Positions 1 through 64,000 of a DNA stretch of 64,000 nt are shown piece by piece (position 1 is the first letter of the stretch; every line of letters starts with the position of its first letter). The notes under the pieces were generated by a model, which was not told the DNA's origin, did not search any database, and saw nothing but the letters and a program-made list of their open reading frames with translations. The stretch is taken from NCBI RefSeq assembly GCF_002222655.1, contig NZ_CP022423.1:806001-870000 (forward strand), written 5' to 3'. This stretch comes from Vitreoscilla filiformis (GTDB taxonomy: Bacteria; Pseudomonadota; Gammaproteobacteria; Burkholderiales; Burkholderiaceae_C). The translations under genes were made by a program, and so were the position numbers.

Positions 1-430
1 GGCGGGCTTGTTCACGCACGTCCTGCGCGGGGGTGCCGAAGCGGCGTTGCCACAGCGCCCGCGCCCGATCCAGCTCGGTGCTGCGCAACGTCTGGGCCAA
101 ATCGTCGGGGAGTTCGACCCCGTGGCGGGCCAACTCTTGGCGAATGCGGGCCTGGCCTTGCCCTGCTGCCCGAGTGTGAACCCGAGATTCAGCGAAACGG
201 GCATCGCTCAGATAACGCTGGGCTTCCAACTCGTCCAGCAGGGTGTCGATGGCGCGTTGCCAATCGGTGTCCTCGCCGGAGCCATCGGGATCGGCGGCCC
301 CGATTTTGCGAGCGTGGGCCCACAGCTTGGTGCTCAGCTCGTGGCGGCTGTGCTCGCGCCGCGCCAGCAATGCCAGAGCCTGGCCTTTGAGGCTCAGGGC
401 AGGACGTTGGCGGGGCGGTCGAGGGTTCAC
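1..430 (-). CDS. recX: Regulatory protein RecX (C-terminus cut by window edge)
   Basis: RecX binds RecA filaments and limits RecA activity. Reading the minus strand from a GTG at 428-430 gives a helical, Arg/Leu/Glu-rich protein with the repeated RecX three-helix pattern ([13 protein letters not shown], then [26 protein letters not shown], then [16 protein letters not shown], abbreviated here as landmarks). The GTG overlaps the recA stop codon (GTGA), so the two genes should be translationally coupled. The frame is open to base 1, so the C-terminal part lies outside the window. The recA-recX order is standard in proteobacteria. Confidence 0.88.
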
Positions 431-1458
431 TCGGCGGGGGCTTCGTTGAGCAGCGGCACCCCGAAGTGGGCGCGCACCCGGTTTTCGATTTCGCGTGCCA
501 GCTCGGGGTTTTCTTTCAGGAATTCGCGGGAGTTGTCCTTGCCTTGGCCGATTTTTTCGCCTTTGTAGGAGTACCAAGCCCCCGCTTTGTCCACGATTTT
601 GGCTTGCACGCCCAGGTCGATGATCTCCCCTTCGCGACTGGTGCCTTCACCGTACAGGATGTCGAATTCCGCTTCCTTGAAAGGTGGGGACACTTTGTTT
701 TTCACCACCTTCACGCGGGTTTCGTTGCCGATGATGTCCTCGCCCTTTTTGATCGAACCGATGCGGCGGATGTCCAGCCGCACCGACGCGTAGAACTTGA
801 GCGCATTGCCGCCCGTGGTGGTCTCCGGGCTGCCAAACATCACACCGATCTTCATGCGGATCTGGTTGATGAAAATGACGGTGCAGTTCGATTTTTTGAT
901 CGTCGCGGTGAGTTTGCGCAGGGCCTGGCTCATGAGGCGGGCCTGCAAGCCGGGCAACTGGTCGCCCATTTCCCCCTCGATTTCGGCCTTGGGCGTGAGG
1001 GCCGCCACCGAGTCCACGACCACCAGATCGACCGCCCCCGAACGCACCAGCGAATCCACAATCTCCAGTGCTTGTTCGCCCGTGTCCGGCTGGCTGATGA
1101 GCAGTTCTTGCAGGTTCACACCCAGCTTTTGGGCGTATTGCGCGTCCAGTGCGTGTTCCGCGTCGATGAAAGCAGCCACCCCGCCGATTTTTTGCATCTC
1201 GGCCACCACTTGCAGGGTGAGCGTGGTTTTGCCCGACGACTCTGGGCCGTAGATCTCGATGACGCGCCCACGCGGTAGGCCCCCCACGCCCAATGCAATG
1301 TCCAGCCCGAGCGAGCCGGTAGAGACGACTTGGATGTCCTCCACCTGCTCACCCGCGCCCAGCCGCATGATCGAGCCCTTGCCAAACTGCTTTTCGATTT
1401 GCGCCAATGCGGCTTGCAGGGCTTTGGCTTTGTCGGGGTTGAGGGTCTTGGGATCCAT
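427..1458 (-). CDS. recA: Recombinase RecA
   Basis: RecA is the ATP-dependent strand-exchange protein and the co-protease for LexA cleavage. The 343-residue product has Walker [10 protein letters not shown] at residues 71-79, the [11 protein letters not shown]alker B region, and the [16 protein letters not shown]-binding loop region, with a family-typical length. An in-frame ATG ten codons upstream (1488) exists, but the ATG at 1458 is preferred: it gives the conserved MDPK-type N-terminus and has AGGAG six bases upstream. A LexA box lies 39 bases upstream. recX overlaps the stop codon. Confidence 0.98.
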
Positions 1459-1496
1459 CGAAGCTCCTGAGATGGCGATAAACGGCAATGATCAAG

Positions 1497-1512
1497 CTGT
1501 ATATTCGTACAG
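1497..1512 (-). promoter_or_regulatory. LexA (SOS) box of recA
   Basis: The sequence CTGTATATTCGTACAG is an intact CTGT-N8-ACAG LexA operator. It lies 39 bases upstream of the recA start codon, as expected for SOS control of recA. The call rests on the match and its position. Confidence 0.9.
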
Positions 1513-1618
1513 TATGGCGTTCCCGTCAACTGTCAGGGGTCAGGGCTCTGCCTAAAATCAACGGTTCTAAGAACCGGCTGGAACTGGCCCGCAAAGCCGG
1601 TTCGCGAGGAGACCCCCC

Positions 1619-2290
1619 ATGCGAATCCTGATTGCTGAAGATGACCAGGTGCTGGCCGATGGCCTGCTGCGCTCGCTGCGCAGCTCGGGCTATGCGGTCG
1701 ACCAGGTCAGCAGTGGCAGCGAGGCCGATGCCGCCTTGGCATCCCACGAATTTGACTTGCTCATCCTAGATTTGGGCCTGCCGCGATTGCACGGCTTGGA
1801 AGTGTTGCGGCGTCTGCGTGCGCGTGGCAGCGCCGTGCCCGTGTTGATCCTCACAGCGGCGGACTCGGTCGAGCAGCGCGTCAAAGGCTTGGATCTCGGG
1901 GCCGATGACTTCATGGCCAAGCCCTTTTCCTTGCAAGAGCTGGAAGCGCGTGTGCGAGCCTTGACCCGGCGCGGTCTGGGCACCGCCAGCAATGTCATCA
2001 AGCACGGCCCGCTGACTTTTGATGCGACAGGGCGCGTGGCCTACATCAATGAGCAGATGGTGGAGCTGTCGGCACGCGAGATCAGCTTGTTGGAGGTGTT
2101 GTTGCAGCGTGCAGGCCGCTTGGTCAGCAAGGATCAATTGGTCGCCCGGCTGTGCGAGTGGGGCGAAGAAGTGAGCAACAACGCCATTGAGGTGTACATC
2201 CACCGCTTGCGCAAGAAGATCGAGCAAGGGCCGATCCGCATCGCCACCGTGCGGGGGTTGGGATACTGCTTGGAGAAGATTGCCGCTTGA
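1619..2290 (+). CDS. OmpR-family response regulator (TctD/QseB-like)
   Basis: A 223-residue two-component response regulator. The receiver domain (about 1-115) has the acidic pocket E7-D8-D9, the phosphoacceptor D51 in LLILDLGLP, T83-A84 and K104 in the MAKPFS region. The C-terminal winged-helix domain (about 130-220) has ELSAREISLLEVLL and the VYIHRLRKKI recognition helix. GAGGAG precedes the ATG by seven bases. The cognate kinase begins 10 bases after the stop. The family is usually a transcription factor for transport or envelope genes; the target cannot be read from this window. Confidence 0.93.
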   Translation: MRILIAEDDQVLADGLLRSLRSSGYAVDQVSSGSEADAALASHEFDLLILDLGLPRLHGLEVLRRLRARGSAVPVLILTAADSVEQRVKGLDLGADDFMAKPFSLQELEARVRALTRRGLGTASNVIKHGPLTFDATGRVAYINEQMVELSAREISLLEVLLQRAGRLVSKDQLVARLCEWGEEVSNNAIEVYIHRLRKKIEQGPIRIATVRGLGYCLEKIAA

Positions 2291-2300
2291 AAGCGCCACC

Positions 2301-3842
2301 ATGACGTCCGCTCCTGAGCCACCGTCCACGTCGGCGGGGGCGTCCGTGCGCGAGCAGCGCTCGCTGTTCGGCGAAATCCTCGATTGGATGCTCGCCCCCC
2401 TGTTGTTGCTGTGGCCGATGAGTGTGGCGCTAACGTGGTTGGTGGCGCAGAACATCGCCGCCCGCCCCTACGACCGCGACCTGGGGCAACTCACGCGCAT
2501 GGTGGCGCAGCAGGTGGTCAGTGCGGCGGCGGCGGGCAAGCAGCAGCGCGGCCTCAGACTGCCCGAGTCGGCCGCAGCGCTGCTGCGCAGCGACGATGTC
2601 GATCGGGTGTACGTTCAGGTGTTGGATCGCGAAGGCGGGTTGTTGATTGGTGATCGTGAGATTGCCACGCCCGAGGGTGATCTGCCCGTGGCGGGTGAGG
2701 TGGTTTTTCGCGACGATCAAATCCAGGGCGAGGCGGTGCGGGTGGCGTTGCTGCGCTTGCCCAATGAGGACGATGCGCATCCTGAGCTGGTCGGTACCGT
2801 GCGCATCGGCATGGTGCAAGTGGCAGAAACCTTGGACAAACGGTCTCGGTTGGCCACGGAAATCATCAAAGGCGTGATCCTGCCGCAGTTTGTGATCTTG
2901 CCGTTGGCGGTGCTGCTGGTGTGGTTTGCCTTGGCCCGTGGCATTGCGCCGCTGAATCAGTTGCAGCAGCGCATCCGGCGGCGAGAAAACCACGATCTCA
3001 GCCCCATCGATGAACACGATGCGCCCGAGGAAGTGGCGCCCCTGGTGCGTTCCATCAATGATTTGCTGGCCCGGCTCGATCAGAGCATGAGCACGCAAAA
3101 GCATTTTTTGGCGGATGCGGCCCATCAGCTCAAAACCCCGCTGGCGGGGCTGCGCATGCAAGCCGAATTGGCGCAGCGTGAGATTGACGCGGGGGGGGAT
3201 GCGCAATCGGTCAGGCGCTCGCTGCAACAGATTGCGCTGTCGAGTCAACGGGCGGCGCACATGGTGAACCAGTTGCTGGCCATGGCACGCGCTGAAGACG
3301 AGGAGCAGGCCCGGCGTCAGCAGGCATTTGATTTGGTGGAACTGGCCACCGAAACTGTGCATGACTTTGTCCCCAAAGCCATGGAAAAGCGCATTGACCT
3401 TGGCTACGAAGGGCCAGATGACGCGCAGACGTTGCCGCCGCTGGTCGGGCAGCCTTTTTTGGTGCGGGAACTGGTGCGCAATTTGGTGGACAACGCGCTC
3501 CAATACACCCCGGCGGGCGGCACGGTGACCGTGCGTGTGCGGGGGGGGGCATTGGGTGAAAGCGCCTGCGTGACGTTGCAGGTCGAAGACAACGGCCCAG
3601 GCATCCCGGAGGCTGAGCGGGAGCTGGTGTTCCAGCCGTTTTACCGCGCATTGGGCACGAATGTGGATGGCAGTGGTTTAGGCTTGGCCATCGTCAAGGA
3701 GATTGCCGATCGGCACGGAGCCGATATCGGTGTGAGTGCTGCGCAGTTAGCGCCTGAGGTGGGCGCGGTATTCACGGTGCGCTTTCCATCGGCAGCGACG
3801 TTGCCTGCCGATGGAGCGGAAGGGGATGTCAAGTCTGCATGA
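2301..3842 (+). CDS. Two-component sensor histidine kinase (TctE-like)
   Basis: A 513-residue membrane histidine kinase. It has a cytoplasmic N-tail, TM1 (about 30-55, LAPLLLLWPMSVALTWLV), a periplasmic sensor region of the TctE/2CSK_N type (about 55-190), TM2 (ILPQFVILPLAVLLVWFALA), a HAMP-like linker (PLNQLQQRI), the HisKA box DAAHQLKTPL with H275, and a HATPase domain with N-box (VRNLVDNALQYT), DNGPGIP and GSGLGLAIV. The ATG at 2301 is chosen because the longer frame runs back through the regulator. The 3' end overlaps rodA tail-to-tail by 14 bases. It partners the upstream regulator. Confidence 0.93.
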   Translation: MTSAPEPPSTSAGASVREQRSLFGEILDWMLAPLLLLWPMSVALTWLVAQNIAARPYDRDLGQLTRMVAQQVVSAAAAGKQQRGLRLPESAAALLRSDDVDRVYVQVLDREGGLLIGDREIATPEGDLPVAGEVVFRDDQIQGEAVRVALLRLPNEDDAHPELVGTVRIGMVQVAETLDKRSRLATEIIKGVILPQFVILPLAVLLVWFALARGIAPLNQLQQRIRRRENHDLSPIDEHDAPEEVAPLVRSINDLLARLDQSMSTQKHFLADAAHQLKTPLAGLRMQAELAQREIDAGGDAQSVRRSLQQIALSSQRAAHMVNQLLAMARAEDEEQARRQQAFDLVELATETVHDFVPKAMEKRIDLGYEGPDDAQTLPPLVGQPFLVRELVRNLVDNALQYTPAGGTVTVRVRGGALGESACVTLQVEDNGPGIPEAERELVFQPFYRALGTNVDGSGLGLAIVKEIADRHGADIGVSAAQLAPEVGAVFTVRFPSAATLPADGAEGDVKSA

Positions 3843-4986
3843 TGCGGCGCGAGCGAGCGATGGACATCAACATGCCCAATGCCAAACCCAGTGTCACCAT
3901 GGCAGTGCCGCCGTAACTGATAAAGGGCAGGGGAATCCCAACCACCGGCAAAATGCCGCTGACCATGCCCATGTTCACCATGGCATAGGTGAAAAAACTC
4001 AGCGTCAAGGAGCCGGCTAACAGGCGAGAAAACACGCTGGGGGCTTCAGCCGCAATCATCAAGCCCCGCATGAGGACGAATGTGAAAGTGGCAATCAGCG
4101 TCAGGACGCCCGCCAACCCAAACTCTTCTGAGTACGCGGCAAAAATGAAATCGGTGGTGCGCTCGGGGATAAATTCAAGGTGGGTTTGTGTTCCTTGCAT
4201 GAATCCTTTGCCAGACAATCCACCCGAGCCAATGGCAATCATCCCCTGGATGATGTGAAACCCTTTGCCCAGGGGGTCTTTGGTGGGATCTAGCAAAGTG
4301 CAAACCCGGTGCTTTTGGTAATCATGCAGCACCCGCCAGTCCACGTCGGGTTCGCACAACCGATCTCCCATGATCACAATCAGACCGATGCCGGCTGCTC
4401 CCAGTGTGACCACCGGCAGAATGATGCGCCAGCTCAGTCCCGCAAAGAAAATCACATACAACCCGCCCGAGAGAATCAGCAAGGATGTGCCCAGATCGGG
4501 CTGTTTCATCACCAGCCCGACCGGAATCAGCAGCAGCGCCCCTGCGACGCCAAAATCCAGCGGGCGTAATTGTCCTTCGCGTTTTTGGAACCACCAGGCC
4601 AGCATCAGTGGCATGGCGATTTTGAGGATTTCGCTGGGCTGAATCACAATTCCTACGTTCAGCCAGCGGGTGGAGCCTTTCTTGGTGATGCCAAACAGCG
4701 CCGTGGCCACCAGCAAAACCACTCCGACGGTGTACAACGGCACCGCCAGTTGCACTAAGCGTTGGGGAGGAAGCTGGGCCACGGTGAACAAAATCAGCGC
4801 AGCCAACAGCATGTTGCGGCCATGGTCAACAAAGCGTGAACCATGGTCAAACCCCGCCGAATACATGGTGACCATGCCCAGCGTGGCCAGCACGGCCAAG
4901 CCCAGCAGCAGGGGAATATCGAAATTGCTCAGCACGGGCCGGCAACGCTGCCACAGCGTAGGGCCCTGAACCACAACACCCGTCAT
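3829..4986 (-). CDS. rodA: Rod-shape SEDS glycosyltransferase RodA
   Basis: RodA is the SEDS-family peptidoglycan polymerase of the elongasome and works with PBP2. The 385-residue protein is almost entirely membrane segments, with the signatures STRWLNVG, PSEILKIAMPLMLAWW, QPDLGTSLLI and GIPLPFISYGGT characteristic of RodA/FtsW. Its ATG overlaps the stop codon of the upstream mrdA (ATGA), so coupling is likely. It is the last gene of the mreB-mreC-mreD-mrdA-rodA operon. Confidence 0.97.
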   Translation of the reverse strand: MTGVVVQGPTLWQRCRPVLSNFDIPLLLGLAVLATLGMVTMYSAGFDHGSRFVDHGRNMLLAALILFTVAQLPPQRLVQLAVPLYTVGVVLLVATALFGITKKGSTRWLNVGIVIQPSEILKIAMPLMLAWWFQKREGQLRPLDFGVAGALLLIPVGLVMKQPDLGTSLLILSGGLYVIFFAGLSWRIILPVVTLGAAGIGLIVIMGDRLCEPDVDWRVLHDYQKHRVCTLLDPTKDPLGKGFHIIQGMIAIGSGGLSGKGFMQGTQTHLEFIPERTTDFIFAAYSEEFGLAGVLTLIATFTFVLMRGLMIAAEAPSVFSRLLAGSLTLSFFTYAMVNMGMVSGILPVVGIPLPFISYGGTAMVTLGLALGMLMSIARSRRIMQT

Positions 4987-7088
4987 GGGGCGACTCCTGA
5001 TGGTGCGGAGGCAGGCGCACGCCGGGCTGCCGAGGCGGCGGCGCGTGCGGGCGGCGGAGAGGGCGGAGAAGGCGCGGTCGCCGACGCTGCTGCTGCTTCA
5101 CCGTTAGGCAGCCCCATGGTGGCCATGCCTTGCACGGAGGTGGCCCACGGCAGCGGAATCCCAGATGCGGGCCGCGAGGGGCCGATCGGTGCAGCCGATT
5201 GTCCGATGCGGGTCTGTGCCATGTCTTCTGGGCTGGGGTAGTTGCCCAGAAGCACCATGTCGAAGACCCGCCGTGCGATGGGGGCCGCAGCGGCGGCCCC
5301 CCAGCCTGCGTTCTCGACGATCAGGGCCAGCGCAATACTCGGCTCGTCACGCGGTGCAAAGGCGACGTACAGCGAGTGGTCGCGCAGGTGTTCGGCCATG
5401 CGGGCAGGGGTGTATTTTGCATTGGGTTTGATGCCCACGGCCTGGGCGGTACCGGTTTTCCCACCACTGGCATACGGTGTGCCAGCGAAAACCCGGGTGG
5501 AAGTGCCGCCGACCGTCACCCCCCACATGGCATCGCGAATCACCGCCACATGGGCAGGGTTGAGCGGCAGAGGATCGACCGCTTGGGACGAAATGCGGCG
5601 GCGCTGGCTATTCAAGGTGTCTTCAATTTCGCGCACCAAGCGAGGCTCAAAACGCAACCCACCGGATGACAAGGTGGCCATGGCGCTGGCCAGTTGCAGC
5701 ATGGTAAAGCTGTTATACCCTTGGCCAATGCCCAAAGAAATGGTTTCCCCGGCGTACCACTTTTTCAATTCGGGGCGGCGGTAGGTGCGGCGTTTCCAGT
5801 CGGTGGAGGGCAAAATGCCAATGCTTTCGCTGTCCAGATCAATGCCAGTTTTTCGGCCAAATCCAAAAGGTTGAAGTTGGTCATGAATCAAATCCACGCC
5901 CATTTCGTTGGCGAGTGTGTAGTAATACACGTTGCTGGATTCGACGATCGAGCGCCGCATGTCCATGGCGCCACCACGCTCGTTCTCGGGGCTGCCGTAG
6001 CGGTGGCCACCAAACATGAAAAATCCACCGTCGTGGATGATGGTTTTGGGCGACCGTTTGCCGGCGTTCAGCGCGGCCATGGCCATGAAAGGTTTGTAGG
6101 TCGAGCCGGGCGGGTAGGTGCCGCGAAGGGCACGGTTCAGCAGGGGTTTGTCAATCGATTCATTCAGCTCACGCCAGTTTTCGACGTCAATGCCTTCCAC
6201 GAACAAATTGGGGTCGAACGTCGGTTTGGACACAAAGGCCAAAACTTCACCGTTGCGAGGGTCAATGGCCACCAATGCCCCCCGACGATCCCCAAACAAT
6301 TGTTCAATCAGGTATTGCAAACGAATGTCGATCGACAAAACCAGGGTATTGCCTGGGGTCGGTGGACGGCTGCGAAGCCGGCGCACCGCCCGGCCACCGG
6401 CGGTCGTTTCGACTTCCTCAAAGCCCGTGATGCCATGCAGTTCGCGCTCGTAGTGCTGCTCAAGACCGATTTTCCCGATGTACTCGGTGCCACGATAATT
6501 GGCGATGTCTTCGTCATCCCAATCTTCCATCGCTTCTTTTTCGCGTTGGTTGATGCGGCCAATGTATCCTATTAAGTGGCTGCCCACTTCCCCCAATGGG
6601 TAATGCCGGAATAAACGGGCCTTGATTTCCACCCCTGGAAAACGATAGCGCTGGGCAATGAATTTTGCGACCTCTTCATCGGTCAACCGTGTTCGAATCG
6701 GCAGGGATTCGAAGCTTTTACTTTCCTCCATCTGCCGTTTGAATCGACGGCGATCCTTGACTTGAATTTCGAGGATTTTAGACAGTTCCGAAATGGTATC
6801 TTCTAGGTTTTCTACCTTGGATGGGGTAATTTCCAAGGTGTAGGCGGTGTAATTGGTGGCCAACACCACCCCGTTGCGATCCACAATCCGCCCTCGGTTC
6901 GGAACGATCGGAGACACCGCGATGCGGTTGGCCTCGGCCCGCGTCAACAGCTCTTCGTGGCGATTGACTTGCAGGTGAACCATGCGGGTGACCAGCAAAG
7001 CAAAGCCAATGAAAACGAACAGTGCAGCCGCCAAAATTCGCAGGCGAAACTGTCCGAGTTCTCGCTCAATGTCACGCAGTTCGGTCAT
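4983..7088 (-). CDS. mrdA: Penicillin-binding protein 2 (elongasome transpeptidase)
   Basis: PBP2 cross-links peptidoglycan during side-wall growth. The 701-residue product has a short cytoplasmic N-terminus, a TM anchor (ILAAALFVFIGFALLVTRMV), the PBP dimerisation domain, and the transpeptidase domain with PPGSTYKPF (SxxK), ESSNVYYY (SxN) and GGKTGTAQ (KTG). The chosen ATG at 7088 gives the usual short cytoplasmic start. An upstream extension of 28 residues overlaps mreD and is unlikely. The last ~60 residues are an Ala/Pro-rich low-complexity tail that makes the protein longer than E. coli PBP2. Confidence 0.96.
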   Translation of the reverse strand: MTELRDIERELGQFRLRILAAALFVFIGFALLVTRMVHLQVNRHEELLTRAEANRIAVSPIVPNRGRIVDRNGVVLATNYTAYTLEITPSKVENLEDTISELSKILEIQVKDRRRFKRQMEESKSFESLPIRTRLTDEEVAKFIAQRYRFPGVEIKARLFRHYPLGEVGSHLIGYIGRINQREKEAMEDWDDEDIANYRGTEYIGKIGLEQHYERELHGITGFEEVETTAGGRAVRRLRSRPPTPGNTLVLSIDIRLQYLIEQLFGDRRGALVAIDPRNGEVLAFVSKPTFDPNLFVEGIDVENWRELNESIDKPLLNRALRGTYPPGSTYKPFMAMAALNAGKRSPKTIIHDGGFFMFGGHRYGSPENERGGAMDMRRSIVESSNVYYYTLANEMGVDLIHDQLQPFGFGRKTGIDLDSESIGILPSTDWKRRTYRRPELKKWYAGETISLGIGQGYNSFTMLQLASAMATLSSGGLRFEPRLVREIEDTLNSQRRRISSQAVDPLPLNPAHVAVIRDAMWGVTVGGTSTRVFAGTPYASGGKTGTAQAVGIKPNAKYTPARMAEHLRDHSLYVAFAPRDEPSIALALIVENAGWGAAAAAPIARRVFDMVLLGNYPSPEDMAQTRIGQSAAPIGPSRPASGIPLPWATSVQGMATMGLPNGEAAAASATAPSPPSPPPARAAASAARRAPASAPSGVAP

Positions 7089-7096
7089 GGTGCCCG

Positions 7097-7618
7097 TTAC
7101 AAAGGCCGGTCTTCGTCGGGATCGGGGGCGCGGCGCTGCGGGGCGAGCAGCAGCCACCCTGTCAGGGGCCACAACAGGGTTTCAAATACCGGCGCGAGCA
7201 GCAGGGCCCATCCCGGGAAACCATCCCCTACGATGATGCGAATGCCCAAAGAAACCAGGTGCGCCGCCAGAAACAGCGGTGCCACCTGGATCAGTTGCCC
7301 CCACCAGCCAAACCACAGGACACGCCGGTGGATCATGATGGCCAGGTAACTCAGCAAGGTGTAGGCCAACGCATGTTGACCCAGCAAGGCCCCCTGATGA
7401 ACATCCATGACCAGGCCCAGCGAAAAACCCACGCCCACGCCGATGCGGCGGGGTTGATGGATGTTCCAAAACGCCACCACCAAAGCCACAAAATCGGGCA
7501 TGGCCAACTGGCGGCCCAGCGGCAGGAAATTGAGCAGCAGTGCCACCACCAGCGTGATCCACAGGAACAGCGGGTTGACGGGCAGGAGCAGTTGATTGCT
7601 GTGGTGGGAGGGCAGCAT
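7097..7618 (-). CDS. mreD: Rod shape-determining membrane protein MreD
   Basis: A small polytopic inner-membrane protein (173 aa) linking MreB/MreC to the cell-wall machinery. It shows several hydrophobic segments, including ITLVVALLLNFLPLG near the N-terminus and FVALVVAFWNIHQPRRIGVG, which fits MreD. The ATG at 7618 shares bases with the mreC stop (TGATG); a TTG one codon earlier is the alternative start. mrdA begins eight bases after its stop. Confidence 0.93.
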   Translation of the reverse strand: MLPSHHSNQLLLPVNPLFLWITLVVALLLNFLPLGRQLAMPDFVALVVAFWNIHQPRRIGVGVGFSLGLVMDVHQGALLGQHALAYTLLSYLAIMIHRRVLWFGWWGQLIQVAPLFLAAHLVSLGIRIIVGDGFPGWALLLAPVFETLLWPLTGWLLLAPQRRAPDPDEDRPL

Positions 7619-8523
7619 CAAGGCTTCTCTTTGCGGCTCAAGGCCTCCGTGGTGGACGGACGCTCAGGCAACTGGTGCCCGATGGGCTCCAGCACCAGGG
7701 CGTGGCGTACCGAATCCGGCACCACCGCCGGACTGAGCAGGATGCGGGCAAAGCCACTGTCCCCGCGCCGATCCAGAGTCAGAATCTTGCCGACGGCCAG
7801 CCCGGCTGGGTAGACCCCGTCCACACCGCTGGTCGTCAGCGCGTCGCCCACATGAACATCGTCGTTGGCGGCAACGAAGCGCAGTTCCAGCAAATCGGGA
7901 TCTGCGCCCCCAAAGGCCGCCGCACGGTGGCCTGTGCGTGCATTGAGGACGGGAATGGCGGCGTCCCGATCCACCAACAAAATCACTTCGGAGGTCAGGA
8001 GGTACACCCGGCCCACTTGCCCCAGGACCCCTGCTTCAGTGATGACGGGCGAGCCCGTGACCACGCCGTGCTGACTGCCCCGGTCGATGATGACTTTGCG
8101 CGAGTAAGGGTCGGCTGCTTCATAGAGCACTTCGGCGGCCAGCGATTTCACTTGGATGCTGGGGCGCAGCTCCAGCAAAGTGCGCAAGCGGTCATTTTCA
8201 CGTTGCAGCTCTTTGAGGCGGGCTTCTTGCAGGGATTGGTGTGCCAACGCCAAGTGGGCCGCTTTCTCACGGGCCAGCGCACGTTCCAGCCCACCGAAGT
8301 GCGTTGCAACCTTGTCAACCCAGCCCCCAGGCCACGCGACCACCTGTTGGACGGGCAGCAAAGCCGTCACCAGCACGTTACGCAACGGGCCAGTGAGCGC
8401 CAAGCGCGTATCCGCCACCATCAAAAAGATGGCGGCAGCCGAGTACAGCCCCAGTTTGGTGAGGGCTGAAATCCCCTGACGAAACAGCGGTGGCGGGGTG
8501 CAGTCAACCGTTCCCAGTGGCAT
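7618..8523 (-). CDS. mreC: Rod shape-determining protein MreC
   Basis: MreC is the periplasmic scaffold of the elongasome and contacts PBP2. The 301-residue protein has an N-terminal TM anchor (about 25-42), a coiled coil (about 80-115, ALAREKAAHLALAHQSL then KELQRENDRLRTLLEL) and the MreC beta-barrel core with VIIDRGSQHGV, GQVGRVYLLTSEV and GDALTTSGVDGVYPAGL. Length and order are normal. It lies between mreB and mreD on the minus strand. Confidence 0.96.
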   Translation of the reverse strand: MPLGTVDCTPPPLFRQGISALTKLGLYSAAAIFLMVADTRLALTGPLRNVLVTALLPVQQVVAWPGGWVDKVATHFGGLERALAREKAAHLALAHQSLQEARLKELQRENDRLRTLLELRPSIQVKSLAAEVLYEAADPYSRKVIIDRGSQHGVVTGSPVITEAGVLGQVGRVYLLTSEVILLVDRDAAIPVLNARTGHRAAAFGGADPDLLELRFVAANDDVHVGDALTTSGVDGVYPAGLAVGKILTLDRRGDSGFARILLSPAVVPDSVRHALVLEPIGHQLPERPSTTEALSRKEKP

Positions 8524-8561
8524 GGTGCGGTGTCAGCGTGAACCGACAGCGACAGCGCGGC

Positions 8562-9747
<1,186 letters not shown>

Positions 9748-9784
9748 CTTGGCCGGCCCCTCGGTTTTCGATCTCGTTCTCCCC

Positions 9785-10084
9785 ATGGCACTCACTCTTG
9801 CGGATGTAAGCCGCATCGCCCACCTTTCGCGGCTGGAGTTTTCCGCTGCGGAAAGCGAGGCTTTGCTGGCCCAACTTAACGGCTTTTTTGGCATCGTCGA
9901 ACAAATGAGCGCGGTGGACACCGCTGGCGTCGAGCCGCTCTACACGCCGCTGTCGGCGATTCAAGAGGTGCAACTGCGCCTGCGGGATGACGCCGTCACC
10001 GAATCGAACCAGCGCGAAGCCAACCAGCGCAGCGCCCCGGCGGTGGAAGCCGGCTTGTTCCTCGTGCCCAAGGTGATCGAATGA
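9785..10084 (+). CDS. gatC: Asp/Glu-tRNA amidotransferase subunit C
   Basis: GatC stabilises the GatA-GatB complex that amidates mischarged Asp-tRNA(Asn) and/or Glu-tRNA(Gln). The 99-residue product begins [19 protein letters not shown], a typical GatC N-terminus, and has the [20 protein letters not shown] region. The ATG at 9785 was chosen over an upstream frame extension. Its stop overlaps the gatA ATG (ATGA). Confidence 0.96.
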
Positions 10085-11592
10085 GTGCAGCGTTGCATGA
10101 GATGGGCGTGGCCGCGCTGGCCCGCGCTCTGGCTGAAAAAGAAGTTTCCAGCGTCGAAGTCACGCAGAGCCTGCTGGGCCGCGTGCAAGCACAGGCTGAT
10201 TTGGGCGCTTTCCTGCATGTGAACGAGGAAACCGCGCTGGCTGCCGCCGCCGCCGCCGATGCGGCCCGCGCTACCGGTACGGCAGGCGCGCTCACTGGTG
10301 TGCCGATCGCGCACAAGGACATCTTTGTCACCAAGGACGCCCCCACCACCGCCGGCTCCAAGATTCTGGACGGCTACCGCAGCCCGTTTGATGCCACCGT
10401 GGTGGCGCGTCTGGGTGCGGGCGCCGATGGCGTGACCGGTGCTGGCATGGTGATGTTGGGCAAGCTCAATTGCGATGAGTTCGCCATGGGTTCGGCCAAC
10501 ACCAATTCCGCTTATGGCGTGGTGAAGAACCCGTGGAACCGCGAGCGTGTGCCCGGTGGCTCCTCGGGCGGTTCGGCTGCGGCGGTGGCGGCGCGTTTGG
10601 TGCCGGCAGCCACGGGCACGGACACCGGCGGCTCCATCCGCCAGCCGGCCAGCTTCACCGGCATCACCGGCATCAAGCCGACTTACGGCGTGTGCTCGCG
10701 CTACGGGATGATTGCCTACGCCTCCAGCCTCGACCAAGCCGGCCCGATGGCCCGTTCGGCTGAAGACTGCGCGTTGCTGCTTTCGGCCATGAGCGGGTTC
10801 GATTCGCGGGATGCCACCAGCGCCCAGCGCCCGGCGCAAGACTTCCACGCGCAAATGCTCGCCCCACGCACCGGCGCCAGTGCCGACAAGCCGCTGGCGG
10901 GTTTGCGCGTCGGTCTGCCCAAAGAGTTCTTCCCAGCGGCTTTGGCTGCCGACGTGAACGGCGTGGTGCGTGCCGCGCTGGCTGAATTGGAAAAGCTCGG
11001 CGCCACGCTGGTGGAAGTGAGCCTGCCGCGCACCGAGCTGGCGATTCCGGTGTACTACATCATTGCCCCGGCTGAAGCCAGCTCGAACCTGAGCCGTTTT
11101 GACGGTGTGAAGTTCGGCCACCGCGCCGCGCAGTACACCGACCTGCTCGACATGTACAAAAAGTCGCGCAGCGAAGCCTTCGGCACCGAAGTCAAGCGTC
11201 GCATCATGACTGGCACCTACGTGCTGAGCCACGGCTACTACGACGCCTACTACCTGCAAGCGCAAAAGCTGCGCCGCATGATCGCGGACGATTTCCAGCA
11301 AGTCTTCCAGCAGTGCGACGTGATCGCCGGCCCGGTGGCGCCGACCGTGGCGTGGCCCCTGAACGGCCACAGCACCGACCCGCTGGCCGACTACCTCGCC
11401 GACATCTTCACCCTGCCCGCCAGCCTGGCCGGCTTGCCCGGCATGAGCGTGCCCGCTGGCTTTGGCGCCGAAGGTCTGCCCGTGGGCGTGCAGCTCATCG
11501 GCAACTATTTCCAGGAAGGCACGCTGCTGCACACGGCCCACGCCTTCCAGGCGGCCACCGATTGGCACACCCGCGCTCCGGCTGGCATCTGA
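10081..11592 (+). CDS. gatA: Asp/Glu-tRNA amidotransferase subunit A
   Basis: GatA is the amidase-signature subunit that releases ammonia from glutamine. The 503-residue protein has the catalytic Lys in VPIAHKDIF, the Gly/Ser-rich stretch [14 protein letters not shown] with the cis-Ser, and the nucleophile Ser in [13 protein letters not shown]. Length and ends are normal for the family. It lies in a gatC-gatA-gatB operon, overlapping gatC by four bases. Confidence 0.97.
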
Positions 11593-11604
11593 GGCACCGA
11601 CACC

Positions 11605-13065
11605 ATGGCAACTTCCAACAAGTCTTCCTCTAAGTTGGTGCGGGGTTACGAGGTCGTGATCGGCCTGGAAAACCACGTCCAGCTCTCAACGGCATCCAAA
11701 ATTTTCAGCGGCGCTTCGACCGCGTTTGGCGCTGAACCCAACACCCAGGCTTGCGCCGTCGATCTGGCGCTGCCCGGCACGCTGCCAGTGCTGAACCGCG
11801 CTGCCGTGGAGCGCGCCATTCGCTTCGGGCTGGCCGTGGGGGCCAAGGTGGCGCCGCTGTCCATCTTCGCCCGCAAGAATTATTTCTACCCGGATCTGCC
11901 CAAGGGCTACCAGATCAGCCAGTTTGAAATCCCGGTGGTGCAAGGCGGCCAGGTGGAATTCTTCGTCGGTGACGAGAAGAAAACCGTGCAGCTCACCCGT
12001 GCCCATTTGGAAGAGGATGCGGGCAAGAGCTTGCATGAGGACTTCCACGGCCAGTCGGGCATCGACCTGAACCGCGCCGGCACGCCGCTGCTGGAAATCG
12101 TCTCCGAGCCGGACATGCGCTCGGCCCAGGAAGCCGCCGAATACGCCAAGACGCTGCACGCGCTGGTGATGTGGCTGGGCATCTGCGACGGCAACATGCA
12201 GGAAGGCTCGTTCCGCTGCGACGTGAACGTGTCGGTGCGCAAACCCGGCGAGCCGTATGGCACGCGCCGCGAGATCAAGAACCTCAACAGCTTCCGCTAC
12301 CTGGTGGACGCGGTGAACTACGAGGTGAACTGGCAGATCGACCAGATCGAAGACGGCTTCGACATCCAGCAAGCCACGGTGCTCTACAACCCCGACCGGG
12401 GCGAGACCCGCGCCATGCGCAGCAAGGAAGATTCAGCCGATTACCGCTACTTCCCCGACCCGGATTTACCACCGCTGGTAATCGCGCCTGAGTGGGTGGA
12501 GCGCGTCAAGGGTGAGATGCCCGAGCTGCCGCGTGCGATGGCGGCGCGTTTCGTCGAAACCGACGGCCTGCCGGCCTACGACGCGACGATGATGACGCAA
12601 AGCCTGGCTTTCGCCCGCTACTACGAAGCTGCACGCGACGCCTGCGGGCAAGCCAAGCTCGTGGCCAACTGGTTGATGGGCGAGGTGAGCAAGCGCTTGA
12701 ACACCGAAGGCCGCGAGATCGACGCGGCCCCGGTGGTGCCGGCCACGCTGGCCCGGCTGATTGGCCGGATTCAGGATGGCACGATCAGCAACAACGCTGC
12801 CAAGCAGGTGTTCGACGCGCTGTGGACGGGTGAAGGCTCCGATGTGGATGCCCTCATCGAGGCCAAGGGCCTGAAGCAGATGAACGACACCGGTGCGCTC
12901 GAAGCCATCGTCGATGAGGTGATCGCCAAGAACCCGAAGTCGGTCGAGGAATACCGCGCCGGTAAGGACAAGGCGTTCAACGCCTTGGTCGGTCAGGTGA
13001 TGAAGGCGTCCAAGGGCAAGGCCAACCCCGCCCAAGCCAGCGAGTTGCTGAAGAAGAAACTCTGA
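11605..13065 (+). CDS. gatB: Asp/Glu-tRNA amidotransferase subunit B
   Basis: GatB binds the mischarged tRNA and catalyses its ATP-dependent phosphorylation and amidation. The 486-residue protein has [29 protein letters not shown], the [17 protein letters not shown] signature, [14 protein letters not shown], and the C-terminal YqeY-like helical domain ([17 protein letters not shown]). It starts 12 bases after gatA. Its stop codon lies in a small hairpin shared with the convergent pyrE stop. Confidence 0.97.
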
Positions 13066-13078
13066 CGCGCCGCGTCAG
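13062..13078. repeat. Hairpin holding both stop codons of convergent gatB and pyrE
   Basis: CTGACGC and GCGTCAG form a 7-bp perfect stem around a 3-base loop. It spans the 9-bp gap and includes the gatB TGA (13063-13065) and the pyrE stop (13075-13077). There is no U-tract on either strand, so it is not a classical intrinsic terminator, but it could protect both 3' ends. Confidence 0.55.
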
Positions 13079-13749
13079 ATGCCGTAGCGTTCGCGGTACG
13101 CCGCGACGCGGGCGCGGTTGGCGGCCAACACTGGGTCGCCCGCCGTGTCGAGGAATTGCATCAGGTCGGCCAAGGTGGCGATGGACAGCACCTTCAGCCC
13201 CAATTCTTGTTCGACGTACTGCACGCCCGAGCGCCGATTGGCCGGATCGTCCGATGCGCGTTCCTGCCGATCCATGGTGATGGCCACGCCCACCGGGGTG
13301 GCACCAGCGGCGCGGATCATGTCGGCGGCTTCACGCTTGGAGGCGCCATCGGTGATCACGTCATCGATGATGAGCACGCGCCCGCGCACCGGGGCGCCCA
13401 CCAGGGTGCCGCCTTCGCCGTGATCCTTGGCTTCCTTGCGGTTGTAGGCGTAGGGCACGCTTTTGCCCTCACGCGCCAGGCCGATGGCCACGGCAGCCGC
13501 CAGGGTGATGCCTTTGTAGGCCGGGCCGAACAGCATGTCGAATTCCAGCCCGGAGGCCAGCAAACGGCGTGCATAGAATTCGCCGAGCTTCATCAGCTTG
13601 GCGCCGTCGTCGAACAGACCGGTATTGAAAAAATAGGGCGAAGCGCGGCCGGCTTTGGTCGTGAAATCGCCGAATCGCAGCACCCCTGCTTCAACCGAGA
13701 ACCGCACAAAGTCTTGGGCGAGGGAGTCGATGGGGGGCGTGTTCATCAT
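13075..13749 (-). CDS. pyrE: Orotate phosphoribosyltransferase
   Basis: PyrE makes orotidine 5'-phosphate from orotate and PRPP in pyrimidine synthesis. The protein has the GDFTTKAGRASPYFFNTG N-terminal region, the AYNRKEAKDHGEGG loop and the PRPP-binding motif VLIIDDVITDGAS. Two adjacent ATG codons (13749, 13746) are candidate starts; a TTG three codons upstream is less likely. It is convergent with gatB and head-to-head with the exonuclease gene, with only nine bases between start codons. Confidence 0.95.
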   Translation of the reverse strand: MMNTPPIDSLAQDFVRFSVEAGVLRFGDFTTKAGRASPYFFNTGLFDDGAKLMKLGEFYARRLLASGLEFDMLFGPAYKGITLAAAVAIGLAREGKSVPYAYNRKEAKDHGEGGTLVGAPVRGRVLIIDDVITDGASKREAADMIRAAGATPVGVAITMDRQERASDDPANRRSGVQYVEQELGLKVLSIATLADLMQFLDTAGDPVLAANRARVAAYRERYGI

Positions 13750-13758
13750 GGAGTTCAA

Positions 13759-14559
13759 ATGGGTTTCAGGCTGGTGACGCTGAATCTGAACGGCATCCGT
13801 TCAGCCGCGACCAAGGGGTTTCAGGCATGGGCCGAAGCGGCCGCGCCGGATTGTATGGGGGTGCAAGAACTCAAAGCCCAGGCCGAAGACGTGGCCGGGC
13901 GCTTTGAGACGGTCGCCGGCATGGCGGGGTATTTCCATCATGCGCAAAAGAAAGGCTACTCCGGCGTGGGCCTGTACAGCCGGCACGAGCCCAGCGACGT
14001 GATTCGCGGCCTCGGCATCGAGGCGTTCGACGCCGAAGGCCGCTACATCGAACTGCGGTTTGACAAGCCGGGGCGCAAGCTGTCCCTCATCAGTTGTTAC
14101 TTTCCGAGTGGCTCGTCGGGGGAGGAGCGCCAGCAGGTGAAGTTCCAATTCTTGGCGGCCATGCTGCCGCACCTGCAAGCGTTGCGCACGGAGCGTGAGT
14201 TCATCCTCGTCGGCGATGTGAACATCGCCCACCAAGAAATCGACCTCAAGAACTGGAAGGGCAACCTCAAAAACTCCGGCTTCTTGCCCGAAGAACGCGC
14301 CTGGATGACGAACTTGCTGGCCGATGGCCCCAGCGGCGGCGGATTGGTGGATGTGTTTCGCCGCTTGAACCCCCACCCCGAGCAGTACACCTGGTGGAGC
14401 AACCGAGGGCAGGCGTGGGCCAAAAACGTGGGTTGGCGGTTGGATTACCACTTGGCGACGCCCGCCCTGGCGGCCACAGCACAGCGCGAATCGATCCACC
14501 TGGCCGAACGTTTTTCGGATCACGCCCCGCTGACGATTGACTACGACTTCACCCTCTGA
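13759..14559 (+). CDS. xth: Exodeoxyribonuclease III / AP endonuclease
   Basis: A 266-residue Mg2+-dependent exonuclease III-type AP endonuclease for base-excision repair. It starts MGFRLVTLNLNGIRSA, with the catalytic Asn in LNLNGIR, the metal ligand Glu in GVQELKAQ, ILVGDVNIAH, and the terminal SDHAPL motif. GGAG sits six bases before the ATG. The frame stays open far upstream, but that extension is antisense to pyrE and is rejected. I cannot separate XthA from ExoA-type subfamilies by eye. Confidence 0.94.
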   Translation: MGFRLVTLNLNGIRSAATKGFQAWAEAAAPDCMGVQELKAQAEDVAGRFETVAGMAGYFHHAQKKGYSGVGLYSRHEPSDVIRGLGIEAFDAEGRYIELRFDKPGRKLSLISCYFPSGSSGEERQQVKFQFLAAMLPHLQALRTEREFILVGDVNIAHQEIDLKNWKGNLKNSGFLPEERAWMTNLLADGPSGGGLVDVFRRLNPHPEQYTWWSNRGQAWAKNVGWRLDYHLATPALAATAQRESIHLAERFSDHAPLTIDYDFTL

Positions 14560-14589
14560 CTTTCACACTTGACCCGGAGTTGGCCCGCC

Positions 14590-15228
14590 ATGTTTCGATA
14601 CCACACCGTCCCGGTGACCGCTTTTCAGCAGAACGCTTCCATCGTTTGGTGCGATGAAACGATGGAGGGCGCGATCGTCGATCCGGGCGGTGACCTGCCG
14701 ACGCTCAAGGCCGAAGTCGCTCGCCTGGGCGTGAAACTGGTGGCGCTGTGGCTGACCCATGCCCACATCGACCACGCCGGCGGCACCGGCACCCTGGCCC
14801 GGGAGCTGAATTTACCCATCATCGGCCCGCACACGGGGGATCAATACTGGATCGATGGCTTGCCGCAGCAGAGCCAGATGTTTGGGTTCCCGAAGGCCGA
14901 AATGTTCACCCCCACCCGCTGGCTGGTGGATGGCGACACGCTGACCTTGGGCCGTTGTTCAGTGACGGTGCGCCACTGCCCCGGCCACACCCCGGGGCAT
15001 GTGGTGTTTCACAACGCCGAGGCCCGGCGCTGCTTTGTGGGTGACGTGCTGTTTGCCGGTTCCATTGGCCGCACCGATTTCCCCGGTGGCGACCACGACA
15101 CCCTGATCACCAGCATCACCGAACGCCTCTGGCCAATGGGCGATGACACCGTGTTCATTCCCGGCCACGGCCCAGAAAGTACGTTTGGGCGGGAGCGGCG
15201 CTTCAATCCCTACGTCAATGGGTTCTGA
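14590..15228 (+). CDS. Metallo-beta-lactamase-fold hydrolase (glyoxalase II-like)
   Basis: A 212-residue single-domain MBL hydrolase. The metal-binding motif is HAHIDHAGG with H57, H59, D61 and H62. Further ligands are the His in CPGHTPGH, the Asp in FVGDVLFAGSIGRTDFPGGD, and the His in FIPGHGPESTFGRER. The pattern fits the YcbL/glyoxalase II-like group, which hydrolyses thioesters; the physiological substrate is unknown. It follows the exonuclease gene by 30 bases and may be cotranscribed with it. Confidence 0.9.
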   Translation: MFRYHTVPVTAFQQNASIVWCDETMEGAIVDPGGDLPTLKAEVARLGVKLVALWLTHAHIDHAGGTGTLARELNLPIIGPHTGDQYWIDGLPQQSQMFGFPKAEMFTPTRWLVDGDTLTLGRCSVTVRHCPGHTPGHVVFHNAEARRCFVGDVLFAGSIGRTDFPGGDHDTLITSITERLWPMGDDTVFIPGHGPESTFGRERRFNPYVNGF

Positions 15229-15400
15229 TTCTTGGGATGGAAAGAGAGTAATTCCTGAGGTTGAGTGAATTTTCCACACTTTACTAGGGAGATGTTTGTC
15301 CCCTATCCACAAAGAGATGAGCTTACGCTGTGAGGTGTAGTTGAACAGCTTGGCCGCTGAGTTCTGGGCGAGCTGCACTGTGTTTTCAGGGAGCCATCTC

Positions 15401-16141
15401 ATGCTTGAATCGTCGCCTTCCCCCCGTGTCACCGATGCGGGGGCTCTGTGCGGACGCCACCCTTCCGATGGCGGGGCCTTGCGCCCCCGGATGTTGGGTA
15501 TTCCACCAATCCCCCTCCCACAAGCCAGTGTCTTGGCCTTGGCACTGGACGAAATGGACTATGGCGTCGTGTTATTGGACGAGTCCTTCCAAGTGCTGCA
15601 TGCCAACCACCAAGCGCGTGTGGCGCTGTGTCCTGGGATGGTGCTGACTTTGGACGGAACCGCTCTGCGCGTGGGCACAGCAGCCGACCAGCGCGTCTTG
15701 GAGGAGGCCTTGTTGGCGGCAGTGCGGCGTGGCATTCGTCGGCTGATTTGTCTGGGGGACGGGGAGCAGCGCATGCGCGTTTCCGTGGTGCCGTTGCCCG
15801 TCGGAGGCGGATGGCGTTCGCCGGCGGTCATGCTGGCAGTGGAGCGTACCCAAGCCTGTGCGCATCTGACAGTGCAGGGGTTTGCGCGTTTGTGCCGTTT
15901 GTCCCCGGGAGAAGAGCAGGTGTTGCAGGCGTTGTGTTTGGCACAAGATCCGGCTGAAATTGCGCGTCAGCATGGGGTGGCGCTGTCTACGGTTCGAACC
16001 CAGATCACCAATATTCGCACCAAAACCGGCACTGACAGCATCCGTGACTTGGTACACCACATGTCCATGCTGCCGCCCCTGATCGGCGCGTTGCGACAAC
16101 AAGCCACCCGGGCGTCATCGCCCCAAGGGGGCACCAATTGA
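15401..16141 (+). CDS. LuxR-type HTH regulator with PAS-like N-terminal domain
   Basis: A 246-residue transcription factor. Residues about 45-160 look PAS-like (ALDEMDYGVVLLDESFQVLH opening). The C-terminal ~65 residues form a LuxR/GerE helix-turn-helix (RLSPGEEQVLQAL then AEIARQHGVALSTVRTQITN). The ATG at 15401 has AGGGAG six to eight bases upstream and is preferred over an upstream TTG. There is no receiver domain, so it is not a classical response regulator. The 172-bp upstream gap is more AT-rich and probably holds its promoter. Its stop overlaps the next regulator's TTG. Confidence 0.88.
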   Translation: MLESSPSPRVTDAGALCGRHPSDGGALRPRMLGIPPIPLPQASVLALALDEMDYGVVLLDESFQVLHANHQARVALCPGMVLTLDGTALRVGTAADQRVLEEALLAAVRRGIRRLICLGDGEQRMRVSVVPLPVGGGWRSPAVMLAVERTQACAHLTVQGFARLCRLSPGEEQVLQALCLAQDPAEIARQHGVALSTVRTQITNIRTKTGTDSIRDLVHHMSMLPPLIGALRQQATRASSPQGGTN

Positions 16142-16854
16142 TTGGTACAGCAGTTCCGAACCCCTGGTTTTCGTCGGTGAGGCCGGGTGCGCTGTCTAAG
16201 CATCCGCCTGAACATTTGGCCGAAGTGGTGTCACCGCTTTTGTGGCAGTTGTCACAGTCCGGAGAGATGCGGTCTTATCGCAAGGGGGCTGTTCTTGTCC
16301 AAGAGGGTCATCGGGGCGGGGGGTTGTTCATTATTTTTTCTGGGCGGCTGCGCTGGTTTTCCACCAACAACGCGGGCAAAGAGCTGACTTACGGAGAATA
16401 CGGGCCTGGAGACTACGTGGGGGAGTTGTGTTTGGATGGCGATCCACACCCTTACAGCGTCGTTACCCTGGAAAGCTGCTACTGTGCGGTCATCAGCCGG
16501 CAACGCTTGGCGCACCACGTAGCGACCCGGCCTGAGTTGTGCGCCATGATGCTCGAAAAGAGCTTGGCTCGCATCCGTGCCCTGGCAGTGCTGTCGCACC
16601 AATTGGGATTGGACGATGTGTACACCCGCTTGCGGAGAGTGCTTGACGCTCCTGCGTCTCCAGAGGAGGGTGGATCGAGCCATGGATTGGCCAGCCGTGC
16701 TTGGGTGCGCTTGACCCAGAAAGACTTGGCTTGCCGCATCGGCTGTTCACGCGAGATGGTCAGTCGCTTGCTCAAAGATCTGGAGCTGGGCGGATTCATT
16801 CGACGCCATCCCGCTGGTATTGAGGTGCTGCGCAGCTTGCCACCCGGGTGGTGA
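16138..16854 (+). CDS. Crp/Fnr-family transcriptional regulator (TTG start)
   Basis: A 238-residue regulator with an N-terminal cyclic-nucleotide-binding-like beta-roll (about 25-145: RKGAVLVQEGHRGGGLFIIFSG at its core, PGDYVGELCLDG) and a C-terminal Crp HTH (RLTQKDLACRIGCSREMVSRLLKDLE). No N-terminal Cys cluster of FNR is visible. The TTG overlaps the previous stop (TTGA) and has AAGGGGG about seven bases upstream, supporting a coupled TTG start. A GTG at 16177 is the alternative. Ligand and regulon are not evident. Confidence 0.87.
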   Translation: MIGTAVPNPWFSSVRPGALSKHPPEHLAEVVSPLLWQLSQSGEMRSYRKGAVLVQEGHRGGGLFIIFSGRLRWFSTNNAGKELTYGEYGPGDYVGELCLDGDPHPYSVVTLESCYCAVISRQRLAHHVATRPELCAMMLEKSLARIRALAVLSHQLGLDDVYTRLRRVLDAPASPEEGGSSHGLASRAWVRLTQKDLACRIGCSREMVSRLLKDLELGGFIRRHPAGIEVLRSLPPGW

Positions 16855-16872
16855 CATGACAGCACCATGGCG

Positions 16873-17799
16873 TCAAGCGCGTGGCGGCTCGAAACGCTGA
16901 GTGGGTTTGCCTGCACGCTCGTACAGTGGCGTGACCTTGGGCAGTACCGCTTGGATGTCCCGGATCCGGGTGTTGCCCGCAGGATGGGTTGAAAAAAACT
17001 CCATCGGGGCGTTGGCGTTGGCCTTCATCATTTTTTCCCACAGGCTCACACCGGCTTGTGGGTTGTAACCGGCCCGGGCGGCCAAGTCGAGGCCCACCAA
17101 GTCTGCTTCGGATTCGTCTTGGCGGCTGAACTTGAGTGTTAACAGTTGAGCGCCCATGTTGAGGGCGGCGTCACCCAGAGAGCCCAAGCCCAGCAGTGAG
17201 CTGATCAAACCCGTGCCCATGCGTGTGGCGGTTGACTTGCCCATGCGCTCGCGGGCGTGCTCGCGCAAAGCGTGGGCCATTTCGTGGCCCATGATCATGG
17301 CCACCTCGTCATCGGTGAGTTGCAGTTGGCGCAGGATGCCAAAGTAGAACGCGATCTTGCCGCCAGGCATGCAAAACGCGTTCAGCTCCTTAGAGCCCAG
17401 CAGTTGAACTTCCCATTTCCATTGGCGGGCCCGAGCGTTCCAGTCGGCGGTGTAGGGAATGATGCGCTGAGCGATGCTGCGCAGGCGCTGGACTTGGGGG
17501 TGTTGCTCGGGCAGCAATGCGTTTTTGGAGGTGGCATCGCGCTTGAGCTGGAGATACTGCTGGGCCGCAGCCCCTTCAATCTGTTCGGCGGGCACCAACT
17601 TGGCGAAGCTGGACTCGCTGCCCACCATGTCGCGCACACCACCGTCTGCGGCCAACGCGTCGAGGGGCAGGCAACTGCCGACCAGCAAGGCTTGCCCGAA
17701 ACGCCGCCGGGCGTGGCGGGCGCAGGTGCAGCGCATGGCGCGCACCATGGGGGGCAGGGGCACATCGGCATCGGTGCAAAACGAGGGGCGCGAGGTCAT
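16873..17799 (-). CDS. M48-family metalloprotease
   Basis: A 308-residue Zn2+ metalloprotease of the M48B type (LoiP/YcaL/HtpX-like group, envelope quality control). The catalytic motif is MGHEMAHALREH (HExxH) and the third ligand lies in DESEADLVGLDLAARAGY. The hydrophobic stretch FGQALLVGSCLPLDALAA near residues 34-51 is a probable signal sequence, so the true start may be at an internal Met. No C-terminal TPR region is seen. It lies 28 bases downstream of ampG on the same strand. Confidence 0.9.
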   Translation of the reverse strand: MTSRPSFCTDADVPLPPMVRAMRCTCARHARRRFGQALLVGSCLPLDALAADGGVRDMVGSESSFAKLVPAEQIEGAAAQQYLQLKRDATSKNALLPEQHPQVQRLRSIAQRIIPYTADWNARARQWKWEVQLLGSKELNAFCMPGGKIAFYFGILRQLQLTDDEVAMIMGHEMAHALREHARERMGKSTATRMGTGLISSLLGLGSLGDAALNMGAQLLTLKFSRQDESEADLVGLDLAARAGYNPQAGVSLWEKMMKANANAPMEFFSTHPAGNTRIRDIQAVLPKVTPLYERAGKPTQRFEPPRA

Positions 17800-17827
17800 G
17801 GCAGTTCCTGAGGCGGCACGGGGCCGG

Positions 17828-19438
17828 TTAATCGTCGGGGGGCGTGCCTGAAGGAGGGGGCAGATCCAAGCGTTGCACGTCGGTTCGCAGCCACCACAGC
17901 ATGCCCAGGCCAGGCACGGCCAAGCCCGTGGAAATCACAAAGAACGCAGGCCATCCCATTGACGCTGACAGCACCCCCGCCAGTGGCCCCACCCACACGC
18001 GCCCGATGGCCGACAGGGCACTCAGCAAGGCAAATTGTGTGGCGCTGAAACGCTGGTGCGTCAAGCTCATCAAGAAAGCCACAAAGGCGGCTGTGCCCAT
18101 GCCACCACTGAGGTTTTCGCAGGCGATGGCCAGCAGCAGTCCAACGTCCACAGCCACAGGTTGGTGGAGCTGGACAAAGCCCCAATCCAGCGCCGGAACG
18201 ACCCAGCTCGCCCACTGGCCGCGCCCCGCGAGGGCCAGCGCCCAGAACCCCAGGTTGCTGAGCATTTGCAGCAGCCCGAACGCCAGAAAGGAGCGCCACA
18301 GCCCCAGCCGCAGCATCAAGGCACCTCCCAGGAGGGCGCCGGCCAGGGTGAGCCACAGCCCCATCACCTTGTTGACCACCCCCACTTCGGCGGGGCTGTA
18401 ACCCATGCCTTGGAGCAGGAAGGGTGTCAGCAGCGTGCCTGCGAATGCGTCCCCCAATTTGTAGAGCACGATGAACGCGAGGAAGGCCCGTGCCCCGGGC
18501 TGTTCAAAATAAGTCGATAAACCCGTCAACAATGTTTGGAAGCGGGCTTGGCGTGCGGCGAACACCACCAGCGGCAAGGTGCCCCCCAGGCCGAGCAGCA
18601 GGGTCAACAAATCGAGCCAGCGTTGGCGCAGCAAGGGCGCCAGTGTGCTTTGGGCCATCCAAGGGGACAGCAGCGCCTGCACCGCCGGAGCGATGAGCGA
18701 TTGCGTGATGCCATAACCGAGGGCCACAGCCAGTAAAACGGCCACGAAACCTTGCAAGTCCTGACGGATGGGGGCATGGTCGCGGGTGGGGGGGGTTGGC
18801 AGTCGGGGCAAGATCACGGCACTGAAGACGGCCAAACCGAGCATCACCCCCGCCATGCCACGGTAAACCGCCGGCCAAGACCAGCCGCCGCCCTGCTGTG
18901 GATCCGTCCAGATCAGGGTGAGCCCTCCCGACACGATCATGGCCAGCCGGTAGCCCATGACGTTCAGTGAAGCCCCGAGCCCTCGCTGGCGTGGGGCCAG
19001 GGCGTCGGTGCGGTAGGCGTCGCACACCACGTCTTGCGACGCCGACAGGAAAGCCACGGCCACGGCCAGGGCGGTCAAGGCGCCCAGTGAGGTATGCGGT
19101 GAAGTTTGTCCCATCCCCCAAAGACAACCCGCCAGCAGCAGTTGCACCAGCACCAGCCAACCTCGGCGGCGGCCCCATCCTGGTGGATCGAAACGATCCA
19201 TCAGTGGGGCCCACAGGAATTTGAACGTGTAGGGCAGGCCAACCAGGCTCAAAAAACCGATGGTGGCGACGTCCAACCCTTCCATACTGAGCCAAGCTTG
19301 CAACGCTTGACCGGTCAGAGCCAGTGGCAGCCCAGAGGCAAAGCCCAGAATGCTGACCCACAGCCACCAGCCGAGTGCCGATCCGCGTGTCCACGCCGGT
19401 GGGGGATGAGCGGCGGGGGGGCGGGTGGGATGTGGCAT
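17828..19438 (-). CDS. ampG: AmpG-type muropeptide permease (MFS)
   Basis: AmpG imports anhydro-muropeptides for cell-wall recycling. The 536-residue MFS protein has about 12-14 membrane segments and the AmpG-type opening FASGLPLALTGQALQAWLS, KFLWAPLMDRF and SQDVVCDAYRTD. The ATG at 19438 is preferred to a TTG two codons upstream. Divergent from the coiled-coil gene at 19480, with 41 bases between starts. Confidence 0.9.
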   Translation of the reverse strand: MPHPTRPPAAHPPPAWTRGSALGWWLWVSILGFASGLPLALTGQALQAWLSMEGLDVATIGFLSLVGLPYTFKFLWAPLMDRFDPPGWGRRRGWLVLVQLLLAGCLWGMGQTSPHTSLGALTALAVAVAFLSASQDVVCDAYRTDALAPRQRGLGASLNVMGYRLAMIVSGGLTLIWTDPQQGGGWSWPAVYRGMAGVMLGLAVFSAVILPRLPTPPTRDHAPIRQDLQGFVAVLLAVALGYGITQSLIAPAVQALLSPWMAQSTLAPLLRQRWLDLLTLLLGLGGTLPLVVFAARQARFQTLLTGLSTYFEQPGARAFLAFIVLYKLGDAFAGTLLTPFLLQGMGYSPAEVGVVNKVMGLWLTLAGALLGGALMLRLGLWRSFLAFGLLQMLSNLGFWALALAGRGQWASWVVPALDWGFVQLHQPVAVDVGLLLAIACENLSGGMGTAAFVAFLMSLTHQRFSATQFALLSALSAIGRVWVGPLAGVLSASMGWPAFFVISTGLAVPGLGMLWWLRTDVQRLDLPPPSGTPPDD

Positions 19439-19479
19439 GGTCAAATTCTAGGTGGATGGCCCCCCCACTCTGGGATGGC

Positions 19480-20181
19480 ATGAAGTTTGAACAGCCCCCA
19501 CAATGGCCCTTCGGGCTTGGAGATCATGGAGTGAATGGACTGGCGGACATACCCGCGTTGTATTGGCAGATTCTGGGTGCCTTGTGCGGCTTGGCCTTGG
19601 GAATCGGGCTGGGAGCAATTCGCCAGCGGCGTCAACGCGACGCAGATGCGGCCAAGGCGCGTCCACCCGAACGGGTTCATGCGACTGGAGTGGCCAGCGT
19701 GGGGCGTTCCCAGGATGCGGGCGGGCGGGTGCGCGGCAAGCCGTTGGCACCGGAGCCTGCGGGGATTCGGCGCAACGGAGCCGAGCGCACCGTGTCTCCC
19801 GTGACGGTGCCTGCGGCTTTGTCTCCCCAGGTTAATCCAGCGCCAGCCAGTGCTGACACGCAGGCGGCTCAGGCGGCAGCGCAAGAAGCATTGATGGTTT
19901 TACAAGCCCAAAACGCCGAACTACAGGCACAGCTCAAGGCGCTGCAAGCCACGCAGGCTCAAGACGCCCAAGAACGGCTGAGCCTGCTGCAAACCGAGCG
20001 GCGACGCCATGAAAGCGCCCTAGAAGCCTTGCGCCAAGAGCACAGCACCGAATTGGGACGCTTGATGAGCACCATGGTGGAACAGGTGGATACGCTACAC
20101 CAGAGTTACGGGGCGCGCATCAAGTCTTTGGAGCAGGATGTGGAGCGTCTGCGCAGTGCTGCCAGTTCGGATGTCCACTGA
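19480..20181 (+). CDS. Unrecognised membrane-anchored coiled-coil protein
   Basis: I do not recognise this 233-residue protein. It has one N-terminal membrane segment (about 25-47, PALYWQILGALCGLALGIG), a basic stretch (RQRRQRD), a low-complexity Ala/Pro linker, and a long predicted coiled coil from about 125 to the C-terminus (alternating Gln/Ala/Leu with ELQAQLKALQATQAQ, then RRRHESALEALRQEH). The ATG gives a short N-terminus ahead of the TM; a longer frame runs antisense through ampG and is rejected. Gene 20207-20662 next door has the same architecture. Confidence 0.72.
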   Translation: MKFEQPPQWPFGLGDHGVNGLADIPALYWQILGALCGLALGIGLGAIRQRRQRDADAAKARPPERVHATGVASVGRSQDAGGRVRGKPLAPEPAGIRRNGAERTVSPVTVPAALSPQVNPAPASADTQAAQAAAQEALMVLQAQNAELQAQLKALQATQAQDAQERLSLLQTERRRHESALEALRQEHSTELGRLMSTMVEQVDTLHQSYGARIKSLEQDVERLRSAASSDVH

Positions 20182-20206
20182 AGATCAGCAATGGTGAAAG
20201 ACACGC

Positions 20207-20662
20207 ATGGACGTATGGATTGTGGGATTGGTCGGGTGCATGGGGGCTGTGGCAGGAGGGGCGGCGGCGGCACTGGTGCTAGGCAAGCGCAGCGTGGGAG
20301 ATCCACGCCCTGAGGCGGTTCGTGTGCTGGCCTCCAGCAGCGAGATTCAGCAGCAGCATGAAACCATCCACCGTTTGCGGGATGCCCATGCAACCCTGAC
20401 GGCGAAGTTCAACCACGCCGTGCAGCAGCACGAGAGTGCCATGATCGCCACGCGCAAAGACTACGAGCACCGCCTCGAGGTGCAGCGCAAAGACCATGCA
20501 CTGGAAAAAGCGGGGTTCGAAGAGGAGCTGCGGCGGCTGAAGGATCAGTTGTCGCGCATCGCTGCGGCGGCCAAGGAAGGCTCGTTCATTTCAGCCAACT
20601 CGTTTGCTCCGACCCAGTTTGACGATGTCGAGCAGCCCGAGGCCCAGGGCGCGCAGCGCTGA
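20207..20662 (+). CDS. Unrecognised small membrane-anchored coiled-coil protein
   Basis: A 151-residue protein with an N-terminal TM segment (VWIVGLVGCMGAVAGGAAAALVLG) and then a charged helical coiled coil (about 45-125, with EIQQQHETIHRLRDAHATL and EEELRRLKDQLSRIAAAAK). It resembles the preceding gene in layout but not clearly in sequence. It begins 25 bases after that gene's stop, so an operon is likely. No catalytic motif is seen. A structural or envelope-associated role is conceivable, but function is unknown. Confidence 0.7.
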   Translation: MDVWIVGLVGCMGAVAGGAAAALVLGKRSVGDPRPEAVRVLASSSEIQQQHETIHRLRDAHATLTAKFNHAVQQHESAMIATRKDYEHRLEVQRKDHALEKAGFEEELRRLKDQLSRIAAAAKEGSFISANSFAPTQFDDVEQPEAQGAQR

Positions 20663-20945
20663 ACTTGCCGGGGTGCCAGGCGTTGGGCGGATCCTGGGCA
20701 AGCGCAGCGGGGCTGGCTGGCGCATCGGTTCCAGCAGGCGCAGCGGGGGGTGTTCGCACTCACCGGGCAGCAAGTCCAGCGAGGCGGGGGAAAAGGCAGT
20801 GGTTGGCATGATGAATCAGGAATAACCCTTGGTTCTCATCCTAAGTTCCCGCAGTTTTGCGGGCAATGGCTCTTTCTGCAAAGGAACTTTGCAGATGCGC
20901 CAAAACGACGGGGTTCGGTGTGGATTCAGTTCAGGGAGGTGAGGC
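20663..20945 (+). other. Intergenic region with two tandem hairpins upstream of mtnN
   Basis: The gap contains two adjacent perfect inverted repeats: CCCGCA/TGCGGG (20848-20863, 4-base loop) and CTGCAAA/TTTGCAG (20876-20894, 5-base loop). Neither is followed by a T-run. They lie 52-98 bases upstream of mtnN, so they may form its 5' leader. I see no convincing gene in this stretch. Confidence 0.45.
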
Positions 20946-21728
20946 ATGACCGTGGCCATCATCGCGGCGATGCCGCAAGAGTTGTCCGCGTTGGAGGCGG
21001 TGCTTCATGTGGAGCGCACCGACTCGGTGGCGGGGCGTCACTTCCGATGGGGGCGACTCGGTGAGGAAGCGGTGGTGCTGACGCTCTGCGGCATTGGCAA
21101 AGTGGCCGCAGCCACCACCACCGCCTTGCTGCTGGACCGTTACCAAGTGCGCGCCGTGCTGTTCACGGGCGTCGCCGGTGGATTGGGGGCAGCGGTGCGT
21201 GTGGGGGATGTGGTGGTTGGCACGTCGCTGCTCCAGCACGACATGGATGCCTCTCCGCTGTTTCCGCGCTGGGAGGTGCCTGGAACGGGGCACGCACGCT
21301 TCATGGCGGACGTGGCTTGGTCGGAGCGATTGGCGGCTGGCGCTCGCCTGGTGCTGGCCCAGCCGCATGAGGCGTTGATGCACTTCGGTATCCGTTCGGT
21401 ACCTGGTTTGCATCAGGGGCTGATCATCAGCGGAGATCAGTTCATTGCGTCGGCGGCAGCGTCCACAGCGTTGCGCACGGCGTTACCGGATGCGCTGGCG
21501 GTCGAAATGGAAGGTGCGGCCGTGGCCCAGGTGTGCGCCGATTTTGATCGGCCGTTTGCCGTGCTGCGCACCATTTCTGACCGAGCGGACGATCAAGCCC
21601 ACGTCGATTTCCCCAGCTTTCTGACCGAGGTGGCCGCCGGGTATTCGCGCGACATTGTGCTGGCGGCGCTTAGCGCGGCCACAGCACCCACATGCGCAAG
21701 TTTTGCCGGGTGCGTCCAGCCTGGGTAG
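20946..21728 (+). CDS. mtnN: 5'-methylthioadenosine/S-adenosylhomocysteine nucleosidase
   Basis: MtnN cleaves adenine from methylthioadenosine and S-adenosylhomocysteine. The 260-residue protein has AAMPQELSAL with the N-terminal catalytic Glu, FTGVAGGLG, the substrate-binding VEMEGAAVAQVC and the RTISDRADD with the catalytic Asp. GGAGGTGAGGC precedes the ATG. The C-terminus extends about 20 residues beyond the usual end and overlaps the convergent mltA by 59 bases. Confidence 0.9.
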   Translation: MTVAIIAAMPQELSALEAVLHVERTDSVAGRHFRWGRLGEEAVVLTLCGIGKVAAATTTALLLDRYQVRAVLFTGVAGGLGAAVRVGDVVVGTSLLQHDMDASPLFPRWEVPGTGHARFMADVAWSERLAAGARLVLAQPHEALMHFGIRSVPGLHQGLIISGDQFIASAAASTALRTALPDALAVEMEGAAVAQVCADFDRPFAVLRTISDRADDQAHVDFPSFLTEVAAGYSRDIVLAALSAATAPTCASFAGCVQPG

Positions 21729-22830
21729 CAGCGGTGTCACCCCAGCCCCAGAAGTAGTCGGCGCGCACCGCTCCGGTGATGGCGCTGCCGGTGTCTTGGG
21801 CCATCACCAAACGGTGCAGAGGCGTGGCCAACGTCGGATCGGTGCTGGCCAGCCAGACGGGGGTGCCGTAAGGCACGCTGCCCGGATCGACCGCGATGGA
21901 GCGAGCCGGTGTCAGCGGCACCGCCTGGGCACCCCGTGGCCCCTGGATTGGTTCAGGGAGGGGTTCCAGTGCAAAAAACACCATGCGGGGGTTTTGCCAG
22001 AGCATTTCTTGCAGTCGGCGCGGGTTGCGGCGTACCCAGTCCTTGATGCCGGGCCAAGAGGCTTCGCTGGCTTTGAGCTGGCCTTGGCTGATGAGCCAGG
22101 CACCCACCGAGCGATAAGGCTGGCCGTTGTGTCCCGCAAATGCCAGGCGGGCGGCACTGAGCCGGCCATCGGCATCTTGAAACAGCAACTGCCCGGAGCC
22201 TTGGATTTGCACCACGAGTGCGTCCAGCGGATCTTCCAGCCAAGCGATCTCTCGGCCTTTGAGGGCGGCTTGGGCGGCGGGGACGGTGTCGAGTTCGCGG
22301 CGCGTCCAATAAGGCTGGCGCTTGTTCAGATCGGCTGGCGGGGCGTAGAGCGGCACTCTGTATTGGGCCGTGGGGGTTCGGCTGGCACGCAGTTGGGGCT
22401 CGTAGTAGCCGGTGAGCAAGCCACTGTCTTGCCCTTGGGGGGATTCGACTCGGTACACCTGAAAGGTGCGTTCAACCCATGGGCGCAGCCAGGCCGCATC
22501 CCCGTCGATGGTGGGGCGCGACAGCACATGCTCACACACCCGTTGCCAGCCCACGGCGGGGCGGCTGCAACTCTGGCGCAGTGCGGGCCACCACTCGGCC
22601 AAGGCGTCCTCGCCCCAACCCGGCAGGGCGTCAAAACCTGTGGGTACCCAGCGCGCTTTGGGGCGCTCTAACACTTCGGGCGTGGGATCGGGTTGCAAGT
22701 CGGGGGGGAGTCCCGTTGCGGGCGGAGGGGAGGGGAGCGGGGTACAGGCGACCAGGCCCAGGGCCACCCACCCTGCCGCCAGCGTCCGGCGCCAAGTGCT
22801 GGCCAAAAAAAAGAAAGCAGGACGAGGCAT
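21670..22830 (-). CDS. mltA: Membrane-bound lytic murein transglycosylase A
   Basis: MltA cleaves peptidoglycan glycan strands to anhydro-muropeptides. The 386-residue precursor has a lipoprotein signal ending in LGLVACTP (lipobox Cys about residue 29). It carries the family landmarks LLTGYYEPQL, the beta-barrel region, and the 3D domain near the C-terminus (PARSIAVDPGSVPYGTPVWL, MAQDTGSAITGAVRADYFWG). Those Asp-rich elements include the catalytic Asp. It lies 18 bases downstream of the Gcr-type gene. Confidence 0.95.
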   Translation of the reverse strand: MPRPAFFFLASTWRRTLAAGWVALGLVACTPLPSPPPATGLPPDLQPDPTPEVLERPKARWVPTGFDALPGWGEDALAEWWPALRQSCSRPAVGWQRVCEHVLSRPTIDGDAAWLRPWVERTFQVYRVESPQGQDSGLLTGYYEPQLRASRTPTAQYRVPLYAPPADLNKRQPYWTRRELDTVPAAQAALKGREIAWLEDPLDALVVQIQGSGQLLFQDADGRLSAARLAFAGHNGQPYRSVGAWLISQGQLKASEASWPGIKDWVRRNPRRLQEMLWQNPRMVFFALEPLPEPIQGPRGAQAVPLTPARSIAVDPGSVPYGTPVWLASTDPTLATPLHRLVMAQDTGSAITGAVRADYFWGWGDTAATQAGRTRQNLRMWVLWPR

Positions 22831-22848
22831 GAACGACCAGCAAGCGAT

Positions 22849-24852
22849 TCAAGTGCGGGGAGGGAAGAAGAACGTGGCGGGGCGCTGGCGCCAGCGTCGC
22901 CGCATCGCAGTGTAGAGCCGCCCCCGATCTTGGACGCGCAGCCCGCGTGAGGCTAGCGCCACACGGAACGCCAGGTAAAAACTCACGCCCACGTTCAGCA
23001 GGCCAATGCAAGGAATGGCCGCCACGCACCACCAGAATGCGGGGTCGTGCAGCACGTCGGCGCCCAACGCACCCAGGGCGGCGGCCAACTGGCCGGCAGC
23101 CAGGGTCACGTGACGCACTTCCAAGGGCAAACCAAAGAACGTGCCCAGCGCTGGCACGATGCCCAGCATCAGACCCAGGGAGACGTTGGCAGCAATGCCC
23201 GAAATGTGCTGGCGCCACCACTGAGCCCAATACTGCGCCCGCTGTGTGCCCAGGGTGTGCAGGAAACGCGGGTTCCAGGCGATGGCGCTGTCCAGCCGAT
23301 GGAAAACAAACCAGTTCTCCACCCAACCCGCCACCAAGCTGGACACGAACAGCAGCACCCCGGTGAAGGCCGCAAACAGCACCGTCGGGCCTTGCAGGTG
23401 CAGTGTGTGCAGGACGTAGGCGGCGCTGTCCGCACCGACCACGGGGGCGCCGACGGTGGCGTTGCTCCAGCCTTGGATGAGCAGCACCACAGGCACCACC
23501 ATGGCCAGATTGCCGATGATGCCCGCGATCTGCGAGCGCAGCAGGTGGGTCACTTCGTCCACAAAATCTTCGACGGCGGCGTCGTTGGCGCTGATGCCTT
23601 CGAGTTTGGCGGCCAACGTCGGGGCGGTCATGGCGGGTTGTTTGGTGGCAACGGTGAAGTGCAGCAATTGCACCAGCACAAAACTGGCGGCGTAGTTCAT
23701 CCCTGCCCAAAAACCCGCCCAAAACACCGACAAACTCAGGGCCGAAATGGCGAATTTCATCAATGTGGTCAGGCCGATGATGGCGCCGCCCCCAGCAGCC
23801 TGGCGCAGCATGGTGCGGTATTCGTCCAGGGTGCGGGTGATGTAGTGGGCACCGGTTTCGGCGCTGCGTTCGGTGACTTTGCGAGCCAGCAGGCTGTAGT
23901 GACGCGAAAACAGCGGGGTGATGCCGTGGCGCTCCATCCCGGCTTGCACCAAATGCAGCAGCAGCGGAGTCAGCCCCTCGGCCGGCTCGGGGGCCGCCAA
24001 GCAGGCGAGTAAAGCGCGGATGCGCTGGGCTCGGGCATGGATCTGCTCGACCTGGAACACCAAGTCAACGGAGATGCCGTGTTCATCCAGGTGATGGCGC
24101 ACGCTGTCGGCGGCGGCACAGCAAGTGTCTAGCACTTCGTGCAGTGCCAGTGCGGCTTGCAAGGGATGAGGGCCGTCGCGCAGGGTTTCTGCCGTCTGGA
24201 CGATGCGGTGAAAGGGTCGATCCACCAGCAGCCGGGCCGACATGCGCTGGCGCAGCGCCGCCGACAGCCCAGCGGCGCGCAACTGGCTGGCCAGCAGTTG
24301 AATCGATTCGATCAGGGCTGGCTGCCAGGGTGGGGGCTCGGTGACCTCCACGGAGCCGGCGTAGAGCTGAAGCAAGCGGCGTGTGGTGGCTGTGTCCAGC
24401 GTGTGCAACCAAGAGAAGTCGTAGGGATGGCGGAACAGCAGGTGAAACAGCTCGCCCAGGTCTTGGGTTTGCGGCGTGCCGGGCAGGCACATCAAACGCA
24501 GGCGCTCGGCCAGTTCACTCAAAAAGCCTTGGCGCGGGGGGAAACCGTAATCGGCCAGCAGGCCCGTGGCGTCGAGGCGGCCAAAAATGCTGCGCAGCAA
24601 GGTGGTGATGCGCTGACGATCTTCCGGGCGTTCATCCAACACGTTGAGCAGATGGATGAGCCGCCGGGTGGGCCACGGCAGACGCTCACAAGGTGCGGGC
24701 AAGTCACCGGGGGCGTAGGCGCTGGGGGGGCCGGGTTGCTGCAACCAACCCAGCAGACGAATGAGCCACAAATGGCGCTCAGGGGCTGGCGCCTGGGCGT
24801 CTGCGGCGGTCAGGAGTTCGATCAACGTGGTGCGAGGCAACTGCCGGTGCAT
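22849..24852 (-). CDS. Gcr-type 'site-specific recombinase' polytopic membrane protein
   Basis: A 667-residue protein of the family annotated as site-specific recombinase Gcr (SpecificRecomb, first named in Neisseria gonorrhoeae). The N-terminal half is soluble and helical (RLIHLLNVLDERPEDRQRI, RHPYDFSWLHTLDTATTRRL). The C-terminal half has about six or seven membrane segments (IIGNLAMVVPVVLLIQGW, LFAAFTGVLLFVSSLVAGW and others). No tyrosine- or serine-recombinase motif is visible, so the recombinase name is doubtful; a membrane role is more likely. The ATG overlaps the apaG stop (TGATG). Confidence 0.85.
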   Translation of the reverse strand: MHRQLPRTTLIELLTAADAQAPAPERHLWLIRLLGWLQQPGPPSAYAPGDLPAPCERLPWPTRRLIHLLNVLDERPEDRQRITTLLRSIFGRLDATGLLADYGFPPRQGFLSELAERLRLMCLPGTPQTQDLGELFHLLFRHPYDFSWLHTLDTATTRRLLQLYAGSVEVTEPPPWQPALIESIQLLASQLRAAGLSAALRQRMSARLLVDRPFHRIVQTAETLRDGPHPLQAALALHEVLDTCCAAADSVRHHLDEHGISVDLVFQVEQIHARAQRIRALLACLAAPEPAEGLTPLLLHLVQAGMERHGITPLFSRHYSLLARKVTERSAETGAHYITRTLDEYRTMLRQAAGGGAIIGLTTLMKFAISALSLSVFWAGFWAGMNYAASFVLVQLLHFTVATKQPAMTAPTLAAKLEGISANDAAVEDFVDEVTHLLRSQIAGIIGNLAMVVPVVLLIQGWSNATVGAPVVGADSAAYVLHTLHLQGPTVLFAAFTGVLLFVSSLVAGWVENWFVFHRLDSAIAWNPRFLHTLGTQRAQYWAQWWRQHISGIAANVSLGLMLGIVPALGTFFGLPLEVRHVTLAAGQLAAALGALGADVLHDPAFWWCVAAIPCIGLLNVGVSFYLAFRVALASRGLRVQDRGRLYTAMRRRWRQRPATFFFPPRT

Positions 24853-25226
24853 CAGTGCAGCGCCTGACTCTGAGACAGCTCAAACGCTGGAATCGGCAGC
24901 TCGAACCAGTGTGCGTTCTCGGTGATGCAGAACAAGGTGCCGCGCATCGTGCCGCGTGGAGTGGCGATGCGCGTCCAACTGGTGTACTCAAACTGGCCGC
25001 CAGGTTTGATCAGGGGCTGTTGGCCCACCACGGCCAGCCCACGCACGTTTTCCACATGGCCCGCGCCGTCTTGAATCACCCAGTGCCGGGCGATCACTTG
25101 GGCGGCCGCGGGGCCGGTGTTACGCAGGGTCAGGGTGTAGGCAAACGCGTACAACCCTTCAGCCGCCGAGGACTGTTCGGGCAGGTAGTGCGTTACGACG
25201 GAGCAAGCGAGAAGAGCGGTGTGCAT
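24852..25226 (-). CDS. apaG: ApaG domain protein
   Basis: A 124-residue fibronectin-III-like ApaG protein, linked in other bacteria to Co2+ resistance and Ap4A phenotypes. It shows the conserved FAYTLTLRNTG, VIARHWVIQDGAG, VRGLAVVGQQPLIKPGG, FEYTSWTRIATPRGTMRGTL and C-terminal FELPIPAF motifs. Length is normal. The stop overlaps the start of the downstream Gcr-type gene by one base. Confidence 0.95.
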   Translation of the reverse strand: MHTALLACSVVTHYLPEQSSAAEGLYAFAYTLTLRNTGPAAAQVIARHWVIQDGAGHVENVRGLAVVGQQPLIKPGGQFEYTSWTRIATPRGTMRGTLFCITENAHWFELPIPAFELSQSQALH

Positions 25227-25284
25227 CGCCCCATGCTAGCAACAGCTTGATGACCCTCGCATGCACGGCGGCTTGTGTGTTTCG

Positions 25285-26433
25285 TCAGTCGATGATCGAG
25301 CCCGTGGGGTTGATCATGGCCGTGTCCACGAACCGGGAGCCGCTGTGAGACTTGCGCGTGAATTGCAAGGCGAAGCCGGCCAAGTCCACCTTGCCAAAGT
25401 CTTCCAGCGCTGTCATGACTTTGTCCCGCGTGATGGGCGCTTTGGTGCGGCGCAGCGCTTCGATGATGACGCGGATGCTGATGTAACCCTCCAACCCAGC
25501 GTAACTCAACGGCAGTTGCGACGTTTCCGCCAGATGGCGGTACTCCCGCACCAGCGGCAATGGGCTCTTTTTGGGATTGGGCACCACCTGGCTGATGAGG
25601 GTGCCAGAGGCCGCTTTGGCCCCCGCTCCCTTTACCAGCGCCAGCGCGTCCACCACCGACAGGGTGTACACCGTGGCGCTGCTGCGTTGCTGGCGCGTCA
25701 TTTCCAGCAGTTGAACCGCAGAGCGCGGGGCCGCCAGCAGCAGCACGCCGTCGGCACTTTGCAGGGCCAGGGAAGCGGCTTGCGGGTTGGCCACCCGCCC
25801 GGTGTTGCGGTCGAACTTGAACGCACTCACTTTCATGTGGGGGGCCGTGCGGGCGATGTAGTGGCCTAACGTGGTGTACGCCCCCTGGCCAAACGTGTCC
25901 TCTTGGTAAAACACGACGACTTGCCCCCGGGCATGGCGAGCCACGATGGTTTCACCCAGGACGTCGATTTCGTCGCGGTAGCTGGCGCGGATGTGGAAGA
26001 TGTTGCGGTACTTCGTGACATCGTGCAGCAGCTCCGAGCCGGTGAAGGGGCCCACCAGTGCCAAGCCACCGGCTTGCAGCACGGGGGCCGCACCCATCAC
26101 GTTGCCCGTGCCGGCGATGCCTGCCACGGCCACCACGCTCGGATTGCTCACCAAGGCACGGGCTTGCTCGGTGGTGCGTTTGGGATCGCCCATGTCGTCC
26201 AAAGCGACGAGGTCGAGGCGTGTGCCGTGGACGCCGCCTTGGGCGTTGACCACATTCAGGGTGGCGCGCACCGTTTCCAAATAACCTTGTGCGACCTCTT
26301 TGAGCGGCCCGGTTAACGGGCGCACCATGCCGATGGCAACGCTGTTGTTTTGTGCTGCGCTGGGGGCTGCCCAGCCAGCCAGTGCCGTGGCCGCCAGCCA
26401 TTGGCGACGCGAAAGGTGCGCAGAATCGGTCAT
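25285..26433 (-). CDS. Branched-chain amino-acid-type ABC substrate-binding protein
   Basis: A 382-residue periplasmic binding protein of the LivJ/Peripla_BP_6 group. The N-terminus is Tat-like (SRRQWLAATALAGWAAPSAAQ), and the mature part begins with VAIGMVRPLTGPLKEVAQGY. Other landmarks are the VVFYQEDTFGQGAYTTLGHY lobe and LEGYISIRVIIEALRR. The ATG at 26433 with GAGGGA upstream is preferred to an earlier in-frame start. No permease or ATPase genes lie next to it, so it is an orphan SBP; the ligand is unknown. Confidence 0.88.
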   Translation of the reverse strand: MTDSAHLSRRQWLAATALAGWAAPSAAQNNSVAIGMVRPLTGPLKEVAQGYLETVRATLNVVNAQGGVHGTRLDLVALDDMGDPKRTTEQARALVSNPSVVAVAGIAGTGNVMGAAPVLQAGGLALVGPFTGSELLHDVTKYRNIFHIRASYRDEIDVLGETIVARHARGQVVVFYQEDTFGQGAYTTLGHYIARTAPHMKVSAFKFDRNTGRVANPQAASLALQSADGVLLLAAPRSAVQLLEMTRQQRSSATVYTLSVVDALALVKGAGAKAASGTLISQVVPNPKKSPLPLVREYRHLAETSQLPLSYAGLEGYISIRVIIEALRRTKAPITRDKVMTALEDFGKVDLAGFALQFTRKSHSGSRFVDTAMINPTGSIID

Positions 26434-26576
26434 GCGTTGTCCCTCTTTTCGGTTTATGGAGTCGGATGTCAAAACCTGAAATCATGGCATAGGGGAATCC
26501 CTGGGTCAGTGAAGGCGGTGCGGGGTTTTTTAGAATTCCCGACCTTTCCTCTTTTGGACGCCCGTCCTCCTGCGCC

Positions 26577-27260
26577 ATGAGCACCACTTACCGCATTGCC
26601 CCCAGCATCCTCTCGGCCGACTTTGCCCGCTTGGGCGAGGAGGTGCGCAACGTGCTCGCCGCTGGCGCAGATTGGATTCACTTCGACGTGATGGACAACC
26701 ATTACGTGCCCAACCTGACCTTCGGCCCGATGGTGTGTGAAGCGCTCAAAAAGCACGCCGTCAAACCCGACGGCACGCCCGCGCCCATCGACGTCCACTT
26801 GATGGTGCAGCCGGTGGATGCCCTGGCCCAAGCGTTCTGCAAGGCCGGCGCCGACATCATCACCTTCCACCCGGATGCGTCCACCCATGTAGACCGCACC
26901 CTGCAACTCATCAAGGCGGAAGGCGTGCAAGCCGGTTTGGTGTTCAACCCGGCCATGCCGGTGGACGTGCTCGAATGGGTGATCGACAAGGTGGATGTGG
27001 TGCTGCTGATGAGCGTCAACCCCGGTTTCGGCGGCCAAAGCTTCATTGAAAGCACCCTGCGCAAGGCGGAGAAGGTGCGCAAAATCATCGATGCGTCGGG
27101 CCGGGACATCCGCTTGGAAATCGACGGCGGGGTGAAGACGGACAACATTCGCCGCATCGCCGACGCTGGCGCCGACACCTTTGTGGCCGGCAGCGCCATT
27201 TTCGGCAAGCCCGATTACAAGGCGGTGATCGACGCCATGCGTGCCGAGCTGGCGGCATGA
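26577..27260 (+). CDS. rpe: Ribulose-phosphate 3-epimerase
   Basis: Rpe interconverts ribulose-5-phosphate and xylulose-5-phosphate. The 227-residue TIM-barrel protein has [31 protein letters not shown] with the metal-binding His/Asp, [37 protein letters not shown] and FVAGSAIFG. Divergent from the SBP gene. gph overlaps its stop (ATGA). Confidence 0.97.
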
Positions 27261-27937
27261 CCCCCCCGCCGTTTTCGCTGAGTCGTGCCCGTTTCGATGC
27301 CGTGCTGGTCGATCTGGACGGCACGATGGTGGACACCTTGGGGGACTTCGACGCCGTCCTCAACGCCATGCTGGCGGAGATGGCGTTGCCGGCGGTGCCG
27401 CGTGCTTTCATCGAACACACCGTGGGCAAAGGCTCCGAGCACCTGATTCGCAGCACGCTGGCGCAGGTGGGGGCGCTGGCCGAGCGTTTCGATGAGGCGT
27501 GGGAGCGTTACCAGCGCATTTACTTGGCGATCAACGGCGAGCATGCGCGGGTGTACGACGGGGTGGTCGAAGCGCTGACCTTGTGGCAGCAGGCGGGTTT
27601 TCAACTTGCGTGCCTGACCAACAAGCCCGGCGCATTCGCCACCGGCTTGCTGGAACGCAAAGGCTTGAGCGCATTTTTCACCCTGACCGTGGGCGGCGAC
27701 GCGCACCCGCGCAAAAAGCCCGATCCGATGCCCTTGCTCAAAACCTGTGAAGCCCTGGGCGTGACGCCGGCACGCACGCTGATGGTGGGTGATTCCAGCA
27801 ACGATTTACAGGCCGCCCGCGCCGCTGGCTGTGCCGTGGTGCTGGTGCCGTATGGCTACAACCACGGTCGGTCGGTGGACGATCTGGGGGCGGATGGGGT
27901 GTGCGCACGGCTGGATCAACTCGTGCCGCTTGCCTGA
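27257..27937 (+). CDS. gph: Phosphoglycolate phosphatase (HAD family)
   Basis: A 226-residue HAD-superfamily phosphatase. Motif I is [16 protein letters not shown] with the nucleophile and acid Asp, motif II is ACLTNKPG, the Lys is in [11 protein letters not shown], and motif IV is [16 protein letters not shown]. The rpe-gph-trpE order is common in proteobacteria and supports Gph, which removes 2-phosphoglycolate. It overlaps rpe by four bases; the trp promoter probably lies in its last codons and the short gap after it. Confidence 0.94.
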
Positions 27938-27960
27938 AGCCGGGAGGCCGCTGCTACACT
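27930..27960 (+). promoter_or_regulatory. Candidate trp promoter
   Basis: TTGCCT (27930-27935) and TACACT (27955-27960) are separated by 19 bases, longer than ideal. Transcription would start about 27965-27970, at or just before the leader-peptide ATG. That would make the leader peptide mRNA nearly leaderless. The call is by pattern only. Confidence 0.4.
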
Positions 27961-27969
27961 CGCCGGCCT

Positions 27970-28047
27970 ATGTTCACCTCTCGCAAACGGATGGCGTCGA
28001 CACACGACCGGGGAGCCTGGCCCTGGCGTCGCTGGTCGCTGGTTTGA
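27970..28047 (+). CDS. trpL: trp leader peptide (TrpL)
   Basis: A 25-codon open frame from ATG 27970 to TGA 28045-28047. Its C-terminal part encodes Ala-Trp-Pro-Trp-Arg-Arg-Trp-Ser-Leu-Val, so three of its last nine residues are Trp. It is followed by an attenuator-like terminator and then trpE. No Shine-Dalgarno is visible close to the ATG (a GGGAGG lies about 22 bases upstream), which fits a leaderless or near-leaderless message. A second in-frame ATG at 27991 is an alternative start. Confidence 0.75.
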   Translation: MFTSRKRMASTHDRGAWPWRRWSLV

Positions 28048-28109
28048 GCCCACTGCGGCTCGTTGCGTCCGTTTGCCGCCGCCACCGTCTGGCGTCGGTC
28101 TTCTCTTTT
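28046..28109 (+). promoter_or_regulatory. trp attenuator
   Basis: Three pairings can be drawn. Segment 1:2 is GAGCC (28046-28050) with GGCTC (28057-28061), just at the leader stop codon. The alternative 2:3 is GCGGC (28055-28059) with GCCGC (28075-28079). The terminator 3:4 is CCG-c-CGCCA (28076-28084) with TGGCG-t-CGG (28090-28098), followed by TCTTCTCTTTT. A ribosome finishing the leader would block segment 2 and favour termination; stalling at the Trp codons would favour 2:3. This fits classical trp attenuation. Confidence 0.7.
28076..28109 (+). terminator. Attenuator terminator before trpE
   Basis: An eight-pair stem with one internal mismatch (CCG-c-CGCCA against TGGCG-t-CGG), a five-base loop CCGTC, then a pyrimidine/T-rich tract TCTTCTCTTTT. 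It ends about 100 bases upstream of the trpE GTG. Another hairpin, GGCCCG/CGGGCC at 28129-28144, follows. Confidence 0.65.
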
Positions 28110-28210
28110 GATTCCCCTCGAATTGTCTGGCCCGTGGGCGGGCCTGCGTCTTCGGTTGCGCTGCGGCGTGCCTGGGCGCAGCCCGAGCGGGTTTGCGAAA
28201 GGATTGCACC

Positions 28211-29689
28211 GTGATCACCGAACTTGAATTCAAGAGCCTGGCCGAGCAGGGCTACAACCGCATCCCGCTCATTGCCGAGGCGTTTGCCGATCTGGAAACC
28301 CCGCTCTCGCTCTATCTGAAGCTGGCGGGCGGGCAGAAGAACTCCTTCTTGCTCGAATCCGTGGTCGGCGGCGAGCGCTTCGGGCGCTACTCCTTCATTG
28401 GCCTGCCGGCGCGCACGCTGGTGCGGGCCACGGGCATGAAGTCCGAAGTCGTCACCGACGGCCAGGTGGTGGAAGTGAACGAAGGCAACCCGCTGGACTT
28501 CATCGCCGCCTACCAAGCGCGCTTCAAGCCGCTGCTGCCACCGGGGCTGCCGCGTTTTTGCGGTGGCTTGGCCGGTTACTTCGGCTACGAAACCGTGCGT
28601 TTCATCGAGAAGAAGCTCGCCGGGGTGGTGAAACCGGGCGGCATTGGCACGCCGGACATCCAGCTCTTGCAAACCGAAGAACTGGCGGTGATCGACAACC
28701 TCTCGGGCCGGCTCTACCTCATCGTCTGGGCCAACCCGAAGACGCCGGAAGCCTACTTCAGCGCCAAGCGTCGCCTGGCCGAGTTGGCGGACAAGCTGCG
28801 CTACAGCGTCACCGCCCCGCAGGTGAAACGCGGGCCGAGTTACCCGGTGGAGCGTGAGTTCGCCAAGGCGGATTTCGAGCGTGCGGTGCTCAAGGCCAAG
28901 GAGTACATCGCCGCTGGGGATTGCATGCAGATCGTCATCGGGCAGCGCTTGAAGAAGCGTTACACCGAATCGCCGCTCAGCCTGTACCGTGCGCTGCGTT
29001 CGCTCAACCCCTCGCCCTACATGTATTACTACGACATGGGGGACTTCCAGATCGTCGGCTCCAGCCCGGAAATTTTGGTGCGCCAGGAGCATCGCGGCGA
29101 GGAAGGCGAAATCGTCACCATTCGCCCGATTGCCGGCACCCGCCCACGCGGCACCACGCCGGACGCCGATCGCCAGCTCGAAGCCGATTTGCTGGCCGAC
29201 GCCAAGGAGCGCGCCGAGCACGTCATGCTGATTGACCTGGCGCGCAACGACGTGGGCCGCATCGCCCAGACCGGTTCGGTGAAGGTGACGGAGGCGTTTG
29301 GCATCGAGCGTTATTCGCATGTGATGCACATCGTCAGCAACGTCGAGGGACGGCTGAAGGACGGCTTGACGAGCTTGGATGTGCTCAAAGCCAGCTTCCC
29401 TGCCGGCACGCTGAGCGGCGCGCCCAAGATTCACGCGATGGAAATCATCGACGAGCTGGAAATCAGCCAGCGCGGCATCTATGGCGGTGCGGTGGGTTAC
29501 CTGAGTTTTGCAGGGGACATGGATGTGGCCATTGCCATCCGTACCGGCATCGTCAAGGACAACGTGCTTTACGTGCAGGCCGGCGCCGGCGTGGTGGCCG
29601 ATTCGGTGCCCGAGCTGGAGTGGAAAGAAACCGAGCAGAAGGCGCGGGCGGTGATTCGGGCGGCTGAGCTGGTGGAAGAAGGATTCTGA
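28211..29689 (+). CDS. trpE: Anthranilate synthase component I
   Basis: TrpE makes anthranilate from chorismate. The 492-residue protein has the Trp-feedback-site region LLESVVGGERFGRYSFIG and the catalytic chorismate-binding core with IAGTRPRGTTPDADRQLEAD, LIDLARNDVGRIA, FPAGTLSGAPKIHAMEIIDE and IYGGAVGYLSFAGDMD. The GTG at 28211 has AAAGGA seven bases upstream; an upstream TTG is rejected. It follows the trp attenuator. Unusually, trpG does not follow directly; a two-gene cassette intervenes. Confidence 0.97.
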   Translation: MITELEFKSLAEQGYNRIPLIAEAFADLETPLSLYLKLAGGQKNSFLLESVVGGERFGRYSFIGLPARTLVRATGMKSEVVTDGQVVEVNEGNPLDFIAAYQARFKPLLPPGLPRFCGGLAGYFGYETVRFIEKKLAGVVKPGGIGTPDIQLLQTEELAVIDNLSGRLYLIVWANPKTPEAYFSAKRRLAELADKLRYSVTAPQVKRGPSYPVEREFAKADFERAVLKAKEYIAAGDCMQIVIGQRLKKRYTESPLSLYRALRSLNPSPYMYYYDMGDFQIVGSSPEILVRQEHRGEEGEIVTIRPIAGTRPRGTTPDADRQLEADLLADAKERAEHVMLIDLARNDVGRIAQTGSVKVTEAFGIERYSHVMHIVSNVEGRLKDGLTSLDVLKASFPAGTLSGAPKIHAMEIIDELEISQRGIYGGAVGYLSFAGDMDVAIAIRTGIVKDNVLYVQAGAGVVADSVPELEWKETEQKARAVIRAAELVEEGF

Positions 29690-29715
29690 AATCAGGCTCG
29701 CCTGGGAAGAAGGAT
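29674..29715 (+). repeat. 11-bp direct repeat at the trpE/cassette junction
   Basis: GGAAGAAGGAT occurs at 29674-29684 (last codons of trpE) and again at 29705-29715. The second copy supplies the purine-rich SD for the ATPase gene. It could be a small duplication made when the cassette joined trpE, or chance. No matching copy is seen before trpG. Confidence 0.5.
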
Positions 29716-29721
29716 GACGCA

Positions 29722-30846
29722 ATGAACATCGAGCGCATCAAAATTTCCGGCTTCAAGAGCGTTGCAGGTCTCGAATTTGACGGGCTGACGCCTTTCAGCG
29801 CATTTGCCGGCCCGAACGGCTCGGGCAAAAGCAACTGGATGGATGCGCTGACGTTTGCCGGCGCGGTGGTGGAGCTTGGGGCCATCAAGGCCCTGCGGCA
29901 ATTCCGTGGCTTTGCCCAGGTGCATTGCTACAAACTGCGCAAGGCCAATGCCCGCACGTTCACTTTCGCTTTGCAAGCGCGAATGAGCGAGCGATGTGTG
30001 GCTTACACCCTGAAGGTTCACGATATGGATTCGGAACCGAAGGTGGAAGAGCTGCTGGAAGTCGAGGGCCACAAGCGGCTGGAACGCAAAAAGGGGGGAT
30101 TTCCGCAGCTTTACACGGTAGGTGACGAGACCGTCAGCCCGACGACGATCGAGAGGTTTCCGTCGGACATGTCGGCCTTGCTGTTCACCCAAGGTGAGCT
30201 GAGTTTGTACAACTTCCTGACGAATATCGAGGTTTTTCGCTTTGATCCGTTGGGGGCTAAGGAGCCGGATGGTTCCAGTGCCGACACCACCGCGCTGCAT
30301 CCCAACGGGCACAACGTCGCCACCATGCTGGCCGCGCTGGAGAAGGACGACGAGTTCCGAACCCAGGTGCTGGATTGGATGAGCTTGCTGGTGCCGGGCA
30401 TGGAGCAGGTGCGGGCCGAGCCGGATCGCCTCAGTGGGGGCACGGTCATCAAGTTCAAGGAGGAGGGGACGAAGGCGCACTTTCCCGCCCACCTCATTTC
30501 CGACGGCACCATCTATGCGCTGTGCATCATGACGGCGGTGTTGAGCCGGGCCAAAAGCGTCGGCATCACCCTGATCGAAGAGCCCGAGCGCGGGTTGCAT
30601 CCGAAGGGCATCGAGGCGCTGGTCGATTTGATGCGCCAGAGTGCCAGCATCGAACACCCGGTTTTCGTGACGACGCACAGCGAATCCCTGGTGCGCGCCT
30701 GCCGCGAAGACGAGCTGTGGTTGATGAACAAGGTAGACGGCAAGACGGTGGCCAAAAACGCCGCCAAAAGCAGCGCAGGTCTGGGGCCAATCAACCTGGA
30801 CACGGCTTGGCTGATGAACCTGTTCGATGGAGGGCTGCCATGGTGA
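29722..30846 (+). CDS. SMC/OLD-like AAA ATPase, inserted between trpE and trpG
   Basis: A 374-residue ATPase of the AAA_15/AAA_21 (RecF/SMC/OLD-like) type. It has the opening IERIKISGFKSVAGLEF, Walker A GPNGSGKS at residues 30-37, a signature-like ISDGTIYALCIM, Walker B LIEEPERGLHP with E286-E287, and an H-loop VFVTTHSESLV. There is no TOPRIM domain in this chain. Instead, the next gene, overlapping by seven bases (ATGGTGA), is TOPRIM-like. Such ATPase/TOPRIM pairs occur in anti-phage modules (for example PARIS), but exact membership cannot be assigned by eye. The gene starts 33 bases after trpE. Confidence 0.88.
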   Translation: MNIERIKISGFKSVAGLEFDGLTPFSAFAGPNGSGKSNWMDALTFAGAVVELGAIKALRQFRGFAQVHCYKLRKANARTFTFALQARMSERCVAYTLKVHDMDSEPKVEELLEVEGHKRLERKKGGFPQLYTVGDETVSPTTIERFPSDMSALLFTQGELSLYNFLTNIEVFRFDPLGAKEPDGSSADTTALHPNGHNVATMLAALEKDDEFRTQVLDWMSLLVPGMEQVRAEPDRLSGGTVIKFKEEGTKAHFPAHLISDGTIYALCIMTAVLSRAKSVGITLIEEPERGLHPKGIEALVDLMRQSASIEHPVFVTTHSESLVRACREDELWLMNKVDGKTVAKNAAKSSAGLGPINLDTAWLMNLFDGGLPW

Positions 30847-31437
30847 GGCTCGGTTTCATCGTCGAAGGGGACTCGGAAAAAATCATGGTCGAGTCCGCCA
30901 ACTTCAAACGCTGGGCCAATGCGCAGGGGTTGGAGATTTGCCGTCCGGTCATCAACGCCAGAGGAGGGGGCAACTTGTTGCCTCAGCACATGGCGTCGAT
31001 GGTGGCGACCTTGACCAAAAGCCAGCCCGATCATGTGGTGGTGCTCACCGACTTGGAGACGGCCCCGGACATTGAAACGGTGAAGGTGCGCATCACGGAC
31101 ACCCATACCTCGCTGATCTTTGTGGCCGTCAAAGCGTTGGAAGCTTGGTTTTTGGCCGATACCGAGGCCATGCGCGCTTGGCTGAAGCAACCCGCTTTTG
31201 TGGAGGCTTCGCCAGAGCAAACGCCCAGGCATGCCGTGGGACTGGCTCAAAGAGGTGGCGCGACAACAGGGCGCACGCGGCCCCGGCCCCAGCAAGGTGA
31301 TTTTTGCCAAGCGGTTTTGCGAGGCGTTGAACTTCCAGATCGCCAATGCGGCCACTCACCCGGCTTGCCAAAGTGCAAAGACGTTTCACGATGCGTTGCT
31401 GAACCTGTCCCGCAACGCGACACCGGTCGAAAACTGA
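30840..31437 (+). CDS. TOPRIM-like (DUF4276-type) partner protein, interrupted by a +1 frameshift
   Basis: The N-terminal part (30840 to about 31226, frame of the ATG) reads MVRLGFIVEGDSEKIMVES, with the TOPRIM-like E9-G10-D11, VVVLTDLET with D71 and E73, and KALEAWFLADTEAM. The expected C-terminal part (PWDWLKEVARQQGARGPGPS, then KVIFAKRFCEAL, SAKTFHDALLNL) lies one base further on, from about 31228 to the TGA at 31435-31437. The frames join at CCC-AGG-C (31224-31230). Joined, the product is about 198 residues, a normal size for the family. Without a shift, the first frame runs to 31466 with unrelated sequence. This is a mutation, a sequence error, or +1 frameshifting. Confidence 0.68.
31224..31230 (+). 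other. Candidate +1 frameshift site CCC-AGG-C
   Basis: In the upstream frame the codons are CCC (31224) and AGG (31227). Re-pairing of a Pro tRNA from CCC to CCA, one base forward, would place the ribosome in the downstream frame (GGC ATG CCG TGG). The layout resembles the known Ty1 CUU-AGG-C +1 site. A simple one-base insertion or sequencing error gives the same picture and is the default explanation. Confidence 0.4.
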
Positions 31438-31487
31438 ATTGGGGTGTGCAGAAGCACATCCGCTGACATCAAAAGGTTAGAGCCATC

Positions 31488-32072
31488 ATGCTGCTGATGA
31501 TCGACAACTACGACTCGTTCACCTTCAACCTCGTGCAGTACTTCGGTGAGCTGGGCGAGGAGGTGCGCGTGGTGCGCAACGACGAAATCACCCTGGAAGG
31601 CATCGCCGATTTGCGCCCGGATCGGCTGGTGCTGTCGCCCGGCCCGTGCTCGCCGGCGGAGGCGGGCATCTGCGTGCCGGCCATCCAACACTTCACCGGC
31701 AAGCTGCCCATCCTGGGCGTGTGCCTGGGGCATCAAAGCATTGGCGCGGCGCTGGGCGGACGCATCATCCGCGCCAAGACGCAGATGCACGGCAAAACCA
31801 GCGTCCTCACCACCGACGGCCAAGGCGTTTACGCCGATTTGCCGACGAACTTCACGGTGATTCGCTATCACTCGCTGGCCATCGAAGAGTCCACCATGCC
31901 GAAGGAGCTGGTGGTGACTTCGCGCTCGGAAGACGGCGAAATCATGGGCGTGCGCCACCGCGAGCTGGCCGGCACGGCCACGCCGCTGGAGGGTGTGCAG
32001 TTCCACCCCGAATCGATTCTGAGCGAGCACGGCCACGCCATGCTGCGCAACTTCGTGAAGATGGGGCGTTGA
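31488..32072 (+). CDS. trpG: Anthranilate synthase component II (glutamine amidotransferase)
   Basis: TrpG supplies ammonia from glutamine to TrpE. The 194-residue class I amidotransferase has [24 protein letters not shown], the nucleophile C79 in [11 protein letters not shown], and the catalytic His-Glu in [13 protein letters not shown]. In many bacteria it may also serve as PabA; no separate pabA is visible here. It starts 51 bases after the end of the ATPase/TOPRIM-like cassette. Confidence 0.97.
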
Positions 32073-32076
32073 AACC

Positions 32077-33156
32077 ATGAGCAGCGTGAACTACGCCAGC
32101 GCCGCTGCGCCGGCCCCCGCATCCGGCCTGCCGCTGGTGGACTTGCGCAGCGACACCGTTACCCGCCCCACGCCCGCGATGCGCCAAGCCATGCTCGCCG
32201 CCGAGCTGGGCGACGATGTGTTCGGCGATGACCCGACGGTGAACGCGCTGCAAGCCCGCATCGCCGAGTTGCTGGGCTTCGAGGCGGCGCTCTTCATGCC
32301 CAGCGGCACTGCCAGCAACCTGTGCGCGCTGCTGACGCACTGCGGACGCGGGGACGAATACCTCGTCGGCCAACTGGCGCACACCTACCGCTACGAAGGC
32401 GGTGGCGCGGCGGTGCTGGGCGGCATCCAGCCGCAGCCGCTCGTGCAGCAGCCAGGCGGCGAGCTGGCGCTGGCCGACATCGCTGCGGCCATCAAACCCG
32501 ACGATGTGCATTTCGCCCGAAGCCGCTTGCTGTGCCTGGAGAACACCTGGAACGGCAAGGTGCTGGGCTTGGATTACCTGGCCGAAGCCACGGCGCTGGC
32601 ACGCCAGCGCGGCCTCAACACCCATCTGGACGGAGCACGGCTGTTCAACGCCGCTGTTGCCACCGCCGGTGCGGGCGGTGACCCGTACGCCGCCGCACGC
32701 CAGATCGCCAGCCACTTCGACAGCGTCTCCGTTTGCTTCAGCAAAGGGCTGGGCGCGCCGGTCGGCTCGGCGCTGTGCGGCTCACGCGCTTTCATCGAAC
32801 AGGCCAAACGCGCCCGCAAGATGACGGGCGGCGGGATGCGCCAAGTCGGTTTGCTGGCCGCAGGTGCGCTGCACGCGCTGGAACACCACGTTCACCGCTT
32901 GGCGGACGATCATGCCCTGGCGCGCCGTTTGGCCGAAGGGCTGGCCGCGCTGCCTGGCATCACGGTGACGCCGCCGCAAACCAACATCGTGTTCGCCGAG
33001 GTGGCCGATGGGTGCGGCGCCGCGCTGCTGGAACACCTGCGCACACGCGGCGTGCTGGCCACGGGCCTCATCGGCCTGCGTTTCGTCACCCATCTGGATG
33101 TGGACGCGGCGGGCGTGGATCGCGCCCTCGCCGCTGCCGCCGAATTTCTGCTCTGA
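32077..33156 (+). CDS. ltaE: Low-specificity L-threonine aldolase
   Basis: A 359-residue PLP enzyme cleaving L-threonine or allo-threonine to glycine and acetaldehyde. It opens [19 protein letters not shown], has [10 protein letters not shown], the [10 protein letters not shown] region, [10 protein letters not shown], and the PLP lysine in [18 protein letters not shown]. It sits between trpG and trpD, where it is not a tryptophan-pathway enzyme. It may feed glycine/serine metabolism. The start is four bases after trpG and trpD follows by 16 bases. Confidence 0.93.
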
Positions 33157-33172
33157 ACCCAAGGACGTGCCC

Positions 33173-34213
33173 ATGAGCATCAGCAATGTGGACGCGCTGA
33201 GCCGCGTCATCGAACACCGCGAAATCTTCCACGACGAGATGCTGACGCTGATGCGCCGCATCATGAGCGGCGAGATGTCGCCGGTGATGATCGCCGCGTT
33301 GGCCGTGGGCCTGCGCGTGAAGAAGGAAAGCATCGGCGAAATCACCGCCGCCGCGCAGGTGATGCGCGAGTTCGCCACGCCCGTGCCGCTGGCCGATCGC
33401 ACTGGCCTGGTGGACATGTGCGGCACCGGCGGTGACGGTGCCCACACCTTCAACATTTCCACCACTGCCACCTTTGTGGCCGCTGCGGCGGGCGCCAAAG
33501 TGGCCAAGCACGGCGGGCGCAGTGTGTCCTCCACCAGCGGTTCAGCCGATGTGCTGGAAGCCCTGGGCGCCAACATCAACCTGCCGCCCGCGCAGGTGGC
33601 GCAGTGTTTGGCGGAGTGCGGCATCGGCTTCATGTTCGCGCCGAACCACCACCCGTCGATGAAACACGCCGCGCCTGTGCGCCGTGAGCTGGGCGTGCGC
33701 ACCATCTTCAACATCCTGGGGCCGCTGACCAACCCGGCCGGCGCGCCGAACCAAGTGATGGGCGTGTTCCACCCCGATCTGGTGGGCATCCAGGTGCGCG
33801 TGCTGCAACGCTTGGGCTCCGAGCATGTGCTCATCGTCCACGGCATGAACGGCATGGATGAAATTTCGCTCTCGGGCGAAACGCTGGTCGGCGAGCTGAA
33901 AAACGGCCAGGTGAGCGAATACCGCGTCCACCCCAGCGACTTCGGCCTGCCGGTGTACGACACCCGTGTGTTGCGCGTGGCGAATCAACAAGAGTCGGTG
34001 GACTGCGTGCGCCGCGCCCTCAGCAATGAGGACGGCCCCGTGCGCGACATCGTGCTGCTGAACGCTGGCGCGGCGATTTACGCCGGCGGCGTGGCCGCGA
34101 GCATTGAAGAAGGCGTGAAGCGGGCGCGTGAAGCCGTGGCTTCGGGCGCGGCGCTGGCCAAGCTGAGCCAGTTTGTGGAAGTCACGAACCGCCTGCGCCC
34201 GACGGCGGCCTGA
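33173..34213 (+). CDS. trpD: Anthranilate phosphoribosyltransferase
   Basis: TrpD transfers phosphoribose from PRPP to anthranilate. The 346-residue protein has the PRPP-binding [42 protein letters not shown], the [18 protein letters not shown] substrate site and LGPLTNPA. The ATG at 33173 follows AAGGACG; the frame extends upstream within ltaE but that part is out-of-phase coding and rejected. Confidence 0.97.
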
Positions 34214-34240
34214 GCCTTCTTGAGCGAAAGAGAGACCCCG

Positions 34241-35038
34241 ATGTCCACTCCCGACATCCTGCAACGCATCGTCACCGTCAAGCACGAGGAAGTGGCCGCC
34301 GCCAGCGTACGCCGTTCACTCGCCAGCCTGCGGGCCGAAGCCGAAAGCCGTACCGAGCCGACGCGCGGTTTTGCCGCCGCCCTGCGCGCCAAGGTGGCCG
34401 CTGGCCTGCCCGCCGTGATCGCCGAAGTGAAGAAGGCCAGCCCGAGCAAAGGCGTGCTGCGTGAGCACTTCGTGCCTGCCGAGATCGCCGCCAGCTACGC
34501 CCGCCACGGCGCGGCCTGCCTGAGTGTGCTGACCGACGAGCGCTTCTTCCAAGGCAGCGAAGCCTATCTGCGCGAAGCCCGCGCCGCGTGCAGCCTGCCG
34601 GTGATCCGCAAAGACTTCATCGTCGACCCGTACCAAGTGTTCGACGCCCGGGCGATGGGCGCCGACGCCATCCTCCTCATCGCTGCCTGTCTGGACGATG
34701 CGCAGATGGCCGACTTGGAAGCCACCGCTCTGGCGCTGGGCTTGGACGTGCTGGTGGAAGTCCACGACGGTGAGGAGCTGGAGCGGGCGCTGAAGCTGAG
34801 AACGCCGCTGCTGGGCATCAACAACCGCAACCTGCGGACGTTTGACGTCACGCTGAACACCACGCTGGGCTTGCTGCCGCGTGTGCCAGCGGATCGGCTG
34901 CTGGTGACCGAATCCGGCATCCTCAGCCGCGCCGACGTGCAGCAGATGCGCGCTGCCGACGTGAATGCCTTCCTCGTCGGCGAAGCCTTCATGCGCGCCG
35001 CCGACCCCGGCGCCGCGCTGGCTGAGTTGTTCGCATGA
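34241..35038 (+). CDS. trpC: Indole-3-glycerol phosphate synthase
   Basis: TrpC closes the indole ring, forming indole-3-glycerol phosphate. The 265-residue TIM-barrel enzyme opens [18 protein letters not shown] and has [68 protein letters not shown], and [13 protein letters not shown]. No TrpF domain is fused. ung overlaps its stop (ATGA). Confidence 0.97.
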
Positions 35039-35739
35039 GCAATCGACTGAGCGAGCCGCTGGACGCTTGCCTGGATCGCATCAGCGGCGCGTGGCACAGC
35101 GTGACCGAGGCGTGGCGAGCCAGTGCCGAAGGCCAGCGGCTGCTGCGTTTCGTTGCCGAGCGCCAAGCGGCGGGCGCCATGATCTACCCGGCCACACCGT
35201 TCAAAGCGTTGGAATTGACGCCGCTGGAAGCGGTGCGGGTGGTGATCCTGGGCCAAGACCCGTACCACGGGCCGGGGCAAGCCGAAGGGCTGGCGTTCTC
35301 GGTGCCCCGAGGCGTGAAGCTGCCGCCCAGCTTGCGCAACATCTTCGTCGAGCTGGAGCGCGACTTGGGCCTGCCGCTGCCTACCCATGGCCACTTAGGC
35401 GACTGGGCCGCACAAGGCGTGCTGCTGCTCAACACCAGCTTGACGGTGGAAGACGGCCAACCCGCCAGCCACGCCAAACGCGGCTGGGAAGCACTTACCG
35501 ATGTGCTCATCCAAGCCGTGGCCGCCAAACCCGAACCGGTGGTGTTCATGCTCTGGGGCGCACACGCCCAAGCCAAGGCCCCGCTGATTGAAGCGATGGC
35601 ATCGGGGCGGCACGTGCTGTTGCAAGCCAATCACCCGTCGCCGCTGTCGGCGCGTCGGCTGCCGGTGCCCTTCATCGGGTGTGGGCATTTCCGTGCCGTT
35701 CAAGCTGTCACACCGATGGATTGGCGAGTAAAAAGCTAG
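35035..35739 (+). CDS. ung: Uracil-DNA glycosylase
   Basis: Ung (family 1) removes uracil from DNA. The 234-residue protein has the catalytic water-activating motif [20 protein letters not shown], the [17 protein letters not shown] region, [12 protein letters not shown], and the HPSPLSA leucine-loop motif ([11 protein letters not shown]). Its ATG overlaps the trpC stop, so it closes the trp transcription unit. A DNA-repair gene there is a known type of linkage in this group, inferred from gene order. Confidence 0.96.
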
Positions 35740-35758
35740 GATATTTCGCGGGCAGCAC

Positions 35759-35788
35759 TTGCGATTTGAAATCCATTGCTGCTATAGT
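35759..35788 (+). promoter_or_regulatory. Promoter of the tRNA-tufB cluster
   Basis: TTGCGA (35759-35764) and TATAGT (35783-35788) are separated by 18 bases. The predicted start is about 35795, just ahead of tRNA-Tyr at 35804. The position fits a stable-RNA promoter. Confidence 0.6.
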
Positions 35789-35803
35789 AGATGACTCTGC
35801 TAC

Positions 35804-35889
35804 GGAGGGGTGCCCGAGTGGCTAAAGGGGGCAGACTGTAAATCTGTTGGCTTACGCCTACGCTGGTTCGAATCCAGCCTCCTCCACCA
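35804..35889 (+). tRNA. tRNA-Tyr (GTA)
   Basis: An 86-nt class II tRNA with a long variable arm. The acceptor GGAGGGG pairs with CTCCTCC, the anticodon GTA is at 35838-35840, GGTTCGAATCC forms the T arm, and the discriminator A and CCA are encoded. Confidence 0.97.
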
Positions 35890-35934
35890 AGCAGAACATT
35901 CATCGGCCAGAGAGCCATTCCCTGGCGGGAGTAG

Positions 35935-35998
35935 TTCAATGGTAGAACCTTAGCCTTCCAAGCTAATGACACGGGTTCGATTCCCGTTTCCCGCTCCA
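35935..35998 (+). tRNA. tRNA-Gly (TCC)
   Basis: The acceptor GCGGGAG pairs with TTCCCGC. The anticodon stem TTAGC/GCTAA encloses the loop CTTCCAA with anticodon TCC at 35957-35959. The T arm is GGGTTCGATTCCC and CCA is encoded. The D arm is short (about 64 nt total by this delimitation as counted from the printed sequence). Confidence 0.94.
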
Positions 35999-36082
35999 GC
36001 GAAGGTGCTCAAGGTCGTTGTTGCAAAGTCGGCACAAGATTGGTGCCAGCGTCACAAAGCGCGGATTCAATCTTGTGCCGAT

Positions 36083-36157
<75 letters not shown>

Positions 36158-36212
36158 CCCTCATTTCTTCCCCAGATCGTCGTTCTGAATCGAACGCTCC
36201 AAGGAGTGCAAG

Positions 36213-37403
36213 ATGGCAAAGGAAAAGTTCGAACGGACCAAGCCGCACGTGAACGTGGGCACCATCGGTCACGTTGACCACGGCAAGACCACCCTGACGG
36301 CTGCGATCACCACGATCCTGTCCAAGAAGTTCGGCGGCGAAGCCAAGGCCTACGACCAGATCGACGCCGCTCCGGAAGAGAAGGCTCGCGGCATCACCAT
36401 CAACACCGCGCACGTTGAGTACGAAACGGCCAACCGCCACTACGCTCACGTGGACTGCCCGGGTCACGCCGACTATGTGAAGAACATGATCACGGGTGCC
36501 GCCCAGATGGACGGCGCCATCCTGGTGTGCTCGGCCGCTGACGGCCCGATGCCCCAAACCCGTGAGCACATCCTGCTGGCCCGCCAAGTGGGCGTTCCCT
36601 ACATCATCGTGTTCCTGAACAAGTGCGACATGGTGGACGACGAGGAACTGCTGGAACTGGTCGAAATGGAAGTGCGCGAGCTGCTCTCCAAGTACGACTT
36701 CCCCGGCGACGACACCCCGATCGTCAAGGGCTCGGCCAAGCTGGCACTCGAAGGCGACCAAAGCGAACTGGGCGAAGCCGCCATCATGCGCTTGGCCGAT
36801 GCACTGGACAGCTACATCCCGACGCCTGAGCGCGCCGTGGATGGCACCTTCCTGATGCCTGTGGAAGACGTGTTCTCGATCTCCGGTCGTGGCACCGTGG
36901 TGACTGGCCGTGTTGAGCGTGGCATCGTCAAGGTCGGCGAAGAAATCGAAATCGTCGGTATCCGCGCCACCGTCAAGACCACCTGCACCGGCGTGGAAAT
37001 GTTCCGCAAGCTGCTGGATCAAGGTCAAGCCGGCGACAACGTCGGTATCCTGCTGCGCGGCACCAAGCGTGAAGACGTCGAGCGCGGCCAAGTGCTGTGC
37101 AAGCCGGGCTCCATCAAGCCGCACACCCACTTCACCGCCGAGGTGTACGTGTTGTCCAAGGACGAAGGTGGCCGTCACACCCCGTTCTTCAACAACTACC
37201 GCCCGCAGTTCTACTTCCGCACCACCGATGTCACCGGCGCCGTTGAGCTGCCCAAGGACAAAGAAATGGTGATGCCGGGTGACAACGTGCAGATGACCGT
37301 CAAGCTGATCGCCCCGATCGCCATGGAAGAAGGTCTGCGCTTCGCCATCCGTGAAGGTGGCCGCACCGTCGGCGCCGGCGTCGTTGCCAAGATCATCGAG
37401 TAA
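36213..37403 (+). CDS. tufB: Elongation factor Tu
   Basis: EF-Tu delivers aminoacyl-tRNA to the ribosome as a GTP complex. The 396-residue protein has G1 [11 protein letters not shown], switch-[15 protein letters not shown]3 [13 protein letters not shown]4 [10 protein letters not shown] and G5 GSAKLALEG, followed by beta-barrel domains 2 and 3. AAGGAG sits before the ATG. Its place between tRNA-Thr and tRNA-Trp/secE fits tufB. A second tuf copy may lie elsewhere in the genome but is not in this window. Confidence 0.98.
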
Positions 37404-37420
37404 ACCGCAAGGTCTGCTGT

Positions 37421-37496
37421 AGGGGTATAGCTCAATTGGCAGAGCGTCGGTCTCCAAAACCGAAGGTTGTAGGTTCGATTCCTACTGCCCCTGCCA
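37421..37496 (+). tRNA. trpT: tRNA-Trp (CCA)
   Basis: A 76-nt tRNA with acceptor AGGGGTA pairing with TGCCCCT, anticodon CCA at 37454-37456 and the T arm TAGGTTCGATTCCTA. Discriminator G and CCA are encoded. It lies 17 bases after tufB and upstream of secE. Confidence 0.97.
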
Positions 37497-37512
37497 CCGG
37501 CAGAATCTTCAT

Positions 37513-37609
37513 AGGGCGTTGAGCCCTGCACCGGTCGGTGCATCGTGCTGACCGGCCCCAGCAGCCCGCAGGCGTCAAGCCCGGCGGGCTTTGCTGCTGT
37601 TTTGTCTTT
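37513..37609 (+). terminator. Structured trpT-secE leader ending in a terminator-like stem
   Basis: Four perfect pairings occur in 97 bases. AGGGC/GCCCT lies at 37513-37527. TGCACC/GGTGCA lies at 37527-37542. An alternative to it, CCGGTC/GACCGG, lies at 37531-37555. Finally CAGCAGC/GCTGCTG (37559-37565 with 37593-37599) encloses AAGCCC-ggc-GGGCTT (37577-37591), followed by TTTTGTCTTT. The last stem and T-tract end six bases before the secE ATG. The mutually exclusive second and third stems suggest an attenuator. Confidence 0.6.
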
Positions 37610-37614
37610 AAGCA

Positions 37615-38001
37615 ATGTCCACTCCTCAACCCATCGAAACTGTGTCCTCTGGCGGCGACAAAGCCAAGCTGGTGACTTCCGGCGTGCTGGTGATCGGTGC
37701 GGTGGTGGCGTTCTACCTGCTGAACCAGCAATCCATGTGGTTGCGTGTACTGGCTTTTCTGTTGGTTTTGGGCGGTGCGGTCGCGCTGTTCTTCCAGACC
37801 GACACCGGTCGGCAGTTGATCGCCTACGGACACGAGTCGGTGCGCGAAGTCAAGAAAGTGGTTTGGCCGACCCGCAAGGAAGCCGGCCAAATGACCGCTT
37901 ACGTGTTCGCCTTCGTGTTCCTCATGGGGTTGTTCCTGTGGCTCACCGACAAGACGCTGGAGTGGGTACTGTACGACTTGATCCTGGGCTGGAAGCGCTG
38001 A
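37615..38001 (+). CDS. secE: Preprotein translocase subunit SecE
   Basis: SecE is the clamp subunit of the SecYEG channel. The 128-residue protein has three membrane segments (about 20-38, 42-60, 95-118) and the conserved cytoplasmic helix SVREVKKVVWPTRKEA. The three-TM form is typical of many proteobacteria. There is no Shine-Dalgarno before the ATG (GTCTTTAAGCA), which directly follows a terminator-like stem. nusG follows by 45 bases. Confidence 0.95.
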   Translation: MSTPQPIETVSSGGDKAKLVTSGVLVIGAVVAFYLLNQQSMWLRVLAFLLVLGGAVALFFQTDTGRQLIAYGHESVREVKKVVWPTRKEAGQMTAYVFAFVFLMGLFLWLTDKTLEWVLYDLILGWKR

Positions 38002-38046
38002 TTGGCGCGTCGCACATCCCCTTCACGATTGCACGATTGATCTGAC

Positions 38047-38622
38047 ATGAGCGACAACCTCGCCCCCGCTGCTCCCTCTACCGCTGCCGTGCCGATGCGC
38101 TGGTACGTGGTGCATGCCTACTCTGGCATGGAAAAAGCTGTTGAGCGCAACATTCGTGAGCGCATCGAGCGTTCGGGCATGCACGCCAAGTTCGGTCGCA
38201 TTCTGGTACCGACCGAAGAAGTGGTTGAGCTGAAGAACGGTAAAAAGTCGGTCACAGAGCGACGCTTCTTCCCCGGCTATGTGCTGGTTGAGATGGTGAT
38301 GGACGATGAGTCCTGGCACTTGGTCAAGCACACCAGCAAGGTCACGGGTTTTGTGGGTGGGGCTAAAAACCGTCCCGCCCCCATCTCCGAAGCCGAGGTG
38401 ATGAAGATCGTCAACCAGATGAAAGAAGGCATCGAAAAGCCCCGGCCCAAGGTCGAGTGGCAGGTGGGCGAGCTGGTGCGGGTCAAGGAAGGCCCGTTCA
38501 CAGATTTCAACGGTGCCATCGAAGAAGTCAATTACGAGAAGTCCAAGGTGCGCGTTTCGGTCACGATTTTTGGTCGCGCCACGCCTGTGGAGCTCGATTT
38601 CTCGCAAGTCGAGAAAGTCTAA
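38047..38622 (+). CDS. nusG: Transcription termination/antitermination factor NusG
   Basis: NusG binds RNA polymerase, suppresses pausing and links to Rho and S10. The 191-residue protein has the NGN domain ([43 protein letters not shown]) and the KOW domain ([19 protein letters not shown]). A short extension of about 15 residues ([11 protein letters not shown]) precedes the usual start, which is common in this group. Confidence 0.97.
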
Positions 38623-38768
38623 GGTTCGAGGTCGCAGCGGGTACCTGCCCGGCGTTGCGGCCTTTGTTGTTTCCGGGCGGACACATTCGAGGAGTCTGAA
38701 GCTCCACTGGCTCGCGCCACACAGCGCCGCCAGCGATCTTCAGGCGCAAGAACTCGTGAGGAGCCATC

Positions 38769-39200
38769 ATGGCAAAGAAGATTGTCGGCTTTATCAAGCT
38801 GCAAGTGCCGGCCGGTAAGGCCAACCCGTCTCCCCCGATTGGCCCGGCGCTGGGTCAGCGTGGTCTGAACATCATGGCGTTCTGCAAGGAATTCAACGCC
38901 AAGACCCAAGGGATGGAGCCGGGCCTGAAGCTGCCGGTGGTGATCACCGCCTACGCTGACAAGTCCTTCACCTTCGTGCTGAAGTCGCCCCCAGCGACCG
39001 TGCTGATCAAGAAGGCTGTGGGTCTGGACAAGGGTTCGCCCAAGGCCAACTCGATGAAGGTCGGCAAGATCAGCCGCGCCCAGCTCGAAGCCATTGCAAC
39101 CACCAAGATGGCTGACCTCACCGCTGCCAACATGGACGCAGCTGTGAAGACGATCGCAGGTTCGGCCCGTTCGATGGGCATCATCGTGGAGGGCGTGTGA
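38769..39200 (+). CDS. rplK: 50S ribosomal protein L11
   Basis: The 143-residue L11 binds the GTPase centre of 23S rRNA. It opens [25 protein letters not shown] with [30 protein letters not shown] and the C-terminal [16 protein letters not shown] precedes the ATG. rplA begins one base after its stop, the classical L11-L1 operon in which L1 represses translation. Confidence 0.98.
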
Positions 39201-39201
39201 G

Positions 39202-39936
39202 ATGGCAAAGCTGACCAAAAAAGCCAAGGCCCTGCAAGGCAAGGTGGACAGCCTCAAGCTGTACGGTATCCAGGAAGCCCTGGAACTGGTGAAGGGCTGC
39301 GCAACCGCCAAGTTTGACGAGTCCATCGACGTGGCCGTGCAACTGGGCGTGGACGCTCGCAAGTCGGATCAAGTGGTGCGCGGCGCCGTCGTGATGCCCA
39401 ACGGCACCGGCAAGACCAAGCGCGTAGCCGTGTTCGCCCAAGGCGCCAAGGCTGAAGAAGCCCGCGCCGCTGGCGCCGATGTGGTCGGTCTGGAAGACTT
39501 GGCCGCTGAAGTCAAGGCCGGCAACTTGAACTTTGACGTGGTGATCGCTTCGCCGGACACCATGCGCATCGTCGGTACCCTGGGTCAAATCCTGGGTCCG
39601 CGTGGCCTGATGCCGAACCCGAAGGTCGGCACCGTGACCCCGGACGTGGCCACCGCTGTGCGCAACGCCAAGGCTGGTCAAGTGCAGTTCCGCGTGGACA
39701 AGGCTGGCATCATCCACGGCACCATTGGCCGTCGCTCGTTCGACGACGCCAAGCTGATCGGCAACTTGGCCGCTCTGCTGGAAGCCCTGAACAAGGCCAA
39801 GCCGGCTTCGAGCAAGGGTGTTTACCTGCGCAAGCTGGCTGTGTCCTCGACCATGGGCGTGGGTGCCCGCGTGGACGTGGGCTCGGTGGCTGCTGCCACC
39901 GCCGCCTGTCGGCCCTTCGAGAGCAATCTCCCGTGA
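39202..39936 (+). CDS. rplA: 50S ribosomal protein L1
   Basis: The 244-residue L1 binds the stalk of 23S rRNA and its own mRNA. It has [53 protein letters not shown] and the final [14 protein letters not shown]. About a dozen residues ([12 protein letters not shown]) extend past the usual end of L1 (near VDQ-type residues). The stop codon lies inside a perfect 9-bp inverted repeat. Confidence 0.96.
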
Positions 39937-39960
39937 ATGCGGCTGTCTTGACGCATTCAC
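39933..39960 (+). repeat. 9-bp inverted repeat spanning the rplA stop codon
   Basis: GTGAATGCG (39933-39941) and CGCATTCAC (39952-39960) are perfectly complementary, with a ten-base loop. The rplA TGA is within the left arm. There is no T-run downstream, so an RNA processing or protecting role is more likely than intrinsic termination. Confidence 0.65.
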
Positions 39961-39975
39961 GCTGAATTTGGTGGG

Positions 39976-40005
39976 CTGAGTCTGAAACCTAGGTTTTAGG
40001 CTCGG
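39976..40005 (+). repeat. Long near-perfect palindrome in the rplA-rplJ gap
   Basis: GAGTCTGAAACC and GGTTTTAGGCTC, meeting around a central TA, pair along 39978-40003 with only two G-U type pairs in RNA, and extend by two more pairs to 39976-40005. The loop is minimal and no T-run follows. It is distinct from the 9-bp repeat 16 bases upstream. Confidence 0.65.
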
Positions 40006-40159
40006 GCCATCCAAGACCGCTGGCGCTTGCCTTAATCGCTGCGATGCAGTCCGCTGCACTGTGGTAGCCAGCGCAGATGGCGTCCCCGCCGAGAAGAAAA
40101 CAGAAGTTTGCTGTGATGGCGCTTCGGCTTCGGTATCGGCTTGGTCGCTGCAATCCGTT

Positions 40160-40191
40160 GTGTCGAGACGGTCGCAAGGCCGAAACGACAC
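40160..40191 (+). promoter_or_regulatory. L10-leader-like hairpin upstream of rplJ
   Basis: GTGTCG (40160-40165) pairs with CGACAC (40186-40191), and an inner GGTC/GGCC stem (40170-40173 with 40178-40181) closes on a GCAA tetraloop. The AGAC/GAAA purine-rich internal loop separates them. It lies 20 bases before the rplJ TTG, next to its Shine-Dalgarno. The position matches the known L10-L12 autoregulatory leader; the fold is drawn by eye. Confidence 0.5.
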
Positions 40192-40210
40192 GTCTAGTGA
40201 GGAGTAGACC

Positions 40211-40720
40211 TTGAGTCTCAACCGCAACGAAAAGGCGGCCGTGATCGAGGAAGTGGCAGCGCAAGTTGCCAAGTCCCAGACCCTGGCGGTGGCCGAGTAC
40301 CGTGGTCTCACCGTCGAAGCCCTGAACAAGCTGCGCGTCGATGCGCGGGCCAAGGGCGTGTACCTTCACGTGCTGAAGAACACGCTGGCTCGTCGCGCCG
40401 TCGCTGGCTCGCAGTTCGAGGTGGCGTCGGAGAGCCTGGTCGGCCCGCTGATCTACGGCTTTTCTGAAGACGCCGTGGCCGCAGCCAAGGTGATCGCCGA
40501 CTTCGCCAAGACCAACGACAAGCTGGTCATCAAGGGCGGCGCTTACGCTGGCAAGGCTCTGGACGTCGAAGGCGTCAAGGCCCTGGCCTCGGTGCCGAGC
40601 AAGGAAGTCCTGCTGTCGCAATTGGCTGGCTTGCTCAAGTCGCCGATGCAAGGCATGGCCGCCGTGCTGGCTGCCCTGTCCGAAAAGCGTGCTGGTGGCG
40701 CCGAAGCTCCGGCCGCCTGA
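40211..40720 (+). CDS. rplJ: 50S ribosomal protein L10 (TTG start)
   Basis: The 169-residue L10 is the base of the L10-(L7/L12) stalk. It opens [21 protein letters not shown] and has [27 protein letters not shown] and the L12-binding C-terminal helix ([19 protein letters not shown]). The TTG start is supported by GAGGAG six bases upstream and by the family-typical N-terminus. The 274-bp gap before it holds two inverted repeats and the L10-leader-like hairpin. Confidence 0.97.
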
Positions 40721-40765
40721 TCCCCCGCACCCCATCACTGAATTTCTGATTTCGAGGTACACAAA

Positions 40766-41158
40766 ATGGCATTCGATAAAGACGCCTTCCTGGCCGCTCT
40801 GGACACCATGTCCGTCATGGAACTCAATGACCTGGTGAAGGCCATTGAAGAGAAGTTCGGCGTGTCCGCCGCTTCGATGGCTGTCGCCGCTGGTGGCGCT
40901 GCTGGCGGCGCTGCTGGCGGCGCTGCTGCCCCGGCCGCTGAAGAGAAGACCGAATTCAACGTCGTGCTGCTGGAAGCTGGCGCCCAAAAGGTGTCGGTGA
41001 TCAAGGCCGTGCGCGAAATCACCGGTCTGGGCCTGAAGGAAGCCAAGGATCTGGTGGACGGCGCTCCGAAGAACGTCAAGGAAGCCATCCCCAAGGCCGA
41101 CGCCGAAGCTGCTGTCAAGAAGCTCACCGACGCTGGCGCCAAGGCCGAAGTCAAGTAA
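40766..41158 (+). CDS. rplL: 50S ribosomal protein L7/L12
   Basis: The 130-residue L7/L12 recruits translational GTPases. The N-terminal dimerisation domain ([20 protein letters not shown]) joins the C-terminal domain ([30 protein letters not shown]) through an extended hinge. The hinge carries three copies of Gly-Gly-Ala-Ala encoded by tandem 12-bp repeats, making the protein a few residues longer than usual. Confidence 0.98.
40892..40927 (+). repeat. Three tandem 12-bp repeats in the rplL hinge
   Basis: GGTGGCGCTGCT, GGCGGCGCTGCT and GGCGGCGCTGCT follow each other exactly and encode (Gly-Gly-Ala-Ala)x3. Such in-frame repeats can vary in number by slippage without breaking the frame. Confidence 0.8.
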
Positions 41159-41171
41159 TTGCTGCTTGCCT

Positions 41172-41211
41172 GAGAAGGCTGGGTGTCCGCAAGGGCGCCC
41201 GGCCTTTTCTC
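41172..41211 (+). terminator. rplL-rpoB attenuator stem
   Basis: AAGGCTGGGTGTCC (41175-41188) and GGGCGCCCGGCCTT (41193-41206) pair along all 14 positions, counting G-U pairs, around a GCAA loop. The flanking GAG/CTC adds pairs around a TT bulge. The T-tract is short (TTTT then CTC), which fits partial termination, as known for the rplL-rpoB gap of E. coli. Confidence 0.75.
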
Positions 41212-41474
41212 GCTTGAGAGCAGTTGAAAAGCGCCTAGACGATAATGCGGCGTTTTTCAAGTGTTCTCTGATCCGACTGCAGGGAACCAGGTTTGGTCGG
41301 ACTTCGGTGCAAGGCCGAGGTTGTCCGCCAGCGGTTGGTAGTGGCCAGCCACCAAGCTTTCACAGACCCTTGCCCGGCGCGTTGATGTTTCCCCGGGTGA
41401 GATGCGTCTGCCAAAGCCAGTCGCCGACGTGATGCGAGCATCGGCCAGCCCGCATCATCGCTACGGAGTGTTCC
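41212..41474 (+). other. rplL-rpoB intergenic remainder
   Basis: About 260 bases without a gene. A GATAAT at 41241-41246 could be a weak -10, but no good -35 sits at the right distance. TTGGT...GGC/GCC...ACCAA (41335-41355) can form a bulged hairpin. I see nothing else convincing; this is probably the processed leader of the rpoB mRNA. Confidence 0.45.
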
Positions 41475-44400
41475 ATGGCGCAAGCAACCCCCTACAGCTA
41501 CACCGAGCGCAAGCGCATCCGCAAGAGCTTCGGCAAGCGTGAGAGCGTTCTCAACGTCCCTTATCTGCTGACCATGCAGCGCGATTCTTATGTCGCGTTC
41601 CTGCAAAAAGAGGTGCCGCCGACCCAGCGCAAGCCCGAAGGTCTGCAAGCGGCGTTCTTGTCTGCGTTCCCGATTGTTTCGCACAACGGGTTCGTGGAAA
41701 TGAAGTTTCTCGAATACAACATCGCCCGTCCGACGTTCGATGTGCGCGAGTGCCAACAGCGTGGCCTGACCTTTGCCTCGGCCGTGCGTGCCAAGCTGCA
41801 AATGATCATCTATGACCGTGAGGCGCATCCCGCCAAGGTGGTCAAGGAGATCAAGGAGCAAGAGGTCTACATGGGCGAAGTGCCCCTGATGACCGACTAC
41901 GGCTCCTTCATCGTCAACGGCACCGAGCGCGTGATCGTGTCGCAGTTGCACCGCTCGCCGGGCGTGTTCTTCGAGCACGACAAGGGCAAGACCCACAGCT
42001 CGGGCAAGCTGCTGTTCTCGGCCCGGATCATCCCCTACCGTGGCTCGTGGCTGGACTTCGAGTTCGACCCGAAGGACATCCTCTACTTCCGCGTCGACCG
42101 TCGTCGCAAGATGCCGGTGACGATTCTGCTCAAGGCCATCGGCCTGAACCCTGAGCAAATCCTGGCGCACTTCTTCAAGAACGACAGCATCCGCCTGATG
42201 GACACCGGCGCTCAAATGGAGCTGGTGCCCGAGCGCCTGAAGGGCGAGGTGGCGCGCTTTGACATCACCGACAAGTCGGGTGCCGTCATCGTCGAGAAGG
42301 ACAAGCGCATCACGGCGCGCCATGTGCGCCAGCTCGACCAGTCGGGCACGCACTTCGTCACCGTGCCGGAAGAGTTCCTGGTGGGCCGCGTGTTGGCGCG
42401 CAACCAGATCGACCCGGACACCGGCGAAATCATCGCCAAGGCCAACGATGAACTGACCGAATCGCTGCTGAAGAAGCTGCGCTCGGCTGGTATCCGCGAC
42501 ATCCAGTGCATCTTCACCAACGAGCTGGATCAAGGCGCCTACATCAGCCAGACCCTGGCCCAAGATGAAACCGCCGACCAGTTCGCTGCCCGCGTGGCCA
42601 TCTACCGCATGATGCGCCCCGGCGAGCCGCCGACCGAAGACGCCGTCGAAGCCCTGTTCCAGCGCCTGTTCTACAGCGCCGACACCTACGATCTGTCGCG
42701 CGTGGGCCGGATGAAGTTCAACGCCCGCGTGGGCCGCAACGTGCCGGAAGGCGCGATGACGCTGTCGAACGAGGACATCCTCGACGTGGTCAAGATCCTG
42801 GTGGATCTGCGCAACGGTCGCGGCGAAGTCGATGACATCGACCACTTGGGCAACCGCCGCGTGCGCTGCGTGGGTGAACTGGCCGAAAACCAATACCGCT
42901 CGGGCCTGGCCCGCATCGAAAAGGCGGTGAAGGAGCGTCTGGGCCAGGCTGAAACCGAAAGCCTGATGCCGCACGACCTGATCAACTCCAAGCCGATCTC
43001 TGCGGCACTGAAGGAGTTCTTCGGGGCGTCGCAGTTGTCGCAGTTCATGGATCAGACCAACCCGCTGTCGGAAATCACGCACAAGCGTCGCGTGTCCGCC
43101 CTGGGCCCGGGCGGTCTGACCCGCGAACGCGCCGGCTTCGAAGTGCGTGACGTTCACGTCACCCACTATGGCCGCGTCTGCCCGATTGAAACGCCGGAAG
43201 GCCCGAACATCGGCCTGATCAACTCGCTGGCTCTGTATGCTCGCCTGAACGAGTACGGCTTCCTGGAAACGCCGTACCGCCGCGTGGTGGACGGCCAAGT
43301 GACCGACCAGATCGACTACCTGTCGGCCATTGAGGAAGGCAAGTACGTCATCGCCCAGGCCAACGCCACGCTGGACGCCCAAGGCCGTCTCTCGGACGAG
43401 CTGGTGAGCGCGCGTGAAAAGGGCGAATCGATGTTCGTCAGCCCGGAGCGCGTGCAGTACATGGACGTGGCGCCGACGCAGATCGTGTCGGTGGCGGCCT
43501 CGCTGGTGCCGTTCCTCGAACACGATGATGCGAACCGCGCATTGATGGGCGCCAACATGCAGCGCCAGGCCGTGCCGACGCTGCGCCCGGAAAAAGCCAT
43601 GGTCGGGACGGGCGTTGAGCGCGTTGCGGCGGTGGACTCGGGTACCGTGGTGGTGGCCCGTCGCGGGGGCGTGGTGGACTACGTCGATACCAACCGCGTG
43701 GTGATTCGCGTCAACGACGCGGAAACCGCTGCCGGTGAAGTCGGTGTGGACATCTACAACCTGATCAAGTATCAGCGTTCCAACCAGAACACCAACATCC
43801 ACCAACGCCCGATCGTCAAGCGCGGGGACCGTGTGGCTTCGGGTGACGTGGTGGCCGACGGCGCTTCGACCGACCTGGGCGAACTGGCCCTCGGCCAGAA
43901 CATGCTGGTGGCCTTCATGCCCTGGAACGGCTACAACTTCGAAGATTCGATCCTGATCTCGGAGCGCGTGGTGGCCGAAGACCGCTACACCTCGATTCAC
44001 ATCGAGGAACTGGTGGTCATGGCGCGTGACACCAAGCTGGGCTCGGAAGAAATCACCCGCGACATTCCGAACCTGAGCGAACAGCAACTGGCGCGTCTGG
44101 ACGAGTCGGGCATCGTGTACATCGGTGCGGAAGTCAGCCCGGGTGACGTGCTGGTCGGTAAGGTGACGCCGAAGGGCGAAACCACGCTGACGCCGGAAGA
44201 AAAGCTGCTGCGCGCCATCTTCGGTGAGAAGGCGTCCGACGTGAAGGACACCTCGCTGCGCGTCGATCAAGGCACCAGCGGCACCGTCATTGACGTGCAA
44301 GTCTTCACCCGTGAAGGCATCCAGCGTGACAAGCGCGCCCAGCAGATCATCGACGACGAGCTGAAGCGCTACCGCCTGGATTTGAACGACCAGTTGCGCA

Positions 44401-45596
44401 TTGTGGAAATCGATGCGTTCGACCGGATCGAGAAGCTGCTGGTGGGCCGCGTGGCCAACGGCGGCCCGCACAAGCTGACCAAGGGCACGGTCATCAGCAA
44501 GGACTACCTGGCCGGTGTGGACAAGTACCACTGGTTCGATGTGCGTCCGGCTGAAGACGAGGTGGCCAACCAGCTCGAATCCATCAAGAACTCGCTGGAG
44601 CAAACCCGCCACGGCTTCGACCTCGCTTTTGAAGAAAAGCGCAAGAAGCTGACTCAAGGCGACGAACTGCCCGCTGGCGTGCTGAAGATGGTGAAGGTCT
44701 ACCTGGCCGTCAAGCGCCGCCTGCAACCGGGCGACAAGATGGCCGGTCGTCACGGCAACAAGGGTGTGGTGTCGAAGATCGTGCCGGTGGAAGATCTGCC
44801 GTACATGGCCGACGGTACCCCGGCTGACATCGTGCTCAACCCGCTGGGCGTGCCTTCGCGGATGAACGTGGGTCAGGTGCTGGAGGTGCATTTGGGTTGG
44901 GCTGGCAAGGGCCTGGGCCAGCGCATCGATGAGATGCTGCGCCAGCAAACCGCCGTGGTCGAGCTGCGCAAGTTCTTGGACGAGCTGTACAACCAGTCGG
45001 GCGGCAAGACCGAACGCCTGGAAGAACTCTCGGACGACGAAGTCATCGCCATGTGCCGCGAGCTGACCAAGGGCGTGCCGTTCGCCACCCCGGTGTTTGA
45101 CGGCGCCAAGGAAGAAGAAATCCGCGCCATGCTCAAGCTGGCGTATCCGGACGACATCGCCAAGCGCAAGGGCCTGACCGAGTCGCGCACCCAGGCTTAC
45201 CTGCATGACGGTCGCACCGGCGAGCGCTTCGAGCGTCCGACCACCGTCGGCTACATGCACGTGCTCAAGCTGCACCACTTGGTGGACGACAAGATGCACG
45301 CCCGCTCCACCGGCCCGTACTCGCTGGTGACGCAGCAACCGTTGGGCGGTAAGGCCCAGTTCGGTGGCCAGCGCTTCGGTGAAATGGAAGTGTGGGCGTT
45401 GGAAGCGTACGGCGCGGCCTACGTGCTGCAAGAAATGCTGACCGTGAAGTCCGATGACGTGAACGGTCGCACCAAGGTGTACGAAAACATCGTCAAGGGC
45501 GAGCACGCCATCGACGCCGGCATGCCGGAGTCGTTCAACGTGCTGGTGAAGGAAATCCGTTCGCTCGGTATCGACATCGAGCTGGAACGCAACTAA
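41475..45596 (+). CDS. rpoB: RNA polymerase beta subunit
   Basis: A 1373-residue beta subunit. The rifampicin-binding region contains [29 protein letters not shown] sequence from about 43020, with [20 protein letters not shown] and [16 protein letters not shown]. Further on are the [24 protein letters not shown] and the C-terminal [25 protein letters not shown] motifs. Length is normal for betaproteobacteria. rpoC follows by 20 bases. Confidence 0.99.
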
Positions 45597-45616
45597 GGCA
45601 AGGCCAGGAGAAACAC

Positions 45617-49828
<4,212 letters not shown>

Positions 49829-49864
49829 TCGCAGCTCTCTAGGGAGCGCGATTCGACCTGAAGC

Positions 49865-49889
49865 AAAGGCGCCCATGGGCGCCTTTTTT
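49865..49889 (+). terminator. Rho-independent terminator after rpoC
   Basis: AAAGGCGCC (49865-49873) and GGCGCCTTT (49878-49886) pair around CATG, with a run of six T (49884-49889). It ends the tRNA-tufB-...-rpoBC region. The symmetry with A's on the left could also serve the convergent thi operon. Confidence 0.92.
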
Positions 49890-49906
49890 CTTTGGTGCGT
49901 CATGCC

Positions 49907-51628
49907 TTAGCGCTGTGTCGGCCCTGCATAAAGGGAAGGCAAACACGGCTGTGGCCAAGCCGGCGCGGCACGGCGCATCGGGCCATTGGCGCTTTGCTGG
50001 CCGCATTGCCAAGCGCTGAGCCACTCCGGCAGGGTGCGGCTTGGTTCCGGGCCGAGCCCCCGCACCACACAGGCACTCGCCGCGCCTGTGGCTGCCACCG
50101 CTTGCATTTGGGCGCCGGACAAAATACCGCCAATCGCCACCACCGGCGCGGGGGCCATGCGCACCCACCAAGCCAAGTTGCCCAAGCCTTGGGGATGCCA
50201 AGGCATGTCCTTGGTGACCGTGGGCCACACGGGGCCACACGCGATGTAGCTGGGACGCCAGCCGGCTGCCCGGGCCAATTCCCACAGGCTGTGGCTGCTC
50301 AAGCCCAGGCGAATGCCGTTGGCTTGTGCTTGGCGCAGCGTCTGTCGGTCTTCGGCGCTGAGGGCGAGTAAGTCGGATTGCCCCAGGTGCAGCCCCGGCG
50401 CGCCCAGTCGCAAGGCCAATTGCCAGTGATCGTTGATGTACAGCGCAGCGCCAGCCGCATCGGTGGCGGCTTGTGCAGCGCGAATCTCCAGTGCCAGCGT
50501 GGCATGCCAAGCGGCATCGTCAGGGGCTTGGCCCGGCGCCGCCTTGATGCGAAGTTGGATCGTGGGGGCGGGGGCATTCGAAGCAGTCGCTGCTTGCAGC
50601 ACGGCATGGGCGCGCTGTGAACTGTCCACGATGGCATACAGCCCCGGCACATGAGGGACACCCGGCACTGGCCAAGACACCGCATGGTCAGCGACACCTG
50701 TCTCTAAAGGCGGTAAACCCAGGGCAGTGCGGGTGGGGGGTTGGCGTTCATCCCACAACACCGGCAGCAAGGACGGGTCGAGCACAAAACGCGCATCGGC
50801 TCGCACCGGGCCAGGGCCCGCACCCGCACCGATGGGGCGTGCCCGGCGCAATGCATCGGTGGTCAACATCTTGGCCAAAACGGCGGCGTCAGCGGCGCAA
50901 AACCCCCGGGCCAGCGCGGAAGCCAGCCCCGATGCAAACGTACACCCCGTGCCATGGGTGTGGGCGGTGGCCACACGCGGGGCGGTCAACCAGCCACACG
51001 CTTCGGGGGTGGCGAGCCAGTCGTGGCACAAGCCGGTTTCGGGCGAGTCGCCGCCGGTGATGCACACGCTTTCCACCCCCAACGCCCGCAAAGCCTCGGC
51101 CATGGCGGGCAGGGTGCCGGCGTCCAACGGATCGGGGCGGCCCAGCAGTTGGGCGGCTTCGCGGCGATTCGGGGTCAGCACGGTGGCGCGGGGCAACAAC
51201 CATTCACGGTAGGCTTGAAGCGTGGCCTCATCGGCAAAACCCGCGCCCGTGCTGGCGCGCAGCACCGGATCCACCACCAACGCCACCGGCCCCCGCTCAC
51301 GCAGCGCATCGACCTGACGCGCCACCGCGATCACCGTATCCGCATGGCCCAGCAAACCCGTTTTGATGACGCAGGGCGGCAGATCGTCGGCTAATGCGGC
51401 CATTTGGGCACCCAAACTGGCCAGCGGTTGCACGTCGATGCGCTGCACGGCGCGGGTGTTTTGCGCCGTCACCGCCGCCACGATGGGAGCCAGGTGGACG
51501 CCGCACGCATCCGCAGCCCGTTGGTCAGCGGCCAGGCCGGCGCCGCCGCCGCTGTCCGTCCCTGCGATGGCCCAAAGAACGGGCCAAGCGCCCTCGTGTG
51601 TGTCGGTGATGCACGTCGTCAGATTCAT
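49907..51628 (-). CDS. thiDE: Bifunctional HMP(-P) kinase / thiamine phosphate synthase (ThiD-ThiE fusion)
   Basis: A 573-residue fusion. The N-terminal half is the HMP/HMP-P kinase ThiD (WAIAGTDSGGGAGLAADQRA, VIKTGLLG, NRREAAQLLGRPD, THGTGCTFASGLASALARG). The C-terminal half (about 325-540) is a ThiE-like thiamine phosphate synthase (PGLYAIVDS, QLRIKA, LYINDHWQLALRLGAPGLHL, VVAIGGILSGAQMQAV). It makes HMP-PP and joins it to the thiazole phosphate. The gene ends the thi operon and starts 10 bases after thiG. The last ~30 residues are basic and look non-conserved. Confidence 0.93.
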   Translation of the reverse strand: MNLTTCITDTHEGAWPVLWAIAGTDSGGGAGLAADQRAADACGVHLAPIVAAVTAQNTRAVQRIDVQPLASLGAQMAALADDLPPCVIKTGLLGHADTVIAVARQVDALRERGPVALVVDPVLRASTGAGFADEATLQAYREWLLPRATVLTPNRREAAQLLGRPDPLDAGTLPAMAEALRALGVESVCITGGDSPETGLCHDWLATPEACGWLTAPRVATAHTHGTGCTFASGLASALARGFCAADAAVLAKMLTTDALRRARPIGAGAGPGPVRADARFVLDPSLLPVLWDERQPPTRTALGLPPLETGVADHAVSWPVPGVPHVPGLYAIVDSSQRAHAVLQAATASNAPAPTIQLRIKAAPGQAPDDAAWHATLALEIRAAQAATDAAGAALYINDHWQLALRLGAPGLHLGQSDLLALSAEDRQTLRQAQANGIRLGLSSHSLWELARAAGWRPSYIACGPVWPTVTKDMPWHPQGLGNLAWWVRMAPAPVVAIGGILSGAQMQAVAATGAASACVVRGLGPEPSRTLPEWLSAWQCGQQSANGPMRRAAPAWPQPCLPSLYAGPTQR

Positions 51629-51638
51629 CCGCCGATTG

Positions 51639-52460
51639 TCAACCGATCAGGAAGGGCCGCCCACCCACCGGTGTGGTGGCCACGGCCATGGATTGGGGGG
51701 CCATCACACCGGCCTCGTAACCCAAGCGCCCAGCATCCACGGCACGCCCGAAGGCATCGGCCATGCGCACCGGGTCGCGGGCTTGCGCCACGGCGGAGTT
51801 CAGCAGCACGCCATCCAAGCCCAGCGCCAGCGCTTGCACCGCATGCGCCGGCTCGCCGATGCCGGCATCGACGATCAGCGGCACGTCCGGCAGGCGTTCG
51901 CGCAGCGTCTTCAAGGCAAAGGGGTTGAGCAGCCCTTGGCCGGAGCCGATGGGCGCGCCCCAGGGCATCAACACTTGGCAACCCACATCCAGCAGGCGCT
52001 GGCAGGTCACCAAATCGTCGGTGCAGTAGGGGAAGACGTGGAAACCGTCTTTCATCAAGCGTTCGGCGGCGGCCACCAGCTCCCAGGGGTCGGGTTGCAG
52101 GGTGTGTTCATCGCCCACCACTTCGAGCTTGAGCCAGGGCGTGTCGTACAACTCACGCGCCATGTGGGCCAGGGTGATGGCCTCTTGCGCGGTGCGGCAG
52201 CCGGCGGTGTTGGGCAGCAGACGCGCCCCTTGGGCCTTCAACACCGGGCCGAGGCTGGCGATGAAACCGTTGTCGCCGCCAGCGGCCAGGGTGCGTTTGA
52301 GGCCCACCGTCACCACCTGGGTGCGGCTGACGCGGATGGCTTCGGCCAGCACGGCGGGCGACGGATAACCCGCCGTGCCCAGCAACAGCCGGCTGGTGAG
52401 CGTGACGCCGTAGAGCGTCCACGGCGTGGGCGCTGCGGAGGAAAGGGAATCGCAAGTCAT
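51639..52460 (-). CDS. thiG: Thiazole synthase
   Basis: ThiG forms the thiazole ring from dehydroglycine, DXP and ThiS thiocarboxylate. The 273-residue TIM-barrel protein has RLLLGTAGYPSP, NTAGCRTAQEAITLAHMARE, LKLEVVGDEHTLQPD, VFPYCTDDLVTC, APIGSGQGLLNP and IVDAGIGEPAHAVQALALG. The ATG at 52460 is chosen; a TTG three codons earlier overlaps the thiS stop and is the alternative. Confidence 0.95.
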   Translation of the reverse strand: MTCDSLSSAAPTPWTLYGVTLTSRLLLGTAGYPSPAVLAEAIRVSRTQVVTVGLKRTLAAGGDNGFIASLGPVLKAQGARLLPNTAGCRTAQEAITLAHMARELYDTPWLKLEVVGDEHTLQPDPWELVAAAERLMKDGFHVFPYCTDDLVTCQRLLDVGCQVLMPWGAPIGSGQGLLNPFALKTLRERLPDVPLIVDAGIGEPAHAVQALALGLDGVLLNSAVAQARDPVRMADAFGRAVDAGRLGYEAGVMAPQSMAVATTPVGGRPFLIG

Positions 52461-52465
52461 GGCGT

Positions 52466-52684
52466 TCAACCGCCGACGATGGCGGCAAAAGTGGTGAGCG
52501 CGTCACCGGGCTGGAGTTCGGTGCTGGCGCGCAAGGTGCGCGGCAGGAACTGCGCGTTGAGCGCGGTGGCGATGCGGGTGGCCTCGCCTTCGGCCAGGCC
52601 GGCTTCGGTGAGCAACTGCTGCACGGTCAGGCCGGGGCGCCAGGGGTGGGGCTCGCCATTCAGGGTGATGAGGGGGTTAGACAT
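52466..52684 (-). CDS. thiS: Sulfur carrier protein ThiS
   Basis: The 72-residue ubiquitin-like ThiS ends in Val-Gly-Gly, the C-terminus that is thiocarboxylated to give sulfur to the thiazole. It contains ITLNGEPHPWRPGLTVQQLL and ATALNAQFLPR. The ATG at 52684 is preferred to the long upstream frame, which runs back through the thiO repeat. It overlaps the thiO stop by eight bases. Confidence 0.94.
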   Translation of the reverse strand: MSNPLITLNGEPHPWRPGLTVQQLLTEAGLAEGEATRIATALNAQFLPRTLRASTELQPGDALTTFAAIVGG

Positions 52685-53909
52685 GGGTGGCGCCCCCTCT
52701 CCCCAACCCCTCTCCCACGAGGGGAGAGGGGCTTTGCGTTGCGGAAGTTGGCTCCCTCTCCCCTCGTGGGAGAGGGCTGGGGAGAGGGGGCAGCGCATGG
52801 GCCAGCCCCGTTCGCGCCAGCGCATCCACCAACAGCGCAGGCGAGAGCAACCAGCCGTGGCGATACAAACCATTCAGCCGCAACAAACCGGGTTCGACTT
52901 CGCAGCGCGGGTTGTTGTCCGGCAGCGCCGGGCGCAGGTTGGTTTCGAGGTGCAGGATGCGCGCCTCCGCCAACCCAGGCAGGACGCTGTGCGCCGCAGC
53001 CATCAGCTCCACGGCGCTGCGCAGGCTGACGGGCGAGCGATCCTCGCTTTCCACCTCGCTGGCGCCGATGACGATGCGCTCCCCCGGCCTCGGCACCACA
53101 TACACCCGATGCCGTGCGTGCAACAGGCGCATGGGCCGGCGCAGTACCACACCGGGCGCGTGCAGCGTCACCACCTCACCGCGCACGCCGCGCAGGGTTT
53201 CGGTGAAAGGCTCGCCCGGTTCGGCGTGCAGCTTGGCGGCATCGGCTTGACGGGCGCCCAGGCCGCGCAGATCCAAAGCCCAGTCGCAGGGGTGGCGTTG
53301 GCCGTCGGCGGTGCGCACGGCGCCCGGTTCCACCGCCGTGACGCGGTGGCCCCAGTGCCAGGCTACGCCGGGCGCTTCATCGGCGAGGGCGCGCAGCATG
53401 TCCGCTGGCAGCACCTGGCCTTCGCTGGGCAAGTACCAGGCGCGCAGGCCGGGTAGCACGTCCGGCTCCAGCTCGGCGAGCTGGGCGCGGCTCAGGCTTT
53501 CCGGTACCGGCAGCACGGCGTGCAAAGCCGGGGCGGCACGCAGGCGGGCCAGCACGCGCTCGGCGGCGCCCGCGTCCGGCCCGTGGGCCAGCAACAGGCT
53601 GCCGTGGCGGCGCACCAGCGGGTGGCCGTTCTCGCCTCGGGCGGCGAGTTGCGCCGCCACCGTATCCCACAGCGCCAAGCCTTGCCAGCCGGCCAGGGCG
53701 ATGGCCGGTTCGGCGTGATCCAGCTCCGCCAGCGGGCTCAACATCCCGGCGGCGGTGAAACCCGCCGGGCCGCGCCCATCGCTGCGTGGCTCGGGGCCGC
53801 TGGCCGGATCCCACACACTCACCCGATGCCCGGCGCGTGCCAGCGCCCAGGCCGCCAAGCGGCCCAGCACGCCCGCACCGGCGATGCCGATGTGCAGTGG
53901 CGTGCTCAT
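52677..53909 (-). CDS. thiO: Glycine oxidase ThiO
   Basis: ThiO oxidises glycine to the imine used by ThiG. The 410-residue FAD enzyme opens LHIGIAGAGVLGRLAAWALARAG-like (Rossmann GxGxxG) and has GFTAAGMLSPLAELDHAEPAI, the YVVPRPGERIVIGASEVESED region and LLRLNGLYRHGWLLSPALLVD. The ATG at 53909 is two bases after the thiC stop; a TTG two codons earlier is possible. The last ~35 residues are encoded by a 38-bp inverted repeat and are not expected in the family. Confidence 0.93.
   Translation of the reverse strand: MSTPLHIGIAGAGVLGRLAAWALARAGHRVSVWDPASGPEPRSDGRGPAGFTAAGMLSPLAELDHAEPAIALAGWQGLALWDTVAAQLAARGENGHPLVRRHGSLLLAHGPDAGAAERVLARLRAAPALHAVLPVPESLSRAQLAELEPDVLPGLRAWYLPSEGQVLPADMLRALADEAPGVAWHWGHRVTAVEPGAVRTADGQRHPCDWALDLRGLGARQADAAKLHAEPGEPFTETLRGVRGEVVTLHAPGVVLRRPMRLLHARHRVYVVPRPGERIVIGASEVESEDRSPVSLRSAVELMAAAHSVLPGLAEARILHLETNLRPALPDNNPRCEVEPGLLRLNGLYRHGWLLSPALLVDALARTGLAHALPPLPSPLPRGEREPTSATQSPSPLVGEGLGRGGATHV
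52692..52791 (-). repeat. 38-bp inverted repeat (REP-like) inside the 3' end of thiO
   Basis: The arms at about 52692-52730 and 52754-52791 are reverse complements except for one or two bases, with 23 bases between. The left arm contains CCCTCTCCCACGAGGGGAG and the right its complement; both also have shorter internal symmetry (CTCCC/GGGAG). It looks like a REP/BIME-type dispersed element. It is in frame and replaces the natural C-terminus of ThiO. Confidence 0.85.
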
Positions 53910-53911
53910 CG

Positions 53912-56011
<2,100 letters not shown>

Positions 56012-56084
56012 GAGCGCGGATTGTGGGCAAGCCACAGGAATTGCGCAATAGGCGAGTTTCTTCGTCCAACTCAATACGGCGGCA

Positions 56085-56103
56085 GATAATGAGAGTTATT
56101 CTT
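56085..56103 (+). promoter_or_regulatory. Fur-box-like operator of feoA
   Basis: GATAATGAGAGTTATTCTT matches the Fur consensus GATAATGATAATCATTATC at 14 of 19 positions by eye. It lies 40 bases upstream of the feoA ATG, in the gap shared with the thiC riboswitch. Iron-dependent repression of feo is the usual pattern. Confidence 0.7.
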
Positions 56104-56142
56104 GTTTAAAGCCAACTCACACCTCATCGCCACGGACTTGCC

Positions 56143-56397
56143 ATGCTGTTAGCTGAACTGCCTTTGGGGACGCCTGCCACGGTCGAGCAGGTCACGCCCG
56201 CCAGTGCGGACATTGACGCCGCCGTGCTGCGCCGCTTGGCCGAACTCGGTTTCTTGCCCGGGGAACCCGTGCGCGTGGTGCAGCGCGGCCCCGGCGGGCG
56301 TGAACCGCTGGCGGTGCAAGTCGGTGACACCATGTTCGCCCTGCGCTTGCTGGAAGCGCGTTGCATCACGGTGAGCGTGCAAGGGGCGTCCGCATGA
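56143..56397 (+). CDS. feoA: Ferrous iron transport protein A (FeoA)
   Basis: An 84-residue SH3-like FeoA, a partner of the FeoB channel. It has the family pattern LRRLAELGFLPGEPVRVVQRG-like (here as a landmark) and VGDTMFALRLLEA. The stop overlaps the feoB ATG (ATGA). The Fur box precedes it. Confidence 0.9.
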   Translation: MLLAELPLGTPATVEQVTPASADIDAAVLRRLAELGFLPGEPVRVVQRGPGGREPLAVQVGDTMFALRLLEARCITVSVQGASA

Positions 56398-58304
56398 ACG
56401 CCGCTGTTTTGCAACCGGGCTTGGCCACGCATCCGCTGAGTGTGGCCCTGGTCGGCAACCCGAACTGCGGCAAAACCGCGCTGTTCAACCTGCTGACCGG
56501 TGCGCGCCAAAAAGTGGCCAACTACGCGGGCGTGACGGTGGAGCGCAAAGTCGGCCACGCCAAGCTGGAGAATGGCCGCCATGTCGCCGTGATCGACTTG
56601 CCCGGCACCTACAGCCTGCACCCCGCCACCGCCGACGAAGAGGTGACGCTGGAGGTGCTCGAAGGTCGGCGGGCCGGTGAAGATGTGCCCGATCTGCTCG
56701 TGGCCGTCGCCGATGCCACCAACTTGCGCATGAACCTGCGTTTGGTGCTCGAACTCAAGCGCCTGGGGCGACCCATGCTGGTGGCGCTCAACATGGCCGA
56801 CGTGGCCCGGGCACGCGGGCTGAGCATCGATGTGCAAGCCCTGTCGGACGAGTTGGGCTGCCCGGTGGTCGAGACCATCGCTGTGCAGTCGGGTGGCGCT
56901 GATGCCTTGCGTGCGGCGTTGACCCACGCCCTGGCCCGCCTGCCCGACGAGCCCTCAATGCTGGATTCTCCCAGCCACGGCGTGGCCCTGGCCGGCCCCG
57001 ATGCCGATGTGTTGAGCTTGCAGCGCGAGGTGCGGCGCATCTTGGCCCGGGTGGCGCCCAACGCGATGCAACAACCGCGCTTCGATCAACGCCTCGATGC
57101 TTGGGTGATGCACCCCGTGGTCGGGCCATTGATTTTGGCGGCGTTGTTGTTCGTGGTGTTTCAGGCGGTGTTTGCCTGGGCCAGCGTGCCCATGGACGCC
57201 ATCGAAGCCGGCATGGGCTGGCTCGGCCAATGGCTGACCGCCCACATGGACGAAGGGCCGCTGCGCAGTTTGCTGGTCGATGGCGCGGTGGCCGGGGCCG
57301 GGGGCGTGCTGGTGTTTTTGCCGCAGATCCTCATCTTGTTCTTCTTCATTTTGGTGTTGGAGGATTCGGGCTACCTGCCGCGTGCGGCGTTTTTGCTGGA
57401 CACCTTGATGGGCAAGGTGGGCCTGTCGGGCCGGGCGTTCATTCCCTTGCTGTCGAGTTTTGCGTGTGCGGTGCCGGGCATCATGGCCACGCGCAGCATC
57501 GTCAATTGGCGCGATCGGCTGGCGACGATCATGATCGCCCCACTCATGACTTGCTCGGCCCGCCTGCCGGTGTATGCCTTGTTGATCGGGGCCTTCATCC
57601 CAGACCGGGCGGTCGGCCCCTTCAATTTGCGTGGGCTGACGCTGTTTGGGTTGTATGTCGCCGGGGTGCTGTCGGCTTGCTTGGTGGCGTGGAGCTTCAA
57701 GCGCATTTGGATGAAAAGCCGCTACCAGCCGCTGATGCTGGAGTTGCCCCCGTACCGCGTGCCCAGCGTGCGCAACCTGGCGCTGGGGCTGTGGGAGCGG
57801 GCGCGCATTTTCATGGTGCGGGTGGGCACGATCATTTTTGCGCTCACGGTGGTGCTGTGGTTCTTGGCAAGTTACCCCGAAGCACCTGCCGGATACACCG
57901 AGCCAGCCATCTTGCACAGCTTTGCCGGGCGCATTGGTCAGGCGATGAACGTGGTGTTCGAGCCGGTGGGGTTCAACTGGCAAATTTGCATCGCTTTGGT
58001 GCCGGGTATGGCGGCGCGTGAAGTGGTGGTCGGGGCGCTGGGCACGGTGTATTCGCTCTCCGCCGCTGGCGATGAGGTGGCCGACGCGCTGTTGCCCATG
58101 CTCACCCAGCAATGGCACCCTGCCACGGCCTGGGCGCTGCTGGCGTGGTTCGTGTTCGCGCCGCAGTGCCTCTCGACGTTGGCCACGGTCAAACGAGAAA
58201 CCAATTCGTGGCGTTACCCGCTCATCATGAGCGCCTACTTGTTCGGCTTGGCGTATGCCTCGGCCTGGGTGGCGTTTCGGGTGGCCAATGCGGTGGGAGC
58301 CTGA
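56394..58304 (+). CDS. feoB: Ferrous iron transporter FeoB
   Basis: FeoB is the GTP-gated inner-membrane Fe2+ transporter. The 636-residue protein has G1 GNPNCGKTALFN, switch region YAGVTVERK, G3 DLPGTYSL, G4 NMAD, a helical spacer, and a membrane domain with two Gate motifs (SFACAVPGIMATRSI with Cys, and MAAREVVVGALG) and about eight TM segments. It is shorter than E. coli FeoB (about 770 aa), mainly because the C-terminal part is compact, as is common in this group. It overlaps feoA. Confidence 0.96.
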   Translation: MNAAVLQPGLATHPLSVALVGNPNCGKTALFNLLTGARQKVANYAGVTVERKVGHAKLENGRHVAVIDLPGTYSLHPATADEEVTLEVLEGRRAGEDVPDLLVAVADATNLRMNLRLVLELKRLGRPMLVALNMADVARARGLSIDVQALSDELGCPVVETIAVQSGGADALRAALTHALARLPDEPSMLDSPSHGVALAGPDADVLSLQREVRRILARVAPNAMQQPRFDQRLDAWVMHPVVGPLILAALLFVVFQAVFAWASVPMDAIEAGMGWLGQWLTAHMDEGPLRSLLVDGAVAGAGGVLVFLPQILILFFFILVLEDSGYLPRAAFLLDTLMGKVGLSGRAFIPLLSSFACAVPGIMATRSIVNWRDRLATIMIAPLMTCSARLPVYALLIGAFIPDRAVGPFNLRGLTLFGLYVAGVLSACLVAWSFKRIWMKSRYQPLMLELPPYRVPSVRNLALGLWERARIFMVRVGTIIFALTVVLWFLASYPEAPAGYTEPAILHSFAGRIGQAMNVVFEPVGFNWQICIALVPGMAAREVVVGALGTVYSLSAAGDEVADALLPMLTQQWHPATAWALLAWFVFAPQCLSTLATVKRETNSWRYPLIMSAYLFGLAYASAWVAFRVANAVGA

Positions 58305-58306
58305 AC

Positions 58307-58582
58307 ATGCAAACCGTGGCGGTCGGCCTCATTGTGGGGGGGGCCTGGGTGCATGTGCTGTGGACGCTCATGCCAGCTCGGACGCGGCGGGCGCTGGCGC
58401 GCTGGCTGTTGGCCCAGCCCATCGTGGCCGAAAACCGCTGTCTGGCCATTGGGCGGCCCTGGCTGCGCCGGCATGGCGAGGTCAGCGGTGGCTGTGGCTG
58501 CGCAGGGTGCGACGCGGGTTCACCTGCCCGCGCCGGGGCCGTGGCGGTGATCCGCTTCCATCGCCAGCCACCTAAAACCTGA
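58307..58582 (+). CDS. Small Cys-rich membrane protein downstream of feoB
   Basis: A 91-residue protein two bases after feoB. It has an N-terminal membrane segment ([16 protein letters not shown]) and a Cys cluster [11 protein letters not shown] plus a Cys in ENRCLAIG. It resembles the small FeoB-associated Cys-rich proteins (DUF6587-type) found after feoB; FeoC-like HTH features are absent. A role in iron handling is inferred from position only. Confidence 0.7.
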
Positions 58583-58646
58583 CGATCCAACGCGGGTCAC
58601 CTGGCGCAGAATCAGGTGCTCCTGTGGTAATCGCCAGAAATCGCGC

Positions 58647-61319
58647 ATGAACCTTGCCCGTCGCAGCCGGTATTGCTGGTCTTTGGGGGCCATTGGGGGC
58701 TTGCTGGTGGTCGCCTGTGGGGCGGCGGTGTGGGCGCAAGAACCCCCGGTCGTGCCCAAGCCGACCCAACGCTTGGTGGTGGCGTTGGACGACAACTATC
58801 CGCCCTATGTGTTTCGGGACGAAGCGGGGCATCTCCAGGGTTATCTGGTCGATTGGTGGGCGCTGTGGTCACGCCAAACCGGTGTGAGCGTGACGTTGCG
58901 GGCCTCGGATTGGGTGCAAGCCCAGTCCGACTTCAAATCGGGCCACGCCGATGTGTTGGACACCGCGTTCATCACCCCCGCCCGGCAGGCGTGGATGGCG
59001 TTTTCGGCGCCCTACGCAGAAATTCGCGTGCCCATCTTTGCGCATCGCAGTGTTCAAAACATCGAGGGTTTGGCGGCGCTGCGCGGCTTTACCGTGGGCG
59101 CCAAAGCTGGAGACGCCTGCATTGAGCAGTTGCAAGCGCAGGGTGTCACGGCCATCGAAACCCGACCCAGCTACGAGGCGTTGATTCAAGCAGCGTTGCG
59201 TGCCGAGGTGCGGGTGTTCTGTCTGGATGCCCCGCCAGCGCATTTTCTGCTGGCCCGTCATGGTGCGTTGGAGGATTTCCGCGAGGCGTTCACGCTGTAC
59301 CAAGGGCAGTTTCACCGTGCGGTGCTCCAGTCTCGCGCAGCGGTTTTGCGACAGGTGGAGACGGGGTTTGCGGCCATCCCGGCGATCGAGCGTGAGCGTT
59401 TGCAGCAAAAGTGGATGGGGCAGCCTGTGGTGATGCTGTCGGTTTGGGGGCGCTGGTTCGCCTACGGGCTGGCGGGCGGCTCGCTGTTGGGCGGGATGCT
59501 GCTGCTGTGGAACCTGTCGCTGCGGCGCCAAGTGGCGCGCAAGACGGCTGATTTACAAGCCGCCCATCAAGCCACGATCGACGCCAAAGCCCAAGTGGAT
59601 GATCTGTTGACGCAGACCACCGAAGCGCGTGATGCGCTGGCGCGCAAGGTGACCGAGCAGCAAGCCACCGAACGCGCCCTGCGGCAGCAGCGGGAAATGT
59701 TGGATCTGTTCATCTGCCACGCCCCGGCGGCCCTGGCGATGTTCGACACGCAGATGTGTTATCTGGCGGTGAGTCGGCGTTGGCTGCGTGATTTTGTGAG
59801 TTTGGACACACCGGTGCTGGGGCGTTGTCACTACGAGGTATCGCCAGACGTTCCGGCGCACTGGCGCCAGGTTCACGCGCTGGCGCTGACCGAAGGGGTG
59901 GTCACACGGCGCGAGGAGGATCGCTACGAGCGAGCCGACGGGCGGGTGGTGTGGTTGCGCTGGGAGGTGCGGCCTTGGTGGGACGTGGAAGGTCGTGTGG
60001 GTGGAGTCATCATCAGTTCGGAGGACATCACCGAGCACCAGCGCTTGATCCAAGAATTGCAGCATCACCACGAGCACCTGGAAGCCTTGGTGGCCCAGCG
60101 CACCCAGGAGCTGGCGACGGCCAAACAGGCCGCCGAGGTGGCCAGCCAAGCCAAGAGTGCTTTTCTGGCCAACATGAGCCACGAGATACGCACGCCGATG
60201 AACGCCATCGTCGGTTTCACCCATTTGCTGCAACGCAGCTTGCGCGAGCCACAGCAGCAGCACCAGCTCCAGCGCATTCGAGATTCCGCCGACCACTTGC
60301 TGGCGGTGATCAGCGACATCCTCGATCTGTCCAAAATCGAAGCTGGCAAGCTGGCGCTGGAGATGACGGTGTTTGAGCTGGCACCCTTGCTGGAGCGCAC
60401 CGCCGCGCTGGTGAGGGAGCGTGCCCAGGCGCAGTCGCTGGACTTGGTGGTGGAGGTGCTGCCTGCGCAGTTGCAGGGGCCGTTTCTGGGGGATCCGACC
60501 CGCTTGAGCCAAGCCATCCTCAACTACTTGGGCAACGCGGTGAAGTTCACCGAACGGGGGTTTGTGCGTTTGAGCTGCCACAGCGGGGCCCACAGTGACG
60601 ATGGGCAGCGCGTGGAAATCCGCATCGAGGTGCAGGACACGGGCCCCGGCCTCGCGCCCGATGTGCAAACGCGCCTGTTCACGGCGTTTGAGCAGGCCGA
60701 CAACTCCACCACCCGCCTGCACGGTGGCACCGGTTTGGGGTTGGCCATCACCCGCCATTTGGCGTCGCTGATGGGTGGACGTGTCGGGGTGGAGAGCGTG
60801 CCGGGGCAGGGCAGCCGGTTTTGGTTCACCGCCTGGTTGACTCGTTCGGCCCAGCCGCCAGCGCCCTTGCTGGTGCAACACGCGCCGGAGGCGGTGGAGG
60901 TGCAACTGCGGCGCCGTGCGTTGGGGGGTCATGTGCTGCTGTGCGAGGACAACGTGGTCAACCAACTGGTGTCGCAGGCGCTGCTGGAGGCGGTGGGTTT
61001 GCGGGTCAGTGTGGCCGACAACGGGGCCGAGGCCGTGGAGCGCGTGCAGCACACCCGCTACGACTGGGTGTTGATGGACATGCAAATGCCCGAGATGGAT
61101 GGTTTGGAGGCCACGCGCCGCATCCGCGCCCTGCCGGGCACGTTGGGTTTGCCCATTCTGGCGATGACGGCCAATGCGTTCACGCAAGACCGGGAAGCCT
61201 GCCTGCGTGCGGGCATGAACGATTTCATCACCAAGCCGGTGGATCCCCCGACGCTGTACGCCACCTTGTTGCGGTGGTTGCCGCCGGTGCTGGAGGGGTC
61301 GGCACAATCGGCGCCATGA
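58647..61319 (+). CDS. Hybrid sensor histidine kinase with solute-binding domain
   Basis: An 890-residue membrane sensor, EvgS/BvgS-like in layout. Domains in order: signal/TM (about 10-30); a periplasmic SBP_bac_3 domain (about 38-265, [20 protein letters not shown] at its start); TM ([19 protein letters not shown]); a coiled region; PAS (about 355-465); HisKA with H512 in [15 protein letters not shown]; HATPase ([29 protein letters not shown]); and a receiver with D811 in [13 protein letters not shown]. There is no Hpt domain and no separate regulator next to it. It begins 64 bases after the feo locus. Confidence 0.92.
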
Positions 61320-61900
61320 TCAAAGTTCTGAGCGTGAATGTGGGGGCCGTGCAAGCGATGGAGATCGCGGGCCGGCGGGTGATGACGGGCATGCACAAGC
61401 GCCCTGTGAGCGGCCCCGTGGCCTGCCGAGCGTTGGGTCTGGCGGGCGACGAGCAAGCCGACTTGACGGTGCATGGTGGGTTGGCCAAAGCGGTCTACGC
61501 TTACCCGAGTGAGCATTTGGCGTTTTGGCGCACCGTGCGGGCGCAGGCGCGTGTGGCGGCGTGGGATACCGAAGTGCCAGCGGGTTTGATGGGGGAGAAC
61601 CTCACCCTCGCCGGGGTGAGCGAGCGCCAAATGTGGATCGGTGATCGATGGCACTTGCCCAGCGGCTGCACCCTGGTGGTGAGTGAGCCGCGCCGGCCCT
61701 GCTACAAATTCAACGAGGCGATGGGTTTTGCCAAGGCGTCCAAGCTGATGGTGGAGTCTGGGTTTTGCGGCGTGTACTTGGCGGTGCTGACGCCGGGGGA
61801 CATTCAAGCCGGCGATGAGGTCACGTTGGAGCCGGGCCCGCGTGAGCTGTCGTTGGTGGACTTGTTCCGTTCACGCACCGCTGGGCGGCATTTCGGCTGA
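61316..61900 (+). CDS. MOSC-domain protein (YiiM-like)
   Basis: A 194-residue MOSC-domain protein, a family using the Mo-cofactor or sulfur transfer (YiiM-type). It has [36 protein letters not shown], a conserved Cys in [14 protein letters not shown] and GIYLAVL-like [19 protein letters not shown]. The ATG overlaps the sensor-kinase stop (ATGA). It overlaps the convergent Uma2 gene by 30 bases. Confidence 0.85.
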
Positions 61901-62476
61901 GGGCTCGTCCGGCAGCGGATCGATGCCTTCAAACACATCGACCAGGGGCACCGTGCAGCCGATGCTGGCGCATTCGAGCGCGGGGGCGGTGCTGAAGTCG
62001 TGCAGCGTGAACAACCCATGGGCGGAGTCGCGGCGAAACAGCAGCACCTCGCGGGTTTCCGGGCTGACCAAGACATATTCGCGCAGGCTGGGCAGGCGGC
62101 GGTATTGGGCGAATTTTTGGCCTCGGTCGTAGGCTTCCGTCGAGGGGGAGAGGACTTCGGCGATGAGGGTCGGGGCGGTGAACTCCCGTTCCGTGCGCAG
62201 GTCTTGCCGGTCGCAAGTCACGAACACATCGGGGTAGAACAGCGCATCGTCAGCCACGCGCAGTTTCATGGTCTCCATGAGCACCGCGCACGGCGTGCCG
62301 CGCAGGTGCTGGCGGAAAACCATGTACAGATTGCCTGCCACCAAGTTGTGAACCCGCCGCGCCCCGACCATGGCGAAAGTCTCGCCATGCAAGTATTCAT
62401 GGCGTTCGGGCTGGGTTTCTTCCCAGGCGAGGAAGTCTTCCAAAGAAAACCCCGGTTGACGCAGTGCATGTCCCAT
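61871..62476 (-). CDS. Uma2-family PD-(D/E)XK-type protein
   Basis: A 201-residue protein of the Uma2/DUF820 family, predicted restriction-endonuclease-like fold. It has FSLEDFLAWEETQPERHEYLHGE, YPDVFVTCD with the conserved Asp, LIAEVLSPSTEAYDRGQKF and YVLVSPETREVLLFRR. AAGGAGA precedes the ATG at 62476; an earlier start would overlap prfC. Activity is unproven; some family members are domesticated or inactive. A perfect GCCGGGC/GCCCGGC stem (62494-62510) lies just upstream. Confidence 0.85.
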   Translation of the reverse strand: MGHALRQPGFSLEDFLAWEETQPERHEYLHGETFAMVGARRVHNLVAGNLYMVFRQHLRGTPCAVLMETMKLRVADDALFYPDVFVTCDRQDLRTEREFTAPTLIAEVLSPSTEAYDRGQKFAQYRRLPSLREYVLVSPETREVLLFRRDSAHGLFTLHDFSTAPALECASIGCTVPLVDVFEGIDPLPDEPSAEMPPSGA

Positions 62477-62514
62477 CACGATCTCCTTGTGAAGCCGGGC
62501 GCGGCCCGGCCAAC

Positions 62515-64000
62515 TCACCCTTCCAACTGCCTCTGAAACACCAACCCCGCATGCTCGCGCAGCGCGTGGAACTTGATCTTCGGCCAATTCTCCTGAATCG
62601 CACGCAACTCCCCGGCATATTCCAGCAGCAGCGTCGGGGCATCGACGGCATCCAGCGCCAGGCGGTGGCTGTTGTGGTCAACGAAACGCTTCAACTCGAC
62701 GTCACCACCATCGGCCGGATCGCAGGTCACCCAGCGCGCCACATTAAAACGCGCCGGCATGATGCGCGCCTTCACCCCATATTCATGCTCCAGCCGGTGC
62801 GCCACCACTTCAAACTGAAGCTGGCCCACAGCGCCCAGCAGCAGCACGCTGCCAGCCATCGGGCGGAACACCTGAATCGCGCCTTCTTCACCCAATTGCG
62901 TCAAACCTGCGCGCAATTGCTTGGTTTTCAGCGGGTCGGCCACTTCCACCGAGCGGAACAGCTCGGGCGCAAAAAACGGCAGCCCCGTGTATTGCAGCGC
63001 TTCGCCTTCGGTGAGCGTGTCGCCCAGTTGCAGCACGCCGTGGTTCGGGATGCCGATGATGTCCCCCGCGTACGCTTCTTCCAGCAATTCGCGCTTCTGG
63101 CTCATGAAGGTCACCACCGTGTTCGGGCGAATCGCCTTGCCCGAGCGCACCACCTTCAAATTCATGCCCCGGGTGAATTTGCCCGAAGCCACACGCACAA
63201 AAGCGATGCGGTCGCGGTGCGCCGGGTCCATGTTGGCTTGGATTTTGAACACCACCCCCGTGAACTTCGGTTCTTCCGGCTTGACCACGCGCTGGATCGC
63301 CGCCCGCTCGCCCGGCGCTGGTGCCAGATCGACCAGCGCATCCAGCACCTCTTGCACCCCGAAGTTGTTCACCGCAGAACCGAAGAACATCGGCGTTTGG
63401 TGGCCGGCCAAAAACTCAGCTTCGTCGAAAGCCGGAGCGGCTTCGCGCACCAGCTCGATTTCGCCGGCGGCCTGCTCATACACATCCCCGAAGCGTTCGG
63501 ACAGCACCGGGTTCTCAAGGCCGTCCACGATTTCCTCGGTGCCCGCCACGCGGTCTTCACCGGGGGTGAAGACGCGCATCTGATCCTTGCGCAAGTCCAG
63601 CACACCGCCGAAGAATTTGGCCATGCCGACCGGCCAGGTGAAGGGCACCACCGTCATGCCCAGCTCGCGCTCGATCTCGTCCATCAAGGCCAAAGGCTCT
63701 TGCACCTCGCGGTCCATCTTGTTGACGAAGGTGAGGATCGGCGTGTTACGCGCCCGGCACACCTGCAACAAGCGCCGCGTTTGCGGTTCGACACCGTTGG
63801 CCGCGTCGATCACCATCAGCGCCGCATCCACAGCCGTGAGCACGCGGTAGGTGTCTTCGGAGAAGTCCTGGTGGCCTGGGGTGTCCAGCAGGTTGATGGT
63901 GCAGCCCCGATATTCCATCTGCATCACGCTGGAGGCCACCGAGATGCCGCGCTGCTTTTCGATTTCCATCCAGTCGGAGGTGGCGTGGCGGCTGGCCTTG
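62515..64000 (-). CDS. prfC: Peptide chain release factor 3 (N-terminus cut by window edge)
   Basis: RF3 is the GTPase that recycles RF1/RF2. The visible part starts at the window edge within the G domain (KASRHATSDW, then MEIEKQRGISVASS). It has G3 LLDTPGHQDFSEDTYR, G4 FVNKMDRE, then domains 2 and 3 with RGMNLKVVRSGK, YAGDIIGIPNHG and AVGQLQFEVVAHRLEHEYGVK. G1 lies outside the window. The frame ends in a normal stop at 62515. Confidence 0.96.
   Translation of the reverse strand, partial: KASRHATSDWMEIEKQRGISVASSVMQMEYRGCTINLLDTPGHQDFSEDTYRVLTAVDAALMVIDAANGVEPQTRRLLQVCRARNTPILTFVNKMDREVQEPLALMDEIERELGMTVVPFTWPVGMAKFFGGVLDLRKDQMRVFTPGEDRVAGTEEIVDGLENPVLSERFGDVYEQAAGEIELVREAAPAFDEAEFLAGHQTPMFFGSAVNNFGVQEVLDALVDLAPAPGERAAIQRVVKPEEPKFTGVVFKIQANMDPAHRDRIAFVRVASGKFTRGMNLKVVRSGKAIRPNTVVTFMSQKRELLEEAYAGDIIGIPNHGVLQLGDTLTEGEALQYTGLPFFAPELFRSVEVADPLKTKQLRAGLTQLGEEGAIQVFRPMAGSVLLLGAVGQLQFEVVAHRLEHEYGVKARIMPARFNVARWVTCDPADGGDVELKRFVDHNSHRLALDAVDAPTLLLEYAGELRAIQENWPKIKFHALREHAGLVFQRQLEG

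Follow-up and report, generated by a model that had tools for sequence, protein, structure and literature searches.

A pair of overlapping genes, hecA and hecB, lies between trpE and trpG in the Vitreoscilla filiformis DNA analysed here (a stretch of 64,000 nucleotides, referred to as the window), and profile matches identify it as a HEC-01 module, a candidate system of the PADLOC catalogue in which HEC stands for Hma-embedded candidate. By analogy with the PARIS and OLD systems, we consider it fairly likely that this is an ATPase–nuclease module that was inserted in the trp operon, would be triggered by phage and is carried as a passenger on the transcript. A candidate defence module would thus sit in a core biosynthetic operon, outside the defence islands that are usually searched.

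The gene pair and its protein families

The locus is organized as follows:
27970..28047, +, trp leader peptide MFTSRKRMASTHDRGAWPWRRWSLV with three Trp codons (sequence reading)
28075..28113, +, attenuator-like hairpin (28075-28099) with a T-rich tail (crude hairpin scan)
28193..29689, +, trpE, likely start GTG at 28211 (Pfam; NCBIfam TIGR00564 above cut-off)
29722..30846, +, hecA, OLD/SMC-type ABC ATPase, HEC-01A (PADLOC PDLC04176, E=2.2e-159)
30840..31229, +, first part of hecB, start frame, Toprim core; border approximate (PADLOC PDLC04185 positions 1-130; translation)
31230..31437, +, last part of hecB, +1 frame, helical with conserved Lys; border approximate (PADLOC PDLC04191 positions 131-189, E=3.5e-18; translation)
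31442..31461, +, hairpin between hecB and trpG, without a T-run (fold, z -2.4)
31488..32072, +, trpG (Pfam GATase; TIGR00566 above cut-off)
32077..33156, +, ltaE-like threonine aldolase gene, the usual neighbour in the genus (Pfam Beta_elim_lyase)
33173..34213, +, trpD (tblastn matches 3' of trpG/ltaE in relatives)
34238..35038, +, trpC (tblastn matches)

The genes trpE, hecA, hecB and trpG follow one another on the same strand, trpE ending at 29689 and trpG starting at 31488, with 32 nt between the trpE stop and the hecA start. The start of hecB at 30840 gives an overlap of 7 nt with hecA (29722-30846); both this overlap and the placement of the pair agree with the original prediction. The ltaE-like gene was found 3' of trpG in 10 of the 11 congeners examined. 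A hairpin similar to that at 31442-31461 can form in Sphaerotilus natans, with a z of 0.33 and no energy excess over shuffles.

HecA (374 aa) carries ATPase motifs, and its clear matches to the Pfam profiles AAA_21 (E=1.2e-22) and AAA_15 (E=3.1e-12) support its earlier description as an SMC/OLD-like AAA ATPase. It is covered end to end by HEC-01A (residues 1-374 on profile positions 1-371), the match to the AriA model being far weaker (E=1.7e-22). Searches of PDB sequences returned general ABC-type ATPases together with OLD, retron and PtuA ATPases, and PHROGs returned unknown or SbcC-like families only. Two longer homologues, P0101 and P0113, were considered as A–B fusions and rejected as such, since their additional ∼200 residues form an N-terminal extension that no Pfam family matches at E ≤ 0.01; this extension is possibly a sensor part.

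The second gene had been described as DUF4276-type. Read from its start, HecB reaches 24.3 bits against DUF4276, and P0123, a public protein in which identical residues are encoded in a single frame, reaches 29.6 bits, both below the Pfam cut-off of 30.2; the family matched is instead HEC-01B (PDLC04191), which was detected across both frames of hecB directly downstream of hecA and, for the one-frame public copy, with E=2e-87. No match to HecB was obtained with the DUF4435 and AriB models of Pfam and PADLOC, nor with PDB sequences or PHROGs. The Toprim Glu, the DxD motif and the OLD-specific acidic residues plus Lys are present (paired by motif order and spacing), with E (44) or D (7) at the second DxD position and Ala as the T506 counterpart. 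Support for HecB as an OLD-like Toprim nuclease comes from these residues of the active site and, to a lesser degree, from its modelled fold, whose match to the Toprim fold was weak.

Insertion at trpE–trpG and the contexts of relatives

The trp position of the pair is an insertion, as predicted, and not a housekeeping arrangement: a search of 15 congeneric genomes did not detect the family in any of them (two of these are <90% complete; best other match E=4.7e-12, 28% identity), and empty trpE–trpG junctions occur among them. The trpE–trpG gap measured 12-82 bp in six of the 15 (G002, G003, G004, G011, G012 and G015) and 3.2-9.6 kb in five (G001, G005, G006, G007 and G013; genes were read in G005, G007 and G013), while in two (G010 and G014) trpG was located at a distance of ∼68 kb or on a different contig, and the gap was not assignable in the last two (G008, contig end; G009, no trpG found). 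Given these varied gaps, trpE–trpG is a plastic site in the genus, and the comparison suggested in the original prediction yields an otherwise conserved site with presence or absence of the pair. Other inserts occupy the trpE–trpG junction in several relatives, the junction measuring 8.7-9.6 kb (L075, L076, L077 and L079), 3.2 kb (L083) and 4.3 kb (L081); by reading only, the inserts in L075, L077, L083 and L081 contain an AraC-like regulator, outer-membrane-like proteins, an MscS-like channel and a kinase-like protein.

The order trpE, hecA, hecB, trpG, with an intact hecB, is also found in S. natans (L089). None of 12 congeners of this species carries the pair; their trpE–trpG gap is 11-32 bp in ten, and trpG was not found within 1.5 kb in two. 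At one trpE locus of that genus (L142, genome G820), an apparent trpG start breaks off within a few codons, with no trpG within 1.5 kb. The S. natans insert is clean: compared with three empty congeners, the final 500 nt of its trpE show 97-100% likeness and the first 100 nt of its trpG 99%, with later downstream 100-nt blocks at 86-100%. Likeness of the noncoding flanks between the window and S. natans (74% over 50 nt after hecB, 62% over 32 nt before hecA) makes a common origin of both inserts at the same site probable. Synonymous divergence between the two is 1.09 for hecA and 0.70 for trpE, and their TrpE identity of 85% is no different from that seen among the congeners of the window (73-92%); these values fit one old insertion with many losses as well as repeated transfer. 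No target duplication was seen at the borders, and a direct repeat of 11 nt at 29674/29705 may be due to chance.

Genome counts at a cut-off of E 1e-60 indicate that this gene family is rare: at the level of the taxonomic family it was detected in 2 of 399 genomes, at class level in 2 of 369 and at order level in 7 of 399 (each count includes our own genome), and in the methanotroph family in 7 of 237. Among plasmids, 11 of 72,556 records matched, all from E. coli and each with pglX annotated at the match; the pair occurs in 26 of 5,426 E. coli genomes, and the 10 listed are all flanked by pglX and pglZ on the two sides. Phage records gave two matches out of 50,697, one in a 2,434-base record and the other remote (28.6%).

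A tree was built from 37 copies: our own, 24 from one homologue search (25 loci, of which L113, with 63 aligned residues, was left out) and 12 from other searches. Five of them lie in trp operons (own, L089, L107, L108 and L131), four in type I restriction contexts (L090, L093 and L116, with hsdS, hsdM or hsdR by Pfam, and L091 by reading only) and seven in BREX contexts (L092, L095, L098, L110, L111 and L112 by tblastn, L151 by annotation). Two methanotroph copies lie between prfB and lysS, which are usually neighbours (L133 by Pfam, L134 by reading), and one in glnS..selO (L117), where another ATPase gene separates glnS from the pair; the other 18 contexts, viewed by eye at most, include one after polA (L097). 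The proposed defence role is supported by the family match and by the embedding of 11 of 37 relatives' loci in type I restriction or BREX operons.

In this tree, our copy and that of S. natans form one clade (100/99) beside restriction- and BREX-borne copies, and the methanotroph trp copies, in which the pair stands beside trpG, form a separate one (100/99). The two separate clades imply at least two independent entries into the trp operon. This recurrence is suggestive only, since we roughly estimate a probability of a few percent that, with a dozen insertion sites, one particular operon is hit a second time.

The hecB frame break and rival explanations

The start frame of hecB extends from 30840 to 31466 (208 aa), and the C-terminal third of the protein is encoded in the +1 frame from about 31.23 kb to 31437. 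Profile PDLC04185 aligns with residues 1-130 of the start-frame product, and the piece read in the +1 frame aligns with profile positions 131-185. The overlapping TOPRIM-like gene of the original prediction is therefore of Toprim type and starts at 30840, but does not form one reading frame over 30840-31437; neither this break nor the identity of the pair as the catalogued candidate HEC-01 had been recognized. The Toprim metal-site residues lie 5' of the break, and the conserved Lys and C-terminal helices 3' of it. We take an unbroken HEC-01B gene as the mark of a working system; here the gene is interrupted near 31.23 kb, and the effector in this copy is probably dead. The one-frame protein P0123 has 15 members on two contigs, the longest of 7,429 bases, and the broken form, P0002, is likewise found on two contigs, the longest as long as the window's chromosome. 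The existence of P0123 makes the break specific to this isolate or its assembly.

Across 38 loci selected by hecA (37 distinct, L159 repeating L097), hecA aligned nearly full length in all, with an in-frame stop in the L096 copy, and hecB formed a single frame in 33, the remaining five (own, L096, L102, L107 and L111) having it interrupted or lacking it. A costly effector would be expected to be lost in this way while the ATPase stays, but the selection of loci through hecA biases this count. Between the window and S. natans, dN/dS was 0.09 for hecA and 0.10 and 0.18 for the first and last parts of hecB, with 0.17 for trpE and 0.34 for trpG; both genes of the pair are under strong purifying selection between the two genera.

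The pair here may be a decayed passenger, a former defence cassette in the course of being lost, in which the ATPase persists for want of time. The five loci with hecB broken or absent agree with such decay, and the one-frame public protein implies that the lesion is young or technical, whereas the purifying selection on both genes and the intact hecB in the trp operons of S. natans, L108 and L131 argue against it; we regard the matter as almost evenly balanced. A technical origin of the break, through faulty assembly or sequencing of an intact module, is on balance somewhat doubtful: P0123 carries these residues in a single frame on two contigs, but the broken form is equally on two, one of chromosome length, and the remaining trp genes of the window have open reading frames. 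Both explanations concern this copy and are compatible with an inserted, phage-triggered HEC-01 module as the best explanation for the family. Programmed frameshifting would account for the joining of the two frames without loss of profile positions, yet it is barely credible and was rejected, given the one-frame public copy with the same residues and the single frame of hecB in S. natans and in 33 of 38 loci.

A role of the pair in tryptophan synthesis or its control, instead of defence, would be in line with two independent entries into trp operons, with the shared site in two genera and with the purifying selection on both genes. It is nonetheless very improbable, as the remaining trp operons examined in the two genera lack the pair, and 32 of 37 relatives are located outside trp operons, with restriction-modification or BREX operons accounting for 11 of the 37.

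Expression, proposed action and known systems

A leader peptide with the motif DRGAWPW lies upstream of trpE in the window; a check of 22 relatives, picked out of 42 further trpE loci, found the motif in all 22, and two of two methanotroph trpE genes showed no such leader. The attenuator-like hairpin that follows scored 13.2 in the crude scan; among 15 relatives one came near (G020, 12.0), seven were weaker and seven had none, and Rfam gave no match to the leader region at E ≤ 1. Over 8.2 kb, terminator-like sites were fewer than the shuffle mean, and a promoter scan gave one site, equal to the shuffle mean and away from the cassette, with none at the cassette or before trpE; this blank before trpE makes the scan uninformative for the cassette. 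The pair is probably co-transcribed with the trp operon, and the conserved leader and the 32-nt gap make control of this operon by Trp-tRNA supply plausible; the cassette may share this control, in line with the co-regulation of the original prediction.

HEC-01 most likely works in the manner of PARIS and OLD, although the weak fold match of HecB and its broken gene in this copy count against such a reading. In PARIS, an ATPase sensor frees a Toprim nuclease to cut tRNAs (accessible part of PMC12409363), and pairs of OLD-type ATPase and Toprim nuclease genes, also recruited by BREX loci, have been interpreted there as backup suicide effectors (accessible part of PMC12839542). By this analogy, HecA would hold HecB inactive until a phage signal is sensed; HecB would then cleave nucleic acid, either DNA or tRNA, with two metal ions, which would bring the infection to a halt, probably to the detriment of the cell itself. 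As a passenger of the trp transcript, hecAB might have a dose that depends on tryptophan. If the break is genuine and not due to faulty assembly, the module here may still be able to sense but is probably unable to act.

A bolder idea, which we hold to be improbable, is that HEC-01 pairs prefer operons of amino-acid supply and translation (trpE–trpG in the window and in S. natans, the vicinity of trpG in methanotrophs, prfB–lysS, glnS..selO), which would couple their dose to the supply of charged tRNA. Should HecB cut tRNA as AriB does, its activity would increase its own expression via attenuation; if true, this would be a feedback-armed defence. Apart from this idea, the candidate module, lodged in a core operon that was reached independently in two bacterial groups, is likely tied to amino-acid supply; it provides a testable case of nutrient-controlled immunity, with S. 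natans holding an intact copy.

In the literature, HEC-06 is the HEC named as active (accessible part of PMC12988326), and HEC-01 is only listed among the systems of one genome set in the accessible part of PMC12724379. The main text of the PADLOC paper (PMC8565338) contains no HEC, DUF4276 or TOPRIM, and a literature search over sources other than bioRxiv gave no paper for HEC-01 with PADLOC, DUF4276 or MADS, or for anti-phage with tryptophan operon.

Both genes have weak profile matches to mad3/mad4 of MADS (HecA against NCBIfam MAD3, 77.6 bits for a cut-off of 420), but no other MADS genes were seen beside the pair. The OLD nucleases of classes 1 and 2, including GajA of Gabija, share with it the ATPase type and the set of Toprim active-site residues; they differ in that here ATPase and Toprim are separate proteins without a helicase partner, the UvrD-like helicase of Gabija being absent from the locus, where the immediate neighbours are trp genes. 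PARIS (AriA-AriB), like the pair, combines an OLD-type ATPase gene with a separate Toprim nuclease gene. AriB is a DUF4435 protein, whereas HecB is DUF4276-like and matches no AriB or DUF4435 model; membership of PARIS was rejected, and the likeness drawn in the original prediction does not extend to the family level. HEC-01 is matched by both genes, with order and overlap as in its relatives, and what sets the present copy apart is its position within a biosynthetic operon and the frame break in hecB. The module is of a known kind, and the new part is its lodging in a biosynthetic operon, reached twice.
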